Assembly: GCA_012934845.2 (NCBI GenBank)
Contig: WNNJ02002717.1
Coordinates: 434,001-498,000, forward strand
DNA length: 64,000 bases
Direction: 5' to 3'
Source of the DNA: Pomphorhynchus laevis
Lineage: Eukaryota > Acanthocephala > Palaeacanthocephala > Echinorhynchida > Pomphorhynchidae
Shown: one piece after another, positions 1 to 64,000 of the stretch
How positions within the stretch are numbered: the first letter of the stretch is position 1
Layout of the letters: each line of letters begins with the position of its first letter
Made by a program: the position numbers and the translations under genes
The notes under the pieces: generated by a model
The model's database searches: none
Told to the model about the DNA's origin: nothing
What the model saw: the letters and a program-made list of their open reading frames with translations, nothing else

Positions 1-959
1 AACAGTTTGCTAAAAATTTGCTTAAAAATTCTGGATATAATTAACTGATTACAATTGAACTGGATAATAGTGTGCCCACGTGCCACATAAATATTGGATC
101 AAAATTGTATAATAATATCTTTTCGCCTTATTCGCAATATAATTTAGAATTCATTGTAAACACTTTTAAATTTACTAATTACTAATTACAATCAATTTAA
201 AATAAATATTTAATATTAATATTACAATTATATTGTAACATTATAATTTAATATTACAAGCAGATCTCATATTTTTTAATTTAATAAAAATAGCGAATGT
301 GATTGCAACATCAAGATAGTGATATATTCAAATTTTATTAAACAGAGGACTTGATAGAATGCACGAGATTCTAATTAATAGGTATATTCAATCTACAATT
401 CCATATGATAGCTAAAAGTCAAATCTGGCAAAGTTATACGAAATTACATGCGGATCGAAATTTGCAAATTGCATGTACGTTGGTTACATGAAAGTAGATG
501 ATTTTGATCGCGTGCAGATCGATTGAATGCAAAATAGTTTATAATTACGGCTATATTAAATCTTGAAACAAACTTTATTAACACACTGGATAGTGTTTCG
601 GCCGTAAAGGAATCGCTCTCAGTTTTAACAAAATGTACATTCTCGCAATAGAAGCGTGTAACTGATATGCACTGGGTTCAAGCTATTTATGAGTCGGAAT
701 TGTTGTGTTGCCCAGTTGGTAACGACTGATGAAACTGGTAATGGAGAAAAGTGTGAGTTTCATATCCATTAACTTGTAAAATAACTTAGGAGCAAGGCAA
801 GCGAACACTAGTTTCAAGACAAGTTATAAGTGTTCAAGTTAATTACAAACCACATCAACGCTTTTGTCAAATCACGTTTCCTTGACAAGACAACATTCAC
901 GAAAAGGAATTTCAAGTGAAGAACAAGGTAAATATAGTTCCATCTGTTTAATATAATAA
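1..959. other. AT-rich flank, nothing recognised
   Basis: AT-rich sequence with a slightly GC-richer part around 590-900. I found no exon with supporting splice signals, no RNA gene and no recognisable transposon protein on either strand. The missing last exon of the MORC2-like gene (minus strand) could lie here or beyond position 1, but none is convincing. Confidence 0.5.
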
Positions 960-2985
960 GGAGGGAGAGCTTTTTCAATTCCAAAAACGAAAAATTTGAT
1001 TATTATTAAGCTGCTAGCTCCTATAGAAAGGAGCAATTTATTTAATGCGTTCCAACGTAACTTCTCTGTTCAATACAAAAATATAATACTTTTAATTCTA
1101 TTAAATATTATGAAACAGAGATCAAAGTATCGTTCTACACCGAAGTTCTTGCTACAGCTTATGTCTCATTCTTCGAGAAAAACTACCTTGATAAAGGTAC
1201 GATAGTATTTAAACCTATACAGGCATCGATAAAAATTAATAATATACCAATGTTCTTATCATGCGAGAACATCATCTCTCTTATAAATGATTTCAATATC
1301 ACAAAAGTGAGATTTCTAAACGACAAGAAAAGGAATCTAACTCCCACTCCAACAAATCTCAAGGTCTTAGCTAAAATACTACACTTTCCTAATATCTCTG
1401 TTTCCGCCAGACAGGCCCTCTTGAATGAATACTGGAGCTCTAGATATAGATTCCAGTTGAGCAAAAATAGGGGGAGCCTTGCTAACCTTAAACCTTCTCA
1501 GTCTTCCTTCTGCAAGATATTCAAGAAGGATAAGTTTGTCTGTTGGAAGGATAGATCATTAGGTTGAATTGTTAGTATAGGCTTTGACAGAGTATTGGAA
1601 AAGTCACTATCCCTCAACCAATCCCGTCTTGGGGTGGCTATAGGAGTAGGAACTTATTTGTTACAGATATCCTAAATTCATGGGGTTCACTTGCGGGTAC
1701 CTCCAAATCCGTCGCTCCACTATCTTCTCGGGCCTGTCAGCTTGTGACAGACAACCAGAGAAAGGAGGTGATCATCACGATGCTATAAGCCTCCCCATCC
1801 GACATCGCTGGCATAAATATCAGCCGTTGGGTATTTTTACCGAAAAATAAATTGATTACATGTCCGAAAGATCTGCGGCCCATTTCGATTCAAAACTCCC
1901 TTATCTCCATTTACTAAAAAGCGCTTGCGCGTAAAATCCGCTACCATCTAAGTATGCGAAATTTAATCCCACCAGGTTTTATGGGTACGTGAAAGATCGC
2001 TCGGTCCATTCAGCATTAGGTGAAGTGCATTAGTTTTGTTGGGAGAATAGTTATCAACTCGCTGTGGGTTTTCCTTGAATTTTTCTGCTGCATTTGAAGG
2101 CATCTCCATTCCTTTTGTTATATTTTCTCTCAGGTCCCACGGGTTGCCTGCGAGAATTGTTAACAGGGTGGAGATATTGTTGTACACCAAGCGATTCTTC
2201 TATGAAGACGACCCTGATGCGCGTCAGTTCTACCCTATTACGGGTGTGCCTCAAGGCTCTCTACTTTCTTCAATATTTAATCTTACTGCCTCTATTAAAA
2301 TCTATAAAAAATTTAAACGTGATCAACATCTTGTGGTATACGCTAATGATACCACAACCCTGTTCTCTGGACGCAGGTGCAAATATGTAGTCTTGGACAT
2401 CTGCCTTTTTTAAGATTAAAAGACTAGTTAACCAAATCAAATCTTTTTGAACTACTCGAAATCGCATGTGGTCGTTTTTCATGGCGCCACTGCCATTAGG
2501 AAAAAATGAAGAGACTAGCACTCTCAGCTCTATGTCCATATTTAATAATCAACCACTCCTACCTTCACAAGTCGAGTAAGATACCTGGGGTTCACCATTA
2601 CGGTGAACTGGTCAGCGAAAGCTGACCTGGATAGACTCAAACGTATTCTGAAGAGAGCTAGGTGGGCCCTGAAACGGGCTCAGCATCTGTCATTGAATGG
2701 GATAACCCAAATCCGTCTCTGGGGGTACTTGGGCTATCTCGGGATTAGTTTTCCTTTCCAGTGGACGTCCCCCAGAGTAAAGACTAAGGTTTCTCAAGCT
2801 CATAATCTTACAATTACCAAGCATAGTACCTTGAGAAACCTTAGTCTTTACTCTGGGGGACGTCCACTGGAAAGGAAAACTAATCCCGAGATAGCCCAAG
2901 TACCCCCAGAGACGGATTTGGGTTATGTCTGGGGTCAGTTTGTGATGCAGTTTATAGAATTTCAATTTAAAAAAAACCAGACAGC
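960..2985 (+). mobile_element. Jockey/I-type non-LTR retrotransposon, degenerate copy
   Basis: The translation shows a linker segment at about 1360-1470 (LKVLAKILHFPNIS, then YWSSRYRFQLS) that also occurs in the minus-strand element at 59.1-62.3 kb. Reverse transcriptase pieces follow: a GFMG-YVKDRSVHSALGEVH-like stretch near 1975-2030, GVPQGS at 2243-2260 and YAND (in place of YADD) at 2339-2350. A C-terminal tail (MNWSAKADLDRLKRIL) follows at 2603-2650. Frameshifts and stops separate the pieces, so the copy is dead. The clade is inferred from remembered motif patterns. It lies on the strand opposite to MORC2. Confidence 0.75.
2702..2926. repeat. Perfect 97-bp inverted repeat with 31-nt loop
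   Basis: Bases 2702-2798 are the exact reverse complement of 2830-2926, all 97 positions matching, with a 31-nt spacer at 2799-2829. It lies in the 3' part of the decayed LINE copy, so its arms are far better preserved relative to each other than the surrounding coding remnant. Open frames on both strands here are mirror-image products of the palindrome and not genes. Confidence 0.95.
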
Positions 2986-3639
2986 AGCAAAATTTATTTG
3001 ACAATATTAAGAACAAACGTTTCGGCTAACGCCTTCTTTGTGAAATACTATATACAATTTAAGAGCTGAAATTCTTGATTATATATATGGAGATTTTAAA
3101 TTGATCTCTTTTTGACTTCATTGCTGTTTCAACTTTATAGATTTTTATTTGTTATAAAGGTTTTAAGAAAATTTTTATTATTGTGAACATTAGTTTCATC
3201 TATTTTCCTTAAAGCGCTTTATAAAAAAAACTTTTATTAAAAAGGAATGTATAAAACACAATATACCATTGAAGTTAATAATCGACAAACCTTGAATTTT
3301 AACACATTTAAATTTTAATTTTATATACCTGTGCCATCAATTTTGTAGGATTAAAGCAAAGTGCAGAATAAAAAATAGTCAACATAGTTAAATATTATAT
3401 ATAATGTGCTCTAAAGAAAGAACTAATTTTTATTGCATTCTAACACTTGGCCTCACATTTTATATAACTAAAACAAACGAGCTTGTTGATATATCAATTT
3501 ACTGCTAAAAAACAGAAATTGATATAAATGAACAATTGAATAGAATCTGTTAGAACTAATGATTTTCGTTAAAATAACTGTTAAAATACATTTAACTTTA
3601 AAAATTAATAAGTGATCGTTAATAGCAAACACAACTTAC
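2986..3639. other. AT-rich 3' flank or intron of the MORC2-like gene
   Basis: The stretch follows the donor of the last recognised exon and should be intron if a further exon exists. The segment near 3000-3045 (AACGTTTCGGCTAACGCC) resembles the conserved terminus of a retroelement. No terminal exon with acceptor and stop codon was identified. Confidence 0.4.
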
Positions 3640-3735
3640 CGGATCTAAAAATTGAAGAAGTACGCCGACTCTAGTTCTTAGGTCATTGAGCTCTGAATGT
3701 ACAGACGCCAATTGTTTGTCTACACATCGCATTGT
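3640..3735 (-). CDS. MORC2: MORC2 exon 18 (C-terminal coiled coil)
   Basis: Thirty-two codons, phase 0 at both ends: [16 protein letters not shown] then [16 protein letters not shown]. It matches the position of the C-terminal coiled coil of vertebrate MORC2, including the NIVALLQ-like motif. The acceptor follows TTATTTAG and the donor is GTAAGT, so at least one more exon, carrying the stop, must follow at lower coordinates. None is recognised. Confidence 0.85.
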
Positions 3736-6700
3736 CTAAATAATTTCAATGAATTAGACTCGTTTTAGGCCTGGTAATATAATCAAAAATAGTGAATTTC
3801 AGTTAATTTTCATAACAAAACGGTTTTTATCACAAAACAGTTGATTAACTGATATAATTTTGTAATTTAGTAATTGAAATAATGAATTTATAAAAATTAT
3901 AAATGAATTAATTATTATAATGAATATTAAATATAATAACTGATTAATATTAAATACTAATATTTCAATTAAAATGTTGATTATAATTTTTATTATGTTG
4001 ATTATTAATGTTTATTATGTTGTTGTTTGGTTCAGAATACAGCTTCTTTGATACAATACAGCTTCTTTGTTAAACTGCTTGTTTGGTTTAAGTACAGAAT
4101 ATGTATGGATGCCAAATATTATTATTGCCTACATGTGCTCTTTAATTTTAACAACTGTATTATTACAATTATTCCTTATGTTTCGCTAGCAACGCTTGCA
4201 GAAGAGTGAAACTTTATGATTTAAACTGATTACTATTAAGAGAAAAATTCTGATTATTAAACGATAAATATTACATACAATAATCGCTGGTAATTCTCTT
4301 CGGCTGTCTACGGCCCAGCTGATACAATCATCTATCGAAATAGATCGTACCGACTACACGCAGAGTCGTTTCAAAAAGCCGGGATTTGGCTTCGCGCAGT
4401 GCCGAAACGGAATTAACGCCCACACAGTTGTGCATCCTATCTGGAATGTGGCTTGGGATTCCCTTGCACGAAAAGGACTATCGATGCGGCCGTGTCACGC
4501 GAATGGCGGATAAGGGAGGCATACACTCGCTCACTTGCTAGTACGATGGTTATCAATGACTGCAGCATAATTCCATCGCAACTGCACAATCAGCCCAAAA
4601 GTGTGAGGAATTATCCAGGACTAAGTTGAACGTCCCGCAGACATTATCTTTTAAAGAAACTCTCCCCTTGTAGAAGGGGTATCCATAAAAATAAGGTCCC
4701 TATAAATATAAGGGTCCCCTCATATTTCCCAAGACAGTAAATATAAAGACAAGGTCGAAGCAGCGGAATACATGTTTTAGCCGCCGTAGTGGAGACCTTT
4801 GGTCGTTTCCACTAAATAATATGAACGGGACAAGCGGAATCAGATACGCTGTGACGGTTACACGCTTATATCAGCGCATATTCATCGCACTAATGATTAC
4901 AACGCCAAATCGAGCAGATTTGAAAAAAGCTTTAACCCTTCGAAAAGTGTAGATGACGAAACGATCATCAACAAATGATCACTTAGAGAGTGTTAAAGCC
5001 GATATCTTTGCATACAGCCTCAACTGTACTTTGAAAACTGTATTAAATGAATATTGAAATGAGTTTTAGGTTTCTTGCTCAAATCTTTTAAATTTTATCA
5101 TATTTTTGTAAAAAATGATCTTTAAACTTCAATATCTCAATATTTCTTATGAGCTCATTTTAAAGTGAAAATGAACATTTTAAAAATCATTGATAGTTAG
5201 CTAATATTTTATTTAACATGTAAAAAAATGAAACTAAATTGTAATACAAACCTTTTCTTGCTCCTTTTCATAAGACGCCAGTAATGTCTTGAGAGAAACA
5301 TTGGATAGTTCATCGTCAGTCATGTTTGTAATTTCCGATCTGAGCGAAATGTTATGTTCAGGTATCAATCGAAGTATAACAGTTCTGTAGTTGTCTATCA
5401 TATTTTGTTTAGCACTGGAGTGATTATCGCTACAGTTTTTAGTGATTTCCTTAGCGGAGCAAGTTGATTTCTCAACGATGCCCTTATCACTTAGAGAATT
5501 ATCTTCAACCGATGCACACGACTTATGCTCACATTGATCCTGCAAAATGTTATAAAAGTGTAAGTGCTGAAACTATAATGTACTGCATTATGCATTCAAA
5601 AATAAAGCTTTTCGCGTAAGCATTTATAAGAATTTACAACCGACAAATAAGCGAACACAAAACTCAGGATACGCATTAAAAAGCTGTTAGTTATATGTAC
5701 AATATATATTTTTATCATTTTGAAACAAAGAACATACAACATTATCTCAAAATCTTTTGAATAATTGCAGCTTTATCGTAATTTTGATAAATAAAAATAA
5801 TATATTTGTTAAATTAATATATTTGGCTAAATGTAAAAGTAAAAAGGTTCGTTTCTATAACATGTCTAATTTTGATGCAAAAGCCTTATGCAAATTAAAG
5901 TGATTTGCAGAAAAGACAAATCATTATATGCGAGTTATGATAACGAGTAATGAAAAGATTAAGATGGGTAATGCAAAGTGAGCAGGTGTTGTCCAAAAGT
6001 GACAAAATAAATGCAAAGGAGACGGCTACTCTATATCATTGCAATATATTTGTTACTGAAATGATATAAATTGCAAATTTATCAATATTCTAGGCTTATT
6101 GTAAAAAAAGTAAAACTTCAAAGCCATCATGACCTATTCGAAAATTCGTATGTGATATTAATCCAATTGTGCCAATATTTTACATTTGACCTTATGCTTG
6201 CATGCTAAAAATGCGAATAAATTATAATCTAATAAAGTTATGTTTTATAATAAACTTTTATAAATTATTAAAGCTAGATCAAATAAAATAGAATTTTTTA
6301 TTGATATTTCGCTAACTTCTGTTAGCATCTTCAGAAAATTACTTTTAATGTCGCACGTCAACTTTGCACATGGTGGAATTAAATAATATTCTTTGCAGGC
6401 TCTTAAAAATATAATGGCCATTTCACATTTCGATCTATCGATTTCACACATTTCTCAAGATGCTAACAGAGGTTAGCGAAATATTAAAAAAAATTTTCCT
6501 TTTCTCTGATCCAGCTCCTTTAATTATTTATCAATAATGGATCATCATCAACTAATTAACAATTTAATGATTTATGTTGGTTATTTAATTAACAACAATA
6601 AACTTATCTTAGTGTCAGGAAGTAGTAAATTAAACGATAACATTTTGTATAAATTAATGCTCAACAAATAAAAATATAATTTTGATATTAATTTTTTTAA

Positions 6701-9700
6701 TCTTTTTGTGCTATAATATTAATATATCTATCAATATATATTATATTTAATATATATTATATATTAATTTAATATTTATTATTATATTATTACATTAATG
6801 TATGTATAAATTTACAATTTTATAATTTATTTTTTGAGTTCAACAAAATCATAATCATAATTTATTATAATAATATAATAAATTATATTATTTTATAAAA
6901 TTGCTATCTTTTGTCCACTTTTGTTATATTTCATAACAAAATCATAATGGCCATTACAAATATCAAGAACTTAATTAGAACATAAATAGTTTTATTTTGT
7001 TTTCTTTAACGAGGTTGTCTATTTTTGCATTTATTACGTTTATTAAATTGTGCAATTTAAAGAATTGTGTGATTTACAGAATTTTGCGATTGGTCAAATT
7101 GTATATTAAAAGTGTGTGTTATTGAATATGTTTAATGTTTTATTAAACTGCCAATTTAATAAAGCATATTATTCACTTAAAGATTTCAGGTAAAACCTGA
7201 AATCTTCAGTAGCAATTTTACAATTCTGCAAAAATTTAAAACAAAAACTATATATATATTAACTATAAACATAATATTAATATTGATTTATTAATTATTA
7301 TATTGAATACAAATATTGAAAAATACAATTTACAAATTGTAAAAAAATATTTTTTAACATTTACTCCTGATGATGATAGCAGTAAGCTATTGAAAATCCG
7401 ATAAAATAAGTATTTTACTTTACTCTCTCCACTAATAAATAATCCAATCTGAGTGAACAATCAATTTATAATATAAACATGATATAAATATTGATTTATT
7501 AATTATTATATTGAATACAAATATTGAAAATAAAATATCACAATATTTTTCAATTAACATATTTACAAATATTTAATAGAAATGTCTAAATATTTGATCA
7601 TAATATTGTCTAAATATTTGTAATGTCATAATGTCTAAATATTTGATCTAAATATTTATTAATTAAATATTTATTTAATTATATTAAATAATCATATTAA
7701 ATAATCATATTTGTAATATCATAATGTCTAAATATTTGATCTAAATATTTATTTAATTATGACATATAGACAAAAAGTTGAATTTGCCATAAACCAAATT
7801 TAATATTTTATTGTCATTATTTTAAATTTACTAAAATTATCGATATTGTTATCACTGCAAATACAGGAAAAAAATGATTGATCAGCAAAGTTTTGGACTC
7901 TTATAATTCAGCGTAGCGATCAACTACAAATTTGAATTGTACTTCATTTTAATTAAAATGAAGATTTTAATTAATATATTACAAAAATATTTTATACATA
8001 AAATTTTTAATCAATATTGATCAAAAATATTAATTAAATAATATTTAGTTAATAAAAAATTATAAATTTTTATATATGTTAAGACAATTGCTAAAGTAGA
8101 TAATTGCTAAACCTTCATCATTCCTCTAATTACTGAAATTTATGCTTTCAAATATTCGCAGAAGCAGAAAAAATGTGTTTAAAAAATGAAATTTCTAAAG
8201 ACATGCAAATTAAAGAGCCACATGCAATGCAACGAATATAATCAATAATTACAATGGGCAAATATTCGGTTGATGAAGTTGCCTGATCTTTATCCAGTGC
8301 AACATCAGCAGCAGGGTTCATTAGCAAGCAAGGAATTTCTTGCTTAACCTGCGACCAGCGTTTGGAATCTGATTCGACTGCACTATCACTTTTGTCGAAA
8401 ACAACTTGGGATCTTTAAATAAATTGCAAATTATTAACAAAGATTAGCTTGCAAGTGATACCGGTTGCCTTTACTACAAACGCGACTATCGTCTTTTTGT
8501 ACAGTCGCCTCTAAACAGGCTACAGTTTTGTGATGTTGTGAAATAGGTGCTTGCTTTCCGTTTCCGAGGGTAGTGGAACCACTGTTAAACTGTTTTCTTG
8601 GATTTACCAAATCTTCCTTAAACAACGAATTTGTCTTTCTATTACTATCAGTTAAAGACTTAAAATAACACTACGATTAAAATTTGACTGCGATTAAAAT
8701 TTTAAATCACTAATGTTTTTGTATAATTAGGTATTATTACTATCAGCAATTAATTAAATAATAATAAAATCAATTTTATTAATGATTACATTGATTTCAA
8801 AGTTAGAAAATACGAATATTATGTTAATATATTTTAAAAATAGACCGATTTATTTATATATTTTTGACTTAAACTAAATACTATCCTATTTTGCAATAGA
8901 CAAATGGAAATAATAATTAAATATTGAAATTAGAAATCACTTAAAATATATAAAATTTTAACAATCTAATAAATACATTAAATTTAAAAAGTTTCATTTA
9001 ATTATAAAATTATTACATAAATATTATTAATTTTTATATAAAATTATATTTATATAAATACTATAAATTGTTAAACAAACAACAAATGTTTATATTGTTT
9101 TTAATAAAAACTAAACTAAAATATTTAAATTTATTTAATTCTAAAGAAGTGAAATTTATTATAATTTTTTACATTTTTACATTCAATATATTTACAGTCA
9201 AACTTTACTTTTTTAAACAACTAAATACAATAAAAAAATTTAATAAAATCAAATTAAATAATGCTGTTGTAAATAATTTTTACAACAGCATTTGGTATGG
9301 TCTGCTTACGCAAACCATACCAGATGTAAGGCTGGTCACCTGTGGATGAGCGTGCGCTTATTCCTTTCAGAGGTTTACTAAGGATTAAGTATTGTCGAAG
9401 TTGTGTAGCTACAAGGCCACACTGATGAGACCACGCTGTAGTGATGAGTAGACTAAGATCGAAACGCCTCATTGGGGGCTAAGCGTCTGTGGTAGGCGTA
9501 TTCCGGGTCAAGCTTCCCGACGAAGGTTGTACAAAAGCATGCAGGTTTATACTTTCCTGATCGTGTTAAAATTCATATAATCACTAAATGTAGAATGACG
9601 GAAATTTTTTTAGCATTTGCGCTGGAGCTTTGTTCGTGCTTTGCAATTGCTGTATACAAGCGTGTTGCTTGATCAGCAAACTCAGTTAGCTGACGATGGT

Positions 9701-12700
9701 AGGAACGACAGCACACGTGCTGCCCTGTGAAGCCATTGCTTACACAAACCATACCAGATGTAAGGCTGGTAACCGGTGGAGGAGCGTGCGCTTAGTGACT
9801 TCCATTCAGAGGTTTACTGAGGAGTTAGTATTGTCGAAATTGTGTAGCTACAGGGCCACTGATGAGACCACACTGTAGTGAAGAGTAGACTGAGGTTGAA
9901 ACGCCCATTAGTTTTCATTTTAATAGAAATAAAAACTAAAATATTTTGTTTTTTTTTATATTCAACAAGTAAAATTGAATATAATTCACATATGTTTTTT
10001 TTGTAATATTATTTATTAAAAAAGAAAAGTTAATTTACAGAAATTAGGTTCCCGTAAACGGGCCTATAAATGAGATTTATTGTCAGGATAAATTATTATT
10101 CATAATATTATTATTCATAATATTGTTAAAATAATAAAGTCGGCTTTATATTAATTTCTGTCTTTTGATCCATTTTCTCAAACGCAAATCTTAAACAAAT
10201 TGATAAGATTCAATGTCGATTTGTAAAACATGATGTAAAAGCTTTCAAAATGTTCGTCGATCGCCATAACAGATCAAAAATACTTTAATAATAAATCCCA
10301 ATATTATCCCAAAAATATATCAAAAATATCCCAATATTTAAACTTCTCGTCTAAATCAATATCTTTCAAAAGCCAGTCTTTCAGTAAAATCCTTGGTCAA
10401 AAAACGGTTTTATATGACATGCATCTTTATATGGATAGCATGTTAAAATCTGTACAGTTAGAATACCCTTTAAGTTATATACTTCATTTATTTAATATTC
10501 GTGCGTTTCTCTTCGCTATAATTTCTAATCAATAGAAAATCAATATCTAATCAATATTCTGTTTTCTAGCAAATAACATCGTCCGTGTATATGTACGGAT
10601 AACGTGTATATGCACAAATAGTTTATGTTTTTGTTGTTTTTATATTTAATTACAGTCAATAAAATTACGATCTCGGCTGATAATCTAAACAGAATCGTTA
10701 TTTGATGACAAGTAGATAAACTGAATTCAATGTTACGAATTTATTGACTGATTCACGTATTCTATTTTTTTAATATTAACCCATTAATTTGTAATGCATT
10801 TTCACCAATTCAGCAATGAACGAGATTAAAAATTCCCGAAACGAGAAATTCAAAGTAAATTGAAACTTTGTGCATATCAAAAAATGCAACATTTAAAATT
10901 TATAAACAACAATTTTAATATTTAACAGTAATTACTGAAATAATTAAAAAATTAATTTTATTATAATTAATTATTTGAAATTTTAATAAATTGTAAATAA
11001 TTATTTATTTCAGATTTAAAAATTTTATTAAATATAATATAAATTAATTCACTAATATAATTAGTAAAAGCCAATTAAATGTAATATTAATTTTATTAAA
11101 ACCTTTAATAAAGTTAATAAAAATAAAAAAATGTTATTTTTTATTGGCGAATGTTACTCGAAACTAATTAAAATTAAATACTGATATTGTTATAATTGTC
11201 GGTGTTCTGTTAATATTCCATTACGACATTCTTAATATTATGTGATATTATCAGGATGTTTTATCAGTTTTGATCACAAAATATATTGTTGTAGAATAAT
11301 ATCATATTCATCATTACTATGGAATTGTAAATATTATGGAATGATGCTAAGACTTATCCTTTTTTAAAACACTTTTGTTTTAAAAAATCAAATATAGTTT
11401 TAAAACCTATAACATCTAAAAATGGTATATCACCATTAGTTTCTAAATTAATGTTCAACTGTATAGAAGAATTATTAGAATTTCATTTGGTTAACAAACT
11501 TTGATCACTAATATCATTTCAACAGAAATAAAAATGAAATCTACATAACGGTTTAAATCTATAGAAAAAAATTTTCATGATACTATTGGCCTAATATATA
11601 TCTGCTAGTATTAAATCAAGAAAATCATATCTACTAGTATTGAAGCAAGCAGTTACCCGTGGGACCGAATACCTCATTAATCTGTGAGTATTAGATCAAG
11701 TAAGTTAATTACAGTCACTATATATATGCCTTGTATGTTTTGATCATTAAATAACAAAAAATTAAAATAATTTTTTTGAAAATTGAAAAATAAAGGAACG
11801 AAACGCTTACGCTTAACTGTTTTGATGTTGTACTTGAACGAGGAGTATATTCACTAGATGACGATCTTCTCCGCTTTCTGTGGTTTGAGTTTGGTTTATT
11901 AGAAGAATGAGTCATTCCGCGGATGACATTATCGACATCACGTTTACTGTATACCTGTATAAGTGTTTGTAAATTAAAAATTATGTTAAAATCCTATCGA
12001 ATTTATTGCCTGATACTTTTAATTAACTTTAGTAAACATTTCTCGAATATATTTATTCGATTAAACAAATATTACTATAACAAGATGATAATATTAATTT
12101 TACGAAATACTTGTGAAATGTATAGAATTCTTAACAAAATTTAGGGTACTGCCATGACTATAAATTATTTACGCCAGCAGAAACTACATTAAAACAAATA
12201 TCTAAATTATAAATAATAATAGTCGTTTAATATACAATAATATACAACTGGTGACGTTAAATAAATCTGAAAATATAACTCTGAAAGAATTACGTATTGA
12301 AATTATTTTTAATTTCAATAAAAAATTGAAATTAAAAATAATAGTCAATTTTTATGAATTGACTAATTCTTGAGGTAAACTGAGAATTAATTTAATAATT
12401 TAATTTATTAAATTATTACTAAAACGTAATAATAAATAGAATAATTAAATAATAAATAATTTTAAGTAAATATTATAAATAATTCAAAATTTAACAATTA
12501 GATTTCATATAATTTAAATCAAGTTAAAATAAAATATTGAAATTAAAAATAAAAGTCAATTTTTACATTTCACTTTCATTAGAAGATTGTTGGTAGTAGA
12601 CCTGATATCACAAAGTTGAAATTTTTATTGGCAATATGCTCGTTCCTCTTCATTATGTTCGCGTTATATATTAGTAATGCTTCTCTTATTAGACGGCGGT

Positions 12701-15700
12701 TTAATGTTTCTTCTTTTAGTAATAACCTAATGTTGTCAAAGTCAATTTTATTACCTGTTGAAGTGAAGTGGTTAAATAACGCGGATGAAACGTTTTTCTA
12801 TCAGAATGTATTTATGCTGACCTATTTGTGTTGTTAGACTTGCTTAGTCTAACCAAAAACACATATTGCTGCAATTTGAACAGGGAATTTTGTGCGTCTA
12901 ATGGACGCACTACTTTGTGCGTCCATTGTTTCGGTTTGACTTTAAATAAACCACTTAATTTAAGACAAGTTTTGTGGTAAATGGATATTTTTCCTTTCCT
13001 TTAAGTTACGATGCGTCGATATTTTAGAAGTATGTCGTTTAAAGACGTTGTTAATAAATACTTTTTATAATTTGTGTTAGCATTTTCATTATTATTTTTT
13101 AATTAACGAGCGTCTAACGGAATTTAAGACTTGTTCGATAACCCATTGAGGATAATCCCTACTTGTCAACATCTTAGTTATCTTTAAAGATTCAATAGAT
13201 AAGAGTATTTTATCACTGCATATAACGAATGCTCGTAAAATAATGTAGTCGACGTATTTATTTTATATTTGTCTATGATGCTAGTTTGCGAAGGAGAGAG
13301 ACCAAGGAATATTTTCCTTTCTAAAAATATCAGTTGTGACGTATGCTATCTAAAAGGTTTCACATCTAGTAAGCTTATTACCATGTGCGCATCTTCACTA
13401 TTAATTACCTGCTGAACGGCAGTCTTCTATACTTAGTATCTTATATTGAAAGTAAACTTGGGTCCGTATCAAACACTGCAAATGAGCTATCGACATCGAG
13501 TCACTATTGTTTTACAGTGCCAGAGCATTTTTTAAATTCCTTCTTCCCACTTCAACATGTATGCTAGGACTTGTCCTAATGGGGATCCCATCGCTACTCC
13601 AACCACTTGCTAATAAAAACCATGGTTGAAAGTGAACAATGATTTTTTTGGTACATGATTCAAGCAGCTTGACACACTCATCCGATTGTAATTTCGGTGA
13701 TGTACACTTTTCAGCGAGGAGGTTTGCGGGAAATATTAGTTGCTTTCATTGGTTGGACATTCGTAAAGAGAGACTTATCGTCAGCTGTTAATAACCACCA
13801 TCCAACTGATTTGGTTTTTTGTATTTCAATAGGGAATTCGTGTCCGTTCTTAATAAATGATTTGCTCTTGACTTTAAACTCAATAAAGTACCTATTTATT
13901 TGTTTTGCTAAGTAGTGATTGAAGCACTAGTAAGACGATATAACTGGTCTCATTTGTAGACGCCGTTTGTGAACTTTTGGGAGAAGGTACATAAAGCCAG
14001 GTACGACATTAGTCGATTGGCAAGTAGTTTGAATTTTAATGAGTCTAATTACCGACATCAATGGCATGAAAGATAAAAAGCGTGATTGTTATTACTCCAT
14101 TAAATTTAAATTAAAGTTTAAGCATACATATTTGTATATAATTGAACAAAATTCAAGTCAATGTTATGGAAATGCAATCGATAACTATGCAACAATTGTA
14201 ATTGCTTTTAATTGTAATCGATTTTAAATTACATGAATTTACAATTTTTATATCATCAAACAACATAATAATCAAATAATTCTAAAATCTAATAACGCAA
14301 ATAAAATTTGACAAAATTAGATTTTAGTTATAATCAAAATCTAGGTTGACAGTTGTTTAAAGACAGCTCAACACAATTTACTTGTTTCTGCGAAGATACA
14401 AATAATCTTCGTTTTTGAGAAATAACCTTTAGGTCATTTCTCAAATAAGTAATTTCCACACAATACATGAATTTTCAAAAAATTACATTTTTTAATATAC
14501 TTTGTAATTTCTTAATAGTATTGATGATACAATCAATACATATTGATTTGTAATCCATAAATTTAGAAATTCGTATTCAAATTCGTATAAAGATTATTCG
14601 ATTATAAGAAATAACCGGTGATACAAACGTATACATCACAATACAAATTAAAAATCACAATACAAATTCTGTAAAATGTCACCTTGATGCTTGCTTTTTG
14701 CAAATTCTTTTTCAGTTTTTCCATCTTGTTTTGAATTATAGCACATTCTGCATCACGAGATTTTACAGCTTTTTGGAGTCTACCTTCTTCAAGCTCAACA
14801 TGCTTTTCGGGCAGACTACACCTAAAGCATTATGAATAACAATAAAGAATTTAGTAATTATTAAAAAAAATTTAATATTATTTAATTTAAATAAATATAA
14901 TTATTTAAATTAATCTAATTATATATATGTAGATGCATATAAAAAACATATGTATAGATAATTTGAATCCAGAAATAAATTATGAATCCAGAAAATAGAG
15001 ATTTTAAAAATACCGTCGTGTTTACTTTGTCAAATGCAATACATTGAAGTGTGTGCTATACAATGAAGACGGCAGCAGACAAAATGTTTGTTATTTTGTA
15101 TAAAGCTTATTCTTTTATTCCCACTTTGGAATAAGAAACGATTACACAAAGCGATTTGATATATAAAAAAGATTTATTTTAAAAAACTTATATAAAAAGA
15201 TTGATATAATTGACGATATAAAAAAGATTTTTAAAAAGTTTCGTTTTTGCTTTGCCAAAAGCAAAAGCGATATCTTACATATTAAGGTTTTTATTATTTT
15301 CATAGTGTTTTTATATTATATATACATAAGAGTTATTATCAAAAGTACGAATACATATATAATATTATATTTTAAATATAACATAAAATACATTTATTTA
15401 ATAAATGGGAAACATACTTACCGATATTTATTTGAATCCTAAAAGAGAAAGTAAGATAATGATTATGTTTCTTAGACACTTCTTACATAATTTTCTTTTG
15501 AAATTTTATTTTTATATTAAAATCTTATTTTTAGCAGAAGTTATGTTTTGTACACATCTCTTTGTAAAAAGTTAAGATTAATAAAATTTTTAAATATATA
15601 ATTATATTTTTATCTAAATTTTTCGATTGCATTTTAATTCGAGCTTATTCTCTTTGTCTCATATACTTTTGTAAAATAAATCACCATTTTATGAACTATG

Positions 15701-18700
15701 AAAAAATCTTATAATAAAAAGATTTTGATGTTACACCAAAATAGCAGACAATAACCTGATATGGTCATCGCATTAGGTTATATACAACCTCATGCAAAGT
15801 GCATAAGATTATGTTACATACAACCTCATGGGGTTATGTTACATGCAAAGTGCATTCTGCACTTTGCATGTCAACTGTGCTGGTAAAGCATAAGTTATCA
15901 TAAATCGACATGCAATGATATACCTTAAAAATAGATAAATAAATCCGTTCAATTTTTTGCACAAAAATGATCAATACCTATTTTGAGTTGAGTCGGTATT
16001 CATTGAACATATCCAATTCTCTGGGACATCACCAGGCGCATCTTTTGAAAAAGCAAGTTTACGCCATTTTAAACAGTTATCACATTGAAGCCAGTTACTC
16101 ACTAGCATTCTTCGTTTTCGAACAAATCTAAAGTAATATCGAAACAATAACGACTAATACTGAATATTAATAACATCGTAATTGAATGGAATATTCAATT
16201 AGTCATTTTTAACATCATTGCAAATATAATTGCGACCAACTAAATGTCAATTAGACGATAGCTATTGAAATATTAGATGAAAGTTTTTGCAAGTTAATGA
16301 TATTAGCACATCATTATAAAAATCTTGGTTTCTTTTATCGATTTACTTTTTGTTAAATGTCAAATGTGTTAAATTGACAATTTTGAACACACAAGTATAT
16401 TAGAAAAATTGCAATTACCATAGAAATTAGCAATGTATATTAAACAATAAAAAAGAATTCCAGTCTTTAATAATAAAATATTATGATATTACACAATAAA
16501 TTATTATTTTTTAATTTCTATGAGCTATCATGTATAGATAAACGACAACAACAAATATTTTGATATTTTGCTAGTAACTACTAGTATCTTCAGAAGATGC
16601 TAGTATTTACTAGCGAAATATCAAAATATTTTTTGTTGTCGTTTAACTATACTTGACAGTTCCTGGCAATTAAAAAAATCAAATATTTTGTGTGAAAACA
16701 TTGGTTAGTTTCAAAGATGCTCATTGTCCCAAAAATTGAATGAAAAACAGTTGGAAATTTAAAAATTTAAATACAGATCAGGATGGATATATTTCTTACA
16801 GTCAATTATCATCATTATATTTTGAAAATAGTATAAAACATTGCGAAAAAGAATCATCAAACATTAATAAGAATTAATAAGAAATAATAAAAAAGTGATA
16901 ATAAGCGGAAGGAATAATATTTGACACAGAACCGTCCGCTCTCTTATATTTTCAGGCCGCACTTCTGTGAGGACAGTAGCGAAAAGAATATTAAACTGGA
17001 TTACTGAGAAAAGGTCAAATTAGTGCATATCATTTATAGAAAGGCATAAAAATGCTAAGACAGCGTGTTTATACCTCATTGGCCAAATATACATCAATGT
17101 ATTAGAAATGTGGCACAAAGTCTGTACAAACACTAAAGTCATGATGTATTGAATATGTCATTACACTTTCATTCAGAATGGTAACATCTGCTTTATGTAC
17201 AATTTTGTTTCTTTATCAGAAACAAATTGACAGCCTATTTTATAGATTCGTGAATTTGCAACTAAATGAATAATATTTAATTAAGTTTAAAGTGAATATT
17301 TGAACGATTTTCCGATTAAAAATAAACTAACAAAGAACGGCTAGATCGCTATACGTGACAACGTTCAGAAATTATCTGAATTTAGAGTAATAAGCAATTT
17401 ACGAATGTATAATTCATAAATGAATTACTTATAATATGCATGGAGCCTTAAAGTAGCATATTTTATTCAAATACCATTTACTCTACCTTGGATCGTTTGA
17501 TGGAGGATCAAAGATTTTATCAGGATCATAACCATAATCCGTCCAAAACTGTATCATATTTCTCTTATCAAAACCAGAATCTTTCCAATACTGCTCCATG
17601 TGCTCTTTCATTGCTTTCAAAAGCATTTTATACTCTTGACGATCAGCAAAATTCTGTTTGTTATGGGTTGGCTCGAGAATCATAAGTGGCACATTTACAA
17701 CTCCCACAACTCCAGCGTATGCACTAATTCAAAATTGTATACAAATAATTAAAAGTCATTTATAATTTCAAAAATTATTAGTATAATTTGAATAATTATA
17801 TAATTTAAAAATACAACGTTTTTCAATGAGCAATTATAAAATAATATTATACAAATTATTTAAATAATATAGAATAAATATTAGCAATTAATAATTCAAA
17901 TATGATATTATTAATTATAAGAATTAATTCAAATTATTTTTAATTAATTCGATCACGATCGCTCTAATTATCGCGACTGTAAATTTTTATCACATCCAAT
18001 GCACACAAATTTATCATCTGGTTCATTACCATGTACTTTCCAAATTGTCACTCAAGCGAATCGATTAGCAAACTACTGAACTTACCAACATCCTTAACCC
18101 AAACCAAGTAATATCAACGCAATTGTTAAGTCAGGCAGTCGAGCAAGTAACCGGCAATTCAAATCATAGCAAATGAATTTTGTGTTGTATTTCATTATTT
18201 GTGCATATGTACATTCTTGTTTTCTACCTCGTGCAAAAGGCTACAGTATAATAATAAATATTCTAAGATTAATATTTAATTATTAATTAGAAAATAACAT
18301 TAAACCGAATGTACTTTATTAAAATAAAAGCAAAAGTAATTCAAATTATAAAATTAAAATTATAGTCAATTCAAATTATTAAATTATCACTAATTGATAA
18401 ATTAATTAATTTATATTATTAATTTTCAATTAATAATTTGAAAATAATATTGAACAAATTGTTTCATTAAATATTATCAAATTATTCCTATAAAATGTAT
18501 AAAAGGTTTGTTTACAACTAATTAAAAAATAATATCACAGAAATTGTTTCAAAACATAAATATATCAAATATAAAAAATATCTATTTATAGTAAATTAAT
18601 TAGATTTAGAACTTATACTTGATTATGATATAATAAAATGTAAATAACAACGTTTGTTAATGCAGATTATTGCAATAACCAACTCATCAATTTAAAATTA

Positions 18701-21700
18701 AAATTTTTGATTTTGAACCGTTTTCTATAAAGATTCTGATTAAAAAAAATAAAATTTAATTAAAAGAACAGTTGTAACCATAAATAAAACTCAAATACAT
18801 TCTATATTTTATGTAAAAAATATTAATTCCAGTTGATTTGTTATTTATATTCTCTGTAAATACATATTCTATATGAAAATATATTAGATGACAGGTATTG
18901 TTACAAAATGGATTAATATTTTGATTGCGATACTGAAAATATAATTTATCACGCGGTTTTTGTGGTATAAATTCAAAGTTATTTAAAAGTTAAAAATTAA
19001 GATAACGTTTACATTTATTTAAAGGCATAAAATTTATACAACCTACATATTCAGCCAATCCAAATTTATTTCATATATTCACAGAGAAAATTAAGTAAAA
19101 GTTATATTATAAGAAGAAACATGTGACGAAATAAAATTAACTAATGAGACTACTGGACGAATGTAAAACAGCATTTATAAGCATCAAAATCCTTGACAAA
19201 TAAAGATACCATAACAAAATAAACAGGTTTATGACTAATCTAAACTTACTGATTAATAAAATGGTTTTATGGTTACAAATAATCGATAATTATGGAACTG
19301 GATCAAAGGAAAGACGAAATTATTTTTGATATTTCGCTAACTACTGTTAGAATTTTCTGGAGATGCTAACAAAAGTTTGAGAAATATCAAAAATAATTTC
19401 GTCTTTCCTTTGATCCAGCAAAAAATAATTATTTATCAAATAATGGATCAGCATCAACTATTTAAAAACAAAAAAATAGACATGAAAATACTAAATAAAG
19501 GTCATTAATCGACACTTTCAATTTTCATTATGAATTAATCAATAATTATATAATTATCTTTAAAGTTATATTCTTGAATCCTGCAGCAAAAGCATCTTTC
19601 TTAACAAACATCCTCTATTGTTAGATATCTGGTCGTAAAACGACTGTATGAAAATAAAATTTTGAACCTGAAAGAATTCAGGTAATTTTTATAATCTTAC
19701 ATTTAATTTGTCTATATTAAACAGTTGCATATTCAAGTTTTAAAGTTATGTGACAATTTGATGTTTACTAAAAAATGATATCTTATTCATTTCACATCAG
19801 TTATTTTGCAATCTCATTTGATGATATGATCAAATTATGATAAATTTAAAAATTGGTTTATTCATAGGACAACTTGATCCCACGCTTGTAAGATATTATT
19901 TTGTAATTTAATAAACAAATCATACATATCATTGACCGATTGACGTCCAATCTTTTCGTACATACGAATTAATCTGCTGTTGTTATATACAAACATCCCA
20001 TCTTGCCGACATGCGTCCAAATTTAAACCGAATACAAAATGCATACTTTTAGGTTCTTTTACTGTTCTAAATTTGAACTTCAAAGTTAGTATTTATACAA
20101 AAAAATAATTATAGACATTTATGATGACTATCATAAATGTAAAGAATAATTCAATTTGTAAAATCTCTTGGCTAATTTGCAAGTAATCAGGTTAAGATTA
20201 ATGTAATTACAACATTAATTTATTGATTCAATTAATTCATTAATTCGCATGCAATCAGTAAGTGATTGAATCATCAATTCCCCCAATTATTCAAGCGATA
20301 GAAAAATTTGTACTTTAAAAATTCAATAGAAACACTTTAAACTTTACTGCAGAGCATAATTCGCTCATAAAAATTTTTATTTTCATAAAAATTCCTTAAA
20401 ATTCCCTAATTGATTTTATTTAATCTCCGCTAATTGATTTTATTTTCTCAAAATGTATCAAATGTAAAGCGATAAGATATATTAAAAAATCGAAGATAAT
20501 TATTTATTAATGATTCAATATAATTATTTAATTATATATTTAATTACTAAATAAATTAATTAAATTTATCATTTATCGGTTTATTATTTGACAATATAAT
20601 TAATATCAATCGAGAAAACAAGTAAAAAGTCATTTTATTTACGATATTCATAATTAATGAAATTAATTATGAATATTATTATTGATGTCAATTACATCAT
20701 TATTGATGCCATTGTAATTAGTGATACGTATAGCATTCGGTATTCCTTAGAACCTGAATATTTTAAAATAAACCGAAATATTTCATTATACTGATATATC
20801 GAAATTTAAAATCTAACATAGACTATCAAAGTGTAAAATATATAACATGAAAAAATGCCAGATTATAAGATTATGATGATATGTAGTCATTTCAAGTCAC
20901 CGAACTAAACATTCGCGCTAGCAGCTTGACGAAAACATGGAATAAAGGCGGTACAGTTTAATATAAAATTGAAATTTTTTACAACAGTTAATGAACCAAT
21001 TGTACGTTTTTCTTCATATTAATAATATAATTAATAATAAAATAATAGAATCTCTTTTTCATATTAAAGTAAGCAAATACATTTTTATATTGATAGAAGT
21101 CATAGACATTTTAAAGACCGCTTTTCAGTAAAGTGTTACAAACATATCTAGCAAAGCTGTTATTCCTAATTAATTATTAATTACCGAAATTTTAAAAGAA
21201 AAAAAAAGACATTTAATAAAAACAAAAAACATTTAATGAAAGAACACTATTTAAGTTACTACACTTAAAGTATATAATTAAAATACTATACATATTAGTA
21301 TTATATTATATACATTCTTTAATTCTATTATTTAAACTCAGCAATAATAAATATATAGTTTTACGTAAATTCAATAAATCACGCGTTCGAGTTTTCTTCT
21401 AATAAGACATTGATATCATAGACTACATGATTATTTAATGAAATGACATGATTTTATCACAAGGTTGAATTGATAAAATGGCAAATTTTGTATTGATCGA
21501 CGGAATTAAGCGGTAATTAAGACCAAGTATTTATGGTAACGGTTATGATCATCATTCTTGACAATTAGAGTTTAAAAAGAGTCGATTTATTCGTGACAAA
21601 ACAGAATACGTTTATAATTTGTATTGTTGATAACAACATCTTAAATGATAAGCTTAAATTTTCTTGGTTATCAAATAGGCAACTTATTACATTAATGAAT

Positions 21701-24700
21701 GTAACTAAGAAATAAAACAACGTAGCTACTTTTTTCAATATTAAAATAAAAACTATTTATCAAATAAACGTTTGAGAATAAAATTATTGAATGAAAATAT
21801 CGCTGATATGCAATATCGCGTGCAACTATTCGATAAGGTAACTAACCTCTGACTTTGCTCAACGTATTTTTTCTTTCTTTCAAGTGCATCCTTTAAATCA
21901 CTTAGATGAATTCTATTCTTACTGAGCTCTGTACGTTCACTTGGCTTAAGTTTGCAAGCTCGATCTAATCTCTGCTCAGCGTCAACAACACGACTCTCAA
22001 GCTCTCTAACCTTTGCGTTTACTAAATACACAAATTTGATTAAAGTTAGAACTAAAAAATGAAAAAAATCATATCCACACCAGCTTAAATTAATTTATTA
22101 ATATGATTAATTAATAATTTTATTAATAATTTTTAATTTTAATTTATTATTATTTATTATTAATTAATTATAAATTGAATGTTCACTAATTTTTAATTAT
22201 ATTTAATTAATGGAGAGGGTGAAATTATTATATTATTAATAAAATTATTTTTAGAATCAAATAATAATTTCACTCTCCACTAAATCAAACGTCTATTGAT
22301 AATATTAGACTTTTTAAATACATAAATCTATTAATAAATCAACTACAAATCGAAAAATAGACTAAAACAACAACGAACTTCTTGTAAAATAAAAGAACCA
22401 TATATATTTTTTCAAAGCGCCTAAATAAATATATTTGGTATCGAATTCGCATTCGAATTGTTTTTGCAAAATCTATCTAATTCTACAAAATATATAATGC
22501 AGAATCAGCCACAAATCAAAAATTATACTAAAAATTACAAATTATATTTTCAAAATACTTGAGAAATACAAAACAGATTTATAAATTACAAAATTTCAAA
22601 ATTCGATAAACTCTAAATTGTAATTAACCGATTGATGAAATATAGATAGAATTTAAAATAAAAAATTATTTTAATATTATAATTTTCTAATACACAATTA
22701 TTAGACAACGGACCTGAAAGTTATCTTATTAGCGCGATTGTTAATTTACACATAAATTATGCAGATTAGTAATTAGATTTAAAAAACATCATGAAGTATT
22801 AATTTCAAACAACACAAGTGTAACAGAAAGTAACTTTGTATTGAGTCAACGATATTTTAAACATAAATTGAATGGCTAGCTAACCTCAGTATGTACAAAT
22901 ATGCGTTATTTGGAAGCTGATGTTGGCGTCTAAGACGATCTAAGACTTCAAACACGCGATTTAAAGTTCAGACAATTACAGGATCCAAATTAATTTTTAT
23001 CAAAAACCTAGAGGGTTAGTTGACCATCTTCGGGTATCGCTAATACTCAATTTAAAGCGATCGATATATGTTAATTTTTATCCATGTATTCTGATAGATC
23101 GTCTGTTATTTATTATTTAATAAATAGTTATTAGTTATTATTGACTTGTGGAATTTGTTTACCCGTTAATATAACCTTTATATTTCTATTTGTAAAAATA
23201 GAAATTTGTTTATTTCTATTTGTATTTATTTATTATTATTTATTATTATTTATTATTTGTATTTATTTATCTATTTTTATTTATTTGTATTTATTTTTAT
23301 TTCAATTTGTTTATTTCTCTTTGTATTTCTCTTTTTGTATTTCTATTTCTTATAGCAGGAGAAGTTTAAAGTGAATTAATAAAAGTTATAACCTCACTTT
23401 AAATCATCAAATAAACATTTCGTACGCAATGTTTTTTGCATACAAAGGCACTTTTTTTGATTTTTTAATCATAACATAACTTGTGTATGAAGTATATAAG
23501 ATTTAAATGACTGCATACCATATAAATACGAATGTCTACACTTAGACATGGTTATTTAATATGTATCCACTTTATTTTATATAATAAGGTAAAAACAAAT
23601 AGTCTCTACTTTTTACAAATAGCATCTACAGGGTCGAGGAATAGGGCTTGAAACTTGATAACACAGCAGTTCCTTCTGACGACCTCTAATCCTTATTCTG
23701 ATACATTGTATGCTATTTATTAATCAATCCATAAGAATTAATTTTCATTTAAAATTTCAATTTTAAATTTAACTTGATATAAATAGAAATTGTATAATAT
23801 AAAATTTGTAGACTCAGTTAGCCGATCTGATTTGTTCTACTGACAAATTATTATTGACTTGTGGAATTTGTTTACCCGTTAATATAATTTCTGTATTTTA
23901 TTTCTATTTCTTATAACAGAAGAAGTTTAAATCAACAAATAATACTGATAATACTTATTATAATCCTTATCTCTAATCTTTATTCTCATATATCGTATGT
24001 TATTAATTATTCAATTCATAAAAATTGACTTTTAAATTTCAATTTTAAATTTTAATTTGAAATAAATATAAATTGTAAAAAATCTTATATAATTCTTTAT
24101 TATTTATCTTTATTTTTAATTCATGTATAGTATAAAATACGTAGACTAAGTTAGCTAATCTTATTTGCCAACTGTGGGGCAGCAAACATATGCCCGTTCC
24201 TCTTCATGGAGCTCATGGACTCTCCCTGTAGCGAACCAGCTACAAAGTAAGCTAAATACGGATACCCTCCTGGTTCTAGACCCTGCGGCAGGCCAATCAG
24301 GAGGCGTACTTAAAATATATATCGTTAATTGAAAAATGCACAAGTCCACAATGCAAACTGATAACATCGCTAAGGCGTAGATCGTAGTCAACAAGGCAGG
24401 GTGAGGACTGGCTCGGCTACAAATACATAAGGTTGACGACGCAAATAGGCCGTGAGATGTAAGCAAACGAATCAAGGAAAAGAAAAAAGTGAATATTAAA
24501 AAAGTGCGAATCACATCTGTAAACACAAGGACACTTACTGGTATAACGGAAGAGGTAATTTCGATGTTACTTAGAATACGAATAGACATCTGCACCTTAC
24601 AAGAAATGTGATGGAGTGGAGCCAAAGAATACAATATGGAGCGAGAGCGTGGCAGCAACGGATATAAGCTTCTATATTTTGGCTCGATGTGAACTAGAAG

Positions 24701-27700
24701 TAAAGTTGGTATCGCAATCTCTTAGCGAATCTGTAATACCGTTAAGGAGGTTAGCTGCCACGACGATCGGCTCATGAAGATAATAATTGTCTTGACAGAA
24801 TGCACATTCACATCATATCAGCATATGCACCACAGACTGGGCGAAATGAAATAAAGAAGGAAGCTTTCTGATTCAAGGTTGGACAACCACATACAAAAAA
24901 TTCGCAATTTTCCTATTTTCGTTCAACATGGCCTTAAAGGCTATGTTGGACAAAAAGCGGATGAAAATCGATGCAAAGGAGGCAAAGGATACGGTCAACG
25001 AAACAGAGATGGGTAACGTATCACTGGTTTCTGTGACTCTCATGATCTTGTCATCATAAACACTTAGTATATAAAGCGATCTACACACATCTCAACTTTA
25101 TATAGTGGCAACAAAAAGTCGCATATCGACTTTATCATCGTACGAAGCCGACACCTGTCAACTGTCAAAAACGTAAGGGCTGTCCTATATAAAATACAAT
25201 TAGAACACAACATCGCTCAATAATCACACTTTGAATATTAAACCACAAGGAATGAAGCATGGTAAATGGACTGGACCCCTATGTATAAAATGATGGCGTT
25301 TTCATAAGGAAGCTGAGATGATAGCAAGCACACAACTGTCTGAGATCACAACGGCAGATGATACATAGAATAAGCTGAGGAATGCTGTAAACGACCCAGC
25401 TTACAAAACAATTGGAGTTACCAAATTAGGAAAACGCTAAATCAATCGTTCCACTTGGCTCTAAACGGACCAAGTCAAAACGAAAGTTCGCGAGTATAAG
25501 ATGCAATATCACATTTTCTTTGAAACTACGACATGTAACCACTGGCAGAAGTACCAAACCAGGAGAAACGCTAAGAAAGCCGTATCGGCCACACTAGCTG
25601 CTCACTATGCACAAATCAGCAAGAAATTAAATAACTGAAATAGAGAGAGCGTGAACTTTTTCGACTTGTCAAGTCCAGATGCAAACAGACACAAAATATA
25701 AAAAAGTTCTACTGCATCAACGAAGAGAACGGCGAGATTATTGTAAACCAAAGAGATGTGAAATTCTTCACTCACCGCTTCAGCAGGAACAGAAGATTTT
25801 TAAACCTACGAGGATGAAGAATGGAAAATCACAGATTCAGATGATATTGTGGACGAGTTATGGAAGGTTGAATGCTAAAATTCCACTCCCTGGCTTTATC
25901 AACAAAATTATAGAAACAGAGTACTCTGACGGATTAGCAAAACAGTACGACAGTGCCAATCTAGCAATCGAAGAGTCAATCTAGTTGAGTTATCAAATTA
26001 TCGACCGATCAGGCTAACATCACATACAATGAAAATATACGAACATGTGCTTGAAAATGGTATCCGTAATATTGTCAAAGTTACCAATAATCAAGTCCGA
26101 TTCACCAGGAGATGCGGTCAATTAACCTTATCCATGCTGCACGGCTGCTCTTCTAGAAATACAATCAGAAAAATATTATACTTTATCCAGCTTTCCTTGA
26201 TCTGGAAAGTGCCTTCGATCAAGTAACACATGAACTTGTTTTGTATTCGCTTCGTCAACACTTATTCTTGTAAAAACTCGTTCGATGTGTTCAAGCGCTC
26301 TATGCAAATCCAAAAATCATAGTACAAAGTGAGGCTGGGATTTCGGAGCCATTTAGAATCTTCGTATAAGTTCATCAGGATAGCAATCTTTCTCCACTCA
26401 TTTTTATCCTCGTCATAGACACTATCACATAGATATACAGCGAATTATCTCGTTTACAATATTATATGCAGATGTTATCTTCTTTGCTTACTAAGATAAA
26501 GACTTTAAACGATTGGTAGAAACATGGTACGATCAACTCGCTCAAAACGGGCTGAGGTTAAATATAGCAAAGACGGAGTACATTACAATAACGGCGAACG
26601 GAATTAACACCATTGACATCCATGGTATAGATTTACCTCACGCCGACAAATTCAGATACATTGGCTTGACCCTATCTACCGACGGAGACTTGCCCCCAAT
26701 ATCACTGAGCGTATCAACGTAACTTGGAATAAATGGGGAACGATAACTGGTATCTTATGCAATCGAAAAATAAATGATAATCTTAAATAAATCATTTATC
26801 GAACAATTATCCGCCATGTGGCCTTATATAAAGCTGATTACTGTCACATCGCAAAGGTAGGTGAAAAACGACTTGCCGTCATGGAGACAAAGATGCTGGG
26901 ATGGACCAGTTGACTCACACCCGGCCCAAGCTCTCGACACCATCTACGCCGACCTTTGATAAAGCAAACTTTACCCAGACCAAGCCTTTGATCGAGTGAA
27001 GTTGAGAATTGTTTAAAATAGCCGGCCCTACGACCAAACGAGACAAATGATAAAGGAAAAGAAGAAAATTAAATTTTTGTTTAATTATCAACTTTATTTC
27101 TAATAAAAGAAACGTTTTTAATTTGAAATCAAATCACTCAAATAAAATATGTTTTAATTGATATTTTACTTAACTATATGCAAAGTGTTAAAAAGTATTA
27201 TGCCATAACAATTCCAACATATGACCAAATGGAATTTATGAAAGTAATTTATGTAAGCATCAATAGAAAAATTGGCAGATTAACTAAGATATTAAAATAT
27301 TAATATTATTTAATGAATAATATACAATATAATAAATTATATAATATTATATATTATATACTGAAAATAATATAAGTGGCTTGTAAATTTTAAGGCGTAA
27401 AACGAATATATTAATTTCTCAATATGAAGATTTATGACCATTAATAATTCAATTTTGAAATATTTTTATTTAATCAGTGAATTGTCGAATTCCGATATTT
27501 ATTTGCACACCAAAAACGTAATCAATTAGTTAAAAAAGTAATTTACTAACATGACAAAAATTCGTCTTGAGCCTTTTGAAGATCTTGCTCGGCACGTGCT
27601 TTAAACCTGGTCGAAGAATATTTATATACTCTCGGTTTGTACAACATGCTAATTAGCTTTTTAGTAACGACTTTTTTGCCTTGAAGGTGAACTTTCATTC

Positions 27701-30700
27701 TAGGGTCGTAATAAAGGACGCCAACATATTCCCTCAGAGATTGCCATTCTGGTTGCAAGCTAAATAGAATAATTACAAATGATGAAAACACAGAGTGTTC
27801 AATTGATTATAAAACAATTGCACGATGACAATTGTCATACAAATTTGCTAGTAGGGATCTCAGAGATATATTGGACAGTCACCAGGAGTTATTTGATAAT
27901 ACGCCAGGGTATGTTCGTACGTATTTATATTCTAAAAATTTATTCCTTTTATTGACAAGAAAAAACAAATAATAATACACAAGATTTTTTCTGTCAACCA
28001 CTGGTCCGGATGTCGGGTCGTAGAGGCAGTGTACGAACCAAAATACTCCAGACATCGCGATCATGGGCGGCATACCAGAGTTACCTTTCAGATAGCGCAA
28101 GGCGTTCTTCGGCCAGTTTCGAGATTTGATCTCTTAACCGGTACCGAGGTTAACCTCGAGGTCTCTTTCTAGAGAGTCTTGTCTGGAAAACCCTCAGAGG
28201 AAGGTGATTCCTAGACATCCTCAGAACGTGTCCGAGCCACCTCAACTCTCTTTCTTCGATGTGGAGAAGCACTGATGTTCCTGTCGTTCCTAGATAACTA
28301 TACCCTAATATATTAATCATTCCTTTTCAAGCATATACTAAAAGTATATATTTGAAAAGGATATACTGATTTCAGAATATACTGAAAGTATATGCTTGAA
28401 AAGGAATGATTAATATAGTTGGGTATTGTTATTGGAAAATGAACTTCTCAGAGGTTAGATCTGGTATCATATATTTTTGAATAATATTTACACACTTGAT
28501 TTGCACACTTGCATGTGTGTAAATCAAAAGTGTTAATTTATTATATTGGTGTGAATAAAAACATTAACTTGCTTAGTATATTGTATATAATGTGCACTTT
28601 ACAAATGCTTTATCTTAACTATAAAAACACCTTATTCTAACTATTAGCACTTGTTCATGCTGATCTCTATTCCTTTTTCGAATACACAGAAATTATTTAT
28701 TAGTAAAGTTATAAAAGTTGATTATTATTTTAAATTTAAATTATTTTTATCTCTGAGCAAATTCACACATATCAGTTTGAAAGCAAAACCGCCACATATA
28801 AAAGACGTTCAAAAAACTTTGAAAAATGTAAAACTATCTGAAAACCTACAATATTTAAAAATCTTTTATTAAATAAGATTTACCTTCTTAAACATGTGAA
28901 CTATTATTAGCCGATAAATCAAATCTTTAGGTGGAACGAAAGTCTTCAAAAAGACATCCAACAAAAACAAAATAAATTTATTACAATTTATTATTATAGG
29001 AGGACTAGCAGACGCACATCCTCGTGCCGTCTGCCGGTCCTTCTTTGCATCCAGTAGTGGGAGGTGCATAGCACTGATGAGTCAAAGCAATGATGAAACG
29101 GCACTAATTATCGGATTGTCGATTCTTTCGTATATGTCACATTGATATATAAACAAGTTCCCACGGATTTCTCTCACTTTTCTCTTAAAAATAATAAGAT
29201 GACAGATAAATAGAGAGAATGTGCTGGCATTAGCCAGTGCTCTTAGCTAATGATCCTTTTGGTGAAGCATGTAATACTGAGATTGCTAAAGCATGTCTAG
29301 CTCAAGGTATGTTCTGACATACACGTGCCGTCTGCCGCTCCTCCTCTGCATCCAGTAGTGGGAGATACCTGGCACTGATGAGTCAAAGCAATGACGAAAC
29401 GGCACTAGTTATCAGATTGTCGATTCTTTCGTATATGTCACATTGATATATAAACAAGTTCCCACGGATTTCTCTCACTTTTCTCTTAAAATATAATAAG
29501 ATGACAGATAAATAGAGAGAATGTGCTGGCATTAGCCAGTGCTCTTAGCTAATGATCCTTTTGGTGAAGCATGTAATACTGAGATTGCTAAAGCATGTCT
29601 AGCTCAAGTTATGTTTTGACATACACTTCCGTCTGCCGGTCCTCCTTTGCATCCAGTAGTGGGAGGTACCTAGCACTGATGAGTCAAAGCAATGATGAAA
29701 CGGCACTAGTTATCGGATTGTCGATTATTTCGTACATGTCACATTGATATATAAACAAGTTCCCACGGATTTCTCTCACTTTTCTCTTAAAATATAATAA
29801 GATGACAGATAAATAGAGAATGTGCTGGCATAAGCCAGTGCTCTTAGCTAATGATCCTTTTGGGGAAGCATGTAATACTGAGATTGCTAAAGCATGTCTA
29901 GCTCAAGGTATGTTTTGACATACACTTCCGTCTGCCGGTCCTCCTTTGCATCCAGTAGTGGGAGGTACCTAGCACTGATGAGTCAAAGCAATGACGAAAC
30001 GGCACTAGTTATCAGATTGTCGATTATTTCGTATATGTCACATTGATATATAAACAAGTTCCCACGGATTTCTCTCACTTTTCTCTTAAAATTTATAAAT
30101 GAATTATAAAAATATAATTATATTAAACTCAAAAAAAATATAATTTGAAATTATAATTTATTATTAATCTTTTTCTTTATTTAAAAAGGATAAATTATTT
30201 ATCGAAAACGCTTAAATTTTTTTCTAAAAATATTCAAAATTAAACATAGGTTATCTAATAGTCACGTGGCAATTGTAAAGATAAATTATCATGATGATAT
30301 AATCGATAAATGTTTAAACCAACAATAAATACCGTTTTATAGAAAAATAAAAAATAACATTTTAAGGATTAATCGTTATAACATCGTAATGGCATGTCAA
30401 CGCAGTATCAAATCAAAAAGATAATTTGGAAATCATATCTTAACGACTTAATCATTTTATATTTATGAGTACACGTTCATTCATAGTTAACAACAAATCA
30501 AATATATTGAATGTAATAAAATAGTAAAGAGATTTTTTAATTACAAGATCAAAACAATAAAAATTAATTAATTTTAATTAAATTTTAAAATTAATTAATT
30601 AAAATTACTAATTATAAGAAACATTCGATATTTGGCAAAGTGCAAGTATATAATGTTGTATAAAAAATTAAGTTTACCAGTTCCTATAAATAATCTGTAG

Positions 30701-33700
30701 ATGACTATGTAAACAATATATTTAATTTTAATTGTAAATATAAACTATAAATGAATATTTAAAATCAGAAATAAAGGATTAAAATATAAATACAACAAAA
30801 TGAAATATCTAACTAAACGTTTTAATTGCTTAAACAGGTTGAAAAACAAATTAAATAAATTCTGATTTTTAAATCTATTAAAATTTGAAGGATGGCATTT
30901 GCATTGAATGACATCACATTATTTTTATGAAGTCAATGAAAATCAACAAGTGAAGAATTTGTATTTCAAAACCAAAAGAAGCAACATCAGATACCAGATA
31001 AACAAATATCAAACCTTTCTTGAGCTTCTCTATCAGCTGACGACGCACATGCCAATCTTATATCTTGATAATCACCGGTAACATCTAACTCAGGCTTTCC
31101 GTTATCAAGTAATTTCAAATTGTAAAGAATTATCATTGTTCCCGTTTTACCATTTATACTTCGAAGTTGTTGCATAAAGGAATCAAAATCGTGAAACGGG
31201 GAATATTTTAAAATTAGTTGCATCTCAATGTTGTGCTACACAAAATACAAAAATAGTTAGCAACAAGGAAATTCTAATAGAACATCTAGAGCTTATAATT
31301 ATTAAAAAACTAAAAAAGTATTTGATTTTAAAAGAAAATTTAGCTAACGAAATACAGTCCAAAGTTTAATACTATTGAATAAAATTTACTTGCGTTCTAG
31401 ATTTACCTTCGTAGATTCTTTTCGCGTAGTGACTATTTTTGAATGATTATAACTGATCTCAATCAAACAAAGAGGAAATTCGATTAATCGTCATACCAAC
31501 GAAAAATAAAACATCTTACACTGAGGCGTCGGTATCCATTACTGATCATGAAAGGTACAAAATGCAGTATGCAAGACTTGTGGATGTGAAATATGGTCAA
31601 ACTTATATTGACTGTTTTCCTAACAATAATTGCGCCGATCGTGCCGGTTCTGAATTAACTTGCTCAAAACGTTTCTCATTCTCTTCAGACACTAATTTAA
31701 ATTATTAAAGGCTGGGAATATCGGTTGAATATGTATCAATGGAACAAGTGCACAGAGGCAGAATGCGTATTGTTTACAGCAGTGAAGTTCAATCGTTCAT
31801 TCGCTATTGTCATACGTAGAGTCAAAACTGTCCTTGATACTAAAGCTATATAAAATCATCTACATCACCTCTTACGCGGTTTTCTAGTTAGCAGGCGCAT
31901 AAGTTTTCTAAAGCTATCCTACGAATATTCATTTTTCCGAGATGACTCGGTTGCTGAAATTGATTTGTTCGTTACACTTTTAGTGAATTTAGTTAAAAAT
32001 TCTAATTTGATATTAACTCCCATACCTGCAAAACGTTGACGCTTTTTAAATGGATTCTTATATCAGACGGAGAGCACACGTGATAAATCAAATTCTAAGT
32101 ATATCACGTCTTCTAAAAACCTCGGAACAGTATAAAAACGTTCACCTTAGTCTCCATTTCTCACCTACAGAACGCGAGGCACAAAAATCGCTGTGCAAAT
32201 AACTAAGTGATGAGCGACAATTTGACAATGATAATTTTTATGCTATTACAACAATAACGTCATTTGTCGATTAAATACTTTTTCTGATGACAGAAACGAA
32301 ATACATAAATACTCAAAATGAAATCACTTCGTCAATACAACTGAGAATAACCAATTCGTCTCTGCTGGATAGTCCAAATACTAATAACTTTTACATCTTT
32401 GATTTATAGTGTAAAAGGCTCATAATCCTTTTGATAGATGACGGTCTTAATAACTGGATCAACTAATTCGATGTTCCTTTTGAAATATTCTAAACATCTT
32501 CAATATCAATTCATAACTTGTATACCTTCAATGATACAGCTTTGATTAACCTTCGTGATCGTTGTTGTAATGTTATTATGAAGGCAAAACCCTTGTTCAC
32601 CAACTAATTTTACGACCTTTAATCAAACGCGATTTGTTTGAATACGTTTGAATTAACGCTAGTTACCAATTATTTCAATTTAATCTTATTCGTCTGCTGT
32701 CGTTATCGATTAAATTTATTCTTATATTGACAACGTATCTAAATAGATTGTCATAGTAGGCCAAATTAAGGCCAGATTAACTCCTGCAAGAGAAACAACC
32801 AACTTGTTGTATACTTCAGTTCCATACATATAAATTCTTATGTCATTTTAAAAGGGTAAACCTATGAAAATACAAACGGGAAGAGTTGCATAGATTTGGT
32901 ATTTTCAAACATATAAGTTCACCGACAGTATTTAGAGTTAGGATCTAAATAGTTTTGATGTACGAGCAAAAATCAGTGTCATGTATATTATCGCGTAAAA
33001 AATTTGCAAACTTACACAAAACTTCTGATGTGAATGTTATGTAAAAGAAATCCGAGCGTCTTTTTAATATGAACGTAAATGATATCAACACATGTACAAT
33101 ATAGTATTTAGTAGCGATTTGCCGTTTAAGCCTATTTGTGTATTGTCCATGCCGATTTCTGCAGCTTCACAAGACAATGAGATTTGGCAAATCGGTTAGA
33201 AAATAATTTGTGAAGCACAGTAAACAGGATTACGGTCATGTCAATCATTTTATGAAACAAAATTTACTTTTCGAGAAACGGTAGAGGCTTGATAAGGCAA
33301 AATTCACACCTTGTTGACCCATTACAATGCCAGCTTCTCTATCGCGATGATTACATCATTTTAAGATAGCCCTGCGACATTCTACGATTGATAATACGAC
33401 AATTATATTTCAATTTAAAATTTATAGTTATCTATGTTCAAATGATCAACTAAATGCACCATTTTGGAATGATGCAAACGACTACTCATTAAATCTGATA
33501 GATAACAATACGGCTACAGAGCCCGATCAATTGAACATTTAAAATCGTCAATGATTGTCTTGTCGATTATTGGACTTATATATTTAATGCTCTACTAGTT
33601 CGTCAAACAAAACACTCGCCTCGGAAAGTATGAACGAGAAAAGTAATAAACAAGAGTAAATATAATATTACTCTTGTTCGGCAAACATATATTTACTCTT

Positions 33701-35708
33701 GTTCGGCAATTTAACGGCAAATATAATATTTAATTATTTCTACTTCAAATTAAAATATTTTAATGAACTATTCAGCCAAACCCATTATTCAAAAGAAAAT
33801 TTTAATCGCGTTTTATAAAAGTCGATTAATATAATCAAAGATCAAATAAATGTACCGATTTCGATTAAACATTTTGAAAACAACTTAATTTATTATTGAA
33901 AAATACATGATTTTTACCACCAAACAACAATATTTTTAAATTTTTATTTAAAATTAATAATTCTCGTAGTTTTAATCACACATTTTTAAGATAAAAATTC
34001 GTCTTTAAATTTTCAATAAAAGTTTAGAGATTTTTAATTTTAAGATTTTAGTACTTTTTTAGATTCTGACTTTTCTAAATTTCCAAAAAAAACTTGAAGA
34101 TTCTAAATTTCAAGATTTAAGTATTTTTAGATTTAATAACATTTCTAGCCTTCATTTTACGATTATCATAAAAATCTACTCTTATTTTATTTTTATCTGC
34201 CAACAAAACGTCGAGAATATTCCCCAAAAGTTACATTGTTCTCTACGCTGACGACCTTGTGATGTTTTCCAAAGATTCGATTTCTTTTAAACGTTTGCTT
34301 GATGATCGACGATGTTTATACAGCTAACTTGCGGTTAGCAAGATATATATAGATAATTGAATTTTTAAGAAATGGTCCACTTTGACGCTTTGATAAGTTA
34401 CTTAAAAGAATAGAGCCCCTAGATTTTGCACACATTTAATACTCTAGTCATCCTACTTACTTCTAGGTGATCAATCTTTCTTCACTTAGATATCAAATTA
34501 TCAAAGATTGCCACTTCAACAGATCTAGTTGCGAATTTAGGATCCTTTTCGTACGAAGATTCTCGTAGATATATTCAAATGTTGTTATTTCCTAAAATGT
34601 ATTATGGTTTATCGGCTTTCTAAAGTGACTTATTGGTTGAAAATTTGCATCAAATTAATAGATGTCAATGGAAATTAGTGAAAAGAATAGTTGATGTCTC
34701 GTCAAAATTTCGTTCCTCCTCTAATCCAGCACTGTTCAAATTTCAGCAATGTTTTTATTTCATCAAATGGCTATCTGCCTCAAACTTCTGAAGAAAGGAA
34801 AACTTTTAATGCTGACAGGATGAAGGTAGCTAGTCTGGATTCAGAACTTTATCTACAAAAACAAACTGGCGAAGCATTCTATCAAAACATAACATTTTAA
34901 CTGGAGAGTTTCCATTCGTGCTTATTTCGATAAATTCGATGACGATGTCTTTCAATGATGTACACTTTCACATGTAAACATTTATTTAAGATATCGCCAA
35001 GTGAGATGAAACGCTTAAAAATCAAGTAAACCCTCACATTATGATTCTTGTTTACTGGAAATTATATTTCGACAAAGCATGTTTTAAATATTTTCTTAAT
35101 ATATTTATAAAACTATTGCTATCAGCACAATACCGACAGGTAAAATTGTATAAAAAATCTTATCAATAAAATATTAAATTATTAAATATAATTTTAATAA
35201 AATATCAATATTGCACCTGGTATTACAAATATACAAACTTACCTGATTATATTTATTTACAAGTTTATTTATTTAAAATATTGCTAAATAATTTATAAGT
35301 TAAACATGCTATACTTTAAATCAAAATGTGTATCATTATTATTCTGACATGTAATTTAATTCAAATATAGGTTTTATGATTTGAAAGCAAAACTAGTTTT
35401 AATTGTCGATAATGCTAAATTGATATGACGTATCTCCTATACTATAAAAATTTTACAGGAAATAGAAAATTGTCTTATTAGTATATGTTATAACACCAAT
35501 TGTTTCGGTTGACTGTGACTCAGTCAATAAGGCAGTGTCGGAAACGGTTTCATCCACAATGTCACGCAGCAAACGAAACGGAAGTGAGTACTTCATTCTA
35601 CTGATGATTGTTGCCAAGTTATATATATAATATGTTTCGTTTGAATACCGTCGCCTGGGATCCATATTGGATGCAGATTGATATTAGTTTAAAGAAATAA
35701 AAGTATTC

Positions 35709-35751
<43 letters not shown>

Positions 35752-38700
35752 TAGTGCGAAAAATCGCTTGAAACTGTGGTCCAGGAGCCAAAACTGGCTA
35801 CGATTGATTTTAAATCCATGTGTGCTGCTAAATAACTGGACTTTAATCATCAGCTCCATCAGTCTAATGTATCACTCCGAGACGCTCCTAACCACCCAGC
35901 AGTCATCGTCAGTCGAATGAAGTGGTTAGGGTGTCTGAGCCTAGTCATCAATACTCTAGCTCTCTAAATCTAAAATATGCATGGTTCTTCGAAAAAATGC
36001 CACATTTAAATACTTTTTGGTCAGTTCTAGATTAAAGCATTCACAAAGAAAACTGTAAACTATGGTTGTTCACAATTCCATAAATCCTGATGCAAATCAG
36101 CAAAGAAATAATTTCATCAGCAAGCTACAGTATCATACTGGCTTTTAATATACAATAAAGATTATTTATAAGAATATCTATTTGTAAGAATATTGTACAT
36201 ATGGCTAACTGCGAAGACTGCAAGAAAAGCAGTCTGATATGATCACATCATTATACATTTGAGAGAATAATCGGCGTAGCGATATAAAAAATCTTAGAAC
36301 CACAAATGACTGAATGGTTGATCATATAATAAAATATTCATCTGTTTGCAAATCATCCAATAAATCATTGGCAATTGTTTTATATTTGATACAGCTAAAA
36401 ATGAAGCATAAACATATTGGATGGTTCATTTTACGATATAAATATGTTAAATACGGATCAATGTCTTAAGCTAACAGCTGACGAATGAAAACAATTATAA
36501 CAATACCACTGCAAACTTCAGTGGTATGAATATATTCTTATTAATGTTTTATATCTGACCAAAAAACATTGGTATAGCATAAAAAACTCATTTTTTCTTT
36601 TTTTGTAGATTTTTGTGAACAAGGCGATTAGCCGAAACGCATTAAAAAATTTTCGCCACTTATTCCGGTTGAAACCTTGCCAATTAATTATAAGAGTATT
36701 GCAAGGGTGGATTCCGGGAGGTTATTTATCTAGTTATACATACAGGTTCAATATATCAATTTTCCTTATAAAATTTTTCAGTGTTTCAAACTTATATACA
36801 TTTATCAATAACAACTGTCACAAAATGGAACAGCTCGTATTTGTTCTATTTTGTCTTTTTAGGTATACACATTTTAGATATACTATTTTTCTCAAATGAA
36901 TAAAATATCGAAACTATAATTTTATTTCATATAAAAATAAATTTATTATATTTTAATGTTTAAAATATTTAAACATTTTAAAATAAATAAAATATATTTT
37001 AAAAGCGAAATATTCTGACTATATTTAACAATTATAGTATTATCACGATATTTCGCATTAACCTTTGTTCCACATATTCGCAACATAACAACTGCTAATT
37101 TTATTTCTAGTATAAATGAAATGATGTTCATTCTTTTATGATGCAGAGACGACCGGTAGACGACTGCGTAAACTAACAATGAATCATCAACGTGATACAA
37201 ATATCACACTGGGAGTATACACTGGCTATACATGACGAAACGGCACATCATTAGGCTGTGTTTGTTTTGTTTCTTTCAGCTCTCCATCCCTGACGTCATA
37301 ATTTGCCGAAAATGAGAGTTATTAATATCAGAGTAGTGATGTAGTGACACTACGTGGCAGTTATTGCGCTTTTAGTCATATATATTTTTACGCACACTGG
37401 TGGCAATTCCTTGTAGCTTTCAGGACCAGTCAGTGTATACTCCCAGTGTGATATTCGTATCACACTGATGAGTCATTGTTAGTTTACGCAGCCGTCTACC
37501 GGTACTATCCGCATCCAGCAGTGAAGGTATCCGTCACTGATGAGTCTAAACAATGACGAAACGGCACAGCATTAGGCTGTGTTTGTTTTTTGTTTCTTGA
37601 TAACTTGATAACATTGAAATTGATCGTGACGATCTTTAATCATTATTATGATCCATCGTATATTATTTATTAATCAATTCATAAAAACTAAATAAAATAA
37701 ACTTACTTTATTTAGATCTAATATATTAACATAGTTTTATATATTTTAAATTTCTATTTTATAAATAATTTAAACTGCTGTACGTTAAAAATCAAATCAA
37801 ACACGAAATATAACATATATAAATCATCAAAATATTCAAATATATATTTAAGTTCTGAAGGGGAAATTCTGTTGAATAGCAAAAAATCTGTGTTAGAATA
37901 AGATATGGATCCAGATAATTATATTAAACCAGACAAAATATTCAATTAATAAGGTACACTAAATATTCAATTTCATCAGAAGAAACACGTCGTTAGCTCG
38001 TATTTGGCCCCGCTGTTAAATCGAGGAATAGATGATAATTATTAATTATTAATCTTAATTATTAATTTTTTATTCATTATTTTTAATTTATAAATAGTAA
38101 AGAAAACGTAGACTCGGTAACTGATCTGATCTTTTATCTTTGTATATACAATTTTTAAAGTTTTAAGCATGGATAAATAATCTGTGATTAAAATAATACC
38201 TTTATATGCAAAGAATCAAATCAAAAGATAATACCTTTGCTAGCGTTTTTCCTCCTAACAACAAAGGTTCTCCCGATTGTACGTCGAAACTCGGTATCGG
38301 AACTATGACCTAATCGAATATTTGTAGCGACAAGATAAGTTGAAATTATAAGAATGTAAATAAGACAAATAATGTGTATTTGACGAAAACTGTGTAATTT
38401 TCCGATCTGTTAAATTTTTGTAAAATGTTTCTTTCTGCAAACACTCATTTGCATCAATATATAGTATAACTTATTAAGGTACAAAAATAAAAGTTTAAAA
38501 ATATTATAATGTAAATACATCAATGATTTCTATAACCTGCAAGTAAGAATTGGGAAAATTATTAAATCAGCATTGACAGTTAAACACAATCACTAATTTC
38601 AATTAGCCATTTGTTTCTATGGAATCAAAGAAACGACAATTTATGTTATTCGAGAAAAAGGTCCGATCCAATTTTTGCTGATATCATCATCAGAAATACT

Positions 38701-41700
38701 GTTTCACAACACGCAAAAGTTTTTTATATAAAAGTTTTATCGTAAAACATTAAAAAACTCAAAATGCCTGTACAAGAAACTATCACGTCAAATGAATTGT
38801 ACAAACACATGTTCACAAAGCAGTTATTTTCAAAGCAGCAGTTTTTGAAATACTGAACTGGACATTTTCTCAAATAATATAAATTGTTGTTTCTTTGATT
38901 CCATACTATAAATAAACTAATTTCCACAATTACTGCTATAATTTATTGTGAAATTGAAAGATCTAAATAATAAATATTGACTTAAAAATTATAAAAATAG
39001 AAGCATTCGATTCTTTAAGCATTTATCAGATATGGATATTCGAAATTTGATTAAAATATCATAACAAAATTTGAATGCAATAATTATACTGCCAAGGAAA
39101 GAGTATAAATATGGTTATTTGTATTAAAGCATTTTGTAATTATTGTATTAATTTGCATTATAGTTATTTTAACCAAATTACAAAAACACAATTTTTATGT
39201 GTTAAAAAAAGTACTCAGAATTTAAGTTACTCATGATCCTTATTCTTATAAGGATCAAGAAAATATCTCTAATAACCGTATTAGTCAAAAAATTGACTTT
39301 TATTTTAAATTTCAATTTTAAATTTTAACTTGAAATAAATTATAAAAAATCTTATATACATACCTTATTGTCAAATAACTTGTTATAACAAATGCTCACA
39401 ATAAACAAAAATTATTTTGGCTGACATTTTTTCACCTAGAAATTGCATCACATTTTTCGATATCATCATCCTACACGAATATATTGATTTTAAAAACTAT
39501 TTGGCCACGCTGCTCTGTTGGGTGAAGGAATAGGGGCCGAAACCTGATAGCATAGCAGTTCATTCTGATAACAACAAATCCTTATTCTCATACTTAGTCT
39601 GTAATTTATAAGTCAATTCATAAAAATTGACTTTTATTCTTAATTTCAATTTTATATTTTAACTTGATATAAATATAATTGTATAATCTTATTAGTTGAT
39701 CTTATTTTTATGGATAATAAATAATATACTTTATATTTAGGATAATAGATAATCAAATTTCATCAGAGGACTACGTCATCAGCATGTATTTGACCCGACA
39801 TCTATGTTAGGTCGAGGAGTATTGACAGAAACATGATAACACTGCAGATTTCCTGATTGCCTCTATTCCTTATTAGAATACATCGTATATTATTTATATT
39901 ATTTAACTTGATATAAATTAAATTGTATAAAATCTTATCTAATTATTTATTATTTATCTTTATTTTTAATTCATGTATAGTATAAAATACGTAGACTCAG
40001 TTAGCTGATCTTATTTGCGCAATGTGGGGGCAGCAAACATATAAAAATTATTGAAAATTAGGATTTGTTTCTTTAAAAACATAAACATTTATGATATTAA
40101 AAATATTAAATATAAAATATTAAAATACGTAGACTAAGTTATCTGATCTGATTATAACTGCAGATTAATAAAATGGGAAAAAGTTAATTACTAGAATCAA
40201 ATGAGGTTAACTTTATTTATTTGATTGTAAGTGTTAATTGACTGCTAGAATTGGAATTTGGTTTATTAATTTAGATTTAAAGCCTTTTGTTTACACCAGT
40301 TCGAACATTTAGTGTGCACCACACAATTGGAATAATTCAAAAAGGAAAATATCTCAAAGCTAAAAAATACTAAATTAAAAACGATGATTTGAATTTATAT
40401 TTATTAAGACTGTAATTTCTAAAAACACCAATCACAAACATCTTTAACAAATACAAAACGGTAAAAAATAAGTGTTTATCGTACTTCTTTAATATTCTCA
40501 TCTTCATGAAATGTCCGAGATAAAAATAAGCATGTAAAGGCGTTGTTTTTCTTTGTAAAGAGAATAAAATCATTAGCCACACGCATTGAGCCCCTTAAAA
40601 AGAAAACATATATTTGCCAAACTATTTTGTTAAAATTACTACAATATTAACTAAATTATCGATAAGGTATCATAAATTTATTCTATTATAAGAATAAATT
40701 ATGTGGCATTAAAAATATCCATTTATTCGTTCCTGTAGTTTCATAAATTCAAAGGAAAAGAATATATTCGTTAAATTCCAAAAATTAAAATATTTTGATG
40801 GGTACTGACATTATCTTTAGTAAAATTACAAACAGTTTATTCATTCAAAAAGCATCAAGTTTATCATTTCTAGATGGCATAAAGTTATTTCAGACCGCTA
40901 AACAGAAAAATATTTAAGAATTCCTTATATAAATGACATATGAAACTCTTTATTTAAGAAGTTTATAACATCATATCCAATAATACTACTGATGTTTTAA
41001 TTTATAATAAAAGGTTATTCAAATTACATAATACTTTAAGCTAAAACCTAAATTTAATGTATACAAAATTCATTATTATAGTTATAATTGCTCATTTATT
41101 GATCAGACTGGACAAGGATAAGAATAAGTATTGCACAGCATAAATATAACATAGAACGTGATAATATGCTGGGCGCTATATCACATCATATACTAAATTT
41201 AGACCATAAGATTAATTGTTGAAGATTTTATTCTTCATCTTGTGAAAATGGCTACATGTCACGTGTTTTACAGAAGGCTTATTTTAGAAAAGGGATAATA
41301 AATCAAATTATGGCCTACAATAAATCTGAATTCTATTTAAAAATATCATACTGGGGTTCCCTAAATTATTTATAATAATCCAATTAATTTTATTTTAATT
41401 TAAAGTTTAAGTTTGTTATTAATTTTATTACTTTATTAATTTTATTATTTGTTTCTTTTTTGAATTTGCTAGAATGCTTTAAAATTTAATTTTTCTTCGT
41501 GTTTTTAATTTTCTTCTTCTGTGTTTAATAACCTGTTCGTAATTTTAATGAAAATGATACCAGGAGCTATCGAAATATTGTAATTTTTGGAATAAAACTA
41601 ATTTATTCATTCCTGCAAATTTACAAAATTTAATTGATTACGTTTTAAGACATAAAATGTAATTTTATATTACATTTGTATAAATATAATATATAATTAA

Positions 41701-44700
41701 ATGTAATCTAATAGGTTAATTAAATTTAAGATAAACCAGTTTTTAAATTAGAATAATTAAAAGATATCTGAATCATCAATTAGCAAAATATCAAACAGTA
41801 AAAAATCTTCCGAAACAAAAATCATTGTACACATTAAAAATCGAAATTAAGTGATATTACTCCATAAAAGTATAATTTTAATATTAAAAAAAATTGTTAT
41901 TAATTTCAAATATAATATAATTTGAATTAAATTATTTTACAAACTAAAATAAAGACGATTAACAGTATAAATGTCAATTTCTATAAATGTCGTGCTGTTT
42001 TAATAACGTCATGCCGAGCCGACAAAGATACGGAAATATCACGCTACTACCAATCACGGAAGCAGCATTGATGACCCTCCTCCGCTCATACTCTTCATTG
42101 TGCATGCTGCATTTCCCCGCTGAACGGCTACGCTGATCCGTTGGAACAGGCAAGCACGAGCTCGGGGTTCCGAAGATGCGCGGATTAATCGAACGCCGAG
42201 TTCATAAAGAAACGTGAGATACACTGACCCGATCACTCCTGTGCTTCCAATTGCCACTGGTATGAAAATATATTCGCGGATGTCAGTTAGCATATTTGTG
42301 GACTTAATAGTTTCGGCGTTCTTTGCCACACTAGCCACGCTATATACCGAACTGCCAAGGTATTAAAAGATATCTGAATCATCAATTAGCAAAATATCAA
42401 ACAGTAAAAAATCTTCCGTAATAAAAATCATTGTACACATTAAAAATCGAAATTAAGTGATATTACTACATAAAACAGTCAAATAACATCATAAATTTTA
42501 TTATATATAAAACGCAATAATATTAAAATATATTTATACATATTAATAACATGTACTAATATTAAATAGTAATATTATATTAAAACAAAACATCATGACC
42601 TTTTTTGTTAAAAGTGGCTGTTTACAACTTTTCATTTTTATTAAGAGACTAAACGATAAAGTTATCTGTTGAAGATATATTTTGTATTACGCTTTTACTA
42701 AAGCTTTAGTAATATATCAAGACTTCACGTTATTACATGATTGAATAACATGATTGACGAACTAACAATAAGTTAGTGATTGACGAACAAAGTAGGAAGT
42801 TAGTATAACTAACTTTCTACTTATTATTGTAGAAATCCAATCATTTGAAAATAACGAAAATGTATTATTGTTAGTTATGAATATTTATTGAATGGCTACA
42901 TTAAAATTTTGACAATGCTAACTTCAGTCGTTTAAGTATAAATAAATTATTATAAATTACAATTAAATAATTAATTCGATATATCAATACAATTATTCGC
43001 AAAATTCCAATTATAATCAAAATTCAATAAAATATAAACATTTCATTTTAAATTAAACATACAAAATATAATAATATGTAGATTAAATAAATATCAATAC
43101 TCACGACTTAAGACCATTTCCATATTGTCCTATAGCGCATGAATTCTCAGATCGTTTATCGGATTTCCCAAATGACATGACGTTCACAGCCTCTTCTAAA
43201 ATTGCATAAAGCTGTGTAAATCGGAATCATGTGTGAACTATTTTTTAATACAAAATCATACCCGCATCCATTCCACATCCGTCGTCAAGAAAATATATCA
43301 TATGTCCTCCACGTACATCTGAATTAGGAATACTGTATATATAGAGATTTTCAGCGCCCGCATCTCTAAGGCGAAAAACAGAAAATTAACATAAAGATAT
43401 ATGGTAAAAATTTAAATTTTAAGGTAATTAAATTTTATTTTAAATGTAAAAGTCGTATATTAACGACTTAAATTAAGGATATGACGTATTTACAAATTAA
43501 ATGTTGTTGTGTATTTGTTGAATTAAATTCGTCACTACTGAAACAAGTGTCAAACATCAACGATAATCGCATTAAATATAATAACCATATTTTTTATTTA
43601 TAAAAGATGCACGTTTCAGTTTCTATTCAAGTATTAGCGATATGCAAGGGCTCCAGATCGAGATCTATCCAACTGTTTTCTTACCAAATATGATACTGCA
43701 AATATGATACAAAAATAAAATTCAGTAAATATGATACAGTAAATTGCGGCTAAAATTGGAATAAAAAATTAAAAGTTAAATTGAAAAAATTAAATTTATC
43801 AAACAATCGTTAACGATCAATGAAAAGCTCGATCGAAAATAATATAATTTAATATATCTATAACTATAATTTAATAAAGTTATTTTGGTTTTTTATTCTC
43901 ATGCAAAAATCCTAAATTTACTCCAAATGTAATCTTGCACAACAACGAATTTTATTTATTAGTCGGATTGAGCTTTGTTGTTTATAACATTTTGACTGCA
44001 TTTAGTAAATTAATTATTTTAAATAAAAGTAGCTAAATAAATAAAGCGGATTGTTTATATTTTCTCCTCCTTCTTAAGGAGGAGAAAAAAGGTCCTTGTT
44101 TGGTCCTTTGTCATTTAGCTGTCAAATACGTTGACTTTTCATTAAATTTAATTTTGAAGAAATAAAGTTCTCGCTTGCAGTACAAATGTCTCAACTCTTA
44201 ATCTTAAAACTGACGATACTGTCAGTTAAAAAATGTAATTGACTTACATGGATCAAAATTTTATTAAATTTCAAAAACAATTCCTAATTTTAAATTTTGA
44301 AAATCAGAATAACACAAATTCATTCTTAAATTTCCCAAGATACTGCAAGCAAAATCATTAAAATATGTTAATCAACTGATTTTAAATCAAATAGTATATC
44401 ATTAATGTTATATTATAGTTGGTAACATAAATGTTGAATTCGACGACTTGCAAAGAAATGCACATTTATGTTTTGTTAATCTCGCTGAAAATAATTTGTG
44501 CTTCGTTAACCCTGTTAAAAATAATTAGTATTTTGTTGATATTTTTAGTATTTTGTTAATAATTAGTATTTTGTTGTACAAATTTGAACTATTCCCATTT
44601 AATAAATAAATCGAAATTATATTTTGCAAAAATAATTATTCTTTCGATAAAGGATGATTATGAAAAAATGAGAGTATAATTTATATGTAAATACCGCGAA

Positions 44701-45266
44701 TTATCTACGAGTTCCGCCAAAGCACCGAATATAAATTCATGGGTAGTCCTAAATTAAAACCAGAGAAAATTAGGATCAAGGAAAAAATAATGCCGAATAA
44801 GCATCAAGGAAAAATAAATGCCAAAACATTAATAAACATTTTATTTAATATAATTATAAATGGAAAATCAAAACAAATTAAATTAAAACTTTATAAAACT
44901 GAACATTTCGTAAACTAAATTATACCTATGGTTCAAATCCCACATCCATTTAAAAATTTATTTCTTAAAGTTGTTCTTATCCCTTAATAATTATCCCTTA
45001 TAATAAAAAATATATATAATATATAATAATATATTATTATCTATTATATTTAATTAAATATAATAAGAAATTTTATTATATTAAAAATTTTATTATGTTA
45101 TATTATTGTTCTTATCTCATTTCTCTTTTTAATTTCCAGCTTCATTTCATTATAAAAGCTTTCAATGTGCTGAGTATATATTATCCTGTATAATTTATAT
45201 ATATAGATTATCCTGTATAATTTATATATATTTTTTCAAATCGATTTGAAAATCTATAAATATTAA

Positions 45267-45322
<56 letters not shown>

Positions 45323-48137
45323 TAAATGGTGTTGCTTGATAGACTGGACTTCGATTCACGACTTTCAATCACCATGTCACTTCTAGACGACCACTTCAGC
45401 ATCGAAATGATGAGTACCCGGCAACACTCATTAGTAGAATGAGGTACACACTGGTCGTTTCGGTTGCCTGTGTGACATTGTGAATAAAGGCGTTTCCGAC
45501 ACTTTGCTTAATTGACTGAGGCTCACGCTCTTTACTAGATCGAATTGCTGTGCGGACCATCCTTAAACACTAGGCAGAGGTTGTTGCTGAATTGTCGTTG
45601 CACTCGTTGGATCCTTAATGGATACGGCATGTATAATAGTAGTGCACAGATATGCTGAGTAAACAACGGTCCAGAATTTCTTACGAAATACGGCATTTAT
45701 ACTAAATGGTGTTGCTTGATAAACTGGACTTCGATTCACGACTTCCAATCAACATGTCACTTCTAGACGACCACTTCAGCATCGAAATGATGAGTACCCG
45801 GCAACACTCATCAGTAGAATGAGTATTCATTCTACTAATATATATAATACTGCTTATATGAATATATATGAATATATATAATACTGTATTATACTTCATG
45901 TATCCTTATCAACAAAAGAATATTTATGACAAACAATACCATGTGTAAATCAATTTTTCTGCAGTTGTTTGTAGGAAGGATGCTCGTCAGTATGAATAAC
46001 TGATCCATATATTTCTTTGTCATATATTTATTGTACCCAACAATTTCCAATACCAACAATATATCTTGTAGGGTATATTTCTTGTACCCAACAAGATGTG
46101 CCCATCTTGTTTTATTTCTACAATACAAAATGCATCGGTCTTCTTATTAGTAGGCGACCTACGTCTATGACTCTTGCATTTGTAGTTCAGTATGGTTTCA
46201 TCACACTGAACAAACATCCCATCAATGCCGCATAATTTATTCATTGAATAAATTATGATAATTCACTAAAGGTTGGCATGATTACATTCATTGAATTTAA
46301 TATGGAATGTAATGGTTGCCTAGAGGCAAATTTAATTAATATTTTAAAAAGTGTCTTTAGCGAGCAAAATAAATCTTTGAAAAAAGATCCTCGTCGTACT
46401 TAAAATCTTTCATGACGCTTAATACATTGAGGTTTGTAACACCTCCAGACATGACCATCATAAGAATTCTTGCATTTTTCCAATTTTGATTCAACCTTGC
46501 ATTCATCGCAAATATAACTTGTTTTGAAAATATTGTTATCGAATGCCCATTGTAATCTCTCTTCTTCGCTCATTTTTATAATCGCTTCCTCTAGATCTTC
46601 AATGTTAATTTGATTTTGCATGGATATAAAACATTTTTCTTTATATAATATAACATATACAAGAGCCCACTCGTTTGGGGACTATTTGCAGCATCGTAAT
46701 ATAGGTTTACAAGGCTAGGACTTCGTGCCGGTGCAGATTCTGTCGTCAATCATGTGCATCATTATTACACGTCCACTTTAACGGCAACTTTCATTGTCAT
46801 TGACCAATATTATATAATATTATATAATATATAATATAACATAATATATAATATATATTATAAATGTATATTATATTCTATATATTATACAATATATTAT
46901 ATTCTATAATATATAATATAATATATATTCAATAAATATTCAAATATTTGTGTATTTCACTAGATACGAAAACGAATATTATAATAGGTCATAATGTGGA
47001 TTATCTTCTGTGCAACAGGTTATTTGTCTTAACCCAGTATAATAATGAGCAACAGCGGCGTGCAGAGTTTTTTGGATGCTCATGATCATTTTAGGAGACG
47101 GGCATAGGGAAGGAAGCAACATCCTTATCATGACACCACTCTTCCACACATCAACCTATTGACTGATTATAATTTAGTGTGAACTTGAAATAACATCGAC
47201 AATAGCCACTTCAATAATTCTGTACTATAATGGCGACTAGCATTTCTCTTGGCAAATTGAAGCACACGAATCGGCCCTTCTTACATTTGAACATTCATTG
47301 AATTAATATATGACAAGGAAAAATAATGCCATACGGCATTATTTTTTCTTGATCCGAAAATTAAGACAAAATGAATTCAGAGAAATTAAAAATGCAAAAT
47401 TTAGATAAAATTAATTTATTTTGATTTGTAAATACAAATATTGTATTATATAAATTTGAATTCTATAAAATTGTTTGTTACATTACGTTAGGTTATCGGA
47501 TATTATCTTAAAATCATAGATCGCAGTGTATTTTGGCTATAATACTAAGTCATATAATAATCCTCAGATAATCCTCAGATCAACTAACTGAGTCTACATA
47601 ATTTGAACTATATTTAAACTACGTTTACGTAGTTTAAATTAAAGTTTTTAAAGTCAAAACATATGATCAAAGGCATTTATTTTAATAGTTAATTAATTGT
47701 CTGTATTAAAGACGTTTTCGTTTGCTCAAAAGTTAACTTGTTAACTTGTAAACATTTTCAAAATTGGAAAGCCGTGGTTACAATAATGTCAAAACAAAAT
47801 CAAAGTTAGACATATATTTTATAAATTGCTTTTTACAAATTGGGAGGCAATAATGTATTTTAATGACTTCAAACCTTTAGCCAACTTTTATATTTCAATA
47901 TTATAATATATACCTGCATTGAAATATAAACGGAGCTTTAAAATATTAGAATCATTGCTGGTTAAAACATAATTTATATTCGTATATTTAAAAACAAGAA
48001 AGATAAAAAAATATAAAGTTACATGAAAAAATCAACAAATACATGGTTTTTCTACGTACTTACGAGTTAGTATGCAAATAATCAAACGTCAGCTGAGCTC
48101 TGTTCAATAAACTGTAATCCATAGAGCCAGACTTCAT
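3640..48137 (-). CDS. MORC2: MORC2-like CW-type zinc-finger chromatin ATPase, 18 exons, 3' end missing
   Basis: MORC2-family proteins are nuclear GHKL ATPases that compact chromatin and silence genes and transposons; vertebrate MORC2 works with the HUSH complex. Exons on minus, in order: 48064-48137, 44695-44748, 43262-43365, 43105-43195, 40485-40593, 38235-38309, 31015-31235, 27551-27759, 21847-22021, 19926-20066, 17487-17723, 15978-16127, 14683-14821, 11811-11954, 8462-8658, 8253-8412, 5252-5539, 3640-3735. Every junction is AG/GT and phases are consistent across 2664 nt (888 codons). Visible: N-box ELVDN (37-41), DDGCGM (70-75), GQYGNG (100-105), coiled coil about 300-370, THNKQ (437-441), CW finger Cys 512/515/537/548, second coiled coil about 549-593, basic run 619-623, C-terminal helical region 800-888. 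Human MORC2 is about 1030 residues. I do not see the chromo-like segment or the final acidic exon. ATPase residues look intact, so this is probably a functional gene. Confidence 0.93.
3736..5251. other. Intron 17, with a GC-richer block of unknown origin
   Basis: Mostly AT-rich. From about 4285 to 4930 composition is visibly richer in GC and includes hairpin-prone stretches: 4787-4814 pairs TAGTGGA with TCCACTA around GACC/GGTC, and nearby CCCCTT/AAGGGG and GGTCCC/GGGTCC pairs. This looks like a decayed mobile-element piece. I recognise no protein motif, and the 60-residue open frame at 4027 has no support. Confidence 0.4.
5252..5539 (-). CDS. MORC2: MORC2 exon 17 (C-terminal helical domain)
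   Basis: Ninety-six codons, phase 0 to 0, bounded by CATTTTGCAG and GTTTGT. The first half is Ser/Cys/Lys-rich and low in predicted structure. The second half ([17 protein letters not shown], then [18 protein letters not shown]) aligns in pattern with the region before the last coiled coil of vertebrate MORC2, where a similar DEL..LK motif occurs. It ends in a KEQEK helix continuing into exon 18. Confidence 0.88.
5540..8252. other. Intron 16, AT-rich with foldback and short duplications
   Basis: Very AT-rich intron. It contains the interrupted foldback at 6283-6515 (listed separately). A roughly 59-bp direct duplication occurs at 7264-7322 and 7472-7530, and a short motif (ATGTCTAAATATTTGATC) recurs near 7583, 7630 and 7723. 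No coding potential is recognised. Confidence 0.5.
6283..6515. repeat. Foldback element, copy 1 (interrupted)
   Basis: The left arm (GATATTTCGCTAAC, then CTGTTAGCATCTTCAGAA) faces a right arm (AAGATGCTAACAGAGG, then TTAGCGAAATATTAAAA). About 100 bp separates the arms, whereas the loop is only 1-2 nt in the copies at 16.6 and 19.4 kb. The right arm ends in CTGATCCAGC followed by a TTATTTATCAATAATGGATCA-like tail shared with the 19.4-kb copy, so the arms and tail belong to one repeat family. Confidence 0.8.
8253..8412 (-). CDS. MORC2: MORC2 exon 16 (disordered linker)
   Basis: Codes residues 707-760. It starts after an AAAG acceptor in phase 2 (completing an Arg codon) and ends ATT|GTAATT in phase 0. 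The sequence is hydrophilic ([19 protein letters not shown]), with a psi-K-x-E type site VKQE at 729-732 that could be a sumoylation motif. Low sequence conservation is expected here. The exon is supported by phase agreement on both sides and by the short 49-bp intron separating it from exon 15. Confidence 0.72.
8462..8658 (-). CDS. MORC2: MORC2 exon 15 (disordered linker)
   Basis: Codes residues 642-706, starting in phase 0 after TTATTTTAAG and ending CG|GTATCA. The translation ([18 protein letters not shown], then [18 protein letters not shown]) is polar and Ser/Lys/Gln-rich, as expected for the linker between the central coiled coil and the C-terminal region. It joins exon 16 across a 49-bp intron (8413-8461). 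Confidence 0.75.
8659..11810. other. Intron 14, AT-rich, containing the 434-bp dimer repeat
   Basis: Apart from the repeat at 9257-9910 this is AT-rich sequence. Around 11350-11520 a plus-strand translation ([19 protein letters not shown]) could be a transposon remnant, but I cannot assign it. No splice-supported exon was found. Confidence 0.4.
9257..9910 (+). repeat. 434-bp-period dimeric repeat with hammerhead-like boxes
   Basis: Two diverged copies start at CAAACCATACCAGATGTAAG (9311 and 9745) and run through CAGAGGTTTACTGAGGA, GTGTAGCTACA and CTGATGAGACCAC to CGAAACGCC (ending about 9467 and 9905). The boxes CTGATGA (9422-9428; 9859-9865) and GAAA (9461-9464; 9898-9901) resemble hammerhead core strands, and the second copy could form stem II (GACC/GGTT). 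I could not find a cleavage strand (NUH) with a matching stem III, so activity is not claimed. An ACAACAGCATT hairpin and a GGTATGGT/ACCATACC hairpin precede copy 1. Confidence 0.7.
11811..11954 (-). CDS. MORC2: MORC2 exon 14 (basic, Ser-rich, NLS-like)
   Basis: Forty-eight codons, residues 594-641, phase 0 to 0. The acceptor follows TTATACAG and the donor is GTAAGC. It contains a basic run RKRRR (619-623) followed by SSSSE, resembling the nuclear localisation and phospho-serine stretch in the same region of vertebrate MORC2. The rest is low complexity (Ser/Thr/Asn). Confidence 0.82.
11955..14682. other. Intron 13, hosting a Penelope-like element
   Basis: The intron sequence outside 12590-14030 is AT-rich and includes small palindromes around 12283-12330 and a repeat of them near 12536-12565 (ATTGAAATTAAAAATAA). 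No exon is seen. The 73-residue open frame at 12616 on plus, with a hydrophobic start, is antisense to the GIY-YIG remnant. Confidence 0.5.
12590..14030 (-). mobile_element. Penelope-like element with RT and GIY-YIG remnants
   Basis: Reading minus from about 14000 downward, split over frames: YLLPKVHK (13966-13989), then SFIKNGHEF, then DKSLFTNV (about 13755-13780), then [19 protein letters not shown] (about 13562-13620). Farther along are [15 protein letters not shown] (near 12850-12895), which matches the PC..C...Y.GQT start of a GIY-YIG nuclease, and [20 protein letters not shown] (near 12680-12745), typical of the C-terminus. [14 protein letters not shown] and MGSPLS are classic Penelope RT signatures. 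Stops and frameshifts make it non-functional, and the catalytic YVDD box is not recognisable. It lies in sense orientation within MORC2 intron 13. Confidence 0.85.
14683..14821 (-). CDS. MORC2: MORC2 exon 13 (fourth CW cysteine and coiled coil 2)
   Basis: The exon begins in phase 2 after GCTTTAG, completing Arg547, and the next codon is Cys548, the fourth zinc ligand of the CW finger. The remainder ([18 protein letters not shown], then [16 protein letters not shown]) is strongly heptad-like and matches the second coiled coil following the CW domain in MORC2. It ends in phase 0 at GTGACA. Confidence 0.9.
14822..15977. other. Intron 12, with hairpin and candidate micro-exon
   Basis: AT-rich. 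A perfect 13-bp hairpin with a 3-nt loop (CATGCAAAGTGCA/TGCACTTTGCATG) lies at 15842-15870, within short direct repeats of ACAACCTCATG. A possible 17-nt micro-exon at 15422-15438 is listed separately. Confidence 0.5.
15422..15438 (-). other. MORC2: Candidate 17-nt frame-shifting micro-exon in MORC2 intron 12
   Basis: On minus, a strong pyrimidine tract (CTTACTTTCTCTTTTAG) is followed by 17 nt and then a consensus GTAAGT donor. Including these 17 nt between exons 12 and 13 would shift frame, lose Cys548 and reach a stop within exon 13. It is therefore either an unused look-alike or a poison micro-exon. It is not included in the gene model. Confidence 0.3.
15978..16127 (-). CDS. MORC2: MORC2 exon 12 (CW-type zinc finger)
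   Basis: Codes residues 497-546, phase 2 to 2. The translation contains [19 protein letters not shown] then [10 protein letters not shown]. This is the CW finger: Cys512, Cys515 and Cys537 are ligands, completed by Cys548 in the next exon, with the signature Trp509, Trp518 and Trp535. CW domains in some MORC proteins bind methylated H3K4; vertebrate MORC2 CW is reported not to, so the histone-binding state here is unknown. Confidence 0.93.
16128..17486. other. Intron 11, AT-rich with one foldback
   Basis: No exon or protein motif beyond the foldback at 16530-16660. Confidence 0.5.
16530..16660. repeat. Foldback element, copy 2 (near-perfect hairpin)
   Basis: Arms of about 62 bp (16530-16592 and 16594-16660) pair with few mismatches. 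Core: GATATTTTGCTAGTAACTAC then TAGTATCTTC, meeting GAAGATGCTAGTA then TACTAGCGAAATATC. It shares the GATATTTCGCTA...GCATCTTC core with the foldbacks at 6.3 and 19.4 kb, but the outer arms (ACGACAACAACAAATATTTT) differ. Confidence 0.85.
17487..17723 (-). CDS. MORC2: MORC2 exon 11 (transducer-like domain end)
   Basis: Codes residues 418-496, phase 2 to 2. [20 protein letters not shown] is a hallmark of MORC proteins. The Lys of THNKQ (440) corresponds to the conserved lysine of the S5-like domain that reaches the nucleotide pocket. [17 protein letters not shown] and DPPSNDPR follow, leading into the CW finger, at the same spacing as in vertebrate MORC2. Confidence 0.95.
17724..19925. other. 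Intron 10, AT-rich with one foldback
   Basis: AT-rich throughout, slightly less so at 17980-18240. The foldback at 19299-19425 is listed separately. No exon seen. Confidence 0.5.
19299..19425. repeat. Foldback element, copy 3
   Basis: The left arm (CTGGATCAAAGGAAAGACG, then ATTTCGCTAACTACTGTTAG) pairs with a right arm ending CGTCTTTCCTTTGATCCAG. Arms are about 60 bp with essentially no loop. The outer 35 bp are perfect, while the inner part has mismatches. The flanking tail TTATTTATCAAATAATGGATCA is shared with the 6.3-kb copy, so both derive from the same element. Confidence 0.88.
19926..20066 (-). CDS. MORC2: MORC2 exon 10
   Basis: Codes residues 371-417. [18 protein letters not shown], then [19 protein letters not shown], match the conserved MORC2 segment following coiled coil 1. 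The chosen donor (AT|GTATGA) gives the same residue count between GRQ and GVVGVV as in vertebrate MORC2. The longer reading through to 19862 has no homology and is intron. Confidence 0.92.
20067..21846. other. Intron 9, AT-rich, nothing recognised
   Basis: AT-rich. A short palindrome lies at about 20646-20670 (TTCATAATTAAT/ATTAATTATGAA). No coding or mobile-element protein signal. Confidence 0.45.
21847..22021 (-). CDS. MORC2: MORC2 exon 9 (coiled coil 1)
   Basis: Codes residues 313-370. [19 protein letters not shown], then [19 protein letters not shown], is highly charged and helical. It matches the antiparallel coiled coil inserted in the ATPase module of MORC2. The acceptor follows TATTTAG and the donor is GTTAGT, with phases 1 and 2. 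Confidence 0.88.
22022..23600. other. Intron 8, proximal AT-rich part
   Basis: Contains an 18-bp hairpin (GGAGAG-GTGAAATTATTAT region at 22212-22231 against 22261-22278) and a T-rich pyrimidine simple repeat of ATTT/GTATTTATTT type at about 23160-23350, which produces a spurious Phe/Tyr/Leu-rich open frame. TTGACTTGTGGAATTTGTTT at 23141 recurs at 23854. Confidence 0.5.
23610..24165. repeat. Dispersed repeat family R3, copies adjoining the RTE
   Basis: GGTCGAGGAATAGGGCTTGA, then AACACAGCAGTTCCTTCTGA, then TTTAACTTGATATAAATA and GTAGACTCAGTTAGC mark a repeat that recurs at about 37.96-38.13, 39.44-39.72, 39.75-40.04 and 49.74-50.09 kb. A GGTCG-AGGAA/TTCCT-CGACC hairpin can form. The later boundary CTGTGGGGCAGCAAACATAT at 24172 is also present at 40.02 kb, suggesting this is non-coding sequence tied to the RTE element that follows. 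Confidence 0.65.
24170..27070 (+). mobile_element. RTE-clade LINE, degenerate endonuclease-RT
   Basis: Translating plus across frameshifts: endonuclease remnants (WNV-like start near 24450; ISAYAPQTG-like at about 24815-24840; [12 protein letters not shown] at 25029; SHIDFIIVR at about 25115). Next is the RTE linker ([16 protein letters not shown] near 25390; [20 protein letters not shown] at about 25550). RT pieces follow (a KRWKEYFE-like position near 25750; [20 protein letters not shown] at about 26517-26576; [14 protein letters not shown] at about 26646) and then a tail ([16 protein letters not shown] at about 26860). These are the arrangement and motifs of C. elegans RTE-1-type elements. 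Many stops make it dead. The long antisense frame at 24161-24658 is a shadow. Confidence 0.85.
27551..27759 (-). CDS. MORC2: MORC2 exon 8 (ATPase module to coiled coil 1)
   Basis: Codes residues 243-312. [19 protein letters not shown], then [20 protein letters not shown], match the highly conserved MORC2 LYKPRMYKY...RFKTRAE segment. The donor T|GTTAGT joins exon 9 to give [13 protein letters not shown]. The residues leading out (DLQKAQDE) begin coiled coil 1. Confidence 0.93.
27940..28285 (-). mobile_element. RTE-type LINE 3' end fragment
   Basis: Minus translation gives [20 protein letters not shown], then RKRPRG (stop) [17 protein letters not shown], then DRDVWS and a GPVVDRK end. It is the same C-terminal tail as in the plus-strand element at 50.3-51.0 kb ([37 protein letters not shown]), so both belong to one family. 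Only the extreme 3' end is present, as expected for a 5'-truncated LINE insertion. Confidence 0.8.
28294..28432. repeat. MITE-like 139-bp foldback
   Basis: Terminal inverted repeats of about 45 bp: ATAACTATACCCTAATATAT, then TTCCTTTTCAAGCATATAC, against the reverse complement of GTATATGCTTGAAAAGGAAT, then TATAGTTGGGTATTGTTAT. A second internal inverted pair (AGTATAT..TTGAAAAGGATAT) occupies the centre. It looks like a small non-autonomous DNA element. No clear target-site duplication could be fixed by eye. Confidence 0.75.
29024..29104 (+). ncRNA. Hammerhead ribozyme, array copy 1
   Basis: Stem III GTGCCG (29024-29029) pairs with CGGCAC (29099-29104). The cleavage triplet is GTC, cutting after C29031. 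Stem I starts TGC (29032) pairing with GCA before the core CTGATGA (29074-29080), with inner CCTTC/GGAGG-type pairing. Stem II is GTCA/TGAT (29081-29084 with 29091-29094) with an AAGCAA loop, followed by GAAA (29095-29098). All invariant core bases are present. Confidence 0.93.
29325..29405 (+). ncRNA. Hammerhead ribozyme, array copy 2
   Basis: Same architecture: stem III GTGCCG (29325-29330)/CGGCAC (29400-29405), cleavage after C29332, CTGATGA at 29375-29381, stem II GTCA/TGAC (perfect), GAAA at 29396-29399. Stem I starts TGCC and closes with GGCA. This is the best-paired copy. Confidence 0.94.
29625..29706 (+). ncRNA. Hammerhead ribozyme, array copy 3
   Basis: CTGATGA at 29676-29682, GAAA at 29697-29700, cleavage after C29633. 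The upstream strand reads CACTTCCG instead of CGTGCCG, so stem III is shortened to CCG/CGG; stem I (TGCCGGTCCTCC against GGAGGTACC.AGCA) is intact. It may be slower or depend on dimer pairing. Confidence 0.88.
29925..30005 (+). ncRNA. Hammerhead ribozyme, array copy 4
   Basis: CTGATGA at 29975-29981, stem II GTCA/TGAC, GAAA at 29996-29999, cleavage after C29932. Stem III is the short CCG/CGG form as in copy 3. The unit following this copy is truncated at about 30090, so no further ribozyme closes the array. Confidence 0.88.
30091..31014. other. Intron 7 remainder, AT-rich
   Basis: AT-rich with a TTAATTAATTTTAATT palindromic patch near 30565-30605. Nothing else recognised. Confidence 0.45.
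31015..31235 (-). CDS. MORC2: MORC2 exon 7 (ATPase domain, C-terminal part)
   Basis: Codes residues 170-242. [17 protein letters not shown], then [20 protein letters not shown], then [16 protein letters not shown], aligns closely with vertebrate MORC2 (KYSPF, GDSGT, IFNLKLMDNGEPELDI, DIQMA). The acceptor follows TTTTGTGTAG in phase 0 and the donor AG|GTTTGA is phase 2. Confidence 0.95.
31236..34180. other. Intron 6, first part, no clear feature
   Basis: Moderately AT-rich and compositionally more mixed than other introns between 31400 and 33500, which suggests decayed mobile DNA, but I could not identify a domain. A short direct repeat (TTACTCTTGTTCGGCAA) occurs twice at 33668-33710 beside an inverted AACAAGAGTAAATAT. 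Confidence 0.4.
34190..35000 (+). mobile_element. LINE reverse transcriptase C-terminal fragment
   Basis: Plus-strand reading across frameshifts gives a [11 protein letters not shown]-like stretch (about 34246-34275), then [29 protein letters not shown] (about 34590-34625) and [19 protein letters not shown] (about 34640-34695). This is the usual order in Jockey/CR1/R1-type RT thumb and tail regions. Highly degenerate. Confidence 0.6.
35490..35665 (+). repeat. Single diverged copy of the 45.4-kb repeat (family F3)
   Basis: CTCAGTCAATAAGGCAGTGT, CGGAAACG, CACAATGTCACGCAGCAAAC, GAAACGG, and CATTCTACTGATGATTGTTG then CC are shared, in the same order, with the minus strand of the 45.3-45.8 kb dimer. 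The CTGATGA and C-GAAAC boxes are conserved in this third copy. An (AT)n tract lies just downstream (35711-35748), as it does beside the 45-kb dimer. Confidence 0.65.
35711..35748. repeat. (AT)n microsatellite
   Basis: Uninterrupted AT dinucleotides, adjacent to the F3 repeat. Downstream, GACGCTCCTAACCAC (about 35879) faces GTGGTTAGGGTGTC (about 35922) as a hairpin. Confidence 0.9.
35760..37140. other. Intron 6, middle part
   Basis: Mixed AT-rich sequence. GGCGATTAGCCGAAACGCATT near 36623 resembles conserved retroelement termini such as AACGTTTCGGCTAACGCC at 3016 read in reverse. No exon or domain is recognised. Confidence 0.4.
37151..37502. repeat. Inverted duplication of a hammerhead-family segment
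   Basis: 37151-37223 is a diverged reverse complement of about 37429-37502 (GTATACTCCCAGTGTGATAT, ACTGATGA/TTGATGA, TTAGTTTACGCAG.CGTCTACC). The spacer holds another partial unit beginning CATGACGAAACGGCAC (37231) that is shared with the 62.4-62.6 kb copy. A head-to-head rearrangement of family-2 repeat units is the simplest reading. Confidence 0.8.
37491..37567 (+). ncRNA. Hammerhead ribozyme, family 2
   Basis: Stem III GCCG (37491-37494)/CGGC (37562-37565), cleavage triplet GTC with the cut after C37496, core CTGATGA (37537-37543), stem II GTC..GAC with a TAAACAAT-containing loop, and GAAA (37558-37561). Stem I begins TA and pairs through CGG/CCG and CC/GG with internal mismatches. Core sequence and spacing match the 29-kb family (GCATCCAGCAGTG versus GCATCCAGTAGTG in the stem I loop), but the flanks differ. 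Confidence 0.85.
37570..38234. other. Intron 6 distal end with R3 repeat piece
   Basis: AT-rich. 37960-38130 carries repeat-family R3 marks (GTATTTGGCCCCGCTGTTAA, ATCGAGGAATAG and, at 38108, CGTAGACTCGGTAACTGATC). Confidence 0.5.
38235..38309 (-). CDS. MORC2: MORC2 exon 6
   Basis: Twenty-five codons, residues 145-169, phase 0 to 0: [20 protein letters not shown] then KTLAK. It matches the VIVPLPTW..R.GEP strand-loop of the MORC2 ATPase. Splice sites are TTCGATTAG and GTATTA. Confidence 0.9.
38310..40484. other. Intron 5, with R3 repeat copies
   Basis: Copies of dispersed repeat R3 occupy roughly 39440-39720 (TGGGTGAAGGAATAGGGGCC, GAAACCTGATAGCATAGCAG) and 39750-40040 (GTTAGGTCGAGGAGTATTGA, GCAGATTTCCTGATTGC, CGTAGACTCAGTTAGCTGAT). 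The second ends in ATGTGGGGGCAGCAAACATA, as at the RTE start at 24.17 kb. A GCTGATATCATCATCAG hairpin is at 38677. No exon seen. Confidence 0.6.
40485..40593 (-). CDS. MORC2: MORC2 exon 5
   Basis: Residues 108-144. [19 protein letters not shown], then [17 protein letters not shown], follows the glycine-rich ATP lid GQYGNGLKS and matches MORC2 [19 protein letters not shown]. The acceptor follows TTTTTAAG (phase 2) and the donor is GTACGA (phase 0). Confidence 0.94.
41756..42475. repeat. 115-bp direct repeats flanking a 490-bp segment
   Basis: 41756-41870 and 42362-42475 are nearly identical (AAAGATATCTGAATCATCAA through AGTGATATTACTxCATAAAA), 606 bp apart. They bracket both AT-rich sequence and the GC-richer insert. 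Either terminal direct repeats of an element or a tandem duplication that later received an insertion would explain this. Confidence 0.9.
42000..42360 (-). mobile_element. GC-richer insert with a 94-codon open frame, probable retroelement polyprotein tail
   Basis: The minus frame 42054-42338 reads [40 protein letters not shown] and [20 protein letters not shown]. The pattern F.P.A..T.G....FL.ELG.R....S.EPR...LFQR.SV..QR.NA is one I recall from C-termini of invertebrate retroelement polyproteins, but I cannot name the clade. No stop interrupts it, and its base composition stands out against the intron, so the insertion may be relatively young. Confidence 0.45.
43105..43195 (-). CDS. MORC2: MORC2 exon 4 (ATP lid)
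   Basis: Residues 78-108: [20 protein letters not shown] then [17 protein letters not shown] (100-105) is the GHKL G2 motif that wraps the phosphates, and the FGKS segment matches MORC2. A 66-bp intron separates it from exon 3. The acceptor follows CAATTTTAG and the donor is GTGAGT. Confidence 0.95.
43262..43365 (-). CDS. MORC2: MORC2 exon 3 (Mg/ATP-binding DDGCGM)
   Basis: Residues 43-77: [14 protein letters not shown], then [26 protein letters not shown] is the GHKL G1 motif whose aspartate contacts adenine. The acceptor follows TTTCGCCTTAG and the donor G|GTATGA is phase 1. Confidence 0.95.
43366..44694. other. Intron 2, AT-rich
   Basis: A GGAGGAGAAA/TTTCTCCTCC hairpin at about 44061-44090 (TTTTCTCCTCCTTCTTAAGG region) is the only visible structure. 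TTAGTATTTTGTTGATATTT-like short repeats lie near 44525-44575. Confidence 0.45.
44695..44748 (-). CDS. MORC2: MORC2 exon 2 (N-box)
   Basis: Residues 25-43: [18 protein letters not shown]. Glu37 and Asn41 are the catalytic glutamate and Mg-coordinating asparagine of the GHKL N-box. It is flanked by TTTTAATTTAG and GTATTT, with phases 2 and 2. Confidence 0.95.
44749..45268. other. Intron 1, AT-rich part
   Basis: Only AT-rich sequence with ATATATAATATAT-type low complexity around 45005-45060 and 45170-45240. Confidence 0.5.
45270..45320. repeat. (AT)n microsatellite
   Basis: About 50 bp of AT dinucleotides directly abutting the F3 dimer that starts at 45321. Confidence 0.93.
45321..45835 (-). 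repeat. 380-bp-period dimer (family F3) with permuted hammerhead-like boxes
   Basis: ACTAAATGGTGTTGCTTGAT begins both copies (45321 and 45701). On minus, copy 1 contains GGCAAC-C-GAAA-CGACCA (45469-45453), then TTCTA-CTAATGA-GTGTTGCC (45440-45421), then TGGTCG-TC-TAGAA (45394-45382). The three pairings expected of a hammerhead exist (GGCAAC/GTTGCC, CGACCA/TGGTCG, TAGAA/TTCTA) and copy 2 has canonical CTGATGA (45814-45808). However, the strands run in the order GAAA, CUGAUGA, cleavage strand, not the standard cyclic order. A nested alternative fold (ATGTCAC/GTGACAT, CGACCA/TGGTCG, GTACC/GGTAC plus a pseudoknot) is also possible. It is in sense orientation within MORC2 intron 1. Confidence 0.75.
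45890..46640 (-). pseudogene. Merlin-type (IS1595/ISXO2-like) DNA transposase, degenerate
   Basis: Minus strand, three pieces. An N-terminal zinc-binding segment (46400-46621) has [17 protein letters not shown] and [10 protein letters not shown]. The catalytic core start (46020-46244) is [20 protein letters not shown] then [19 protein letters not shown]. Near 45905-45990 is the second acidic motif [15 protein letters not shown] then [22 protein letters not shown]...K, HTDEH.SY and VCH.Y.FVD are typical of eukaryotic Merlin transposases related to IS1595. Frame changes and a missing middle show it is inactive. Terminal repeats were not resolved. Confidence 0.8.
46641..48063. other. Intron 1, distal part
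   Basis: 46800-46930 is AT-palindromic low-complexity sequence. 47040-47300 is more GC-rich but unassigned. Near 47575-47600 the reverse of GTAGACTCAGTTAGTTGATC marks an R3 fragment on minus. No exon recognised. Confidence 0.4.
48064..48137 (-). CDS. MORC2: MORC2 exon 1 (first coding exon)
   Basis: [20 protein letters not shown] then LHTNS; the donor TC|GTAAGT is phase 2. NRAQLTF.YLHTNS is nearly invariant in MORC2. Met1 is at 48137-48135 and Met6 is an alternative start that aligns better with the vertebrate N-terminus. TTTCTTTGTAG lies 2 nt before the ATG, so an upstream 5'UTR exon is possible. The promoter was not identified. Confidence 0.9.
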
Positions 48138-48760
48138 ATCTACAAAGAAAAGTATATTATATTTTGTAGCTACACATACTACAAAATATTTTGTAATTCA
48201 AACAAATGCCGCCAATCTTGTAATTTTAAAATGCTACACATCTCCATTGAATGCACACCCAGAAATAATACAAAAGCAGAAATTATACACACAAATCGAG
48301 ATAAAAAATTGATATTTTCATAACATCGAAAATAGAATTATAGAATCGCGATTAAAAATGATGCCAATATTTTTGTAATTTTTGCATTTAATCTCTTTGT
48401 AATTTATATTTTAATCATATATCCATTTTAATCTTTTAACAATCTTTTAATCTCTTTGTAATCTTTGCTATTTTAATCCCTTTGTAATCTTATATCCCGT
48501 TCAATTTTATATCGATTTTTATACATTTTTTAAACTATTTGTAATCTTAACACTCAATCTCTGAGCGAACAAATTTTATCCAAAGTATATGTACTTATAT
48601 ACATACACTAAACAAAAATTAAACAAAAATTAAACCATCAAGTAAATATAAAAATTGATGTATCGAAGACATCCAGCATATCTAACAAAATGTTAAAAAA
48701 GCTGAAATGCACGTCAAACAAAAATTAAACACTCAACGGATAAAATTCAATTAACAGAAT
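48138..48760. other. MORC2 upstream region, AT-rich
   Basis: This should contain the 5'UTR intron or promoter. ATTTTAATC-TTTTGTAATCTT units recur irregularly at 48375-48560. No core promoter motif can be asserted. Confidence 0.35.
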
Positions 48761-48764
48761 CCTT

Positions 48765-49560
48765 AAATAATTTAATAAATCAAAATTATTTAAAAGTAGC
48801 AAAATTTATGATTAGACAAATAAAAGGTGTTCCAATGGGAGGCTATAGTAGCCCAATTATAGCTGACTTGTTTTTAAGCTTTATAGAATATGAATTTGTT
48901 CATAACTGTGTAAAAACTAAATCTAAATAATATAAATATATAAAATATATGTTTCGATACATTGATGATATATGTGTATTTAATTCTAATAATTTTTATT
49001 CAATTAGTGAGCACATTTATCCAGAAAGCCTAATATTAAATTACACTTAGTATATCCTTCACTGATTCATTAAAGCTCCAAGCCAGATCAGAACCATAAA
49101 ACTAAATTTTAATTTAAACAGAAACTTTGTTTGATCCACGAGTTGATTTGGTTATAAATAAAATTCGTGTATATATAGAAATAATTTGTATTTGAACGAT
49201 CAAATAAAGAGTTTTTAGATAAAAAACGATCATTAATCAATCATATTTACCAAAATATGTTTATTTTATTTTTTAATTATTTTATTGTTTAATTTATTTT
49301 ACCAAATTAATATATGTTTCGATACATTGATGATATATGTGTATTTAATTCTAATAATTTTTATTCAATTAGTGAGCACATTTATCCAGAAAGCCTTATT
49401 CTTAATAAAACCAATATTAATGATAAAGAAGGTGTATATCTAGATATGAACATTAAATTAACATTAACTAAAACTACTATTAATTTATATCGTAAAGATG
49501 ACATTAAATAATGAAATTTTATATCGACTTTCGTCAAATTCACTAAATATAAGTATTTAT
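48765..49560 (+). mobile_element. YIDD reverse transcriptase fragment, internally duplicated
   Basis: Plus reading NQNYLKVAKFMIRQIKGVPM, GGYSSPIIADLFLSFIEYEF, then FRYIDDICVFNSNNFYSISE and HIYPESLIL; YIDD at 48958-48969. An 87-bp segment containing YIDD (48945-49031) is repeated identically at 49310-49396 (period 365), and only the second copy continues correctly (NKTNINDKEGVYLDMNIKLT, then LYRKDDIK). The RQIKG.PMGG..SP..ADLFL...YRYIDDI order recalls invertebrate Penelope-like or related RTs; clade uncertain. Confidence 0.65.
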
Positions 49561-49739
49561 ATTATGTATATAAATACTATATATAAGTATTTATGTATAT
49601 ATATTAAACTAGGTTACTATAAATATAAAATAAACCGAAAATAGTAAAATATATACAAAATCTTTTTAAAATAAATCTAAACTCTTAAATGAAAATGTTT
49701 TATGGATAGATGATAAATAATATACTTTGTATTAGAATA

Positions 49740-50095
49740 AGATACCATATAATCAAATTTAATCAGAGGAAATACGTCCTTAACATGTATTAGGACCAGT
49801 TGCTATGTTGGGTCGAGGAATTAGTGGACGAAACCTGATAGCATAGCAGTTCCTCCTGATGATCTCTAATTCTCATTCTAGTACATCGTTTGTTATTTAT
49901 TTGTCAATTCATAAATATTGACTTTCATTTTAAATTTAATTTTAAATTTTAACATGATTTAAATTATATAAAATCTTTTTTAATATTTGAATAATAAAAG
50001 ATACATAATTAAATTTCATTAGAGAAAATACGTTATTATCATGTAGTTGGTCTCGCTAATATGTTGGATGGAGGAATGTGGGTATTTTATATACA
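49740..50095. repeat. Dispersed repeat family R3, two partial copies
   Basis: ATCAGAGGAAATACGTCC, GTTGGGTCGAGGAATTAGTG, GACGAAACCTGATAGCATAG and CAGTTCCTCCTGATGATC match copies at 23.6, 39.5 and 39.8 kb. A second shorter piece starts near 50000 (ATTAGAGAAAATACGTTATT, TTGGATGGAGGAATG). Confidence 0.7.
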
Positions 50096-50329
50096 ATTTA
50101 CTTGTATGCTCATATAATGCCTGACAAAGATCTTAAAAATATAATACGAGATAAGTTCACAAATTATTATGCAAATACTTCAAACTTACAGTATGCAAGT
50201 TCAAATTAGGGTTATCGTCTTCTCCAAAAGTTAAATTCCGTCAGAAACCAGTGTCATTAATATAAATACTAAGGATAAATTTCATTGCACAATTGTATAT
50301 TATAACGGGGTAATTCGGATTCAGGTGTC

Positions 50330-51010
50330 AATATCAATCCGGATTGAGGCCAATATCAATCCGGATTGAGAAAAAGATTATTCATGATTTGCATGATTTC
50401 AAGTATCTTTGGATACTGTTCTCGAGGGACGGCAGGAACTTCAAGGAGATTGAGAAGCGGACTTGTGCAGCTAACGCAGTAAGGCGTTTTTTGTACAGGT
50501 ATGTCGTGGTGAAGCATGAATTGAGTCTTCGGGTGAAGCTTTCGGTTTACCACGCAATGTTCTTTCCTATATTAACCTATGGTCATGAGCTTTGGGTTAT
50601 AACCGAAAGGATAAGATCTCGGATACTGGCGACAATAATGACGTTCCTTCGCAGTGTGCCCAGTCTTAGCCTTAGAGATAAGATTAGGAATTCGATCATC
50701 AGGAATGGATTGTGAGTAAAGTCGCTGTTTCTCCTCTTTGAAGAAAGTCAGTTGAGCCAGCTAGGACACGTTCTGAGGATGTCTAGGGATCGCCTTCCTC
50801 GGAGGGTTTTCCAGAACGGACTCTCTGGAAAGAGACCTCGAGGTAGACCTCGATATGGTGGAGAGATCAAATCTCTAAACTGACCGAAGATCGCATTGCG
50901 CTATCCAAAAGAGAACTCTGTACTGTTGCCCAGAATTGCGATGTCTGGAGTAGTTTAATTCGTGCACTGCCTCCACAACCCAACACTCGGACCAGTGGTT
51001 GACAGTATAG
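50330..51010 (+). mobile_element. RTE-type LINE, RT C-terminal end
   Basis: Open for 123 codons: LHDFKYLWILFSRDGRNFKE, RTCAANAVRRFLYRYVVVKH, LSVYHAMFFPILTYGHELWV, ERIRSRILATIMTFLRSV. It continues in another frame with [20 protein letters not shown] then GKRPRGRPRYGGEI. TYGHELWV, R.R..A..M.FLR and GHV.RM...R.P..VF are diagnostic of RTE-type (BovB/Rex3-like) thumb and tail regions. It is 5' truncated, and its tail is homologous to the minus fragment at 28 kb. Confidence 0.85.
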
Positions 51011-51059
51011 TATATGTTATAGTATATGCTAATGACCAAGGCATCAATAATAAGCTATC

Positions 51060-53582
51060 AAATTTCGTAAATACATGCAATTTATACAAATTGACTTTAT
51101 CTTACTGATATAATCGTGCCGTTAAAATTAGAGGAGTATATGCACTTACCCGTAGAAGCTTGATGCTAGATCATTCTCTGGTGTCTTCAGTTGTAAAAGT
51201 TGGGGTATAATTTATGGTATTTATAGTAGGAAAAACGAAGCGAATCTTCGAACATTTAATACTTCTAATTTATTGTTCTCCTTGCCTGACAAAGAACAAA
51301 GTAAGATATATTCACGCCTTCAACGATATTAAGTGGATGGTAACTGATCCATATAAGTATTAGTACCGGTGATTAATTGAGTGTTGACTATTTTCTTAAT
51401 TGTACAAATAATGATTGGAAAAGTGAGCCAAGAAAATCTATAACTATTACATCACGGAATCCACTATAGATTACTCCTCTTATCAAGACATATTGAAGTC
51501 GTTAGATAAAGTACATATACACAAAGATTTTGTATTAGCTATAAAAGGAAATTCGGTAGACTTACTAGGGAATTTTGGAAAGGCATATCATCTTTAAGAT
51601 CTAAAATAAATAATCTGATCTTTGCATTCTGAATAACTCCGATCTTAGGAATATAATTTGCACGATAAAGTCATCAAATACAACTCCTTCTGTAGAACAA
51701 GATTATTGCGAGATTTCTGATGATTCATCTGGCCTTCTTACTGACCTGAGTAATTGAATCCATTATCAGCCGTTCTTGACACGTGGTACCTTCGTTGATT
51801 CACATAAAGTATATCAAGACTTAATACATCTATCTAAATTTAAAATCAGTTGGTCAATGCATTTAATCAGAACTTCCGAAGGCATTTGACACTGTTGGAC
51901 CAAGATTACACTTGCAAAAGTTAGAAAAAGCGGGTTTATCGGGCTGAAAGCTTAAGTTTTTGGCTCATAATCTTGATCGAAAACAGTTTATGTACATTGA
52001 TTTAGTTGAATCATCAAATTAAAAACAACACTTTGACATTCCACAAAGCAGTAATTTATCACCTTTATTGTTTGCAATGTTTGTTGATGACTTTGAAGTT
52101 TGTGTGATTCCAGCAATTGCTTAAAATACTAACGACATAACTAATATAAGCATCGCACCACACGTATTGGCATCATCTGACGCAGTTAAGGAAATATCTA
52201 ATCTTCTGGCATGTACCGGTTTTAACAGTCTTCGATTAAATCTTATTAAATCTAAAATCACCCTCTTTGCTCTTAAATCAGTTAGCTCAATATTAGATCC
52301 AATGTACAGTTTTGGATTAACACAAGTCAGTACAATGGACATCTTAGGTGTCACGTTTAAATCCAACCTGTCATGGTCGTATCACTTAAACAAAGTTAGA
52401 AGCAAATGTGCTTTTCGGCTATTTCTTCAAAACTATAACAAATGAAGTTATCATCCGTTCAGCTAGTCGCATAGTACAAATCAACAATACTATTACTCAT
52501 CATATACAGCTACCCGCTCTTCGCCAATATTTAAATCCTGTATTTTAAAATTAAGAGCTATTCATTCTACAGAGTAACGCATCTGCAATAATTCAAATAT
52601 TTGATATAATACTTCAAAGAATATTTACTAAATAGGCAAAAGTTAAGCTATTCATTCGGGACACATCCACTCTTTGCAGAATATCCTTAAAAGATTATAA
52701 ACCAGATTGGACTGGAGCTACAATACGTCCAATTTTTAAGAAAGGATACAGGTCGCTAGTAACTAACTATCATATTATCAACCTCACTTCCGTAGTTTGT
52801 AAGATATTGGTAAGATTAATTCTTCGACGGTTCAGCTTTTTCTTGAATCTAATAATGCTCATAAATTTAAGAGACATTATTTAGACCGAATTACTCATCG
52901 ACAACCAATATTGTAGAAACAAGAGCTAGTTTGGTATGCTCATTAAGACAGGACATACAAGTGAATGCGATCTTTATAGATTTACCAAAGGCATTTGACA
53001 GTTATTCGGAGTCTTCTTGTTAATAAGTTATATAGCGTCGAAATTAGGGCAATTTATTAAACTGGCTAGAATGCTTCCATAGTAATTACTCGTTTACAAT
53101 GCGTTGTGGTCGATATTTATTTGAGTACACTTTGTTGTCAACGGATGTATCCCTCGGGCTTCCGTCATTAGCCCAAATATATTTAACATGTATGCTAATG
53201 ATATCGCCGCTGATTTAACATCGGAATGTGTTATATACGCTGGCGACTTAAGGATATGTTGAGGAATTCGCGATCATTCAGATGCTATGACATTACAAGT
53301 TGATCTTGTTTCTATAAATAAATAGTGTGCGTCTCAGGGGCTTTTGTTAACACTGGTACATGCAGCCACTTGCGGATTGGTTCGATAATTATTCAGGTAT
53401 CATATCATGTAGATAACATCAATATCGTCCTCACTGGCAAAATTAATGATTTGGGAGAGTCTTTTGTAAACCTCTCGACAGAAAACAACATGCTGTTAAA
53501 ATCTCTTCCTCCTGTTATCGTACTACCAGCCTTATTAAACGTTGGCTAGTGACCTCATATGTACGTAGCTTCCGAATATTAT
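51060..53582 (+). mobile_element. Degenerate plus-strand LINE RT remnants (one or two elements)
   Basis: Around 51870-52120: PKAFDTVGPRLHLQKLEKAG, then FMYIDLVESS, SPLLFAMFVDDFEV (a VDD-like position). 52167-52445 has SLRLNLIKSKITLF and STMDILGVTFKSNLSWSYHL. From about 52690 the same domain order restarts (FIDLPKAFDS at about 52975; a second LDRKQHAVK, SSSCYRTTSLIKRWL tail to 53560), so two related copies lie head-to-tail. The clade resembles Jockey/CR1. The series is interrupted at about 53582 by the minus CR1-like element. Confidence 0.65.
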
Positions 53583-56515
53583 ATTAAAAAAAGGATTTAT
53601 TTTAAAGTAGCAACTGCGTGCCAGCGCATGCTTACATGACCACAACAAAACAAGACTGTAAATCAGGTGTCGAGAAGGTGTGAACGGAGGAGGTGTTTGA
53701 ATGTGATAAAGGAGGGAGCGCGGCGGACGTCGAGAGGGAGTTGATTCCAGGCTAGTGAGGCGGCGACGAGGAAGGATCGGAGACCGTAGTTGTTGGAGTA
53801 ATTAAGAACGTGAAGTAAGAGGGTATGACAAGAACGAAGCGATAGCGAGGTGGGGCGAGTATCGTCTAAGAAAGGAAGTTTGATGAACGATGAGGAGCCG
53901 ACAGCGATGAGACGAAAAGTAACTAGAAGGCGGAGTTTGATGCGGATGTGGATGGTGGGCCAGGAGAGTTGGGCAAAATATGTGGATGTGTGGTCGAAGC
54001 GACGGAGACGAAAGAGCACTCGAACGGCGGTGTTGATTATTCGTTGTAGGGGTAGGATGATGGATTTTGGAGAATTGGCGAAAAGGCTAAGGCAATAATC
54101 GATTTTGGGGAAAAGAAGCGATGAAAGAAGAGACATACAAGAACGAAAGTCGATAAGGGGGCGGATACGGAGGATGTCACGGAGAATTAAGTTAGACGAG
54201 CGGACCTTGTCACGGACGAAGGGTTTAAGGGAAAGGTGATCATCGAAATGGAAGCCTAAGAAAGTGAGATTGTAGACTATAGGGATGATCGATGAGGCAA
54301 AAGATACAATGGGAGGAGATATGTTTGGTTTATGGGGAAGGATCCACATTATTTTGGACTTTTCGGGGTTTAGAACGAGATTGAGATTGGAGAGACGTTT
54401 GTAGATAGAAAAAGACAGTTGGAGGCAGAAATGCCGATATCGTGGATGCGATGTGCGGGTGCATGAGCATAGATTAGAATGTCATCGGCGTATTGCATTA
54501 CCTTAAAGGAGTAAGGTTTGAGAAACGGAGATAGATCGCCAAGCAGAAGAGAGAAAAGCAGGGGACCTAGGACTAAACCTAGTGGGACCCCGCAAAAAAT
54601 AGGGATGGGAGGGGAGGATGTTGAATTAGAACAGACGCGAAAGGAACAATCGGATAGATATGAGGCGAACCATGCTACGGAGGAGGAAGAAAAGCCGTAA
54701 TCATAACGAAGACGAGAAAGGAGGACGGAGTGGTCGACAATGTCGAATGCGGAGGAGAGGTCAAGGGAGATGAGAACACTATATAGAGCCTTGTCTCGAG
54801 AAATGAGTAAGTCGTTGTACACTTTTATGCATGCGATTTCTGTCGAGTGATTAGAGCGGAAAGCGGATTGGAAAGGAGGGTACAGATTGGATGAGGAGAG
54901 ATAAGCGTTGATTTGTATTAAGATGAGGCGTTCTAAGAGCTTTGAAAGAGTAGGGAGTAGTGAAATGGGGCGATAGCTAGAAGGAAGGGAGGGGTCGAGC
55001 GATTGTTTTTTAAGGAGGGGACGATCGATTGCGGATTTCCAGTGTGAAGGGAAGATACGACTGCGGATGGACGAGTTAAACAAGGTTGTGAGAAATGGGG
55101 ATATCGATGAGCATATAGATTTTAATATGTGGGTAGGCAGGGGATCGGCAGGTGAGGTTTTGTTGGGCAAGGACATGAGGACAGATGATACTTCTGTAGG
55201 TGAGACAGGGAGAAGATGAAAGAGTTCCGGAAGGATGAGAGTAGACTGGGCAGAGTGTGTATAGGAGTGAGATTGGGGTGTGAGAGAGCAGCGTGGATAC
55301 TTTAGTCTGGAGAAATGACGAATAATCATTAGCATTGATGTTGCACGGCGTAAAGGAACGAGCCAGGATTGAGTTTAAAGTATGCCAGAGAGTCTTAGAG
55401 TTGAATGAAGTGATGATTTTATGCTGCCAGAAGGAGTTGCATTTTGTACGTAGTAGGTTGAGATGAGACCGGCGAAGAGCAAGATAGGAATCACGGAAAG
55501 ACGGAGTGATCGAGCGGAAATCGCGTCTGAGAGAGCGGTGAGAGACTCGAAAAGCATGGCGGAGTCGACGCATTGAGAGTAGACATTGGATGTCAAACCA
55601 TGGGGCACGGTGCAAGCGACGGTGTGGGTGAGACTTGAAGGGCAATAGAATATCGTGAGTGGATGTGAGTTCAGAGTCGAAAAGAAAGGCGAGATCGTGA
55701 GGAGATGAATATTTTATTGTGGGTAATGATAGAGACGATTTGATTAAAGCAGAGCAAAGGGAGAGGTCAAGATTTCTCCAAGGGCGACGTAGGATTGTAG
55801 GTGTGTGAGGAGGGGTGTGGTTCCGAGTGAGATCAAGGGTGATAAGAAAGTGATCGGATAGACCAGGATCAGAGATGGACAGTGAGGTGTAGGCAGCAAA
55901 ATGATCGGGGACAGCGATGATGTCGAGTGCCCCACCAAGTATATGTGTGGGGGCAGTGGAGATTAGTTTGTAATTGTAGTTGGATAGAATGTTGATGAAG
56001 CGGATGGAATCTGTGGAAGAGGGGCGGTCTAGGCGGATATTGAAGTCGCCTAGAACGAGTGAAGGGATTGAGGACAAAGAACAATGAGAAAGGAGGTCAG
56101 CGAGTTCGGTAAAAAATAACGCTGTAGGAGCTGATGAACAAGGACGGTATACAATGGCGAGATCTAGAGTGATCGGGCTAGAATAACGACAAGTGAGCAA
56201 CTCAAAAGAGCAAGGACTGAAAGGGGGATTGATTTTGCGAAGAGACGCTGGGTGACGCGCGAATGCGACGATGCCGCCATGATTAGAGGATTTAGAAGGG
56301 TATGAGCTGAGGGGGAGGCGGATTCGACTAGGGAGCAACCGGCAGAGAGCAGACGGCGAATGGAAAGTCGTCGGAATCTGAGTGCCAGGATTCGGTGAGG
56401 CAGAAGAGATCGATGGATTGCTTGGTGAAAAGGTTGAGGATAAGATCGGATTTATTGAGAATAGATCTAGTGTTGAGGAGACCGAGGCGGAAACCGTGTG
56501 CTGTGGCGAAAGAGA

Positions 56516-57732
56516 CTAGTGGAGAAGACACATAGGAGAGATGGAGCGCCATCGAATTTTTGGACGGGTGTGGACAACTTGAAAATTTCCGTCTATGTTT
56601 CGGATGGTGAGTGATGTTTCGCCGTTTTCCTCGCGACGGCGTTTTTCGATGAGGGCTGAAGAGATTTGAGTGATTTCAGAAATGGCGCAATCGGGGAAAA
56701 TTCGAGTGGTTGAAGGTGACATGAGTTTGAATCGTTGAGAGAGAACAGAAGACGCGTGAGAGCGATGCTTGAAAACAATTTTTAGGAGAGGGGGCTGGGA
56801 AGGATTAGATTGAGAAGATTTGTTTAGACGGATGAATGCGACAGGATAAATGTCCTTGAAAAAGGATGGTTTATCCGCAGGAACAATAGACGAGAGGATG
56901 GATCTGAAGGCGGAAACATCGTGGTCCAGACGTGCTTGTGGAGATAAGGAGTTAGAAGGCGTGATATTAGTAACAATGACGCAACGATCGCGAGAAGCAA
57001 AGCGCTTCCGTAAAGGAGGACGACTGTCGTGAGTAGGTGAGATCACGATAGAAGACCTGTCAGTTGATGATTTGGAGGGATTTGGTTTGACGACGGGAGA
57101 CATAGAGGGTAATGATAATAAAGAGGGTGGCAAGCGATGTGAGGAAAGGTTATGAGTGGAAGGATAGTGGAGATTGGTGGAGGTGATTTTGATTGATGGA
57201 TGCAAGTTATTGAGAAAGAGACGGGAAGGACGGGACGTGGGGTTTCTGGGAGTGAAGATGACATGGAATGGGAAGTGTATATGGTGGTAGGGTCGGTGGG
57301 TGGAGAAAGGACATTAGAAACGACGGGGGTAGTTTGAGTTGACGTGTTGGATGTTGATATGTGCTTATTGGAAAGGTTGCATATTAGTTTGTTGGCACAA
57401 AAACCACATACGAAGTCTTCTTTAGCCTTATTCTTGTCGCAGGTGATTGTTGTCCAGACGCTGCAGTCGTGTATCGAGCACTGTACTTGCAGTTGTCCAT
57501 AGTTGGTGTCGGTCTTAGTTGTTTTCTTACGTCCTCCCATAAACGACGGTTGTCGTCGATGGTTGTCGTCGATGGTTGTCGTCGATGGTTGTCGTCGATG
57601 GTTGTCGTCGATGGTTGTCGTCGATGGTTGTCGTCGATGTATACTGAATCCACTGTATGTTAAAGCCTGACCATAGCTGATATTATGATGGTGCGGAAAG
57701 CCATCACGTCTTCGTCCAATCCTCTCAATCAC
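56516..57732 (-). pseudogene. CR1-like ORF1 with PHD finger and 13-residue repeats
   Basis: Two overlapping frames (57043-57732 and 56516-57205). The N-terminal part holds a repeated RRQPSTTTIDDNH block from the 13-bp minisatellite. Next is QCSIHDCSVWTTITCDK, EDFVCGFCANKLICN, a PHD-like zinc finger as in some CR1 ORF1 proteins, then Ser/Pro-rich sequence. The second frame carries CVIVTNITPSNSLSP and FPDCAISEITQISS. A frameshift near 57050-57200 divides it. Confidence 0.75.
57548..57638. repeat. 13-bp minisatellite, seven units
   Basis: GGTTGTCGTCGAT is repeated seven times without error (57548-57638). As 13 is not a multiple of 3, three units make one 39-nt cycle and all frames read through, which yields a 13-residue peptide repeat on minus. 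Confidence 0.95.
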
Positions 57733-57744
57733 CTATTTAGCGTC

Positions 57745-58030
57745 CATGATTAAAAAGCTGCGATAACACCGATTTGATGCTCAAACATCGCCGAAAGCTA
57801 CATTGATACCACCAGAATATTAGATACCGTGTAGTGAATCAATGGAATAGACTACCATATGCGGCTATTGATAGTCAAAACAACAAAGCATTTTGTCGAG
57901 CATTGAATTCACACTTCAAAGTTACTGCAATTAACACCTGATTGTTACCTTTTTATACTTTTCTGTTTGTTATTATAGTTGGTTTCCAGTCTAACAAGCA
58001 ATCGCTTACCGGCTGATGTATAATAATTCA
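57745..58030 (+). mobile_element. 3' end of the interrupted plus-strand LINE
   Basis: Plus reading YRVVNQWNRLPYAAIDSQNN then KAFCRALNSHFKVTAINT, stop at about 57940. V.N.WN.LP......F...L..HF is the standard C-terminus of CR1/Jockey-type RT proteins. It continues the plus-strand element broken at about 53582 by the minus CR1-like insertion. Confidence 0.65.
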
Positions 58031-58033
58031 AGT

Positions 58034-58634
58034 ATTAAAAAAATATTCATTTTAACGTGGCAAATGCGTGCCAGTGCACGCTTACATGATCACAACAAAA
58101 CAAAATGTAAATCGTGTGTCGAGAAGGTGAACGGAGGAGGTGTTTGAATGTGATAAAGGAGGGACCGCGGCGGACGTCGAGAGGGAGTTGATTCCAGGCG
58201 AGTGAGGCGGCGACGAGGAAGGATCGGAGACCATAGTTGTTGGAGTAATTTGGAACGTGAGGTAAGAGGGTATGACGGGAACACATCAATAGCAAGGTGG
58301 AACGAGTGTCGTCTAAGAAAAGAAGGTTGATGAACGATGAGGAGCCGACAGCTATGAAACGAAAAGTTACAAGAAGAAAGCGGAGTTTAATGCGGATGTG
58401 GGTAGGCCAGGATAGTTGGGTAAGATATGTGGATGTGTGGTCGACGCTACGGAGACGAAAGAGCACTCGAACGGCGGAGTTGATTATTCGTTGTAGCGGT
58501 ATGATGATGGATTTTGGAGAATTGGCGAAAAGGCTAAGGCAGTAATTGATTTTAAAGAAAAGAAACGATGAAAAGAGAGACATACAAGAACGGAAGTCGA
58601 TAAGGGACGGATACGGCGGATGTCACGAAGAATT
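58034..58634 (-). mobile_element. CR1-like LINE, 5'-truncated 3' end
   Basis: This is homologous base for base to 53600-54170 of the neighbouring CR1-like copy (SPKSIIIPLQRIINSAVRVL, AASLAWNQLPLDVRRGPSFI), ending in the same GCGTGCCAGTGCACGC-type 3' hairpin region. Homology stops at about 58634. The sequence beyond is unrelated. Confidence 0.88.
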
Positions 58635-58639
58635 TAGAA

Positions 58640-59135
58640 TATTCGCATAAATAATTATTAAGTTCAAAGATGCACCTTGACCAAGCAGTCAAAGTTTTCC
58701 GTATCGTGCTTAAAGTTAATGCCAAATTTGATGTGTCCAGTATATTTATTTTATTAAATAATAATAAATACATTATTTTTTATTGTGATTTCGTAAAACC
58801 TGTTGTCACATGGATCTGGCTAAGATAAATGCCATTCATTTTATTAAAAATCTGATAAAAATTGCTCTGTCGATATTTGATTCGATACAAATTTCGACAC
58901 TGTTCCTATACAAAATTCCACATCATTTTCCACTGATTATTTTAGAAATTAATATATACAATACAAAATATACAACGAGGTGCTCGCCTAGTTATTCTGA
59001 TACTCTTTTCTTGAATTAAAGAACTCCAAGTGCAACACTATTTCATCGTGGATCTAACACACAACGACTACGTATAAAGGAAACAAACTTTAACACATAG
59101 AACAGCTTAAACACACAATCAATCCAAATATATAA
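58640..59135. other. AT-rich spacer between retroelements
   Basis: No recognised feature. The 69-codon plus frame at 58810 lacks support. Confidence 0.45.
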
Positions 59136-59139
59136 ATAT

Positions 59140-62100
59140 ATAAGAATTTTATTAACAAAATAAAACGTTGGATAGAGAATAAGCAAAAACTAGATCTAGG
59201 ATAAATTGTCACATTCCTTACTATTTGTCAAACACAACTTCTTGAAACTTCTTCAACATCTTCACGGGCTAAGTTCCAGAGGGATCTGATCCCCTACCGC
59301 ACCACCGCGAAGACCTGTTAACAATTCTCGCAGACAGCCCGAAGGACCTGTCTACGAGAGGAGATACCGAAGGGAAATGAGATGCGGTCAAATGCAGCAA
59401 ACAAGTAAAGAAAAACCGCCACAGTGAGCTGATGACTATTATTCTGACAAAACTGATGCACTTCACCAATTGCTAAATTGACCGAGCGCCCTTTGATAAA
59501 CCCATGACAACTTGATGGGATTAAGAAAATCTGGTGGGATTAAGTTGCGCCTACTTAAACGGTCGCGTATTCTACGCGAAAGCGCTTATTCGTAAATGAA
59601 GATGAGGGAATTTTGAATCAAAAAGGGCAAATATATTGGGACATGACACCGGTTTTTCTTTTGTAAAAATATACGTCGACTACATCGGATGTAGAAGCTA
59701 AACGCATTGTGACGGCAACTTATCATCTTTGATCGGCTGTTGAAAGCTGACAAACTGGAGAAGAGAGTGTAGCGACGAATTTGGCGGTGCCCGAAAGTGG
59801 GCCACAGGAGTTAGGGATATCTGTAACAGATAATTCCCTGCTCCTGAAGTTACATCAAGTTCGGATTGGCTGAGGAGAACGCGTGTCTTTATAATTATGT
59901 AAAGCTAGTGACTCCTCCAAAACTCTATTAAGGACTACGCTACCAATCCAATCCGATGCCCTCTCCCGCCAGCAGACAAACTTCTCCTTCTTGAACATCT
60001 TTCAGAAGAAAGCCTGAGAGAGATTAAGACGAGCAATACTCATCCTATCCCTACTCAGCTGGAGCCTATATCTAGAACTCTAATATTTATTTGAGAGCAC
60101 CTGCCTTAAAGAAGCAGAGAGATTGGAAAGGTGTAGCATTTTCAATAGGACCTTGAGTTTTGTTGGAGTGAGATCGTAAATGTGACCTTTAAATGTAGTA
60201 GAAAGGATTCCGGTAGCTTGCGAAAAGAGGTAGAAATTAAATTCGGTCAAAATCTCATTCACTATTCTAGGGAAGAGTTGGATAGCTGCCTGAAAGAAGG
60301 CCACTTTAATAGAATCAAAGTGGAACCTTCTTCTAAGCAGCGTATCTTCCTCCAGCAGCCAGCGTATTAGGCCATGAGGTGTGGTCAACTGTTGCGCGAC
60401 TATTCAGTGCAGATGGGTTTTAAGAACCACATCTTATGAATCAGTAATATGTCAAGGAGCGAATTTGTTGTAGATCATTAAAAGGTGGGGGTAGTTGGTT
60501 TATGTATAAGATAGTCGTTCACTGTTCTGCGGAGTGCTGTCTTAATCCAACGACCAGTTCTGTCGTTGAAGTCACCGAGTAACATGTAGTAGCCGCTATC
60601 TAAAATTCGGTCCAGGAGGTCACGGTTCTTGTGAATCTCCCCTGGACGGATGTAGATATAGGCTATACTGATGTGTTTGCCGTTTTTACAGAGTGATATA
60701 GCTAAACAAGGCATGGTTGGACAAGAGTAGTTTAACAGGAGGGAAGATCTTAAAGAGCTCTTCACTAAGGTTAAAATACCTTAAGATGAAGAGGAATGAT
60801 GTGGGGTTATGTACGAAGTAAAGTGGGTGTAGATGTGCTTTGGAATAAATCGAGTAATGTCCTGGTGATGGATAGTCCGCGTCTCCTTAAGGACTATAAG
60901 ATCTGCATCTCTACCTGATAAAAGGCTAAGGGCAAAAGCACCTTCCTAATTCCACTGAAGAATATTCAGTGCAAGTCTTTTGGTTATTTCCCATTGCGTC
61001 AGTGTAACAGGAGTAGGATGCCCTCCATCTAGTCGGAACCAGAGGCGAAAAGGCTGCCTTTTTTGCTTCCAGCCTCGACAGGTGGAGTCATTTTCATCAC
61101 GGGCATTATCTTCATTTCATAACGCAAGACTCCAATATTTTACTATCTTTGTCAGTTCTAAAGATGATAAGGTCTGCGGCGACGAAACAATCCGTTTCTT
61201 TGATCTCGGGACTATTTTTGATTTAGCAACTAATGTAAGTAGACTTTGAACATCACCAATATTTGACATACGTTTTTTATCAAATCGGTAATCTCTCATT
61301 TGATTATTGGTGCTTGGTCTCAACAAACAGTAAGATATCTGTCACACATCCTGTTGTTATTATTGGCGGAATATGAATCGGCGACGCCGGCTTGCTTCAT
61401 CAAAGCTACCAGATGACGTCTCTTTTAGCTTTGAAGGAATCACATTTTCTAGATAAGGCTGGATGGACACCACCACAGTTTGAACAGTGCGGGGAATCGC
61501 CTTTTTCTGAATGGTCATCCAAAGAGCAACATATCCCGCAAGAGCGGAGAAGAGGACATCCAGAACTTCAATGTCCCCATCTGTGGCAAGCATCACAATA
61601 GGGGTAGGTCATATAAGCAGTTTCGATCAGGGTAAATGCCATATTATGTCCAGGGAAGGATTACATTTGGAGTGAGCTAGACACTCGGTCACGTCAACAA
61701 CCGAGGCTGAACAAAATGAACGGGAATCGACAATCCTCTCTTCCCTGTAATAGATTTGATATTGCTAATCTTAAAATCTTGTTCTAGTGCTAGAATGTCT
61801 TCATTTGACATGTATGTCGGAATGTTGTTGAATCTTAAAATTGCTTGGATAGGCTTGTATGAGATTTTACCATGACTTGAATGGATTTTATTGAACTGGT
61901 ACTAGTAATCATGGGCAAGCTCAGTGGTGCAAAAGTATATCCTAACCTCTCCCTCATAATATTTTATTGAATGAAAAATAACTATCCCTTTGACACGTGA
62001 GAGAATTCCCTAAGGAACATGTTGAAAAAGTTGTTCTTTGGTATAAGTTCCGTAAATTTAACACAAATTAAGTTTGTCAGTTTAGGTAAGGAAGAAGTTC

Positions 62101-62340
62101 CCCCTGCTCAACGATAGATCCAGTGGACAACAAACCACTTAGTTTTTAGCATATTTGTCAAATTCTTTTATCGTCCGAGCATGCGTATTTTGTATGTTCA
62201 AAAAGGCTTTTTCATTCGAATCCAGCTAATTACAACAATCAATCGAGGATGGCGTTGCTTTTATTTATTGATGTCACCAATTCTCGTTGCTGCCCATGCA
62301 ACGGTCAAATGCAGTCTGTAGAGGCCATAGATGCGTAAAA
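59140..62340 (-). mobile_element. Jockey/I-type LINE, degenerate (gag-like, EN, partial RT)
   Basis: From high to low on minus: a gag-like part (about 62100-61000), then endonuclease (LNILQWN near 60960; DADLIVLKET near 60900; MLLGDFNDRTGRW at about 60545-60590), linker (TPTKLKVLLKMLHLSNLSAS, SSRYRLQLS, 60160-60060), and RT start (GFIKGRSVN-like at about 59500; RSFGLSARIVNR at about 59315). The linker and RT start are the same family as the plus copy at 1-3 kb. The RT stops short after about 59290, so the 3' two thirds of RT are missing. Confidence 0.78.
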
Positions 62341-62439
62341 TCCGGTCATTAATGCACTTACTGCTTGCCGGGTACACGAAGTAGTAATATATCTGGCAGC
62401 ACTAGATCAGAAGAATCTTTAAATACAATCAGTCAATCT

Positions 62440-62606
62440 ACACGATTAGTAACACACATAACAGAATCTTAATAACTCTCATTTTCAGCAAATTATGACT
62501 TCAGGGATAGTGATCTGAAAGAAAACAGAAAACAAACACAGCCTAATGCTGGGCCGTTTCGTCATTGTTTAGACTCATCAGTACCGGATACCTTCACTGC
62601 TTCCTA
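62440..62606 (-). repeat. Hammerhead family 2, single truncated unit
   Basis: The minus reading from GAAACGG through GCATTAGGCTGTGTTTGTTT and GAAGTCATAATTTGCTGAAA to GAGAGTTATTAAGATTCTG matches the unit at 37231-37345. Confidence 0.85.
62551..62606 (-). ncRNA. Hammerhead ribozyme fragment (lacks cleavage strand)
   Basis: CTGATGA (62581-62575), stem II GTC..GAC and GAAA (62560-62557) followed by CGGCCC are intact, and a stem I 3' strand GGTATCCGGTA precedes. The stem III 5' strand and the GTC cleavage site that should lie just above 62606 are absent, so the unit is not self-sufficient. Confidence 0.75.
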
Positions 62607-62699
62607 AAAATTTCGATAGTCGTACGTAATGAAGTGATGAAAACGATTCTTGCTACTTCGAGAATAAAAGGTGCCGAAGCGTCTCTAGTGACATCCTAA

Positions 62700-64000
62700 A
62701 ACACCGTCATCGACTCCGTACTTAATGCTATCGAAACTTATTTATAGATCCGGATTAACTCAACTCGAGAGATAAGTCTTAAAACCTCTAAGAGAAAAGT
62801 TAAAAGAAAAACGTCTTGCTTACCCGGATATAGCTTATATTACAAGGTAGAATAATATTGTTCGTAAATTTACTAGTGACGATAAATTACCTTCAGTAGG
62901 CCAACAAACTAATGTGTTAATCAGAAATGAAAACTCGCTTGAGGTGAATCTTAAATAAGTATTTCAATCCAAGACAAATATATGACTAGAACATCGAGTA
63001 GCTTCTTGGTTATTTGGTCCTAATTTCATTAGTAGCTTTCGGCTTCTCTTATTGTGTGTTAAAGAGCTTTAATCAAATATTAATGACGGAATTATGGATT
63101 ACTTTCACATATTTGAGGTGTTTGCTCTAGTGGAAACCTTTGTGACTGCATAGATATTTATTCAATGATTCTATACGTTTAATCTGCTTGCCCAACTAGA
63201 GTGTCGAGGTCAACAATTTGGAAGCATCACACTTGATATTAAACCTTCGATTAGAAGCTGGCAAATAAAGCATTCATGCACTTCAATTGCGATCATCACC
63301 GATTTTATTATTATGATAGCATCATATTATAAACCATCACTTTTTGCTGCGAATATTGACGACGATATATCACAGATATATCGATATATCGAAGCCCACT
63401 ATTGTTGCTGGAAATTTTAAAGCAAGTTCTACTTGGGACTAGGAGAATAAAGTACATCGACTAATAAAGTTCTTTCATTCTATACATTTATATCTAAACT
63501 CTCATCTAAAAGGTTGGTATTATGAATCCAAAAATGGCAAAAGTTGCCCGGATATAATTTTCTCGAAAGTTGCGATAAGTAAAATGCACATTAAATTGAG
63601 TTCAATTTGGTCTATCTCTCGAAAACATAAGTATGTATCTTGTGTGATTCATTGTAAATAGCCGAAACTGATTATGCCATCAGTTAGATCAGCAAGTAGG
63701 TTAGTTATTCTCATTAATATACAGGTTCAAAATCTCTCCCTTGCTACCGAATTACTTTAAAATTATAGAATCGCAGATATCGTAGACAAACTAATTACTA
63801 CAATTATTGCTTCATGTTGTGAAGATGGTCAGCGAAAGCGAAGAATGTTAATAATAAACGTCCGTTGTGGCTGCAAGTCATGCAACGTCATGTAATGCTA
63901 GCAGGTAAACAATTTCATTCTTATTGTAACGTGCACAAAACATATATACTTCTACGAAATCGTTATAATCGCTTTATGATCGCTTGGCAAAAGTTTCATG
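62700..64000 (+). mobile_element. LINE endonuclease fragment, runs off the window
   Basis: Plus translation in pieces: IIACYYKPSLFAANIDDDIS-like (about 63325-63375), VAGNFKASSTWD (about 63400-63440), HLKGWYYESKNGKSCPDIIF (about 63500-63555). Next is a linker ending RPLWLQVMQRHVMLAGKQFH then NVHKTYILLRNRYNRFMIAW at 63860-63990. The GDFKA..TWD and PD.IF...A patterns mark an AP-endonuclease. The RT should follow past the right edge. Confidence 0.6.

Follow-up and report, generated by a model that had tools for sequence, protein, structure and literature searches.

Which machinery inserted the tandem hammerhead ribozymes that lie near position 29,000 of the 64,000-nucleotide stretch of Pomphorhynchus laevis DNA analyzed here (the window), and does their sequence retain a record of the process? 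To date, metazoan non-LTR retrozymes have been described as low-GC tandem units of 170–400 nt that contain type I hammerheads and encode no protein (PMC7229834; all papers are cited for the portions consulted). The enzyme that spreads them is at issue. Penelope-like elements (PLEs) have been named a strong candidate mobilizer on the basis of common features and co-occurrence (Cervera and de la Pena 2020, PMC7229834).

A pattern scan of the whole window finds four exact hammerhead cores (CTGATGAGTCAAAGCAATGAYGAAACGGCAC) at 29074, 29375, 29676, and 29975, and two further cores with 2–3 mismatches at 37537 and 62551; the pattern has no match in 100 shuffles. The preliminary description reported four hammerheads with complete cores at 299–302-bp spacing, separated by near-identical bodies. 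Indeed, the predicted cut sites (Table 1) are 301, 301, and 299 nt apart, and the units are about 95–98% alike. Tandem Repeats Finder places the repeat at 29027–30092 with a period of 301, 3.5 copies, and 95% matches. The GC content of 28001–30000 is 0.369. No frame of at least 150 aa is present in the array, nor is one combining reverse transcriptase (RT) and GIY-YIG, so it lacks the coding of an autonomous PLE. This agrees with the earlier view of a tandem, retrozyme-like repeat with one hammerhead per unit and no recognizable protein.

The position first assigned, 29020..30090, holds, but the element is somewhat wider: its borders are set at 28982–30088, between two copies of AAATTTAT. Taken by itself, this lone 8-mer duplication in AT-rich DNA would be weak evidence. 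The limit of the 3′ tail in this copy is fixed by the duplication, and BLAST places its end at +180 (+1 being the nucleotide after the predicted cut). An AT-rich leader of 18–22 nt is common, with one mismatch, to the window copy and a copy on contig C457 (L013), and a 17-nt ribozyme foldback stands at both heads, perfect in the C457 copy, whose right flank and 3′ end are unlike those of the window copy. Both may, as a conjecture, come from one master transcript.

Table 1. Features of the array element and of related copies in the window.
Feature	Position	Strand	Basis or remark
Left target-site duplication, AAATTTAT	28974..28981	+	8-mer common to both borders, read directly; left border shifted by hand
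5′ leader	28982..29021	+	array element
Foldback at head	28998-29014	+	17-nt inverted piece of ribozyme 5′ half, 2 mismatches
Hammerhead 1, type III, predicted cut after C29031	29019..29108	+	model R1, 91.4 bits; G10.1-U11.1 wobble in helix II
Hammerhead 2, predicted cut after C29332	29320..29409	+	model R1, 103.2 bits; MFE fold is the hammerhead
Hammerhead 3, predicted cut after C29633	29621..29710	+	model R1, 92.2 bits; G-U wobble in helix II
Hammerhead 4, predicted cut after C29932	29920..30009	+	model R1, 95.5 bits
Three complete units (301, 301, 299 nt), cut site to cut site	29032..29932	+	cut-site spacing
Conserved body block of unit 2, CTTAGCTAATGATCC..GAAGCATG (CTTAGCTAATGATCCTTTTGGTGAAGCATG)	29544..29574; unit +212 to +242	+	comparison of families A and C
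3′ "tail", short (~+121) to long (~+157) terminus	30053..30088	+	two end groups in A and B
Right target-site duplication, AAATTTAT	30089..30096	+	8-mer common to both borders
Family B element, head-to-head, hammerhead 37484-37571 (L039)	37140..37595	minus arm 37140-37227, plus arm 37226-37595	model R1
Decayed family B fragment, without CCGUC strand	62547..62631	-	model R1, 40.2 bits

The 5′ strand of the array ribozyme is CCGUC, with the predicted cut after its final C. Helix III pairs CCGU with ACGG, the long helix I bears an additional hairpin at its apex, and GUC(A)/(U)GAC form helix II. The core CUGANGA...GAAA is accompanied by H17; helix III is open-ended and helices I and II are closed. 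Since the open ends sit in helix III, the ribozyme is of type III. A type I reading, with a GUC 19 nt after GAAAC, was rejected because its helix I does not pair by inspection. The minimum free energy (MFE) fold of unit 2 is the full hammerhead, with helix III of 7 bp, helix I, helix II of 4 bp, and C17 unpaired (z −2.29; an equally good fold in 5 of 200 shuffles). For copies 1, 3, and 4, MFE folding does not yield the complete hammerhead, and the G-U pair beside the core in helix II may slow the ribozymes of units 1 and 3. A circular fold is barely stabler than its shuffles (z −1.2).

No Rfam family reaches its gathering threshold in the whole window or in six related loci. The best array score for RF00008 is 17.9 bits (E 1.3), in the wrong register and below the gathering threshold of 48.5. 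The preliminary description had proposed this very search and named a score below threshold as refuting it, and that is the outcome obtained; in our judgment, the miss is a limit of the RF00008 family model. We still regard the hammerhead motif as real, on the strength of a model made from copies in the genome; its catalysis is predicted, and any RNA circle is putative. This covariance model (R1) was built from 92 copies that combine CTGATGA...GAAA with a similar 5′ half. It detects six window ribozymes: the four of the array with 91.4–103.2 bits, one at 37484–37571 (+) with 71.5, and one at 62547–62631 (−) with 40.2. Core invariance and model fit of the 92 copies hold by construction, since the copies were chosen for the core and used for the model.

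Among these 92 sequences, 86.1% of cells (cells, not evolutionary events, being counted throughout) pair in the type III structure, compared with 85.6 after shuffling, where 17 of 500 shuffles reach the observed value, and with 28.9–56.5% when the structure is slid by 1–3 columns. Cells changed on both sides number 33 versus 18.8 in shuffles (reached by 0 of 500) and 23–38 in slid structures, and the covariation score is 0.147 versus 0.139 in shuffles (24 of 500 reach it) and 0.036–0.103 in slid structures. Two further measures, the pairs with two-sided change (215/500) and the pair types (392/500), are not above shuffles. Pair 18-57 is the clearest (GC 54, AU 20, GU 8), and its AU form belongs mainly to family B, described below; as the change is mostly between families, it is perhaps one event. 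RNAalifold returned no consensus structure for the 92 sequences.

In metazoa, hammerheads are typically of type I, and in plants of type III, with an insect type III noted as in preparation (PMC7761336); type III has also been reported in delta-like RNAs, termites, and dipterans (PMC7936874). Its occurrence in an animal genome is therefore not new (PMC7936874, PMC7761336). The match to metazoan retrozymes first proposed holds for the tandem noncoding units with a hammerhead in each (170–400 nt, low GC, no protein; PMC7229834), but not for the ribozyme type, which is III, not I. Plant LTR retrozymes have a type III hammerhead and are non-autonomous, as the array is; their units, however, are ~700 nt long, compared with ~300 nt and AT-rich in the array (per PMC7229834). 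No report of type III hammerheads in tandem repeats with PLE scars was found in the consulted portions of the retrozyme and Penelope literature, and none of an acanthocephalan hammerhead ribozyme in the literature searched, subscription papers being largely outside both searches. The consulted part of the P. laevis genome paper (PMC7310846) mentions neither Penelope nor a ribozyme.

An endogenized viroid-like or delta-like circular RNA is a highly improbable origin. Delta-like circular RNAs and dipteran genomes also contain type III hammerheads, and the extended helix I with its extra hairpin is common to them and the array (PMC7936874). Yet helix I of the array starts with ~6 bp and helix II has 3–4 bp, the array is a tandem mobile repeat, and the GCCR/YGGC loop pairing of that work (PMC7936874) is not seen, loop II lacking a YGGC motif. 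In addition, the array has no long frame, and its minus polarity contains no hammerhead core by pattern (L001), the model giving only 13.7 bits (E 0.4). A pattern scan of IMG/VR returned no match.

Sequence similarity places the window array, as a single copy, in a dispersed family, A, with a unit of ~301 nt. A genome search with the array finds at least 57 matched pieces in the 249-Mb assembly (40 of 1203 candidates scored), and the core pattern has 57 exact matches genome-wide, compared with none for the reversed pattern. Family B (~321 nt) is represented by 162 matched pieces, many of which overlap because the B query is itself partly inverted. The two families have the ribozyme in common (about 79–88% over 60–80 nt), and BLAST finds no match between their bodies. 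Family C (L027, L087) is related to A but has diverged from it. One complete C unit agrees with the A consensus by 75–85% in four ribozyme bins, 80–95% in the bins of the body block, 35–60% in most other bins, and 35% in the bin of the CCGU strand; on this one C unit, the body block is conserved between A and C at least as well as the ribozyme.

Other features of these units were also observed. The body block looks like a broken hammerhead core, CTAATGA..GAAG. The family B unit (e.g., window 37440–37480) has a GUGUGAUA-UUCG-UAUCACAC hairpin followed by UGAUGAGUC, which is half a hammerhead core and lacks GAAA; the real ribozyme lies a short way downstream. The B element at 37140–37620 is near-identical (100% as rounded) to G000:C1189:154444-154924, by either recent segmental duplication or an unmerged haplotype. 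As to the host, a reading frame in locus L045 agrees over 368 aa with a P. laevis protein at 100% identity. An insect host, considered at first, was discarded on this identity, on the absence of TTAGG repeats, and on zero matches to Pfam 7tm_6 and Chitin_bind_4, a result that by itself does not prove these families absent.

The borders of 50 elements were compared for target-site duplications. The longest word common to the left and right border averages 7.04 bp, versus 5.11 bp for mismatched borders (0 of 5000 permutations). Words of at least 8 bp occur in 17 of the 50, where 2.45 are expected, and 33 are without one; the longest are 16, 14, 14, 14, and 12 bp, so that the duplication length varies, and some common words are plain AT. 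For this test, borders were narrowed, loci were added, and the left borders of L001 and L013 were shifted by hand; an earlier run on 22 A elements with wider borders gave 8.3 versus 6.7. These duplications bear on whether the array is ordinary satellite DNA grown by unequal exchange, with the hammerhead as a passenger. Apart from the likeness of tandem units within the array, which such exchange would produce, the evidence makes this very improbable: short arrays lie at dozens of places on many contigs, they have preferred termini (below) as well as duplications, and the ribozyme is common to A and B while their bodies do not align in BLAST.

Element ends were scored relative to the cut site in 34 A and 25 B fetched loci, less the plain segmental duplicates noticed; some kin remain (e.g., L073 with L074), and each end, being read off a BLAST alignment between copies that are ~80% alike, may be wrong by several bases. 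Two opposed outer arms, minus on the left and plus on the right with their 5′ sides central, are present in 18 of the 34 A loci, a share inflated because six loci were fetched since both strands matched, and in 9 of the 25 B loci. Pairs with both ends between +85 and +210 were used, which leaves 16 of the 18 A pairs and 8 of the 9 B pairs; those dropped are L004 (15, 129) and L092 (222, 111) in A and L062 (233, 27) in B. The two arms of L004 are 97% and 86% like the window unit.

The 3′ ends of the usable pairs form two groups in each family: 98–139 (mostly 116–128) and 152–201 (mostly 159–172) in A, and 92–131 (mostly 123–131) and 149–167 (mostly 149–159) in B. The gap between the modes is, by eye, ~40–45 nt in A and ~29 nt in B. 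A short arm faces a long one in 14 of the 16 A pairs (permutation p 0.0067), 7 of the 8 B pairs (p 0.089, not significant alone), and 21 of 24 pooled (p 0.0005). The cut-off of 140 between short and long was set after the ends had been seen, and L029 (152, 139) is mixed only under it; at cut-offs of 135 or 150, 20 of 24 pairs are mixed (p 0.002). Among the 16 A loci without two opposed outer arms, 11 end at 92–127, one at 143, and four at 159–180; among the 16 such B loci, five end at 123–131, six at 152–155, and five elsewhere. The arms within one element are 89.5% alike on average, compared with 83.1% between elements. An arm resembles its own partner more than the mean of the others in 15 of 17 comparable elements (L020 is not comparable), and the partner is the best match of all in 4, which speaks against chance nesting.

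Head-to-head arms with both outer ends on the 3′ side of the unit would also be expected of a terminal-inverted-repeat or foldback DNA transposon. This origin is, however, scarcely credible, as the outer ends are asymmetric in the 21 mixed pairs, the arms are unequal in length, the duplications vary in length, and 16 of the 34 A and 16 of the 25 B loci are without two opposed outer arms. Near-identity of the units had been taken to imply recent amplification or gene conversion. With dispersed arrays, target-site duplications, and preferred 3′ ends, gene conversion is not required, and these features point to reverse transcription of an oligomeric RNA.

Rotifers are relatives of acanthocephalans. 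In the rotifer Adineta vaga, the pLTRs of PLEs stand head-to-head, one of the two bearing a 31-bp tail; duplications are 8–10 bp long, and unrelated sequence has been captured in trans (PMC3846280). The protein of a lizard (Anolis) PLE cuts and extends both target strands, and its two adjacent internal RT start sites correspond to a genomic "tail" of 30–40 bp (PMC11167929). The array families resemble these elements in their head-to-head inverted terminal repeats, partial tandems, AT-rich targets, optional 30–40-bp tail on one arm, and 8–10-bp duplications (PMC3846280, PMC11167929), and the Anolis element also in a hammerhead near the terminus (PMC11167929). In contrast, the array families have a pair of 3′ termini, arms that stand head-to-head, and 5′ ends coinciding with the cut site, none of which was seen in the consulted text of the metazoan retrozyme study, from which the word "inverted" is absent (PMC7229834).

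The 5′ ends of the copies were mapped with 20 unit queries in four rotations, self matches and starts at query edges being excluded. Of 97 ends, six lie exactly at +1, where 0.32 would be expected if ends were uniform (Poisson 1.2e-6), a crude null, as DNA structure at helix I could also favor breaks there. Counted by element, with the arms of L029 as one, there are five (Poisson 2.3e-5): L029 (both arms), L076, and L096 in A, and L012 and L022 in B. The next commonest positions have three ends each, and 91 of the 97 ends are not at +1; with the 20 query units, no position exceeds it. An apparent cluster of starts near +239 and +279 was attributed mainly to part of the body in which the window unit is unlike other subfamilies, and was discarded. 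By eye, and not counted, an 18-nt opposite arm of L022 also runs from +1, and L007 agrees with +1 if a single missing base is allowed for. The copy in L096 extends from +1 across more than two units; cutting was thus incomplete, and a linear template is probable for it. Copies that start at the cut site suggest that linear, self-cleaved RNA also serves as a template. For the Anolis PLE, ribozyme cleavage is dispensable for insertion in vitro, and no RNA-seq reads end at the cut (PMC11167929).

These ends bear on the canonical account of a metazoan retrozyme, in which, ribozyme type aside, unit-length circles are reverse-transcribed round and round. The ~300-nt tandem units, low GC, many copies, and lack of a protein are as in that system (PMC7229834). 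Yet the type III ribozyme is not that of the known family, and the run of L096 from +1 over more than two units fits a linear oligomer better than a circle. We consider this account possible but doubtful; it is not fully exclusive of the Penelope-based reading set out below, with which it overlaps.

GIY-YIG frames above the Pfam cut-off are present in three fetched loci (L082, L084, and L101), and we take these frames to be Penelope-like. The frame beside that of L082, by eye a Penelope RT, matched no Pfam family. The genome search for GIY-YIG gave 75 hits, a minority of which were fetched. The top hit, L081 (G000:C1660, around 7878–8102), is a bacterial-type UvrC of 458 aa with UvrC_RNaseH_dom and GIY-YIG, from a symbiont, a contaminant, or a transfer. 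A short hammerhead-like core, CTGAAGATGCTAACANNNGTTAGCGAAA, has 1176 exact matches in the genome and none when reversed; it is present in L101, with variants in L083 and L084, and resembles the minimal type I cores of PLEs (PMC7761336). Among the ~100 of the 1176 matches listed, neighbors within 1000 bp stand, by eye, head-to-head in at least seven cases and tail-to-tail in at least one. In L101, two short cores face each other in an inverted repeat (88.7%) whose limit lies ~50 nt past GAAA, close to the short ends of A and B (~55–60 nt).

In the window itself, short-core pairs stand head-to-head at 6307–6334 (−)/6454–6481 (+) and 19332–19359 (−)/19357–19384 (+), with 0, 1, 3, and 3 mismatches. 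A decayed non-LTR retrotransposon occupies 53663–57313 (−), with RVT_1 in 54370–55371 and a weak Exo_endo_phos below the cut-off in 55076–56512, and is adjoined by a 13-bp tandem repeat at 57544–57639.

The position of the ribozyme, ~55–60 nt before the short terminus and much as in L101, would also fit repeats that derive, as pLTR fragments or by deletion, from an autonomous PLE with its own type III hammerhead. Endonuclease (EN)-like fragments lie near B (L042/L055, overlapping loci; 44.6% over 83 aa, E 8e-18) and near A (L005/L024/L025, overlapping; 62.5% over 24 aa, E 7e-4). We nevertheless regard this derivation as unlikely. No RT-EN frame is joined to a type III copy (frames of at least 120 aa, by eye, in flanks of ~0.4–1.5 kb), the hammerhead-like cores of the GIY-YIG loci L083, L084, and L101 are different and shorter, and model R1 finds nothing convincing in L081–L084 and L101, with only 13.2 bits in L082. 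The array also differs from PLEs in lacking a reading frame and in its type III ribozyme with full helices, compared with the minimal type I of PLEs (PMC7761336).

The published signature of PLEs combines two adjacent 3′ termini with arms placed head-to-head and short duplications, and from it we infer a Penelope enzyme acting in trans. The most economical account of the data would be mobilization in trans by PLE machinery, and on this analysis, the array is probably a non-autonomous, ribozyme-processed repeat inserted in that way. The transcript would contain ~301-nt units in series, and the type III hammerhead of every unit could cut after CCGUC; this oligomeric RNA, in part cut by its own ribozyme, would be the template. 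The two preferred start sites of reverse transcription would lie downstream of the ribozyme core, at a distance of about 55–60 or 95–100 nt, and nicked target DNA, rich in AT, would supply the primer on either strand or on both. Synthesis of the cDNAs would continue to the 5′ end, whether a ribozyme cut or a premature stop, before they are joined head-to-head. The enzyme would be supplied in trans by PLEs of the same genome, and PLEs make up ~15% of the P. laevis transposable element content (PMC7943196). Against a partner among the GIY-YIG loci L082–L084, BLAST detects no kinship of A or B with these three, only 12–16-nt matches with E values of 0.3–0.9.

A wider proposition is that animal retrozymes are satellites of PLEs, in which the cut sets the 5′ end of the template, two RT starts lie just downstream, and priming of both strands yields head-to-head copies; for this, we hold the case to be evenly balanced. 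If it is true, the insertion scars of the type III repeats would identify their machinery and record ribozyme cleavage, and 5′ ends that lie at the scissile phosphate in the genome would document cleavage in vivo without recourse to RNA. The marks at the repeat edges would thus suggest the machinery that spreads retrozymes in animals.
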